Below are positions 1 to 37,566 of a stretch of DNA of 37,566 bases, piece by piece. The stretch spans positions 3,237 to 40,802 of the forward strand of contig DUBO01000002.1 in assembly GCA_012960245.1 (NCBI GenBank), given 5' to 3'. The DNA comes from Candidatus Binatota bacterium. GTDB lineage: Bacteria; Desulfobacterota; Binatia; UBA1149. The translations under genes were made by a program, and so were the position numbers. The notes under the pieces are model-generated. The model made no database searches, was not told where the DNA came from, and saw only the letters and a program-made list of their open reading frames with translations. Position 1 is the first letter of the stretch, and each line of letters starts with the position of its first letter.

Positions 1-76
1 CCACCGCAGACGCCGCCACCAGCAGTAGCGCGGCAAGCGTCAGTGCGAGCAGCGGCGGTCTGTTCTCGCGGCTCAC
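1..76 (-). CDS. Partial membrane protein, N-terminus only
   Basis: Only the first 25 codons are in the window. A GTG at 76-74 overlaps the TGA of the upstream tyrosine kinase (GTGA), so the two genes look translationally coupled. The peptide starts with a short charged segment (SRENRP) followed by a run of Leu/Ala/Val, which reads as a first transmembrane helix or signal anchor. In exopolysaccharide clusters the gene after an autokinase is often an O-antigen ligase/polymerase-like or flippase membrane protein. That identity is inference from context; the visible residues do not show it. Confidence 0.6.
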   Translation of the reverse strand, partial: MSRENRPPLLALTLAALLLVAASAV

Positions 77-2508
77 GTGTTCATCGTATGTGTGGGTCCT
101 TTGCGTGATGGAGATTCAAGCGACGGGTCTTCTGCGCGTTGGGCGTAGTCGTCGCCGTAGCCGTAGCCGTAACCGTAGCCGTAACCGTAATCAGAGTAGT
201 GCGCGCGCCTGGCCGACACGCGGTTCAAAACCACGCCCAGCAGCCGCGACTGCATGCGCACCAGGTACTCGCAGGTGTTGCGAGCCAGGCGGGCCGAGGT
301 CTCGCCAGCATGCGCCACAAGCAGGCAGCCGCCGCCGAGCTGGCTGGTTATGACCGGCACATCGGCAAAACCCATGGCGGGCGGCGCGTCGATCAAGACC
401 TGGTCGTAGCGCTCGTCGAGATCGCGCAGCAGATCGTTCATCAGCGGGCTGTTCAAGAGATCAACCGGGTTGGGCGGCACCGGCCCGGCGGTAATAATAT
501 CGAAGCCGGGCTGACCGCTGGCGCGGGTTATATCCTCCAGCGTCGCGTTGCCCGTGAGGTAGTTCGTCAGCCCGGGCGACAGCTCCTCGTTGAGTGTCTT
601 GTGCACGCGCGGCCGCCTGAGATCGCAGTCGAGCAGGCACACGCGCCGGCCCATCTGTGCCATGGCAATGCCCAGGTTCATGGCGATGCAGGTCTTCCCC
701 TCGCTGGGCTTGGAGCTGGTGAGGATCAAGCGCGAAGGCAGACCTCCGGGCGCAGCCAGGAACAGCGACGCCCTCAGGGTGCGTATGGCCTCGCTGCCAG
801 CCGAGGTGGGGTTCAAGGCCACCTCGAGGTCGGCCGAGGGCGCGGGCATGCCCTTCTCGACCTTGGGCAGCACAAACTCGGGCACCGTGCCGAGCGTGGG
901 CAGGCGCAGTTGTCGCTCCACGTCGTCGGGAGTCTTGAGGCTGTCGTCCATGTACTCCTGGAAGAAAGCCAGGCCCACGCCTCCGAACACGCCCAGCATC
1001 ATCGACATGGCCAGGTTGAGCGGAATGCGCGGGCTGTCGGCCTCGATGGGCGTCTCTGCTGCGTCGACGACCGATATGTTGGTGGAGCTGATGGCGCTCA
1101 TCAACTCTACTTCCTTGCTGCGGCGCAGCAGGCTTTCGTAAATCTCGCGCGTGGTGTCGACCTCGCGCTTCTTGATCTTGAAGTCGATGGCCTTCTCTTC
1201 GTAAGCCGCCACAACCAGGCGCTGTCGGCCTACCTCCTCGGCCAGCTTCTGCTCGCTGTCAATGGTGCGCTCAAAGTCACTGCGCACGCCCGCCAGTATG
1301 CGGTCTTCCTGCTCAACGATGTCGGCTGACAGGCGCTCAACGCGAGCGTCGGCCTTGCGCACGTCAGGAAACTCGTCGGTGAAGCGTGAGCCCAGCTCGG
1401 CGCGGATTGCACGGGCCTCGGACAGCTCTTCGCGCAGGCTCTTCAGAAGCGCGTTGTTCACCAGCAAGGGCAGCGAGCGCCGATCGCGACCCAAGCCCTG
1501 GGAGTGCAGGCTCTCGGCCTCTATACGACGCGCCTGGCTGGCGGTGTGACGGGTGATGAGGTCGGTCAGCCGCTCGTGTACGCGGCCGGCTTCCTGCTCC
1601 ATGGCCAGGATGTCGTTGGCCCGGGCGTAAACCTGCAGCTCGGCCTCTGCCGACGACAGCTCGGCCTGCTGGTACTCACGCTGTTTTTCGATGAACTCGC
1701 GGGCCGAGCGCGCGGCTTCCTGCGACTGGTCGATGGTAAAGATGCGGTACTGGTCGGCCAGCTCGGTGGACACGCGCTGCGACAACTCGGCGTCGGGAGA
1801 CGAAAAGCTCAGCTCAACGAGAAAGCTCTTGCGCCTGGGCTTTACCTCCACCTGCTCGGTGAAGCGCTCGAACATGTCGTGCTCAAACTTTCGTTCGGCC
1901 AGCTCGAGGCCGTCGCTTTCGCTACTGCCCAGCCAGCCCTTGACGGTCGCCTTGCTGCGACCCACGAAAGCCGCCGCGGCCAGCTCACCGTTGAGCCAGG
2001 GGTCGTCCCTGAGATCGAGCTCGTCGATGCTGCGACGGGCGAGCTCGCGGCTGGCGAGGATGTCGTACTGGGTCTGGAAGAAATCGTTGTAGGCCTGGGC
2101 CTGGGCAATGGGATCGGTGACCGACTGCACGTCGCCCATGACGTTGGGGCCGCCGGGCTGGATTTCCAACAGCACGGTGGACTTGTACATAGGCGTGGCC
2201 GCGAGGCTGAAGATCAGCGCACCCAGCACGCAGGCCGTGAACACCGCCACCACCGACCAGCGACGCCTGAGCAACACGTGGATGTAATCCCAGAGGTTGA
2301 TCTCATCGTCGGCGTAGTAGGGCTCGGCGTTATAACCGGGGGGGCCGTACTGCGTGGGCAGGCCGGCGTTGCTGCGCGTGGCCAGCTGTGACCCGGCTTG
2401 CGGGTAGGGCTCGCCCTGGGGCGACGGCTGCTGGCCGGGATACGACTGCCCGCGTGGCGGCTGCTGCTCGTTGAGCGGGTGATCAGCGTCGTTGTGGTCG
2501 TCTCTCAC
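73..2508 (-). CDS. Polysaccharide chain-length determinant fused to a tyrosine autokinase (BY-kinase, Wzc-like)
   Basis: This is an inner-membrane protein that controls exopolysaccharide polymerisation and export through cycles of tyrosine autophosphorylation. From the GTG at 2508 it is 811 residues: a Pro/Gln-rich cytoplasmic leader of about 75 residues, TM1 near 83-103 (start of the Wzz domain), a long periplasmic coiled-coil region, TM2 near 494-515, then the kinase. The kinase shows Walker A (SSKPSEGKT, about 600), Walker A' (VCLLDCDLRRP) and Walker B (VLIDAPP). The tail has a tyrosine cluster containing (YG)6. The GTG start was chosen because GGGAAGAG lies 5 nt upstream and because a longer frame would run into the preceding Wza-like gene; the gap is then 37 nt. 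Both genes belong to one minus-strand operon. The Pro/Gln-rich leader is unusual for the family. Confidence 0.93.
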   Translation of the reverse strand: MRDDHNDADHPLNEQQPPRGQSYPGQQPSPQGEPYPQAGSQLATRSNAGLPTQYGPPGYNAEPYYADDEINLWDYIHVLLRRRWSVVAVFTACVLGALIFSLAATPMYKSTVLLEIQPGGPNVMGDVQSVTDPIAQAQAYNDFFQTQYDILASRELARRSIDELDLRDDPWLNGELAAAAFVGRSKATVKGWLGSSESDGLELAERKFEHDMFERFTEQVEVKPRRKSFLVELSFSSPDAELSQRVSTELADQYRIFTIDQSQEAARSAREFIEKQREYQQAELSSAEAELQVYARANDILAMEQEAGRVHERLTDLITRHTASQARRIEAESLHSQGLGRDRRSLPLLVNNALLKSLREELSEARAIRAELGSRFTDEFPDVRKADARVERLSADIVEQEDRILAGVRSDFERTIDSEQKLAEEVGRQRLVVAAYEEKAIDFKIKKREVDTTREIYESLLRRSKEVELMSAISSTNISVVDAAETPIEADSPRIPLNLAMSMMLGVFGGVGLAFFQEYMDDSLKTPDDVERQLRLPTLGTVPEFVLPKVEKGMPAPSADLEVALNPTSAGSEAIRTLRASLFLAAPGGLPSRLILTSSKPSEGKTCIAMNLGIAMAQMGRRVCLLDCDLRRPRVHKTLNEELSPGLTNYLTGNATLEDITRASGQPGFDIITAGPVPPNPVDLLNSPLMNDLLRDLDERYDQVLIDAPPAMGFADVPVITSQLGGGCLLVAHAGETSARLARNTCEYLVRMQSRLLGVVLNRVSARRAHYSDYGYGYGYGYGYGDDYAQRAEDPSLESPSRKGPTHTMNT
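155..190 (-). repeat. Six tandem hexanucleotides encoding (Tyr-Gly)6
   Basis: On the plus strand six units of CCGTAG or CCGTAA follow each other. On the coding strand they read as TAC/TAT-free alternations of Tyr and Gly codons (TAC GGC / TAC GGT type units), giving YG six times in the C-terminal tyrosine cluster of the autokinase. Slippage in steps of 6 nt would add or remove one tyrosine without a frameshift. Confidence 0.9.
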
Positions 2509-2545
2509 TGTTCTCTTCCCTGTCGGTCTTCTCGCGCAAGCCTCA

Positions 2546-3640
2546 TCAATAGGCCACGCCCACGCGCACCAGGCCGAGCACGCGGTCAACAACAAACTTG
2601 GGTCCCGACACGGGCACCACTATCAAATCGTCTTCCTGCAACAGGAAGTCCTCGGCGCGGCCTTCTCTTATCTGGTCAAACTTCACGGGTATGGGGCGAC
2701 GCTGGCCGTCGGCCATCTTGCGGTACAGCGTCGTGTCGCTCCCTTTTGCCAGCGCCACGTCGATGCCACCGGCAGTGGCCAGCGCCTGGCTCACGGTGGT
2801 GTCCTGCAGCAGCGGATAGGCGCCTGGCTTGTTCACCATGCCCTCCACGTAAAACACGCCCGCCCGCGGCACGTTGATAACATCGCCGGGAAGCAGCTCG
2901 GGATTAAGGCGCATGTCGCCGTCGCGCGTGAGGCGGTCGAGGTCGATCAACTCGGTTACAACCTGCCGCGGGCAGGGCAAGAGGGACTCACCGTTGGCCT
3001 GCCCTCCGTCTTTCTGCAGAAAAGCCTCGGGGCAGACCTCGATTTCACGGCTCAGACGCACGTTGTGGCCGGCCTCCTCGTTGAGGCCACCGGCCAGGCT
3101 GAGCGCGTCGAGCAGGGTCTTACGACCGCGCAACTGCACCACGCCCGGCTTCTCAACGTAGCCCACTATCGAGATCTCGTAGCTGCGGTACTCCCTGACG
3201 AACACCGTTATCTGCGGCCGGTGTATGAAGCGCGCGAAGTTCTTGCGCAGGTGTTCTTCGAAGGCCAGCGGCGTGTAGCCACGGGCCACGATCTTGCCCA
3301 CCCAGGGCAGGGTGACGTAGCCGGTGTTACTCACCCGCGAGGTAATAAGGCGCGGCTCGCCGGTGGTGTCTTCGATGTCGAAAAGAGTGATCTCGAGCAG
3401 ATCTTCGGGGCCGATGGCGTAGTCGCCCGGCGTCTGCGACTTGCCCGCGAGCAGGCTCAGGCTGGCGTTAAGTTCCTGGTTGGCGGCGGTCTTGCCGTCG
3501 TCGCTGTGCAAGAGGGTGTAGTCGGGCGTGGCCGCGCAGCCGCTTGTCATCAGCAACGGGGTCATCATCAGCAACGGGGTCATCAGCAAACCCGCCAGGG
3601 CTGACGCGCCAACCATACCTTTGATGCAACTACTCTTCAC
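2546..3640 (-). CDS. Wza-like outer-membrane polysaccharide export lipoprotein
   Basis: It is the predicted outer-membrane exit channel of the exopolysaccharide machine, working with the adjacent autokinase. From GTG 3640 it is 364 residues: a basic n-region (KSSCIKG), a hydrophobic core, and a lipobox ending in LMTSGC with Cys35 as the lipidation site. A Poly_export region follows (GDYAIGPEDLLEITLFD), then SLBB-type segments (VGYVEKPGVVQLRG and, later, VEGMVNKPGAYPL). Longer starts at 3673 and 3703 exist, but 3640 gives a normal signal-peptide length and has GGAAGCAGGA just upstream. The signal peptide core carries a 6-residue in-frame duplication. No gene lies between it and the FecR-like gene, and a terminator separates them, so its own promoter should sit around 3640-3710. 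Confidence 0.9.
   Translation of the reverse strand: MKSSCIKGMVGASALAGLLMTPLLMMTPLLMTSGCAATPDYTLLHSDDGKTAANQELNASLSLLAGKSQTPGDYAIGPEDLLEITLFDIEDTTGEPRLITSRVSNTGYVTLPWVGKIVARGYTPLAFEEHLRKNFARFIHRPQITVFVREYRSYEISIVGYVEKPGVVQLRGRKTLLDALSLAGGLNEEAGHNVRLSREIEVCPEAFLQKDGGQANGESLLPCPRQVVTELIDLDRLTRDGDMRLNPELLPGDVINVPRAGVFYVEGMVNKPGAYPLLQDTTVSQALATAGGIDVALAKGSDTTLYRKMADGQRRPIPVKFDQIREGRAEDFLLQEDDLIVVPVSGPKFVVDRVLGLVRVGVAY
3549..3584 (-). repeat. Perfect 18-bp tandem duplication in the signal peptide of the Wza-like protein
   Basis: Two perfect 18-bp copies (plus strand atcagcaacggggtcatc) sit head to tail and a partial third follows. They encode the repeated PLLM/MT block in the hydrophobic core of the signal peptide. 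The unit is a multiple of 3, so copy-number change would keep the frame. Confidence 0.9.
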
Positions 3641-3708
3641 AGTCCTGCTTCCACTGACCCGCGCACCACTCATCCCGCGCACACTAGCACGCGGACGGCG
3701 CATACAAC

Positions 3709-3750
3709 AAAAAAAGCGCCGAGGAGATTCGTCGTCCCGCTCGGCGCTTT
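3709..3750 (-). terminator. Rho-independent terminator of the FecR-like gene
   Basis: An 11-bp perfect stem (3713-3723 with 3740-3750, core GCGCCGAG) has a 16-nt loop. Read on the minus strand it ends in a run of seven T (A7 at 3709-3715 on the plus strand). It lies about 50 nt past the stop of the gene at 3799-4542, which insulates that gene from the export operon downstream. Confidence 0.88.
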
Positions 3751-3798
3751 AAGTTTTCTACCGGGGCTCGTACGCCCCACCCGCCAGTCAGAATCAGA

Positions 3799-4542
3799 TC
3801 AGCTGCCCGGACTGCCGTCGTCGTCGGTCTCGACCACGATGGCAATCGCCCCTGCGACCGCCGCTATTGAAGCCACGGTGCCAATAGCCACGCCGCCTAT
3901 TGTAGCGCCTGCCCCGCCGCCGGCTGCTCCACCCACAACGGCCGCTGCCGCTGCGTCTTCGGAATCAGAACCAGCCAACTGCATGGGCTTGTCGCCGCCC
4001 AGCTGTATCTGCTGTCCCTGGGTCAAGGTGCGATCGACACCGGCCACGCGCACGTTGATCGTGCCCTCTTCTACCGCGAGCACCGCGTTGCCGGCCTTGT
4101 TGACCTCAACGTAACCGTCAGCCGCCTTGTCCAGGCCCGCCGAGTCCACGTTGATAGCCGCGTTGGCAGCCTTGAGCTGCAACCCCGACTCGGGCGCAAG
4201 ATGAAACGCCACTTTGCCCTTGAGAACATCGATCAGCGCACCGGCTCCAGCCGCTCCCGCGGTGATCTCGGTGTTGCCGTACATGCCCACGACTCCCTGG
4301 TCGCCAAGATCGGCCAGCAGGTAGCCCTCGTCACCAGTGCGGTACTTGTCGCCAGCCACCAGCGGACGGGTGGCCGATACCTCAGCCCAATCTGCCGCGC
4401 CCGTGCTCGACCACACCGGACCGTTAACCTGCACGGTGCCGAACACCGAGCCGGCCGTGACCGACATGGGCGCAAGCGCCACCACCAGTCCCAGCCCCAA
4501 TGCACAAACCAGGAGCCGCTTTACCACTACATTCGTCACCAT
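3799..4542 (-). CDS. Exported FecR-like protein with a Gly/Ala-rich C-terminal hydrophobic segment
   Basis: The product is 247 residues from the ATG at 4542 (GAGG 7 nt upstream; an ATG 12 nt earlier is less well placed). It has a signal peptide (VVVKRLLVCALGLGLVVAL...) and a middle region of the FecR type: an early GTVQVNG strand, DKYRTGDEGYLLADL, then LIDVLKGKVAF and a VEEGTINVRV segment. FecR-like domains of this kind occur in envelope proteins linked to polysaccharides and are not proof of iron signalling. The last 55 residues are a Gly/Ala-rich stretch and a long hydrophobic helix ending in the acidic tail ETDDDGSPGS, so a C-terminal membrane anchor or glycine-zipper helix is plausible. 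It is monocistronic, with its own promoter and terminator. The exact role is unknown; placement next to export genes suggests a surface or capsule function. Confidence 0.75.
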   Translation of the reverse strand: MVTNVVVKRLLVCALGLGLVVALAPMSVTAGSVFGTVQVNGPVWSSTGAADWAEVSATRPLVAGDKYRTGDEGYLLADLGDQGVVGMYGNTEITAGAAGAGALIDVLKGKVAFHLAPESGLQLKAANAAINVDSAGLDKAADGYVEVNKAGNAVLAVEEGTINVRVAGVDRTLTQGQQIQLGGDKPMQLAGSDSEDAAAAAVVGGAAGGGAGATIGGVAIGTVASIAAVAGAIAIVVETDDDGSPGS

Positions 4543-4640
4543 TTCAAACCTCATGTCTTTTTCTACTCCACGTATTCTTTCTAATCGCTACGCCAATCCA
4601 GACCGTGCCCATCGCCGCAAAACCACGATCATGAGAACCG

Positions 4641-4670
4641 CTTGTACACCCGCCTAAGCCACCGTGTCAA
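4641..4670 (-). promoter_or_regulatory. Sigma-70-like promoter for the FecR-like gene
   Basis: On the minus strand a perfect TTGACA (plus 4665-4670) is followed after 18 nt by TACAAG (plus 4641-4646), 4 of 6 matches to the -10 consensus. The predicted transcript has a leader of about 90 nt before the ATG at 4542. The TTGACA match stands out in this GC-rich sequence. Confidence 0.55.
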
Positions 4671-4806
4671 TACTTAACACACAAAGAAGCTAAACGGATT
4701 TCACCCTTTACGCAGGCACGCTCGCCCTCAGCCTTCGCTCATTGTAGCCGCAGCGCGGCAAGTTCGCCAGCGCGGCAGAGATTTTGTGCAGGTTCCGGCG
4801 AGCGCT

Positions 4807-5601
4807 TCAACAGGACGGTCTCGGTGCCTGAAGCCCGAAACAGAGGGTGACCGCCAGGACTCTGCCCGCCCCGGCGGGGCTGACGGCCGTTGTCGGGGCA
4901 GCCTCTGCCGCCTGGATGACGGCCATCTCGACGCTGCCGCCGAAGGCGGCCATAAACCTGCTGCACAGCGCAACCACCAGCTCCATATGCGGTCCGCTCG
5001 CAGCCTCGGCCAAGGCTGGCAGCTCAAGCTGAAAGTACAGCTGCGCGGCCTGTTGGTCCAGCTTCGTGGCCAGCCGCGCCGGGCGGTTGCTTACCTGGGA
5101 GCCCGGGCAGGCCAGCTCGCCTATGAGCGCCAGTACGCGGCCCAGCAGCTGCGGGTCCACCGTCACCGGCGTATCAAGCCCCGACAGGGAATCGGCATTG
5201 CTGGAATCGGCGTCGGGACGAGGGGGCACGCAGTCAAAACGCCGACCGATGCTCAGCTCAAGGTCGGCAGCGGTGGCCGTTACCGGGTGGGACGCCACCG
5301 GGCGAAGCAGCTCCAGGGTGCGGCCGATGATCTCGTGCAGGCTCGCGAGCGACGACTTGATCTCGAGCACGGCGTCATCCTCCGGCGCTGTATCTGCCGA
5401 AGTGGCATCCTCGAGAACGGTGTCTTCAAGAACACCGGTCCAGTAGTACATACGATGAATAATGTTGCCCAGGCTGTGGCTGACCTCCGACAGTAGCTGC
5501 TCGTCGGGCTCGGCGGCCGCCGGCAGCACCGGGGGCTGCGCGGCCAGCAAGGGGTCTTTGCGGTCTGCTGTGTCGTGGTATGCCGTGTTCTGCGCTTCCA
5601 T
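4807..5601 (-). CDS. Degenerate histidine kinase / phosphotransferase-like protein
   Basis: The product is 264 residues from ATG 5601, with AGAGGA 7 nt upstream. Residues 38-60 (SEVSHSLGNIIHRMYYW) align with the DHp H-box of histidine kinases, with His42 at the phospho-acceptor place. The residue after the His is Ser, where active kinases carry Glu or Asp. The second half keeps the outline of an HATPase domain (VDPQLLGRVLALIGELA resembles an N-box helix; a segment ending in FGGSVEM resembles the end of G2), but no GxGxG nucleotide motif is visible. There is no transmembrane segment. This fits a soluble ChpT-like phosphotransferase or a pseudokinase. No response regulator lies beside it. Family assignment is by pattern only; it could also be an unrelated four-helix protein. 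Confidence 0.6.
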   Translation of the reverse strand: MEAQNTAYHDTADRKDPLLAAQPPVLPAAAEPDEQLLSEVSHSLGNIIHRMYYWTGVLEDTVLEDATSADTAPEDDAVLEIKSSLASLHEIIGRTLELLRPVASHPVTATAADLELSIGRRFDCVPPRPDADSSNADSLSGLDTPVTVDPQLLGRVLALIGELACPGSQVSNRPARLATKLDQQAAQLYFQLELPALAEAASGPHMELVVALCSRFMAAFGGSVEMAVIQAAEAAPTTAVSPAGAGRVLAVTLCFGLQAPRPSC

Positions 5602-5813
5602 GCCGGGGTCCTCTGCCCTGCAACCAGCACGATTGGTGCCAGCCGAGCCCCGTTGCGCGAGTAGAGCTAAGGCCCGTAAAAGCTGGCCCGGCGGCGCCAA
5701 GTGCCCGCCCGCCCGCCCCGGCAACCGTACAAACTACGCCCTAGCGTCAAAGCTTCGACACCCCCCGGCCCCGGCTGCGGCTACCGGCGCGCCCCATAGG
5801 CCGACGGCCACGC

Positions 5814-5843
5814 TTGGACTTGCCCATGAGCGCCGAGTATAAA
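5814..5843 (+). promoter_or_regulatory. kdsB: Putative promoter of the kdsB-HPr operon
   Basis: TTGGAC (5814-5819) and TATAAA (5838-5843, 5 of 6 to the -10 consensus) are 18 nt apart. The start point would fall near 5849, so the leader would be about 50 nt and would consist almost wholly of the hairpin at 5850-5893. The -35 match is weak (3 of 6). Confidence 0.45.
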
Positions 5844-5849
5844 GACACC

Positions 5850-5900
5850 CCGTGACAGGGAGCGCAGCCTCAAGAGCGCTTTCCTCGTCACGGTTTTTTT
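5850..5900 (+). terminator. Terminator-like leader hairpin whose T7 tract abuts the kdsB start codon
   Basis: CCGTGAC (5850-5856) pairs with GTCACGG (5887-5893). Inside it AGG pairs with CCT and AGCGC (5861-5865) with GCGCT (5876-5880). Seven T follow at 5894-5900 and the ATG of kdsB starts at 5901. By form it is an intrinsic terminator on the plus strand. It could attenuate the operon, end a very short RNA from the promoter at 5814, or act on translation, since no Shine-Dalgarno sequence exists between the hairpin and the ATG. Confidence 0.65.
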
Positions 5901-9275
<3,375 letters not shown>

Positions 9276-9279
<4 letters not shown>

Positions 9280-10280
9280 GCAGCAAGACCGGCAAAGCCC
9301 GCGACAGCGCCACTGACAGCACCACACTCGAGTCGGCGCGGCGCGTGATCGACATCGAGATGGCCGAGCTCGCCGAGGCCCGCGATCGCCTGGGCGCAGG
9401 CTTCGAGAAGGCCGTGGAGCTGGTTGCCGACTGTACGGGCAAGGTCATAGTGGCGGGCATGGGCAAGTCGGGGCAGATCGCCCGCAAGCTGGCGGCCACG
9501 CTCAGCTCCACCGGCACGCCGGCCATGTTCCTGCACGCCGCCGAAGCAGGGCACGGCGACCAGGGCATCTTCATGCGCAACGACATCTGCATCGCGCTTT
9601 CGTACAGCGGCACCACCGACGCCGTGGTCGACATGCTCGAGAACCTCAAGCGCCTGTCTATACCCATGGTGGCGATCACCGGCGGCCTCGACTCACCGCT
9701 GGCCGAGGCCGCCGACGCGCTGCTCGACGCCTCGGTTACCAACGAAGCCTGCCCGCTGGGGCTGGCTCCCACGGCGAGCACCACCGTGGCCCTGGCCCTG
9801 GGCGACGCGCTGGCCGTGGCCGTGCTCGAGCGCAAGGGTTTTGGCGAGGACGACTTCGCGCTGCTACACCCCGGCGGCGCGCTTGGCCGCCAACTGCTGC
9901 GCGTGAGCGACCTCATGCACGGCCCCGACGAGCTCCCCTCGGTGGGGATGAAGGTTTCCATGCACGGCGTCGTGGAGGCCATCACCGGCGGCGGGCTCGG
10001 CACCGTGGCGGTGGTTGACGACGACGGACGGCTGGTGGGCGTGGTCACCGACGGCGACATACGGCGCGCGGTGCTGGCCAACGAAAACCCGGCCGATCTC
10101 TGCTCCGCCGACGTCATGACGGTGGGGCCGCGCACGGTGAGCGGTCATTCGCTGGCCGCCGAGGCGCTGGCCATAATGGAGCAGCACGCGATCACGTCCC
10201 TGTTTATAACTGACGGGCACGACAGCCGCCCGGTGGGTGTCGTGCACCTGCACGACCTGCTGCGCAGTCGCGTGGCCTGA
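9276..10280 (+). CDS. kdsD: Arabinose-5-phosphate isomerase (SIS + two CBS domains)
   Basis: It converts ribulose-5-phosphate to arabinose-5-phosphate, the substrate of KdsA. The 334 residues hold an SIS domain (GMGKSGQIARKLAATLSSTG, then AEAGHGDQG and LSYSGTTDAV) and two C-terminal CBS domains from about 210, ending in PVGVVHLHDLLRS. This is the normal KdsD/KpsF/GutQ length and layout. The GTG start overlaps the kdsA stop (GTGA), with GGGAG upstream. The next expected gene, kdsC (KDO-8-P phosphatase), is absent; only 12 nt separate kdsD from the lptC-lptA fusion. Confidence 0.96.
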
Positions 10281-10292
10281 AGCGAACGAGGC

Positions 10293-11546
10293 ATGAAAAC
10301 CAAGGGCTTGCGTCTGGGCTTGTTAGCGCTGGCGCTGGCTGGAGCGGTAGCCGTGTACATGCGCGCCGACACCGGCGACGTGCTCGAGCTCGACGACGGT
10401 CGGCTGATAGCCCACGTGGTGCCCGAGCTCATGCAGCGAATGCGCGACTTTCATCGCGTGGTGACCCGCAATGGCGTCAAGCTGCTCGAGCTGCGCGCCG
10501 AGGAAGCCGCTTACTTTCGCGATGACGCGGCTGTGACGATATCGGGCCCCGAGGTCACTTTCTTTGAAGAGGGTCAGCCCTCGGCCTTCGTGTCGGGGTC
10601 GAGCGGGCGCGTGTACATGGATGGCAACCAGGTAGAGGCCATCGAGCTGTCGGGTGGCGTGTCGGTGGCGCTGGGACGCTTTCACCTGTCGGCCGACACC
10701 CTGGCCTGGGAGCGCGGGCCAGGCCTGCTCACCGTGAGCGGACGGGTGGGAATGGACTCGGCTGACCTCGAGCTCGAAGGTGCCGACCTCGAGTTGGAAC
10801 TCGACCAGCGCCGCCTGCGCTTTCGCGGCGGGGTCAACGCCACCGTGTACCGCGAGCCGAGGCCCTGGCGCAGCCGACTGCACGCCCCCCCCTCACCGGC
10901 CACGGCGGAAGCAACGACAGCGGTCGTGGACGACGACAGCACTGCTCCCCCTGGCAACGTTAAAATTGAGGCGGATAACGACTCCCCGGGCACGACAATC
11001 GACCGTGGAGGGCCGCCGATACCCGACGACGCACAAAGCTACAGCGGCGATGTGCTATCCTCGGTCGCTTCAGTAGTAAAAATGCTCGACTTTTCAAAAC
11101 TACCTGCCGACCTGCACCTCGAAGCGGGCCTGATGTCGTTTGACTACCAGGCCGGCACGCTCGTGTGCAGCCGCGAGGTGGTGGCCCAGCACGGCGATGT
11201 GCGCCTGTCGGCCGACCAACTCAAGCTGCAGTTTGCGCCCTCGGATCCCAGCCTCCTGCGTAAGGTCAAGGCCGGCGGCGCCGTGGTCGTCACGCGCGGC
11301 CAGGAACGGGCGACGGCCCGCACGGCCATCTGGTCGCGCGCGCGCCGCGAGTTGCTGCTCGAAGGCGATGCCACGCTGGGATCGGGCGACAGCGAAGTCA
11401 CTGGAGAAAGCCTGGTGATCGATCTCGAGAACGACCGCACGGTGATGGACGGCGGCGAGGGACGCGTCCGGGCTACGATCTCGAGCGACGACATCGACGA
11501 GATCGAGATCGCCGACTTCAACGACGGCCCCCTGGATCAGCCATGA
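10293..11546 (+). CDS. lptC-lptA: LptC-LptA fusion, LPS transport bridge protein
   Basis: LptC (inner-membrane anchored) and LptA (periplasmic) form the bridge that carries LPS from the LptBFG transporter to the outer membrane. This 417-residue frame joins both. Residues 1-22 are a signal anchor (LRLGLLALALAGAVAVYM). To about 190 runs an LptC-type beta-jellyroll (ELRAEEAAYFRDD, VYMDGNQVEAIELSGGV). Residues 195-265 are a Pro/Asp/Thr-rich linker with no visible fold. From about 270 comes a second OstA/LptA-type domain (SFDYQAGTLVCSREVV, VRLSADQLKLQF, VKAGGAVVVTRGQERATARTAIW, LLLEGDATLGSGDSEVTGESL). No stop or frameshift is seen at the joint. It overlaps lptB (ATGA). No separate lptA is in the cluster. 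Confidence 0.85.
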   Translation: MKTKGLRLGLLALALAGAVAVYMRADTGDVLELDDGRLIAHVVPELMQRMRDFHRVVTRNGVKLLELRAEEAAYFRDDAAVTISGPEVTFFEEGQPSAFVSGSSGRVYMDGNQVEAIELSGGVSVALGRFHLSADTLAWERGPGLLTVSGRVGMDSADLELEGADLELELDQRRLRFRGGVNATVYREPRPWRSRLHAPPSPATAEATTAVVDDDSTAPPGNVKIEADNDSPGTTIDRGGPPIPDDAQSYSGDVLSSVASVVKMLDFSKLPADLHLEAGLMSFDYQAGTLVCSREVVAQHGDVRLSADQLKLQFAPSDPSLLRKVKAGGAVVVTRGQERATARTAIWSRARRELLLEGDATLGSGDSEVTGESLVIDLENDRTVMDGGEGRVRATISSDDIDEIEIADFNDGPLDQP

Positions 11547-12283
11547 CACCCGGCGATCAGAAGCTCACCCTGTCGGCCAGGTCGCTCAGCAAGAGCTTCG
11601 CCAAGCGCCTCGTCGTGGACCAGCTGTCGCTACACGTAGACGCCGGCGAAGTGGTGGGCCTGCTCGGACCCAATGGCGCCGGCAAAACAACCACCTTTCA
11701 CATGATCGTGGGTTTCGAACACCCCGACGAGGGCAGGGTGACGATGGGTGACCAGCGCCTCGACGATCTGCCCATGTACGAGCGCTCGCGCCGCGGCGTG
11801 GTCTACCTGCCCCAGGAGGCGTCGGTGTTCCGGCGGCTCACGGTCGAGCAGAACCTGCTGGCGGTGCTCGAGGTCATCGGGGCCCCCGAACAGACCCAGG
11901 AAGAGACCGTTTCGCTGCTGCTCGACGATCTCGGAATCACCCACATTCGGGGGGCACTGGGCGAGTCCCTGTCCGGGGGGGAGCGCCGCAGGGTCGAAAT
12001 TGCCCGCGCGCTGGTGATTTCACCCCGCTTTATGCTGCTGGACGAACCTTTTGCCGGTGTCGACCCAATAGCGGTAATCGACATTCAGGGCATCATTTCA
12101 CAGCTTAAGAGCCGAGGAATTGGTATCCTTATTACTGACCATAACGTGAGAGAGACACTGGGTATCTGCGATCGCGCCTACATCCTCAACCAGGGGAAGG
12201 TGCTTGAAGAAGGGGCTCCCGAGGCCATAGCTTCAAGTAAGAGGGCTCGAGAGATCTACCTGGGAGACAAGTTCACGCTCTGA
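11543..12283 (+). CDS. lptB: LPS export ABC transporter ATPase
   Basis: It is the cytoplasmic ATPase that powers LPS extraction by LptFG. The 246 residues have Walker A GPNGAGKT (42-49), the Q-loop LPQEASVF, the signature LSGGERRR, Walker B FMLLDEPFAGVDP and the switch His in ITDHNVRET, the order and spacing of LptB. It overlaps the lptC-lptA fusion by 4 nt, so the three Lpt functions are translated together. The membrane partners LptF and LptG are not in this window. Confidence 0.97.
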   Translation: MTPGDQKLTLSARSLSKSFAKRLVVDQLSLHVDAGEVVGLLGPNGAGKTTTFHMIVGFEHPDEGRVTMGDQRLDDLPMYERSRRGVVYLPQEASVFRRLTVEQNLLAVLEVIGAPEQTQEETVSLLLDDLGITHIRGALGESLSGGERRRVEIARALVISPRFMLLDEPFAGVDPIAVIDIQGIISQLKSRGIGILITDHNVRETLGICDRAYILNQGKVLEEGAPEAIASSKRAREIYLGDKFTL

Positions 12284-12298
12284 GAAGCAAGTGATTAG

Positions 12299-13840
12299 AT
12301 GGCCCTCGAACAACGCATAAACCTGGGACTCAAGCTTTCGCAGACTCTGCGAATGACGCCCCAGCTGCGCCAGGCCATCAAGATCCTGCAGGTGTCGCGC
12401 GCCGATCTTGAAGCCATGGTTGACGCCGAGCTGGCCGAGAACCCGGCCCTCGAGCAGGACGAGTTTGAAGCCGAGTTCACCGAGGGCAGCGAGGCCGAGG
12501 GTGCCGAGACCGAGACCGCCGACGCGGCCGAGAAAGCCGAGGTAGCCGAAGCCGTCGAAGTGGCCAGGAGCGAGGCCGAGGACGCCGGCAAAGACGAAAC
12601 GCCCACCTCGGAGATAGAAGAGAACGTTGACTGGGACGAGTACGTGGAGCGTCACAGCAACGACATGCACGGCGCGGTGGGTAGCGGCTCGGACCGCGAC
12701 GACGATCGCCCCAGCATCTTTGAGACCACGAGCAACCCCGAGGCGGACCTCAGGCAGGCACTGATCGACCAGCTGGGCCTGGCAATGATGAGCGAAGACG
12801 AGCGCCGCGTGGGCACGATCATCATCCTCAACCTCAACGAGGACGGCTACCTGGACTGCAGCGAAGAAGAGATCGCCTCGATGGCCGAGTGCAGCCTGGA
12901 GCAGGTCACCGAGGTGCGCAGCATCATCCGACAGGAGTTTGAGCCACCCGGAGCAGCCTCGCTCGACCTGCGCGACTGCCTCATGGCGCAGGTCAAGCTC
13001 ATCGGCTACGAGGACGACGACTACGTGGTCATGATCATCGACGCCCACTTGAGCGACCTCGAGTCACGCCGCTACGACCAGGTGGCGCGCAAGCTGGCCT
13101 GCTCCGTGGACGAGGTGATCGCCGCGCACGACATCATAAGCGATCTCGAGCCGAAGCCCGGTCGCAACTACGGCGAACGCGAGGCCCGTTACATCTCGCC
13201 CGACGCCTACATTTACCGAGTCGGCAACGAGTTCAAGATCACGCTCAACGAGGAGGGCCTGCCAGCGCTCAAGGTAAACCCCGAGTACCGGCAGATCGTT
13301 AACGACAAGAGTAAGGAAAACAAGGAAAAGAACAGCGAGGCGCGAGGCTACCTCCAGGACAAGGTTCGCTCGGCCCAGTGGATGATTCGCTCGATCGAGC
13401 AGCGCCAACGCACGCTGCGAAAAGTGACCGAGAGCATCGTGAAATTTCAGAGTGATTTTCTCCTCAATGGAGTGGATAAGCTCAAGCCCATGGTGCTCAA
13501 GGACGTGGCCAACGACATAGACATGCACGAGTCGACCATCAGCCGCACCACCTCGAACAAGTACGTCCACACCCCGCAGGGGCTCTTCGAGCTCAAGTAT
13601 TTCTTTACCTCGAGCCTCAAGAGCAGCGGTGGCGGCGAAGTATCGTCGGAAAGCGTCAAGAAGCGCATACGCACCATTATCCAAGCCGAGGACAGCGCAA
13701 AGCCTTTCAGCGACCAGTACATAGCCGACAAGCTCAAGGAGAGCGACATCAGGATCGCCCGCCGCACGGTGGCCAAATACCGGGAGGTGCTGGGTATACT
13801 TCCCTCGTCAAAGCGAAAGAGTTACGTTGCTGCTGGTTGA
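12299..13840 (+). CDS. rpoN: RNA polymerase sigma-54 factor
   Basis: It directs RNA polymerase to -24/-12 promoters that need enhancer-binding ATPases. The 513 residues show region I (LKLSQTLRMTPQLRQAIKILQ, about 9-29), a long very acidic region II (about 45-110), the core-binding region and, at 487-496, the RpoN box ARRTVAKYRE that reads the -24 element. It begins 15 nt after lptB. The order lptB-rpoN-hpf-ptsN-rapZ is widely conserved in proteobacteria. Confidence 0.98.
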   Translation: MALEQRINLGLKLSQTLRMTPQLRQAIKILQVSRADLEAMVDAELAENPALEQDEFEAEFTEGSEAEGAETETADAAEKAEVAEAVEVARSEAEDAGKDETPTSEIEENVDWDEYVERHSNDMHGAVGSGSDRDDDRPSIFETTSNPEADLRQALIDQLGLAMMSEDERRVGTIIILNLNEDGYLDCSEEEIASMAECSLEQVTEVRSIIRQEFEPPGAASLDLRDCLMAQVKLIGYEDDDYVVMIIDAHLSDLESRRYDQVARKLACSVDEVIAAHDIISDLEPKPGRNYGEREARYISPDAYIYRVGNEFKITLNEEGLPALKVNPEYRQIVNDKSKENKEKNSEARGYLQDKVRSAQWMIRSIEQRQRTLRKVTESIVKFQSDFLLNGVDKLKPMVLKDVANDIDMHESTISRTTSNKYVHTPQGLFELKYFFTSSLKSSGGGEVSSESVKKRIRTIIQAEDSAKPFSDQYIADKLKESDIRIARRTVAKYREVLGILPSSKRKSYVAAG

Positions 13841-13869
13841 GGCCACCCTTTGAAACCAGGAGGGACAAC

Positions 13870-14181
13870 GTGCAGGTAACAGTTACTTTTCGCCACGTAG
13901 AACCCAGCGAACCCCTGCGGGTATACGCTTCTGACAAGATCACGCGTCTAGCCAACAAGTACCTCAAGCGGGCCGTTGACGCGCACGTTATCCTCACGGT
14001 TAACAAGCGCCAGCACCAGGCCGAGATCAATATCCAGGCGCCCAATTTCGTAGTGTCGGCCCACGAGAGCACCGGGGACCTTTACTCTGCCATCGATCTC
14101 GCCATCGACAAGGTGCAGTCCCAGGCGCAACGCCACAAGAACAAAATCGCCCAGCACCCCAACCCGGACAAGCGCAGATGA
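13870..14181 (+). CDS. hpf: Ribosome hibernation promoting factor, short form
   Basis: It binds the 30S subunit to inactivate ribosomes in slow growth. The GTG at 13870 was chosen because AGGAGGG lies 5 nt upstream; an in-frame TTG at 13837 overlapping rpoN has no such site. The 103 residues fit the short HPF/YfiA fold: VTVTFRHVEPSEPLRVYASDKI at the start, VNKRQHQAEINI in the middle and DLYSAIDLAIDKVQSQ near the end. There is no C-terminal dimerisation domain as in long HPF. It overlaps ptsN (ATGA). Confidence 0.93.
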   Translation: MQVTVTFRHVEPSEPLRVYASDKITRLANKYLKRAVDAHVILTVNKRQHQAEINIQAPNFVVSAHESTGDLYSAIDLAIDKVQSQAQRHKNKIAQHPNPDKRR

Positions 14182-14666
14182 AAACTCGTGATATTCTCGA
14201 CCCCCGCCGCGTCACGCTCGACCTGAAGGGCAAAGACAAGCGTGAAATACTAGAGCAGCTCGCAGGCATGGTGGGAGAGACCCACTCCGCCATTGACCCC
14301 GAGCGCGTGGCCGAGGTGCTCGTTGAACGCGAGCGGGCAAGCAGCACCGCCATCGCCGACGGCATCGCCATTCCTCACGGCAAGGTCGCCATGTCGGAAG
14401 AAGTCGTCGCCTGCCTCGGGCTGTCGGGTGACGGCCTGGACTTCGACTCGGTCGACAACCACCCCACGCATATCTTCTTCGTGCTGATCTCTCCCGAAGC
14501 CCACCCTTCACTGCACCTTCGCTGGCTGGCCCACCTGGCCCACCTGCTCACAGAGGAACAGTTCCGCCGCGAGCTGCTCGCCTGCACCGGCGTCGACGAA
14601 GTAATGACGACTATCTCTGAAGCCGAAGCCCGCAGCAGGGAGGCTGAGTCGGCTATCTCCCCGTGA
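14178..14666 (+). CDS. ptsN: Nitrogen PTS enzyme IIA (EIIA-Ntr)
   Basis: It is a phosphocarrier of the regulatory nitrogen PTS, not a sugar transporter. The 162-residue protein has the family's active-site region SSTAIADGIAIPHGKV, with His67 as the phosphorylated residue. It overlaps hpf at the start and rapZ at the end by 4 nt each. With the HPr at 15575 it forms part of a phosphorelay, but no enzyme I or PtsP gene is in the window. Confidence 0.95.
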   Translation: MKTRDILDPRRVTLDLKGKDKREILEQLAGMVGETHSAIDPERVAEVLVERERASSTAIADGIAIPHGKVAMSEEVVACLGLSGDGLDFDSVDNHPTHIFFVLISPEAHPSLHLRWLAHLAHLLTEEQFRRELLACTGVDEVMTTISEAEARSREAESAISP

Positions 14667-15556
14667 GCGCTCCCCACGGCCACAACGACTCTGTGGACAT
14701 CGTGGTGGTCACTGGTATGTCCGGGTCGGGCAAGTCCACCGCCCTCGCCGCGCTCGAAGACGACGGCTACTACTGCATAGACAACCTGCCGAGCGCGCTC
14801 GTGGTTCGCTTCGTGGAGCTGTGCAACAACACCGACGAGGGCATGACCCGGGTGGCGCTGGGGCTGGACTGCCGCGACGAGTCGTACACCGACGCCTGGC
14901 CCCAAATACGCAGCACGCTCGAAGACGCGGGCCACCGGGTGACTGTTATTTTCGTGACCGCCAGCGACGACATGTTGCTGCGGCGCTTTTCGGAAACCCG
15001 GCGACCGCACCCCGGCGACCATGGCCTGGGCCTGGAGCAAGCGCTTGCCCAGGAGCGCGAGGCGCTGTCGATACTGAGCGACTCCTCCGACATCAACCTC
15101 GACACCAGCGACACCAACGTGCACGAACTCAAGGCCAACATCGCGCACGCGCTGGGGTCGCGCGCACACGCCAGGGGCCCAGCGCTAACGGTAAAGAGTT
15201 TTGGCTTCCGTCACGGCCCGGCCACCGACGCCGACCTCGTGTTCGACGTGCGCTTCATCCCCAACCCCTACTTCGTCGACGAGCTCAAGCGGCTGAGCGG
15301 ACTCGACGAGGCCGTGTCGGCCTTCGTTCTCGAGCGCGCCGACTGCTCCAACTTCCTGGTGCAGCTGGTGTCCATGCTCAGCTTCCTGTTGCCGCGCTAC
15401 GCCGAGGAGGGCAAAGCCTACATCACCATTGCCATAGGCTGCACCGGGGGACGCCACCGCTCGGTGGCCATAGCAGAAGAACTCGTGCGCAGGCTCAGCG
15501 AAGAAGGCTATCCCGGGCGCGTACGCCACCGCGACATCGAACGAAATTACCAGTAA
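14663..15556 (+). CDS. rapZ: RapZ-family nucleotide-binding protein (YvcJ/RapZ)
   Basis: RapZ proteins bind nucleotides and, in Enterobacteria, an sRNA that controls GlmS. That role is not shown outside that group. The 297 residues carry Walker A GMSGSGKST (18-26), DNLPSALV, DCRDESY, FRHGPATDADLVFDVRFIPNPY, and the C-terminal GCTGGRHRSVAIAEEL block, all typical. The GTG start overlaps the ptsN stop (GTGA). HPr follows after 18 nt. Confidence 0.96.
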   Translation: MSAPHGHNDSVDIVVVTGMSGSGKSTALAALEDDGYYCIDNLPSALVVRFVELCNNTDEGMTRVALGLDCRDESYTDAWPQIRSTLEDAGHRVTVIFVTASDDMLLRRFSETRRPHPGDHGLGLEQALAQEREALSILSDSSDINLDTSDTNVHELKANIAHALGSRAHARGPALTVKSFGFRHGPATDADLVFDVRFIPNPYFVDELKRLSGLDEAVSAFVLERADCSNFLVQLVSMLSFLLPRYAEEGKAYITIAIGCTGGRHRSVAIAEELVRRLSEEGYPGRVRHRDIERNYQ

Positions 15557-15574
15557 CGGGCCATAGAGATACCG

Positions 15575-15853
15575 ATGGATCAAGAGAAACAAGCGCGCGG
15601 CGAGTTCCGCGTAAACAACAGGTTGGGCCTGCACATGCGCTCGGCCGCCATAGTGGTGCGCACCGGCCAGGGCTTTGAAGCCAGCATCACGATATCCAAC
15701 GGCCAGTCCTGCGCCGACGCGGCGAGCGTGCTCGACCTGCTCACGCTGGCGGCCGGCCAGGGAACGGTGCTGGTCATCGAGGCCACCGGCAGCGACGCCG
15801 AGCAGGCTGTTGCCACCCTCGGCGAGCTCGTGCGTCGCGGCTTTGCCGAGTAG
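15575..15853 (+). CDS. ptsH: HPr-like phosphocarrier protein
   Basis: The 92-residue protein carries the HPr active-site motif LGLHMRSA, with His20 as the phospho-acceptor and the conserved Arg two residues later. The usual Pro after that Arg is Ser. The regulatory-Ser position is kept at Ser51 (ADAASVLDLLTL), so HprK control is possible though no hprK is seen. It is the last gene of the kds-lpt-rpoN operon. Many related clusters have an EIIA-Man and enzyme I here; this one moves straight to metK. Confidence 0.93.
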   Translation: MDQEKQARGEFRVNNRLGLHMRSAAIVVRTGQGFEASITISNGQSCADAASVLDLLTLAAGQGTVLVIEATGSDAEQAVATLGELVRRGFAE

Positions 15854-15899
15854 ACCCCGCGCCTCGATACCCCCCCCACCTGCACCACCCTGCTGCGCA

Positions 15900-15932
15900 C
15901 CCGGCTTGACCCGCCGGGCGCAACCCTGTAAT
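15900..15932 (+). promoter_or_regulatory. metK: Putative metK promoter with an inverted repeat over the -35 region
   Basis: CCCGGC (15900-15905) and GCCGGG (15913-15918) form a perfect 6-bp dyad with a 7-nt centre. That centre contains TTGACC (15906-15911), a 5 of 6 match to -35. TGTAAT (15927-15932) is a 5 of 6 match to -10, but the spacer is only 15 nt. The dyad could be an operator or a weak terminator stem for the HPr operon (there is no U-tract). Confidence 0.35.
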
Positions 15933-15944
15933 TTCCATCGTCTT

Positions 15945-15960
15945 TGCAGCTCCCGCTGCA
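15945..15960 (+). other. Short hairpin just upstream of metK
   Basis: TGCAGC and GCTGCA pair perfectly around a TCCC loop and are followed by a T-rich stretch running into the ATG at 15971. No clear Shine-Dalgarno sequence lies between them. It may be a weak terminator-like or translational leader structure, similar in place to the hairpin before kdsB. Confidence 0.35.
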
Positions 15961-15970
15961 GCTTTAGTTT

Positions 15971-18456
<2,486 letters not shown>

Positions 18457-18497
18457 CACGGCGGCTGTTTTTCGCAGCGCGCGGTTTTCAGCAGCGG

Positions 18498-18908
18498 TTA
18501 CTTGTCGCGACGCGCGTTGCGCTCAAGAAAAGCCGGGTCGTTGATGCGCAGGCGCGCCTCGACGTCGTCACGCAACCAGGCCAGCAACTGCTCGCGTGAC
18601 TGGCCCTGGTCATAAGCACCCTCGGCAATAGCCGCGCACAGCTCGCGGCCGAGTTCATCTGCCGAACTGTCGTCTCCCGAAACGGCAGCTGGGAGCTCGC
18701 CATCCTTGCCCAACAACTCGCTCAGCCCGCGGCGTTGCTCTTCGACGAGCGCGGTTTTTCCGGCCGCCTCGCGCGCGACCACCCTGCAGGCGTTAGCCGC
18801 CACGATACTCTTGAAGCGCTGGCCACCCTTGAGCAGCGGCTTGACCTCCTCGTCGAGAAAAGCCGCCACGGCTTCGAGCAACTCGTCTGCCGGTGGATAA
18901 TCTTTCAT
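18498..18908 (-). CDS. DUF6285-like protein
   Basis: A 136-residue soluble protein, mostly helical by composition, starting with MKDYPPADELLEAVAAFLDEEV and with a central FKSIVAANACRVVAREA segment. I recognise the pattern as the DUF6285 family, usually encoded beside APH-like kinases and acyl-CoA dehydrogenases; its function is not known. The ATG at 18908 overlaps the stop of the upstream kinase (ATGA), so the pair is translationally coupled. It converges on ahcY with a 41-nt gap. Confidence 0.7.
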   Translation of the reverse strand: MKDYPPADELLEAVAAFLDEEVKPLLKGGQRFKSIVAANACRVVAREAAGKTALVEEQRRGLSELLGKDGELPAAVSGDDSSADELGRELCAAIAEGAYDQGQSREQLLAWLRDDVEARLRINDPAFLERNARRDK

Positions 18909-19954
18909 TGTGATTGCTCCCGGTCGAGCAAGTCGACCAGCTCCCATTCCACGGCCGGCACGCGCCGGCCTATGGCGGCGAGTTCCACGTCGGGGCTGCT
19001 GCCCGCGCGTGCACTGGCCGCTTGCAGCAGGCAGATGATCGCCCACTTCCAGTTGCCGAATATTTCCCAGTAGCGAAGCTGGTTGGCCGACACCGCCCGG
19101 CCACCGGCCTCGCGGTACAACTCGAGCAGACGGCTGCGCGTGCACAGGCCGCCCACCGCAGGCTGGTCGCAACCAAATCGCCACGACCGCACGCACAGCC
19201 AGCCTAGATCCTCGGCGGGGTCGCCCAGGTGCGCGAGCTCCCAGTCGAGCACCGCCGTGAGGCCGCGCTCATCGAACATGATGTTGCCTACCCTGAAGTC
19301 GCCGTGCACCAGCACTGGCTCTCGGACCGAGGGCGCGTTGAGTTTGAGCCAGCGGGCCGCAAGATCCAGGGCGGGACTCGGGTAGTCGGTGTGCAGGGTC
19401 GCCGTGGCGGCGGTCCACTGCTTGACGGCGGCGAGCGCAAAACGTCGCGGGTCGTCCCCAGCCGGCATCGCATCCGACAGGCGATGGCCGGGAGCGGCCG
19501 CGTGCAGGCGGGCCAGTTCGCCCGCGAGTTGACCGGGCAGCGCCTCGCGGGTTGAAGCGTAAGCGTCGTCGCGCAGCAGCCGCTGGCCCAGGGCAAGACC
19601 CGGCACGAAATCCATCACCATGAAGGGCACGCCCAGCTCGTCGTCGGCACTGCCCAGCCAGTGAACGTGAGGAACGGTGACGCCGGCCTGCTCGGCCTCG
19701 AGCAAAACCGCGTACTCGTCGGCGCGGCTGGCACTGAAATCTTTGCCCGGCCGGTCGGCGCGCAGCACCATGGCGCGGGTTGGGCCGTCTCCAGCCTGCA
19801 GGTCAAAGCCGTAAACCTCGCAGCTGGCCCCGCCCGACAAGCGGGTGAGCTCGCCCACGCGCAGCGCGTCGGCGCCCGCGGCGGCCTGCCCATGCTGCTG
19901 GCGGCGTATGAACTCCTGCAACGCCGCCTGGCTCTTCTCAAGGTCCCGTTCCAC
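18905..19954 (-). CDS. APH-family (ACAD10-like) phosphotransferase
   Basis: A 349-residue kinase-fold protein from GTG 19954 (ACAGG 6 nt upstream). A longer frame to 20263 would run through the divergent gene's start, so it was not used. The catalytic loop is HGDFRVGN (His217), followed by the metal-binding DWE in AVLDWELAHLGDP. The N-lobe has LSGGASCEVYGF and a Lys/Arg-poor VLRADRPGK strand. Family members near DUF6285 resemble the kinase part of human ACAD10/11, which acts on 4-hydroxyacyl-CoA in lipid breakdown; antibiotic resistance is less likely. The substrate here is not known. Confidence 0.8.
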   Translation of the reverse strand: MERDLEKSQAALQEFIRRQQHGQAAAGADALRVGELTRLSGGASCEVYGFDLQAGDGPTRAMVLRADRPGKDFSASRADEYAVLLEAEQAGVTVPHVHWLGSADDELGVPFMVMDFVPGLALGQRLLRDDAYASTREALPGQLAGELARLHAAAPGHRLSDAMPAGDDPRRFALAAVKQWTAATATLHTDYPSPALDLAARWLKLNAPSVREPVLVHGDFRVGNIMFDERGLTAVLDWELAHLGDPAEDLGWLCVRSWRFGCDQPAVGGLCTRSRLLELYREAGGRAVSANQLRYWEIFGNWKWAIICLLQAASARAGSSPDVELAAIGRRVPAVEWELVDLLDREQSQ

Positions 19955-20025
19955 GACAGACCTGTTTAGCTCGGCACCCGAGCCGTCGGAACCCCGCAAT
20001 GCAGCCCCCGGCGACTCCCATTCCC

Positions 20026-20835
20026 ATGATACCGCCACCCCTCTATGCTTACCCGGTGAGAATCGTTGACGGAGTTGGGGCTGCCCTGGTAGCAGCGAGT
20101 GATGATCATCTTCAAGCGTGGTCTGACATGGGCTTTGCCCTGGGTTCTCCCAGGACCTGGCAGGGGTGTCTTTGCCATGACATCGCTCTTGAGCACGCCG
20201 ATATCCGGCTGCTGGTGGACGACGGAACAAGAACCGAACTGTCACGTGCCGTGACCGGTGCACTTGCCGATAACCACACCCTGCTCGGATGGACCTGGAC
20301 CTGCGCCGACATCGGGGAGGCAGCCCGGGCTATCGGGGCGCGCAGTGGCGTCCAACTTGCCCACGACCCCGCTACCACCTGCCTGCAAGTGCCCACCGAG
20401 TTGACGCCGGGTGCACTGACTCTGCTCGAAGCGGCCCACGGCGCGGACGCGCCCGTAGACCACCCCAACGCGGTTTCATCTATAGACCACCTGGTACTGA
20501 TGGCTCCCGATGCGGAGCAACCGGCATCAGTCTACGCCGACAACTTCGCATTGCGCCCTCGTGTCCGTGACCTGCCGCGGGGTCGTTACGCTTTTCTCAA
20601 GGCGGGCGAAACAATCCTTGAAATATCCGCCAACCGCGAGGCACCGGTACCGGCAGCCGCCTGGGGGTTGGCCCTGCAGTCGGTCGATATTGACCGGAGC
20701 GTCGCCAGCGCGCAAGGAGCCGGCCACACGGTGAGCGGCCCCAACAAGGCAATACAGGGCGGGCTGATAGCCTCGGTCACCGACGCGCCGGGCGGCATGG
20801 CCCTGGCCTTCATGCAGCCGGAAGCGAAGGACTGA
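20026..20835 (+). CDS. VOC-superfamily (glyoxalase/dioxygenase-like) protein
   Basis: About 269 residues from ATG 20026. The start is uncertain, as no Shine-Dalgarno site is clear and an earlier ATG at 19999 and a GTG at 20056 are in frame. The second half is a typical VOC module: SIDHLVLMAPDAEQPASVYADNFALRPR, with a metal-type His, and TILEIS with the paired acidic residue. The first half has the same length and may be a diverged second module (LLGWTWTCADIGEAARAIG). It resembles glyoxalase-like proteins of unknown substrate. It is divergent from the APH gene (71 nt between) and only 4 nt before the permease. Confidence 0.72.
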   Translation: MIPPPLYAYPVRIVDGVGAALVAASDDHLQAWSDMGFALGSPRTWQGCLCHDIALEHADIRLLVDDGTRTELSRAVTGALADNHTLLGWTWTCADIGEAARAIGARSGVQLAHDPATTCLQVPTELTPGALTLLEAAHGADAPVDHPNAVSSIDHLVLMAPDAEQPASVYADNFALRPRVRDLPRGRYAFLKAGETILEISANREAPVPAAAWGLALQSVDIDRSVASAQGAGHTVSGPNKAIQGGLIASVTDAPGGMALAFMQPEAKD

Positions 20836-20839
20836 CAAG

Positions 20840-22048
20840 GTGCCGGGCGCAGCTATAGTTGTTTTTGCGTTGGCGCTCGCCGCCTACCTGCTTTTCTCGC
20901 CGAGGCTGGCGAAATCCTCCGACTGGAGTGCCACCGTCACGCCGCTTGCCTCCATCATGGGCAGCGGGTTTCTCGTCAGTGCACCCCTGCTGGCAGGAAT
21001 AGTCGGCAACCTGGCGCTCTTCTGCATGGCCGCACTGCTGGTACTCGCCTACCTGGTGGGCGGCGTGGTCCGTTTCAACATACGCTACTTCGAACCCGTG
21101 GAGGCCGACGGCCACGGGCCGGCCCAGTCGATAGCCTTCACATCACGCCTGGTGCTGGCGGGCGCCTATCTCATCTCGGTGAGCTACTACCTGCAGCTGC
21201 TCGCCGCGTTCGTGCTCTCCGCCCTGGGAAAAAATGACCAGCTGATCGCCCACGCGATCACCAGCACACTGCTGGTGACCATAGGCCTGATCGGCGCGTG
21301 GCGCGGACTGGCCCTGCTCGAAAAGGTCGAGAAGTACGCCATCGGACTTAACCTCGGCATTATCGGCGCGCTGATCGCCTCGTTGATCGTGTACAACTCC
21401 GGGCTGCTGGTAACAGGCGAATGGACGCTGGCGCCGGTTTCGTCGGTCATCGACTTCGCCGACTTCAGGGTGCTGCTGGGTCTGCTGATCGTCGTGCAGG
21501 GATTCGAAACATCGCGCTACCTGGGTGCCGGACATTCTGCCGAACAGAGGATCAGGACCATGCGTCGCGCGCAGCTGATTTCATCCGCGATCTACCTGAC
21601 CTTCATCGGCCTGGTCACCGTGCTGTTCCACGACGGCCTGGGCGCCGACGTGACCGCCATCATAGGCATGACGAGGCCGGTGGCCGTCATCCTGCCGCTT
21701 TTGTTGGCAGTGGCCGCCATCGGTAGCCAGTTCAGCGCGGCGGTGGCCGACAACGCCGGCGCCGGTGGACTCATCGAAGACATAACCCGCCACCGGCTGC
21801 CCATGCGCTACGCGTACCTGCTCATACTTGTGGTCACCCTGGCGATCACGTGGGAAACGGATGTGAACCAGATCATCGCCTACGCCTCGCGGGCCTTTGC
21901 CCTGTACTACTTCCTGCAAGGCGTCGTGGCGGTGGTGATGGCTTACAAGTTACGGGAGCTTCCCCACCGCGGCGCGCGGATGGCGGGCTACCTCGCGGTG
22001 TCGCTGGCCTGCCTGCTGGTCTTCGTACTCGGCCTGCCCGCCGAATAG
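20840..22048 (+). CDS. APC-superfamily-like permease (LeuT-fold?)
   Basis: A 402-residue inner-membrane protein with about 10-11 hydrophobic helices. The early segment IMGSGFLVSAPLLAGIVGN looks like the broken first helix of amino acid-polyamine-organocation transporters. The middle has FADFRVLLGLLIVVQGFETSRYLG. The GTG start is 4 nt after the VOC stop, with GAAGGA upstream. The substrate cannot be told from the sequence, and the family call rests on helix pattern, not on a diagnostic motif. Confidence 0.6.
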   Translation: MPGAAIVVFALALAAYLLFSPRLAKSSDWSATVTPLASIMGSGFLVSAPLLAGIVGNLALFCMAALLVLAYLVGGVVRFNIRYFEPVEADGHGPAQSIAFTSRLVLAGAYLISVSYYLQLLAAFVLSALGKNDQLIAHAITSTLLVTIGLIGAWRGLALLEKVEKYAIGLNLGIIGALIASLIVYNSGLLVTGEWTLAPVSSVIDFADFRVLLGLLIVVQGFETSRYLGAGHSAEQRIRTMRRAQLISSAIYLTFIGLVTVLFHDGLGADVTAIIGMTRPVAVILPLLLAVAAIGSQFSAAVADNAGAGGLIEDITRHRLPMRYAYLLILVVTLAITWETDVNQIIAYASRAFALYYFLQGVVAVVMAYKLRELPHRGARMAGYLAVSLACLLVFVLGLPAE

Positions 22049-22078
22049 TACCGACCGCTCACCGAAGCCCGGAGCCGG

Positions 22079-22534
22079 TTAAGGCAGCGCTTCCCGCCCC
22101 GCGCACCAGCTGCGAACCCGTACCACGGAGATCCTCAAGAGCTGGGGCTCGGCTCGGAAGAGCGGTACCTCGTCGTACTGGGGGTACTTGGCCCGCAGGC
22201 CCTCGGCTACCTCCCCTATCTCGGGATCGCTCTGCGGGTGCCTTCCCTCTACCACCGCGGCACGACCATCCACCCGTAGCCACCACAGGCGACTCCAGTC
22301 TGCGTCGTAGTCATCGAGCAGAACGGCCACGGCCGGGTTCTTCCGAACATTGCGGACCCTGACAAGCTCACCGCCACTCTTGGGTTTGCCGTCGATGGGG
22401 GTCCATAAATCACCGCCGTGGCGGACGAACACGACGGGCACAAGGTGCGGGCTACCCGAGGGTCCGAGTGTGGCCAGGCGCGCAACCGGGTGGCGCTCCA
22501 GCAGTGATTCACAGATATCGACCGGTAGTTCCAC
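22079..22534 (-). CDS. PPOX-class (Rv0121-like, possibly F420-dependent) oxidoreductase
   Basis: A 151-residue split-barrel flavin/deazaflavin-binding protein. The GTG 22534 start has GGGAG 7 nt upstream; the longer frame to 22684 would overlap the divergent gene. Family marks are RHPVARLATLGPSGSPHLVPVVFV, the GGDLWTPIDGKPKSG segment and VRKNPAVAVLLDDYD. It resembles the TIGR03668 group, assigned to F420 use in Actinobacteria; cofactor use here is inference. It converges on the permease with a 30-nt gap. Confidence 0.78.
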   Translation of the reverse strand: MELPVDICESLLERHPVARLATLGPSGSPHLVPVVFVRHGGDLWTPIDGKPKSGGELVRVRNVRKNPAVAVLLDDYDADWSRLWWLRVDGRAAVVEGRHPQSDPEIGEVAEGLRAKYPQYDEVPLFRAEPQLLRISVVRVRSWCAGREALP

Positions 22535-22622
22535 GTCATTTCTCCCGCAGTCTGGACAAGGCCCGAACCTAGCACGACAATGGCCCCATGGCCCAGCCCG
22601 GTAGGGCCGAACAGGAGGAATC

Positions 22623-23105
22623 ATGGCGCGTATCAACGTTCCCGAAGGTGACGGCGAAGAGATCCCGAGACTGTTTTCCCTCAACCCCGATATGTTCGGG
22701 GCCGTAGCTACCTTCTCAACAGCGGTCTACGACAAAACCAGGCTACCCGTCCGCGTGCGGGAATTTGCGCGCATGCGGGTGGCTCAGATCAATGACTGCG
22801 GGGTTTGACTGGCCACGAGAGCCTCATCGTTGGTGGGGCAGGAAGACGTAGAGGGCCTGTACTGCTCGGTGCACGAGTACGCCGGCAACTCCGACTACAG
22901 CGAGCAGGAGAAGCTGGCGATAGAGTACGCCGAACGCTTCTGCCTGCAGCACGACACCCTGGACGAGGAGTTTTTTGAACGCCTGCGCGCGCAGTTCAGC
23001 GAGGCCGAGATCGTGGACCTGGCGGTCTGCTGCTCGATGTTCGTAGGCCTGGGCCGAATGCTGGCGGTGTTCGGTGTCGAGCAGGAAGAACCTATGCGAC
23101 TGTAA
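22623..23105 (+). CDS. AhpD/carboxymuconolactone-decarboxylase-like protein with in-frame TGA: probable selenoprotein
   Basis: Reading through one TGA (22806-22808) gives 160 residues in a single frame, from an ATG with AGGAGGA just upstream. Residues 41-61 (LPVRVREFARMRVAQINDCGV) and the following LATRASSLVG match CMD/AhpD-like proteins that carry a CxxC redox pair. Here the first Cys is residue 59 and the TGA is codon 62, exactly at the second Cys. The part after the TGA keeps the family pattern (SEQEKLAIEYAERF..., then VDLAVCCSMFVGLGRMLAVFGV) and codon use, with no other stop. A stem-loop of bSECIS form follows. Likely role: thiol/selenol redox or peroxide chemistry, not decarboxylation. 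A pseudogene or sequencing error is the alternative. selA, selB, selC and selD are not in this window and would have to exist elsewhere. Confidence 0.75.
22806..22839 (+). promoter_or_regulatory. Candidate bacterial SECIS element
   Basis: After the TGA (22806-22808) come 12 unpaired nt, then GCCTCATC (22821-22828) pairs fully with GGTGGGGC (22832-22839). The eight pairs include two G-U wobbles, and the apical loop is GTT (22829-22831). Known bacterial SECIS elements have a small apical loop with a G in its first two positions, 16-37 nt from the UGA; here the loop starts 20 nt after it with G. The stem lies inside the coding region, as in fdhF. Confidence 0.65.
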
Positions 23106-23139
23106 GCCGGAAAACGGTTCGTATCGCTGCGCTGCCGCC

Positions 23140-24576
23140 TCAACGCGCAGCTTCCTCGATCGCGGCTCCCTCGACAACAGTGCCGCGAAAGAAATCCGTG
23201 TTGTTAGCGGTATACAGCGCGGTGGCATTGGCGAAGGTAAAGTCGCGAAAATCCTTTTCGTCGAGCAACCCTTCTTCCACCAGTTCCCAGGCTTCGGCGA
23301 GCACCTCGTTGTTGTCGGGCACGTCCCAGTGGCCGATGTCGGAACTGAACACCGCGTTGAGTCGCAGGCCGCCCGGGTTTCGACGACCGTCGAAGGCCGT
23401 GAGGGTACCGCGGTCGTCTGCCTCGCAGCCGAAGAAAAAATTACGCCTGAAGACTTCCACTATGTCCTCGACGCTGTCGATACCCGAGCGTGCAAACTCG
23501 TCGAGAAGACTGTCGTCGTCGCCGGGCTCGGATAACGGCCACAGGGCATCGTCGAGATCATCCAGGCGCGCGTTGAAACGCTCGTTGCCGTAGCGGGCAA
23601 ACAACGAACGCAGCTGGTCCCGGTCTACGCGCCGGTGGTCATAGCGCTCCACGACCCCGGCCCTGCGCTTGTCCCAGTGGCTGATGATGTCGCTGAACAA
23701 CGTCGCCGCCCACGCCACGCCACCCTCGAGGAAAGCGAAACGAATATCCGGGTTTCGTCGTGCAACTCCGTCGAGAAACAGCCCCCGGCACGCGGCCTCG
23801 CCACCCGCCGCGAAATTACCGAGGTGGTTGTACACGTAACTCGATGGCGACATCCGGCTACCCCAGCCCATCCCGCTGGAGTGAAAGGTTGGCGAGACGC
23901 CGAGCTCCACGCAACGCTGCCACACCGGTTCGTAATCGTAAGGGCTGTCGAAACCAAAGGTATCGAGCCACTGCATTGGGCGCGGGGTATCACCGGCGGT
24001 CTCGACGTCCCGCGCCACGAACCCGGCCATGAGCACGGTCTTCATGCCGAGTTCCAACACTGCGTGGTCGAGTTCTGCCAGTGCTTCATCGGGCGTGTGC
24101 ATGGGAATAGTAGCCACCGGGGTGAGACGGTCACTATACTCTCCGTAGGAATCGACGAAGTAGCGGTTGAGAGCATGGGCGCTCGCCCGGCGGATCTCCT
24201 CGTCGGGGATACCGAAGATGATCAGGCCGAAGGTGGGGTACACGACTGCGAAGTCAATGCCAATCTCATCGAGCCGAGCGTGCAGCAATCCCGGCAGCAT
24301 CGCCGTGGCACGATCGAGGGTGTTGTCCGCCGGGAAGGCCCACCACGGCGGGCGTATGACCCCGAACGAGCGTCGCTCGGCCACAGTCGCCCGGGCCATG
24401 CCGCGGCTCATCTCGACGGTCCCGCGTAAACCATTCTCCACGCGTTCACCGCCCGCCTCGCGAAGATAGTCATAGACTAATGGAAGGTACTCCAGGCAGT
24501 GGCCGTCGGCATCTATAATCGGATGGTCGATACGTCGACGAATGCGATCGGCACTGGGGCTGGGGGATATCGTCAC
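23140..24576 (-). CDS. Amidohydrolase-2 family metal-dependent hydrolase
   Basis: About 478 residues from GTG 24576; a TTG at 24615 is an alternative and neither has a clear Shine-Dalgarno site. It is a TIM-barrel amidohydrolase of the ACMSD/amidohydro_2 type: an N-terminal DADGH metal motif (strand 1), a His in the TFHSSGMGWG region, EGGVAWAATL, and the late FSSDIGHWD segment with the catalytic Asp. Such enzymes hydrolyse or decarboxylate ring compounds; the substrate is not known. It is the last gene of a three-gene minus-strand operon and converges on the selenoprotein-like gene (34-nt gap). Confidence 0.87.
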   Translation of the reverse strand: MTISPSPSADRIRRRIDHPIIDADGHCLEYLPLVYDYLREAGGERVENGLRGTVEMSRGMARATVAERRSFGVIRPPWWAFPADNTLDRATAMLPGLLHARLDEIGIDFAVVYPTFGLIIFGIPDEEIRRASAHALNRYFVDSYGEYSDRLTPVATIPMHTPDEALAELDHAVLELGMKTVLMAGFVARDVETAGDTPRPMQWLDTFGFDSPYDYEPVWQRCVELGVSPTFHSSGMGWGSRMSPSSYVYNHLGNFAAGGEAACRGLFLDGVARRNPDIRFAFLEGGVAWAATLFSDIISHWDKRRAGVVERYDHRRVDRDQLRSLFARYGNERFNARLDDLDDALWPLSEPGDDDSLLDEFARSGIDSVEDIVEVFRRNFFFGCEADDRGTLTAFDGRRNPGGLRLNAVFSSDIGHWDVPDNNEVLAEAWELVEEGLLDEKDFRDFTFANATALYTANNTDFFRGTVVEGAAIEEAAR

Positions 24577-24655
24577 GGCGGCTGCCCGGCCTCGCGGGGC
24601 AGCGGGCGCGGCCAACCTAGCGACCTGCCGTCACAGAGGAAAGGCGCATGCTCGA

Positions 24656-25804
24656 TCAGCCCCGTACGGCCAGCCCGCGCAATCCACGCATCAGCCGGTA
24701 CATGTCGGGAAAGTCCTTTATTCCCCGCCCCGTGAAGGCCCCACCCATGTTTGCGATGATGAAATGCCTGCAGCCAGCCTGCGCCAGGGGCGCGGCCTCG
24801 TCGAGAATTTCCCGCGGAGAGCCCATGTAGAACAGGTAGTCGAGCATATCGGGCGTGAGGGCCGCCAGGGCCGCGTCGACGTGTTCCTCGGTCACACGCG
24901 AGGGAACGATCTCAAGAAAACCGCCAGAGTTGGGGCCCAGGGGATGCTCAGCGCCCTGCTCCTTCCACATTTCCGGCGGCAGCCCCAGCGCCATGTAAGC
25001 GCAGTACTTGTTGCCCAGCGCGAGGTCGATCACCTGTTGGCGGCTATCGCCGAAAGCGCACAGCAGTGTCTGGGTTGCAACGAATCCCTCCATCCCGCGG
25101 CCGGCCTCGGCGGCCGCTTCACGGATGACATCGAGCCGTGCACCGTATTCCTGGCCCGGGACCTTCTGTCCGGGCAGCCACCCGTCGCCATAACGGCCAC
25201 ACAACTTGAGCATGCGGGGAAAATGCGCGCCGAGAAAAACTCGCGGCGGTTTCTTTTTATACAACGGCAGGTCAAACACCGCGTCCCGCAGGTGCCAGAA
25301 CTTGCCCTCGAACTGAACAGGTCGTCCCTCGCTGCCCCACAACAGGCCGATCAACTCGAGAGCTTCTTCCAAGCGAGCCACGCGGCGGCCGCAGTCAAGC
25401 CCGTAGGGCTCGGTATTTTCTCGCAGGCCGTTGCCTATTCCCAGGATCGCCCGACCGCTCGATAAATGGTCGAGGGTCACGAAGGTTTGCGCCAGCGACA
25501 TGGGATGACGCCGGATCGGCTCGGTGACCGACGTCCCGATCAACAACTTGCGGTACTTCAGAGCGACGTACGTGAGCACGGGTACCGGGTCGAAAAGCGC
25601 GTCCATCGAGTGGATGACGCGGGCCGCCGGCACGTTTTCAGGCGTCCACATCCACTTGGGCGCGAATCCCATGAAATGATCGGGCAACCATATGGCCTCG
25701 GCACCCATCCATCTCGCCAGGCGGATCCCCGTCTTCGAGATGACCAGCGGGTGCAGGCACCCATCCTGGTAACCTACCGTGACCCTGCCGGTATTATCAG
25801 CCAT
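24656..25804 (-). CDS. Luciferase-like (LLM class) flavin/F420-dependent oxidoreductase
   Basis: A 382-residue TIM-barrel oxidoreductase from ATG 25804 (AAGGGGG upstream). Marks are IWLPDHFMGF, the TSVTEPIRRHPMSLAQTFVTLDHLSSGRAILGIGNG block and the FLGAHFPRMLKLCGRYGDGWLPG region that ends the barrel. The DHFMGF pattern is reminiscent of F420-dependent phthiodiolone ketoreductase-type proteins, but that is a resemblance and not an assignment. It sits between two amidohydrolase genes on the same strand (49 nt and about 79 nt), so the three probably act on one substrate class. Confidence 0.85.
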   Translation of the reverse strand: MADNTGRVTVGYQDGCLHPLVISKTGIRLARWMGAEAIWLPDHFMGFAPKWMWTPENVPAARVIHSMDALFDPVPVLTYVALKYRKLLIGTSVTEPIRRHPMSLAQTFVTLDHLSSGRAILGIGNGLRENTEPYGLDCGRRVARLEEALELIGLLWGSEGRPVQFEGKFWHLRDAVFDLPLYKKKPPRVFLGAHFPRMLKLCGRYGDGWLPGQKVPGQEYGARLDVIREAAAEAGRGMEGFVATQTLLCAFGDSRQQVIDLALGNKYCAYMALGLPPEMWKEQGAEHPLGPNSGGFLEIVPSRVTEEHVDAALAALTPDMLDYLFYMGSPREILDEAAPLAQAGCRHFIIANMGGAFTGRGIKDFPDMYRLMRGLRGLAVRG

Positions 25805-25853
25805 CCAGGCTTTCCCCCTTTTTATCTCGCGCCTTCGCGGAGGCCGAGACCGT

Positions 25854-26996
25854 TCAGTCACCCAGCAACAGCTCGCTGTTACCCACCAGGAACTTCTCCA
25901 TGATCTCATCGTCGTGCCCCGACAACGTAGAGGTCATTTTCTGCAGGGGCGCACGACCGCCTTCTGGATGGGGGAAGTCGGTCGAGAAACAATACACCTC
26001 CTCCAGTCCAAAATGGTCGATCATCCCGCCAACATCCTCGTGGACAAACGGTGTCGCACGAAAGTTACGACGCAAATACTCGGAGGGCAGCATCGAACAG
26101 ACCTCTCGTGAACGGCCAGCGACGCCGGTATGAAAAAGAGCGTCCATGCGCTGGGCGAGCGGACCCACCCAACCGGCACCCTGCTCAATTGATCCAAAGC
26201 GCAGGTCGGGATGACGTTCGAACACCGCGCCCAGAGTGATCGCTGCCAGGAAATTTTCCGGTGCCTGGTGAACGGTGGCAAGCGAGTGAGGGTTGACGAT
26301 CTCGCCCGCCCCGGCACCCCCGGCCTTCAGGGTTTCGGTCTGGTCCCAGGCCGAGTGCCGGCGGTACTCCAGGTGTCCACCTATGTGCAGCAAGGCGCTG
26401 GCCCCAGCCGCGGCCAGTGTCGACCACAGTGGATCCATCTCCGGGGCCGCGGGAGAAACCCCTCCCGGCGGAACACCGTCGGGCAGGAGGAAAGCCCGCA
26501 CGCCGGCGTCCAGGGCGCGCTGGAGTTCCGCCAGGGCGTTCCCTAGATCACGGATGTTAAGCAGCCCCACCACTCGCAGTCGTCCCCCTGATTCGCGCCC
26601 CCAGCTCGCGCACAGGTCGTTGTAGTCACGCACGACCTGTAGTGCCTCTTCGCCTTTTCCCCAGGCCGGCAAGCAGACCATCACCTGGGGAAACACCAGT
26701 TGGCGTGCGATACCCATACGATCGAGAACCTTGAGTCGCCCGTCAACGGATCCGGCCCCCGGGGCTGTAGGACCCTTTACGTTCCAGACAGTATCGTCGG
26801 TGGCCTCGACCTCACCGTCCTCGGGATCGAGTATGCGCGCCAACTCGGTACCAGACGCGAAGGAATTGAACCGCTCGTAGATCAGCTCGCCGCTGCGACC
26901 AAGCAGCTCAGGATAACGCCTCATCGAAACCTGCAGGTGCGAATCGGCGTCGTTGATACGCCCCCGCCAACGCGAGAGATCGATTGCCTCGGCCAT
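25854..26996 (-). CDS. Amidohydrolase-2 family metal-dependent hydrolase
   Basis: A 380-residue amidohydrolase from ATG 26996, with AGGGGG upstream. It shows the N-terminal NDADSHL metal motif, LLHIGGHLEYR in the middle, HSLATVHQAPENFLAAI, the GSIEQGAGW strand and the late FSTDFPHPEGG motif with the catalytic Asp, typical of this family. It is the first gene of the operon with the luciferase-like enzyme and the second amidohydrolase, to which it is only distantly similar. The substrate is not known; aromatic or heterocyclic carboxylates are usual. Confidence 0.88.
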   Translation of the reverse strand: MAEAIDLSRWRGRINDADSHLQVSMRRYPELLGRSGELIYERFNSFASGTELARILDPEDGEVEATDDTVWNVKGPTAPGAGSVDGRLKVLDRMGIARQLVFPQVMVCLPAWGKGEEALQVVRDYNDLCASWGRESGGRLRVVGLLNIRDLGNALAELQRALDAGVRAFLLPDGVPPGGVSPAAPEMDPLWSTLAAAGASALLHIGGHLEYRRHSAWDQTETLKAGGAGAGEIVNPHSLATVHQAPENFLAAITLGAVFERHPDLRFGSIEQGAGWVGPLAQRMDALFHTGVAGRSREVCSMLPSEYLRRNFRATPFVHEDVGGMIDHFGLEEVYCFSTDFPHPEGGRAPLQKMTSTLSGHDDEIMEKFLVGNSELLLGD

Positions 26997-27102
26997 AGCG
27001 CAGACTACCCCCTGGTCAATCGACAGGCAACGGCCAACGCGACCACGAGGCCTCGCGCGGCGGCTGCACAGACACGCCCCGGTGACCCGCGGGTGGGAGA
27101 CG

Positions 27103-27180
27103 TTAGTTCAGGTAGCCGAGCGCCTTGAGGCGCTCCACCGACGCGGGGTCGAGGTCGGTCTTGTCGCCGGCCTTGAAAAA
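27103..27180 (-). pseudogene. 25-codon 3' remnant of a gene (sulfatase/TPR-protein-like tail)
   Basis: Read on the minus strand, the base right after the CCA of the tRNA begins an open frame of 25 codons ending in TAA. It contains GDKTDLDPASVERLKALGYLN. The pattern D-P-x(5)-L-x-A-L-G-Y-L near a stop is common at the ends of sulfatases and TPR proteins in delta-type genomes. There is no start codon and the frame is closed by a stop inside the tRNA, so it can only be the end of a lost gene. Family attribution is by recall of this tail pattern. Confidence 0.5.
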
Positions 27181-27258
27181 TGGTGGTCACACCTGGACTC
27201 GAACCAGGGACTTCCTGCATGTGAGGCAGGCGCTCTAACCGGACTGAGCTATGCGACC
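27181..27258 (-). tRNA. tRNA-Val (anticodon CAC)
   Basis: The minus strand folds as a full cloverleaf. The acceptor stem GGTCGCA/TGTGACC (one G-U pair) is followed by discriminator A and an encoded CCA (27183-27181). The D-arm is AGCTCAG...TTAGAGC, the anticodon stem CCTGC/GCAGG has loop CTCACAT (anticodon at plus 27221-27223), and the T-arm CCTGG-TTCGAGT-CCAGG is canonical. It reads GUG codons. The gene remnant starts at the base after the CCA. Confidence 0.96.
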
Positions 27259-27360
27259 AACGGCAGCACGACTAACCGCTGCAGGCTCGCAAGTCCAGTT
27301 GAGCGCGGCCCCGGAGCGCCGGTACGGGTGGCCACTGGGCGACTGCGCCCGGGCTCAGGG

Positions 27361-28230
27361 TCAGCCCCCGCCGCGGGCGGGGTAGGCAAAATCAACCGCT
27401 GGAGCATCGCCCGCTGGAGAATCGCCCGCCTGCAGCTGGGCCGCGCGTTCGAGCCGGCCCAGGCGCGGATGCACCGCTGCCAGCGTGTAATCGCCGGGCA
27501 CAAGGCCGCTGATACTGTAACGGCCCTGCTCGTCGGTGACGGCAAAGTAAGGGTGTTCGAGCACACCCACGTAGGCTTCCATCCAGGGGTGCACGTCACA
27601 CTTGACCCGCACCAACACCTCGGGCTTGGAAAAGCGGCGGCGCGTGGTCATGCCCTTGCGCGGCATTCCAAGATTAAAACTGCGCGAACTTTCGGGCATC
27701 GCGTGGACGTTGTGCAGCGTGGAGTCGCTGTTGCGAAACTCTATTTCCTGCCCCACTCGCACGCCCACCACCCGGGGCTCGTACATGCAGCCGCGCTGGT
27801 CGAGTACCACCGGCTCGTCGGGGACGGCACGGGAGCCGGGCGCGACTCCAGCCGACAGGTAGACAAAAACCCCGGCGAGGCCGCCCTGCCCGCCGGTGAC
27901 GATGGACTGGCTGAAGGCCCCGGCCTCGTTGGCCTTAACGCAGTACGGGTCGGCAGACATTCTCAACTGCTTTCTGGCGGGCACGTCGCCCAGCAACTTG
28001 ACTGTCCCGCTCACGGTTTCTGTGCCCGTTGCCGGCTCGGCCAGCGCGCTGGTATCGGCGCTTTCGCCCGGGGCCGGCGTAGCGGCAGCAGGCCGAGCGC
28101 TGTCGTTGCCGCCGTCGTTGCCGCCACAACCGGTCGCCAGCAGTCCCGCCGCCAACATTACACCGGCGAGCAGAACCGCCGACCCGGGTAAACGGGTATC
28201 AGTTGAAGTTACGTGTGAGATAAACCCCAT
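27361..28230 (-). CDS. Lipoprotein with a type-1 copper (cupredoxin-like) site and a regulatory-like beta domain
   Basis: A 289-residue envelope lipoprotein: signal peptide, then LLATGC with Cys35 as the lipidation site, and a low-complexity linker to about 70. The first domain ends with the cupredoxin pattern: His173/His176 in LHNVHAMP, Cys211, His214 and Met217 in CDVHPWM. The Cys-x2-His-x2-Met spacing is like amicyanin. From about 225 comes a carboxypeptidase-regulatory-like module (FAVTDEQGRYSISGLVPGDYTL). An electron-transfer or copper-binding role at the membrane is likely. The start is the ATG at 28230 (another at 28233); it overlaps the end of hspQ by 32 nt in another frame, suggesting coupling. 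Confidence 0.78.
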   Translation of the reverse strand: MGFISHVTSTDTRLPGSAVLLAGVMLAAGLLATGCGGNDGGNDSARPAAATPAPGESADTSALAEPATGTETVSGTVKLLGDVPARKQLRMSADPYCVKANEAGAFSQSIVTGGQGGLAGVFVYLSAGVAPGSRAVPDEPVVLDQRGCMYEPRVVGVRVGQEIEFRNSDSTLHNVHAMPESSRSFNLGMPRKGMTTRRRFSKPEVLVRVKCDVHPWMEAYVGVLEHPYFAVTDEQGRYSISGLVPGDYTLAAVHPRLGRLERAAQLQAGDSPAGDAPAVDFAYPARGGG

Positions 28231-28519
28231 CATCCATCCCGTCAAAGTAGTAATCCAGTCCGGGATTCTCGACGGCAATGCCCAGCCCGTCGCGCTGGAG
28301 ATTGCGCTCGGCCACGTAGGTGCTGTCTTCCGAACCGTCCACGAGCACCTGGTACCAGGGCTGGTCGCGTGGCGGCATAGACTTGGCCACCTCGCGGTAC
28401 CATTCATCACTGCCTTCGAACTCGGCGTCGACATCAACCACGACACCGCGGTAGCCGAACAACCGATGCTCGACAAGTTGCCCGACGTGGAACTTGGCTT
28501 GGGTTCTCAACGCTCCCAT
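28199..28519 (-). CDS. hspQ: Heat shock protein HspQ (YccV/hemimethylated-DNA-binding family)
   Basis: The 106-residue length from ATG 28519 fits HspQ. Marks are KFHVGQLVEHRLFGYRGVVVDVD at the start, a central PWYQVLVDGSEDSTYVAERNL and a C-terminal YFDGMDDGVYLTRN. In E. coli the protein is linked to Lon-mediated proteolysis; the same role here is inference. A longer frame to 28657 has no better start. It is followed by, and overlaps, the cupredoxin lipoprotein gene. Confidence 0.88.
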   Translation of the reverse strand: MGALRTQAKFHVGQLVEHRLFGYRGVVVDVDAEFEGSDEWYREVAKSMPPRDQPWYQVLVDGSEDSTYVAERNLQRDGLGIAVENPGLDYYFDGMDDGVYLTRNFN

Positions 28520-28628
28520 TTTCTCGACCTCTTCTTTGCTCCTGTTGATCTGCGACCAGTGCTGCGGATTAAAATGCGGGGGCCGACGACACACAAACAG
28601 CCCTGTGTGAAGAATTGAAATCCCTCGC

Positions 28629-28658
28629 CTTGCTTCCAGTAACAGTCGACGAAGCAAG
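28629..28658. repeat. Perfect 8-bp inverted repeat, 14-nt centre, upstream of hspQ
   Basis: CTTGCTTC (28629-28636) and GAAGCAAG (28651-28658) are exact reverse complements. The repeat lies about 110 nt upstream of the hspQ start and could be an operator or an RNA hairpin. It does not match the CIRCE consensus. Confidence 0.5.
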
Positions 28659-28805
28659 TGCTGGTTTTAGTCACCCGGGCTTACGCGCTCTCCTTCTTTT
28701 AAGGGGCGGGAGACAGGCGAAAAAAATCGCGTGCCTCCATCGGCAAACGGCAGGGGCGGCCCCGGCCCGCGCGATAGTCCCAGGCCAGATAGCTCAATGT
28801 CCGGA

Positions 28806-28835
28806 CCGAATGTCGCACTTTACCGCAACATTCGG
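28806..28835. repeat. Perfect 8-bp inverted repeat, 14-nt centre, just after the hemQ stop
   Basis: CCGAATGT (28806-28813) and ACATTCGG (28828-28835) are exact reverse complements, 28 nt beyond the hemQ stop on the minus strand. No U-tract follows, so it is not a standard intrinsic terminator; it may stabilise the 3' end. Confidence 0.5.
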
Positions 28836-28862
28836 CGTGAATTGTTTCAAATTGTGGCGTTT

Positions 28863-29678
28863 TCAGGAGGGAGCATGACCGCTCAGAAGCAAGCCAAGGC
28901 TGCCGGCACTGCTGCGTATGCCAAGATAAAATGGCCCGAACTCGGCGTAGAGAGCGCTGGCAGGGTCAAAGCGCATTTCGTGGACGAGCTTTTTGAACAC
29001 CAGCATGTCGTCGGAATGCAGGCTCACGCCCCACTCCCAGTCATCCAGTCCGATCGACCCGCCTATGACCTGGGTGACCACCTCGTGGTACTTGTGGCCC
29101 ACGCTGCCGTGGCCGCGCATCATGTCGCGGCGCTCGGCCGCCGACAAGGTATACCAATTTACGGTCTCGCCGCGTTTCTTGTCCATGGGGTAGAAGCTGA
29201 TGTACTTTTGCGGCGGCACGTCGCGGTAGAGGCGTTCTTTCATCTTCTCGCGCTGCTCATCCACCGCCTCGGTCCAGGCTTCGTCGAACCCCTCGTCACC
29301 GCGGTTAAGCCCGCGGTCGGACAGACGCTTGGCGGCGATACCCATTACCTCGTTGAGGCTGACCTCGATGAGCGACACGTAAGAGTAAGTGGGTTGCAGA
29401 AAACCGTAGAGAGCCGTCTGGCGCAGGGCCAGTTCGACGGCGTTGAGCGCCTCGGGCGATTCGCGGTAGTGCACGAACATGAGGTCGCCCTTCTGCGACA
29501 ACACGCTGTACATGGCCGTGTCGCCGCGACGCACCGACGAGGCAGATTCGAGCCACGCCCGGGCTTCATCGAGAACGCTGCGCCGCTCGTCATCGCCGAG
29601 CAGGAGCCAGGCCGTCCAGTCCACGCTCCACACGTCGTGCAGCGTGTACCAACCCTCCAGTGTCTGCGGAACGTCCAC
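28863..29678 (-). CDS. hemQ: HemQ, coproheme decarboxylase (chlorite-dismutase family)
   Basis: HemQ turns Fe-coproporphyrin III into protoheme, the last step of the coproporphyrin-dependent pathway. The 271 residues carry the family blocks: TLEGWYTLHDVWSVDW at the start, FYPMDKKR, NWYTLSAAERRDMMRGHG, TQVIGGSIGLDDWEWGV, and FKKLVHEMRFDPASALYAEFGPFYLG. Tyr163 and Lys167 (Y-x3-K) fit the catalytic pair of the Staphylococcus enzyme, and His190 the proximal haem ligand. The 18 residues after FYLG extend beyond the usual end. It is transcribed alone, divergent from the small gene at 29801. Confidence 0.93.
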   Translation of the reverse strand: MDVPQTLEGWYTLHDVWSVDWTAWLLLGDDERRSVLDEARAWLESASSVRRGDTAMYSVLSQKGDLMFVHYRESPEALNAVELALRQTALYGFLQPTYSYVSLIEVSLNEVMGIAAKRLSDRGLNRGDEGFDEAWTEAVDEQREKMKERLYRDVPPQKYISFYPMDKKRGETVNWYTLSAAERRDMMRGHGSVGHKYHEVVTQVIGGSIGLDDWEWGVSLHSDDMLVFKKLVHEMRFDPASALYAEFGPFYLGIRSSAGSLGLLLSGHAPS

Positions 29679-29800
29679 GCAGGTATTTGACAGGGTTCAG
29701 GCGGGCGAGTCCAGAGCGGCGGGCCGGCAGGGCCCAGGCGCAGCAGCCGTTTTATTTGCCCCCACGGCAATGAAACACTTACCCCTGTCGGAGACCCAGT

Positions 29801-30223
29801 ATGACCAGGAAAACATTTTTCAGGCTCGTGGCCGTTTCGGTCGTGCTCGCGGTGGCCTTCGGGGTCTCCAGCTTTCGCGAGGCAATGGACGAGGCTCGGG
29901 GCCTGCGCGACCTGCGCATCGAAGACGCGCGGCAGGAATGCAAGGACAGGGTGCGGGTTGCGCGCGCGCTGCTTGAGCGTGGCACTGCCAAGGCTACCAG
30001 CGGTGGCGACCCCTGCGCCGCTGCCGAAATGCTCGCGTCAGCCCATCAGCAGGCCGAGCTGGCCACAGTGATCTGCCGGCCGGTGACCAGCGGCGAGACC
30101 ATGCTCACCGGCCCCGCGGCCAGGGACAACCTGGCCCGACTGCAGCGCGACTATTCGGCCGCCTGCAAGGCGATCGGGGCCTCGTCGGCTACAGCACCTG
30201 GCTCGCTGCCGACCGAAAAATAA
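29801..30223 (+). CDS. Small membrane-anchored or exported protein, unknown function
   Basis: A 140-residue product with an N-terminal helix (KTFFRLVAVSVVLAVAFGVSS) that acts as signal anchor or signal peptide, followed by a charged, probably helical region and three cysteines (DARQECKDRV, DPCAAAEM, IICR-like VICRPV). GGAG lies 8 nt before the ATG. I do not recognise a family. Its last 73 nt overlap the 3' end of the convergent sensor kinase, which is unusual; codon use and the good start favour it as real. Confidence 0.6.
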   Translation: MTRKTFFRLVAVSVVLAVAFGVSSFREAMDEARGLRDLRIEDARQECKDRVRVARALLERGTAKATSGGDPCAAAEMLASAHQQAELATVICRPVTSGETMLTGPAARDNLARLQRDYSAACKAIGASSATAPGSLPTEK

Positions 30224-31752
30224 AACGTCGTCCCCTCGCCTTCGGTGGTCTCGCAGCGAATCTGCCCCCCGTGCCGCTCTATGATCTTGCGAACGTGGGC
30301 CAGCCCTATGCCTTCGCCCGGGGCGCTGTCGGCGTGAAAACGTCGGAAAGGTTGAAACACCTTGGCGGCCTGAGCAGGAGTCATCCCCACGCCGGTGTCG
30401 CGCACGAAATACTCGCGGCCATTATCGCCTTCGACGCAGCCCACCACGACAGAGCGTTCGGGCCCGTCGCCGATGTACTTGGCCGCGTTGTCGACGAGGT
30501 TGCTGAGCACGGCTTCCATCTGCACGCGGTCGGCAACCAACGGGGGAAGCGCCTCTACCGTGACCGTCACCTCGTCCTGCGAAAGCGCATAGCCGAATGA
30601 CCGGACCACGCCGTCGACCAGATCGTTCATGTCGAGATCTTCGCAGTTGTAGGGCGCTCTCGCCGAACGCGAAAACTCGAGCAGGCGCTTTACCATCCGG
30701 TTGAGTTTTTCAACGCTGCGTATTGCGTCGCGTATCGGGTCGGCCACCATGGTCTCCATTCCGGGAGCGTTGTTGTAACCGTCCTGGCTGAGGCGGGTAG
30801 AGAGATCGGAAAGCTCGTCGAGGGCCACGTGCATGAATCCGTATATCGAATGCATGGGCGACCTGAGGTCATGCGCTACCACGTGCGTCATCTCTTCCAT
30901 GTCGCGGGCCTGCAGGGCCAACATGTCGTTTTCGACCTGCAGCCTCATGGCCTCGCGCTCGCGGCCGAGGATGTGCGCGTTCTCAACAGCCACACCCAGT
31001 ATCTGCGCAGCCGCGGCGAGCACCTTGAAATCCTCCGAGGTCAGCAGATCCGGATCGTCCGCGGGCACCAACAGGTACCCGTAACAGCCCTGGCCGGTAT
31101 CCAGCGAAGCAACCGCGAGAGGGCCGCTGCGCCTCAACGTAGTAGAAAGCTGCTCGTAAAGTTCACTGTCCTCGCAACCTGCCTGCAGCAGCTTAACGTC
31201 CTCGTCGAGAGCCTCTGTGGCTGGAGGCTGTACCTCGATACCGGCCACGTGGCTCCCGTCCGCCGGGTTGCCGTCGAAGTCACCGAGCAAGCGCCAGCCC
31301 TCGCCGCCGGGAAACTTGAGCATGCCCCAGCCCCGCCTGAAAGACGTAGAGTGCTCGATCACGTCGAGCACCTTGTCCAGGGCAACCGCCGGGTCAAAGG
31401 AGAGATGGGTAGTCTCGGCCATGCGCAAAAACGCGTTGGTCTGTCTCCACAGCCGTGCCGTGGCGTCGGCCATGTCTCGCACCGTGGACTGCTGCTTAAT
31501 CTCGCGCGAGGCAAGTGCCAGCAGCAGGCCCGCTCCGCTGGCGGCATCGTTTCCCGTGGCGCAAGCGAGCAAGCGACCCACCGGCCCGTCATCTTCAAGC
31601 TCACGACAGCAACGCCCCGAGTCGGGCTCGGGCCGCGAGCCAGCCATCACTTCGCCCGTCGAATTCTCAATCCAGAACGCGGCTCCCTCGTTGGCCGCCG
31701 CCAACTCCCCGCACAACTCGTCGAAAGCCTGCCAGCGCAATCTGTACTTCAT
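30151..31752 (-). CDS. GAF-domain sensor histidine kinase
   Basis: A 533-residue cytoplasmic sensor kinase; no transmembrane segment is visible. An N-terminal region is followed by a GAF-like domain (about 115-270), a short coiled coil, the H-box HVVAHDLRSPMHSI with His294, and an HATPase domain with N-box VLSNLVDNAAKYIG, G1 VRDTGVGM, F-box FQPFRRFH and G2 GEGIGLAHVRKIIERHGG, so all catalytic motifs are present. It groups by pattern with phytochrome-like/bacteriophytochrome-type kinases. The start at 31752 overlaps the stop of the NUDIX gene (ATGA). No response regulator is adjacent. Its ligand and partner are unknown. Confidence 0.88.
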   Translation of the reverse strand: MKYRLRWQAFDELCGELAAANEGAAFWIENSTGEVMAGSRPEPDSGRCCRELEDDGPVGRLLACATGNDAASGAGLLLALASREIKQQSTVRDMADATARLWRQTNAFLRMAETTHLSFDPAVALDKVLDVIEHSTSFRRGWGMLKFPGGEGWRLLGDFDGNPADGSHVAGIEVQPPATEALDEDVKLLQAGCEDSELYEQLSTTLRRSGPLAVASLDTGQGCYGYLLVPADDPDLLTSEDFKVLAAAAQILGVAVENAHILGREREAMRLQVENDMLALQARDMEEMTHVVAHDLRSPMHSIYGFMHVALDELSDLSTRLSQDGYNNAPGMETMVADPIRDAIRSVEKLNRMVKRLLEFSRSARAPYNCEDLDMNDLVDGVVRSFGYALSQDEVTVTVEALPPLVADRVQMEAVLSNLVDNAAKYIGDGPERSVVVGCVEGDNGREYFVRDTGVGMTPAQAAKVFQPFRRFHADSAPGEGIGLAHVRKIIERHGGQIRCETTEGEGTTFYFSVGSEPGAVADEAPIALQAAE

Positions 31753-32618
31753 GGTTTCACCCACAGGCCGTCCCTCAACACGCGTCGGTTGAGTATGCGT
31801 CCACTCGAATGGTGAACCGCGACGCCAGAATCGTAGTCGTCGTCGCCTGGATAGAGTATCGCCACGGAATCTTCACCCAGCGAGATCTTGGGTTTGACCT
31901 CCACCACGTCCAGCGCGACGGCAGCCTCAAGCGCCTCGGAAACGGTATCGTGAAGGGCCACGCGATCGAGCGCACAAAGCGTGGGCGGCGCGAGTTTTAT
32001 TTTCCTGTGCAGGTAGAGGTCCAGGGCCTGTTCGGGCTCGTACCAGTCCCCTTCGACCGACTCGACCCTGTCGTGGTGGGCTTCCTGCCCCGCCGGCATA
32101 GCCGCGAGAAAAAACCTGGTGTCGTAGCGCTTGGGTGAGGGCTCGGGGGTGATCCAGTGGGCAAAGTAGTGCAGCGCGTCGGCCGCTATCTTGAGGCCTT
32201 CGCCTACGAGCAGCTCCATGAACTCCACCTGGCCGCCAGCGAGTTCAGCCCTGCGAGTTCCGAGCCGCTCCACGAGCTCGGCGTCACGCACCCCTCCGAG
32301 CATGCTTCCCGATGAGTCGCAGGCCAGCAGAACGCCGGCCTCTTCAAACAATTCACGAACAGCGGCCACGTGGTAGCCCAGCGTGCGGTCCGCGTCGAGT
32401 TGCTCCATGCTCTGCGAAGAACGCTCGCCGTCGTATCCGCTCAGCGCGTCTTTCCAGCCGATCACGGAGTCATCTTCGTCGACAACGCCACCGGGAAAAA
32501 CGTTAAACCCACCCATAAAGCCAAGCGCGGAGTTACGCTTCACCATAAAAACTTCCAGCGAACCGTCCATATCGCGCAGGGGTAATACGGTGGCAGCGTC
32601 TCTTAAGTTGGTGGCCAT
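31749..32618 (-). CDS. NUDIX hydrolase, NUDT19-like
   Basis: A 289-residue NUDIX protein. The box is split by an insertion, as in the NUDT19/RP2p group: GGFNVFPGGVVDEDD, then about 35 residues, then AAVRELFEEAGVLLA with the metal-binding Glu residues. NUDT19-type enzymes hydrolyse CoA and acyl-CoA; this substrate is not proven here. The ATG lies 24 nt after the giant repeat gene, and the stop overlaps the sensor kinase start, so the three may be one transcript. Confidence 0.82.
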   Translation of the reverse strand: MATNLRDAATVLPLRDMDGSLEVFMVKRNSALGFMGGFNVFPGGVVDEDDSVIGWKDALSGYDGERSSQSMEQLDADRTLGYHVAAVRELFEEAGVLLACDSSGSMLGGVRDAELVERLGTRRAELAGGQVEFMELLVGEGLKIAADALHYFAHWITPEPSPKRYDTRFFLAAMPAGQEAHHDRVESVEGDWYEPEQALDLYLHRKIKLAPPTLCALDRVALHDTVSEALEAAVALDVVEVKPKISLGEDSVAILYPGDDDYDSGVAVHHSSGRILNRRVLRDGLWVKP

Positions 32619-32642
32619 GCGGGATAAGTCTCCGAATGACTT

Positions 32643-35600
32643 CTATAGCTCTCCGTTCGCGTCAGCGGAAGCCTTTGCCCTTGCGGGGGCCGGCTGGGCG
32701 GGCAGCGACAGGCCAGATACCGGCTTGCCTGGAGCCATCTTTTCGGACATCGCCTCCTGGGCATCACGATCGCAGTCCTCACCCTCGTCCGAAACGCCAT
32801 CGCCACAGTGTGGCGTCACACAGTTAGGCCGGCAGAAATTCGGCCGAGTCGCGCTGTTCATGTTCCCGTCGTCGCACTGCTCGCCGGCGTCCATGACACC
32901 ATCGCCACACCAGGACAGGCGGCAGTCGCTCCGGCAGGTGTCCGGGCTCACATCGCTTGAGGCATCGCCCGCGTCGCATTCTTCGACGCCGAGCCACACG
33001 TTACCGTCACCGCAATTAGCGTTGCTGCAATCAGACAGGCAAGCGTCGCTCTCGTCTATGTTGCCGTCGTCGCACTGCTCGAAATCGACCCACGCAAAGC
33101 CGTCACCGCAGGCCGCCGCCTCGCAGCTGGCAAGGCAGGCGTCGCTGTTGTCGGTGTTGCCGTCGTCGCAGGCCTCGCCCGTGTCGACCACGCTATCGCC
33201 GCAGACCGCCGTAGTGCAGTTCGTGCGACAGGCATCGGCCCTGTCGTTGTTGTTATCTGCACCCGAGTCGCAGGCCTCCACGTCGGCCTGTACGAATCCG
33301 TCCCCGCAGGAGGCCGACTCACAAGTGTCCAGGCAGGCGTCGCTGTTATCCGCGTTGCCGTCGTCGCAGGATTCGTTGGAATCGACCACGCCGTCGCCGC
33401 AGGAGAACGAGCTGCAGTCGGTCCTGCAGGAGTCTACCCTCTCGTTGCTGTTATCGACGCCCGCATCACAGGCCTCTACGTTAATCTGTACGAAACCGTC
33501 GCCGCAAGCCGCTGCTTCACAGCTCGAAAGACAGGCGTCGCTGTTGTCGCCGTTGCCATCGTCGCAGCTCTCGCCCGCATCGACCACGCCGTCGCCGCAG
33601 GATGAAAGGGTGCAGTCACTCCGGCAGGAGTCGGCATTCTCGTCGCTGTTATCGGCCCCCGCATCGCAGGCCTCTACATTAATCTGTACGAAACCATCGC
33701 CACATGAAGCCAACCGGCAGGTATCGAGACAGACGTCGCTGTCGTCGACATTGCCGTCGTCACAACTCTCGCCCGCGTCAACCACGCCATCGCCACAGGA
33801 TGAGATGCTGCAGTCGGTCCTGCAGGAGTCGGCATTCTCGTCGTTGTTACCGACACCCGCGTCGCAGGCTTCTACACCGATCTGCACGAAGCCATCGCCG
33901 CATGCAGCCACCAGGCAGCTGTCCAGGCAGGTGTCGTTGTTGCCCGCGTTACCATCGTCGCAACTCTCGCCCGCGTCGACCACGCCGTCGCCGCAGGACG
34001 GAAGGTTGCAGTCGCTCCGGCAGGAGTCGGCGTTGTCATCGCTGTTGTCAACGCCCGCGTCGCAGGCTTCAACCCCCACCTGCACGAAGCCGTCGCCGCA
34101 GCTGGCCGAGCGACAGTCGTTGAGGCAGGAATCTGAATTGCCAACGTTACCGTCATCGCAGGTTTCGCCTGAGTCGACCACGCCGTCGCCACAGGACGAA
34201 AGACTGCAGTCGCTCCGGCAGGAATCGCCCTGCGCGTCGGAGTTGGCTGCACCATCGTCGCAGGACTCTGTGCCCTGCTGGAGAAATCCATCGCCGCAGG
34301 AGGCTGCACGGCAGCTGTCGAGACAGGAGTCGCCGTTGTCGACGTTCCCGTCATCGCAGGTCTCGCCCGAATCGGTGACACCGTCGCCACACAAGGGCTG
34401 GGTGCAGTCGCTCCGGCAAGCGTCCGGCGTTTCATCGCTGTTAGCAACTCCCGCGTCGCAGTCTTCAACGCCCAGGCGCAACACGCCGTCGCCGCAGCTG
34501 GCCGGCTCGCAGGAGGAGAGACAGCCGTCGGAATCAGAAGAGTTGCCATCGTCGCAAAGCTCAGCGTCAGTCTGCACGTAGCCGTCGCCGCAGGAAGCCT
34601 CGCGGCAATTAGACAGACAGGAATCGGCTTCATCGGCGTTGCCGTCGTCGCAGGCCTCGCCCTCGTCAACGACTCCATCACCGCAGTTGGCCAACAGGCA
34701 GTCGCTGCGGCAGCCACCGGGGTTCGAGTTCGAGTTCAACTCACCGTTGTCGCACTGCTCTACGTCGATCTGCAGAAACCCATCGCCGCAGCCCGGCAAC
34801 GTGCAATTCGACAGGCAGTAGTCATTGTTGGAGGCATTGCCGTCGTCGCAGAACTCGCCGCCATCTACCACGCCGTCGCCACAGCTGGCCAGGGTGCAAT
34901 CACCGCGGCAGGAGTCTGACTTGTCGTCACTGTTGTCGGCACCCGCATCGCAAGCCTCGACTCCGCCCTGTACCAGGCCATCGCCGCAGAAGGCAACGCG
35001 GCAACCATCGGTGCAGGAGTCACTATTGTTGCTGTTACCGTCATCACAGCTCTCGCCGTTATCAGTCACGCCATCGCCGCAAAACGGCAACGTGCAATCA
35101 CTGCGACAAGTGTTCGACGCGGTGTCTGAGTTGGCCACGCGGAAGGGGCCGTACTGTCCGTCACCGCTGTCACACTGCTCGACGCCCTCCAACCTAAAAC
35201 CATCGCCACAGGTCGCCACACTGCAGTCCTGCAGGCAGGCGTCACCGTCGTAGCTGTTGCCGTCGTCGCATGCTTCGTTGGAATCAACCACGCCGTCACC
35301 GCAAACCGACACCGTGCAATCGGTCCTGCACGAGTTGGGAACGGTATCGTTGTTGGCCACACCCTCATCGCAGCTTTCCACGTCCAATTGGGTAAAGCCG
35401 TCGCCACAGCTGGCGGCTTCGCAGCTCGCCAGGCAGGCATCACCGTTGTCATCGTTGCCATCGTCGCAGCTTTCGTTGCTGTCCGTTACGCCGTCTCCGC
35501 AGCTTGCCAGCGTGCAATCATTGCGACAGGCGTCCGCAAGCTCGTTGCTGTTGTCGGCGCCCGCGTCGCAGGCTTCGCCGCCCTGCACGAATCCGTCGCC

Positions 35601-37566
35601 GCATGAGGCTGCGTCACAATTGTCGAGGCAAGCGTCGCCGTTATCCGTGTTACCGTCGTCGCAGGCCTCGCCGGCATCGGACACGCCGTCACCGCAGGAA
35701 GGCAAACTGCAATCGCTGCGGCAGAGGTCGGCCAATTCGTCGCTGTTATCCACGCCCGCATCGCAGGCTTCCAGATCAAGCTGGACAAAACCGTCGCCGC
35801 AACTGGCCGCTACACAAGTAGCCAGGCAGGCATCACCGTTGTCGGCGTTTCCATCGTCGCAGTTCTCGTTGGCGTCGATTACTCCATCACCGCAGCTGGC
35901 CGCCGTGCAATCACCGCGGCAAGCGTCAGCCTGCTCGTCACTGTTGGCCACGCCCGCGTCGCAAGCTTCTACGTCAAGCTGGACAAAACCGTCGCCGCAA
36001 CCCGCCGTTTCACAAGTAACCAGGCAAGCGTCACTGTTGTCGGCATTGCCATCGTCGCAGCTCTCGTTGCTGTCTGTTACCCCGTCGCCGCAGCTGGCCG
36101 CCGTGCAATCATTGCGACAGGCATCTGACTGCTCATCGCTGTTGTTGACGCCCGCGTCGCAGGCTTCTACGTCAAGCTGGACAAAACCGTCGCCGCAACC
36201 GGCTGTTTCACAAGTAGCCAGACAGGAATCACTGTTGTCAGCGTTTCCGTCGTCACAGCTCTCGTTGCTGTCTGTTACCCCATCGCCGCAATTCGCCAGC
36301 GTGCAATCATTGCGACAAGCATCTGACTGCTCATCGCTGTTGTTGACGCCCGCGTCGCAGGCTTCTACGTCGGCTTGCACAAAACCGTCGCCGCAACCGG
36401 CTGTTTCACAAGTAGCCAGGCACGCATCGCCGTTGTCAGCGTTGCCGTCGTCACAGCTCTCGCCCGCGTCGACCACGCCGTCGCCACAGCCAGCCAGAGT
36501 GCAGTTGTTGCGGCAGGCGTCCACCTGCCGATCGCTGTTAAGAACTCCACCGTCGCAGGCTTCTACCTCGGCTTGCACAAAACCGTCGCCGCAGCTCGCG
36601 ACTTCGCAGTTAGCAAGGCAGGCATCGCCGTTATTAGCGTTCCCATCGTCGCAGCTCTCGCCCGCGTCGACCACGCCGTCACCGCAGCTGGCCAGCGCGC
36701 AATCGATCCTGCAGGAGTCAGCGTTGTTGTCACTGTTATCAACGCCAGCGTCACAGGCTTCAACACCTTTTTGCACGAAACCATCGCCGCAGGAGGCCAG
36801 CTCACAGCTGGCCAGGCAGGTGCCCAGGTTGTGGCTACTGGCATCGTCGCAGCTCTCGCCCGCGTCGACCACGCCGTCGCCACAGCTGGCCAGCGCGCAA
36901 TCGTTGCGGCAGGCGTCGGCCTGCTCGTCGTTATTGTCTGCACCCGCGTCGCAGGCTTCTACTTCAATCTGGACGAAACCGTCGCCGCAGAAAGCAGGCC
37001 GGCAGCTGACCAGGCAAGCATCAAAGTTGTCGGCGTTGCCATCGTCGCAAATCTCGCCCACATCGGCCACGCCATCACCGCAGGAAGCAGGCTGGCAGTC
37101 AGTCCGACAGGAGTTGGGCAGCAGGTCGCTGTTGGCCATGCCCCTGTCGCAGCTTTCTACATCCAGCTGGACGAAGCCGTCGCCGCAGGAAGCAGCCTCG
37201 CAGCTCGAGAGGCAAGAATCGCTGTTGTCGGAGTTGCTGTCGTCGCAGCTCTCGTCGCTGTCTGTTACCCCATCGCCACAACTGGACGTCGTGCAGTCGC
37301 TACGGCAGGCGTCGGCCTGGGTATTGCTGTTATCTACACCAGCGTCACAAGCTTCTACGCCGGCTTGCACAAAGCCATCGCCGCAAGCCGCGGCCTCGCA
37401 GTTAGCCAGGCAGGAATCGCTGTTGTCTAGGTCGCCGTCGTCGCAAACTTCACCCCCGTCGACCACGCCATCGCCGCACATCGGCAATGTGCAATCGCTA
37501 CGGCACTGGTCGGCGAGAAGGTCGCTGTTGAGCACCCCGCTGTCGCACTGTTCGATCCTGGCCTGG
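32643..37566 (-). CDS. Giant CGDG cysteine-rich repeat protein (DUF4215 type), N-terminus beyond the window
   Basis: An open frame runs from the window edge to a TAG at 32643, over 1640 residues; the start is outside. It is built of about 48 modules beginning CGDG (one CGDS), alternating a 31-residue A type (CGDGVVDAGESCDDGNADNSDACL...C) and a 35-residue B type (CGDGFVQ...VEACDAGVDNSDE...DACRNDC). Each has four Cys, so nearly 200 cysteines, with Asp/Asn-rich loops (DDGNxDNxD) that look able to bind calcium. The A+B period is 66 residues (198 bp). The last 35 residues are Pro/Ala/Ser-rich and show no sortase, PEP-CTERM or MYXO-CTERM anchor. It is presumably a secreted or surface, disulfide-linked protein. 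Matches the 'myxococcus cysteine-rich repeat' / DUF4215 pattern. Confidence 0.9.
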   Translation of the reverse strand, partial: QARIEQCDSGVLNSDLLADQCRSDCTLPMCGDGVVDGGEVCDDGDLDNSDSCLANCEAAACGDGFVQAGVEACDAGVDNSNTQADACRSDCTTSSCGDGVTDSDESCDDSNSDNSDSCLSSCEAASCGDGFVQLDVESCDRGMANSDLLPNSCRTDCQPASCGDGVADVGEICDDGNADNFDACLVSCRPAFCGDGFVQIEVEACDAGADNNDEQADACRNDCALASCGDGVVDAGESCDDASSHNLGTCLASCELASCGDGFVQKGVEACDAGVDNSDNNADSCRIDCALASCGDGVVDAGESCDDGNANNGDACLANCEVASCGDGFVQAEVEACDGGVLNSDRQVDACRNNCTLAGCGDGVVDAGESCDDGNADNGDACLATCETAGCGDGFVQADVEACDAGVNNSDEQSDACRNDCTLANCGDGVTDSNESCDDGNADNSDSCLATCETAGCGDGFVQLDVEACDAGVNNSDEQSDACRNDCTAASCGDGVTDSNESCDDGNADNSDACLVTCETAGCGDGFVQLDVEACDAGVANSDEQADACRGDCTAASCGDGVIDANENCDDGNADNGDACLATCVAASCGDGFVQLDLEACDAGVDNSDELADLCRSDCSLPSCGDGVSDAGEACDDGNTDNGDACLDNCDAASCGDGFVQGGEACDAGADNSNELADACRNDCTLASCGDGVTDSNESCDDGNDDNGDACLASCEAASCGDGFTQLDVESCDEGVANNDTVPNSCRTDCTVSVCGDGVVDSNEACDDGNSYDGDACLQDCSVATCGDGFRLEGVEQCDSGDGQYGPFRVANSDTASNTCRSDCTLPFCGDGVTDNGESCDDGNSNNSDSCTDGCRVAFCGDGLVQGGVEACDAGADNSDDKSDSCRGDCTLASCGDGVVDGGEFCDDGNASNNDYCLSNCTLPGCGDGFLQIDVEQCDNGELNSNSNPGGCRSDCLLANCGDGVVDEGEACDDGNADEADSCLSNCREASCGDGYVQTDAELCDDGNSSDSDGCLSSCEPASCGDGVLRLGVEDCDAGVANSDETPDACRSDCTQPLCGDGVTDSGETCDDGNVDNGDSCLDSCRAASCGDGFLQQGTESCDDGAANSDAQGDSCRSDCSLSSCGDGVVDSGETCDDGNVGNSDSCLNDCRSASCGDGFVQVGVEACDAGVDNSDDNADSCRSDCNLPSCGDGVVDAGESCDDGNAGNNDTCLDSCLVAACGDGFVQIGVEACDAGVGNNDENADSCRTDCSISSCGDGVVDAGESCDDGNVDDSDVCLDTCRLASCGDGFVQINVEACDAGADNSDENADSCRSDCTLSSCGDGVVDAGESCDDGNGDNSDACLSSCEAAACGDGFVQINVEACDAGVDNSNERVDSCRTDCSSFSCGDGVVDSNESCDDGNADNSDACLDTCESASCGDGFVQADVEACDSGADNNNDRADACRTNCTTAVCGDSVVDTGEACDDGNTDNSDACLASCEAAACGDGFAWVDFEQCDDGNIDESDACLSDCSNANCGDGNVWLGVEECDAGDASSDVSPDTCRSDCRLSWCGDGVMDAGEQCDDGNMNSATRPNFCRPNCVTPHCGDGVSDEGEDCDRDAQEAMSEKMAPGKPVSGLSLPAQPAPARAKASADANGEL

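Follow-up and report, generated by a model that had tools for sequence, protein, structure and literature searches.

A probable CMD/AhpD-like selenoprotein with Sec at its active site, encoded in the genome of a Binatota bacterium

The stretch of DNA that was analysed (37,566 nucleotides in length, and referred to here as the window) derives from a draft genome of Candidatus Binatota (60 contigs, 2.8 Mb, 96% complete), and contains a short reading frame with a single internal TGA codon. The features of that locus, together with its divergent neighbour, are as follows:

22623..23105, + strand: predicted CMD/AhpD-like selenoprotein gene, 160 amino acids with Sec62, one internal TGA
22806..22808, + strand: putative UGA Sec codon (codon 62), at the second position of C-x-x-U, in a column aligned with homologues
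22613..22618, + strand: Shine-Dalgarno site AGGAGG, upstream of the ATG at 22623, identified from the sequence
22761..22820, + strand: predicted active-site region with Glu47, Cys59, Sec62 and Arg66, from conservation and an alignment with PA0269
22821..22839, + strand: bSECIS-like hairpin with an 8-bp stem and a GTT loop, from covariation over 22 distinct sequences
22079..22534, - strand: PNPOx-fold (PPOX) protein, divergent neighbour, from PF01243

The TGA at 22806-22808 is the sole in-frame stop within 22623-23105, and the same frame then continues to a TAA at 23103-23105; when the TGA is read as Sec, a 160-residue product containing the motif NDCGVULATR is obtained. That product scores 25.5 bits against the Pfam CMD model (PF02627), for which the gathering cut-off is 23, and is thereby placed in the CMD family. 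A sequence-only reading of this DNA had described a lone TGA at codon 62 with both halves in one frame, a family pattern retained on either side of it, and a strong Shine-Dalgarno site ahead of the ATG, and each of those observations was reproduced. A standard annotation would either end the gene at codon 62 or label it a pseudogene.

A search of 193 related genomes, conducted with a homologue threshold of E 1e-10, recovered a homologue in 46 genomes of the same class (Binatia), and a TGA-bearing one in 41 of those 46. In an alignment of 50 Binatia homologues, the codon-62 column is occupied by TGA in 45 and by a Cys codon (TGC) in five, while ten plasmid-borne Cys homologues from Actinomycetota and Pseudomonadota also carry TGC at that position. 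Homologues that lack the TGA thus display Cys at column 62, as the sequence-only reading had anticipated, and the extra stops or frameshifts that it had named as grounds for abandoning its proposal were absent from the relatives, which carry the same TGA instead. The UGA form is therefore conserved in other organisms, as membership among bacterial selenoproteins requires. The closest of these relatives is from the same genus (contig DBZX01000025.1 of the record 'bacterium UBP10_UBA1149', in which UBP10 denotes the candidate phylum Binatota); its protein shares 95% identity with that of the window, its gene keeps the TGA, and both the Shine-Dalgarno site and 73 bp of upstream sequence are retained. 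Other CMD-domain genes in the window genome (on its contigs C25 and C16) do not contain a TGA.

Two further observations were made among these homologues. In one of them (L048, G138:C25:26374-26802), the first Cys has been lost (RSSAKPU) and a lone Sec replaces the Cys-Sec pair; the TGA is kept, along with an 8-bp hairpin that pairs perfectly. In addition, the genomes of one genus (g18; G021, G027, G034, G065, G080, G085 and G099) each encode four Sec-CMD paralogues with one TGA per paralogue, representing an expansion of this type of selenoprotein within the class.

The arrangement of genes around the window gene differs from that in its closest relative. In UBA1149 a 3.8-kb block (L057 2074-5820) separates the PNPOx gene from the CMD gene, and is absent from the window; translations of that block, from which its genes were named by reading, correspond to an FAD oxidoreductase, a nitroreductase-like protein and a luciferase-like protein. 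Downstream of the CMD gene, the window encodes an amidohydrolase and a luciferase-like protein on the other strand, and a comparison of 6 kb of the corresponding UBA1149 sequence found no similarity to the window. Taken together, the block found only in UBA1149 and the dissimilar downstream sequences indicate a variable site, and because the neighbours differ between the two species the CMD gene appears to behave as its own unit. A conserved PPOX-CMD gene pair was accordingly rejected, in view of the 3.8 kb of other genes lying between its two members in UBA1149. Elsewhere in the window, a 402-residue protein that is probably membrane-bound (20840-22048, + strand) has no Pfam match and is well conserved in UBA1149, and a protein of more than 1600 residues with many Cys-rich repeats (CGDG..D.GE.CDDGN; 32643-37565, - strand) runs off the window edge.

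An 8-bp stem with a GTT loop, beginning 12 nt past the TGA, had also been pointed out in the sequence-only reading, and its coordinates were confirmed: the stem arms occupy 22821-22828 and 22832-22839 (two of the eight pairs being G-U), with the loop at 22829-22831 and thus an apical loop located 20 nt 3' of the UGA. The two strands of the window together contain 892 TGA trinucleotides, of which only two precede eight pairs in exactly such geometry; the second of these is followed by just two open codons, and a long frame on both sides is found solely at 22806. The stability of the isolated 19-nt hairpin is -9.9 kcal/mol, as compared with -4.0 +/- 1.6 for 20,000 synonymous recodings that leave the peptide unchanged, of which 0.09% are equally or more stable. 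When a 48-nt stretch is folded alone, its minimum-energy structure is a different, competing fold (-11.5), and the case for the hairpin therefore rests on its conservation rather than on a single fold.

That conservation was assessed in an alignment of 22 distinct sequences that is free of gaps over the 48 nt from the TGA; a distant Sec group of the NGCPYU/NGCPFU type (12 rows) and one additional sequence (L079), in which the downstream sequence differs, stand outside this analysis. Across the 22 sequences, 92.6% of the cells of an 8-bp stem at columns 16-23/27-34 are paired (versus 34-49% when the stem is slid), compensatory changes on both sides are observed in seven of the eight pairs (62 compensatory cells), and the covariation score is 0.864, versus 0.273 for shuffled alignments and at most 0.171 for slid stems. 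RNAalifold, run with no structure supplied, recovers the hairpin with seven of its eight pairs. The loop is GGC in most sequences and GTT in the window genus, and the hairpin is absent from Cys homologues, in which between zero and five of the eight stem pairs are formed.

Published constraints on bSECIS elements call for a loop of 3-9 nt with a G in its first two positions, a stem of 4-16 bp, a distance of 16-37 nt between UGA and loop, and a minimum free energy of -7.5 or below. The window hairpin lies within all of these (8-bp stem, GTT, 20 nt, and -9.9 kcal/mol for the hairpin alone), such that comparison with a bSECIS model, a check that the sequence-only reading had proposed, gave agreement in addition to a covarying stem. 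An Rfam scan of the region returned no match for the hairpin, as would be expected given that bacterial SECIS elements do not form a single family, and the stem, with its two G-U pairs, went unreported in an automatic search for inverted repeats.

The same genome encodes the machinery for Sec insertion. A tRNA-Sec gene (selC) with anticodon TCA is found on contig C23 (69.2 bits, over its cut-off), and the genes for SelA (531.6 bits), SelB (355.8 bits, with both pieces present) and SelD (350.4 bits) are adjacent to one another on a different contig (C50, 190015-194340). All four of the genes that the sequence-only reading had listed for a search (selA, selB, selC and selD) are therefore present. 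The SelD gene (L053, G000:C50:193411-194340) contains an in-frame TGA of its own, followed by a hairpin with a GTC loop.

The combination of Sec machinery, a retained TGA, a Cys-bearing column in homologues and a covarying hairpin sustains the original proposal of a probable selenoprotein, and the window gene very probably encodes a small redox protein with Sec at its active site. Of the competing explanations for the TGA, the least implausible (although itself very improbable) is that a Cys-type CMD gene has acquired a nonsense mutation, which would leave either a pseudogene or a functional product of 61 residues. Two observations lean toward that explanation: (i) the dN/dS ratio between the window gene and its UBA1149 counterpart is 0.385 after the TGA and 0 before it, against 0.17-0.22 for neighbouring genes, a comparison that draws on 12 differing codons and is only weakly informative; and (ii) the gene is missing from a third genome of the same genus (G002), in which SelB is present and a search for the TGA form of the CMD gene was negative. 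Against it, the TGA occurs in two species and in 45 of the 50 aligned Binatia homologues, never at another column and with no further stop, the downstream hairpin covaries, and Sec machinery is encoded; moreover, in a protein of 61 residues both the second redox residue and most of the fold would be missing.

Even less probable is a decoding of the TGA as Trp or as another amino acid, either through a genome-wide reassignment or through readthrough independent of SelB. An open frame, considered by itself, would be compatible with such decoding, but TGA is the normal terminator of 12 of the 17 genes in the window, which indicates that there has been no genome-wide change of code; furthermore, the residue aligned with the TGA is Cys, and the encoded tRNA-Sec bears the anticodon TCA. 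A sequencing or assembly error at a true TGC or TGT codon can be dismissed almost entirely: although the UBA1149 sequence comes from a metagenome assembly and the window genome is a draft in 60 contigs, the same TGA appears in that separate assembly (96% identical in DNA, with other substitutions present) and in distant genomes as well.

For a selenoprotein of this kind, the hairpin past UGA-62 would be bound by SelB carrying Sec-tRNA(Sec), itself made by SelA with selenophosphate supplied by SelD, and Sec would be inserted at UGA-62 in place of termination. The mature protein would then present a C59-G-V-U62 redox pair with Glu47 close by, as in AhpD, and with Sec standing in for the second, relay-linked cysteine. 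The most likely chemistry would be thiol/selenol redox exchange through a Cys-Sec selenylsulfide, by which either a peroxide or other electrophile might be reduced, or thiol-disulfide exchange with a partner might be carried out.

The conservation of the active site is consistent with that scheme. Among 17 relatives (with TGA read as C), column 62 is invariant and the conservation of E47, C59 and R66 is 90% or higher, and Glu47, Cys59, Sec62 and Arg66 align on Glu36, Cys48, Cys51 and His55 of PA0269, an AhpD-like protein from Pseudomonas aeruginosa (2o4d/2ijc) that displays weak peroxidase activity. The relay of PA0269 consists of Glu36, Cys48, Tyr50, Cys51 and His55, of which both Cys residues and the His are described as invariant in the family. 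While the window protein possesses counterparts of Glu36, Cys48 and Cys51 (the last as Sec rather than Cys), Arg66 is found where the AhpD peroxidase site would have a His (four positions beyond the second Cys), and peroxidase activity via the AhpD relay is therefore not assured. Arg also occupies that position in most relatives, whether of the Sec or Cys type. A family profile matches the PA0269-type structures 2ijc/2o4d best (9e-21), and an AlphaFold prediction from two sequences, with a pLDDT of 39, was set aside. From the sequence, we infer a CMD/AhpD-fold thiol/selenol redox protein, either peroxidase-like or a reductase, in which C59 and U62 would form a Cys-Sec redox pair; the prospects for and against a peroxidase-like activity appear evenly balanced.

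A less favoured but still credible alternative is that the selenoprotein is not a peroxidase but a CMD-fold enzyme that depends on Sec to reduce an aromatic, steroid-like or halogenated compound. The CMD fold does include the debrominase Bmp8 (6ohi, matched by the profile at 1.7e-11), several of the nearest Cys relatives are located beside genes for steroid or aromatic catabolism, and the relay His is replaced by Arg; conversely, the match to PA0269 is much stronger, and the neighbouring genes of the two species are unlike one another.

Selenoproteins of this general kind have been recognized for some time. CMD-like (PF02627) and AhpD-like (TIGR01926) proteins with a CxxU motif were predicted in the Sargasso Sea and GOS surveys (PMC1088965, PMC2398784), in agreement with what the sequence-only reading had said of AhpD-like proteins from marine metagenomes; such predictions go back to 2005, and a 2026 review (PMC13188914) includes them. 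As judged from their descriptions, those proteins share with the window protein the PF02627 domain, Sec as the second residue of CxxU, and a SECIS element right past the codon. The window protein nonetheless falls short of several named subfamilies: it scores 37.5 bits against the peroxidase-related TIGR01926 (cut-off 81.8), and 20.6 bits against the 357-residue model NF041238 (cut-off 175), an AhpD-related (seleno)protein with a CFYUT motif that similarly places CxxU in an AhpD-like domain. Its top NCBIfam match is the YciW-related (seleno)protein NF053654, GroundWater_YciW (E 2.7e-13), which also matches all 17 of the relatives tested; however, at 50.1 bits versus a cut-off of 310, the window protein lies outside that equivalog. 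A literature search for Binatota and selenoprotein together found no paper, with a groundwater MAG survey that the 2026 review mentions, and that may include Binatota, standing outside that search. Although proteins of this kind are known, the window protein and its numerous Binatia relatives appear to be undescribed. The suggestion that a CxxU form beside a PPOX gene might be new in this lineage appears to hold for the member and its lineage, and fails for the PPOX association, which is not conserved, and for the CxxU type.

A tree constructed with the Sec/Cys column masked grouped the window protein with Cys forms from Streptomyces, Nonomuraea, Embleya and sphingomonads (support 99/92), and not with the other Sec forms of Binatia. 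Those Cys-type proteins (from Streptomyces, Nonomuraea, Embleya, Sphingobium and Novosphingobium) are 36-38% identical to the window protein and have a similar pattern, REFxxxRxRxAQINxCxxCxxxR, but carry TGC for TGA and lack the hairpin. A single clade of all Sec forms was rejected (p-AU 9.7e-6), as was a single clade of the near Sec group (p-AU 0.027). Because long branches meet in the tree, the topology is taken as a sign of repeated exchange between Sec and Cys, whether by gain or by loss. It is rather unlikely, though conceivable, that within the genus of UBA1149 a CMD enzyme of the Cys type associated with steroid or aromatic catabolism acquired Sec independently of the other Sec-CMD lineages of Binatia (or that Sec was kept there while its relatives lost it), and that Cys59-Sec62 together with Arg66 would reduce an organic substrate rather than peroxide.

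The window protein would thus represent a new, divergent branch of the Sec-CMD/AhpD selenoproteins, with its nearest kin among Cys-type CMD proteins. Sec appears at the identical active-site position in most Binatia genomes that bear a homologue, and a single genome may hold as many as four paralogues, whereas related Cys versions are found elsewhere; these Sec forms and their Cys relatives would accordingly provide a natural Cys/Sec set in which the benefit of selenium within the CMD fold may be addressed.
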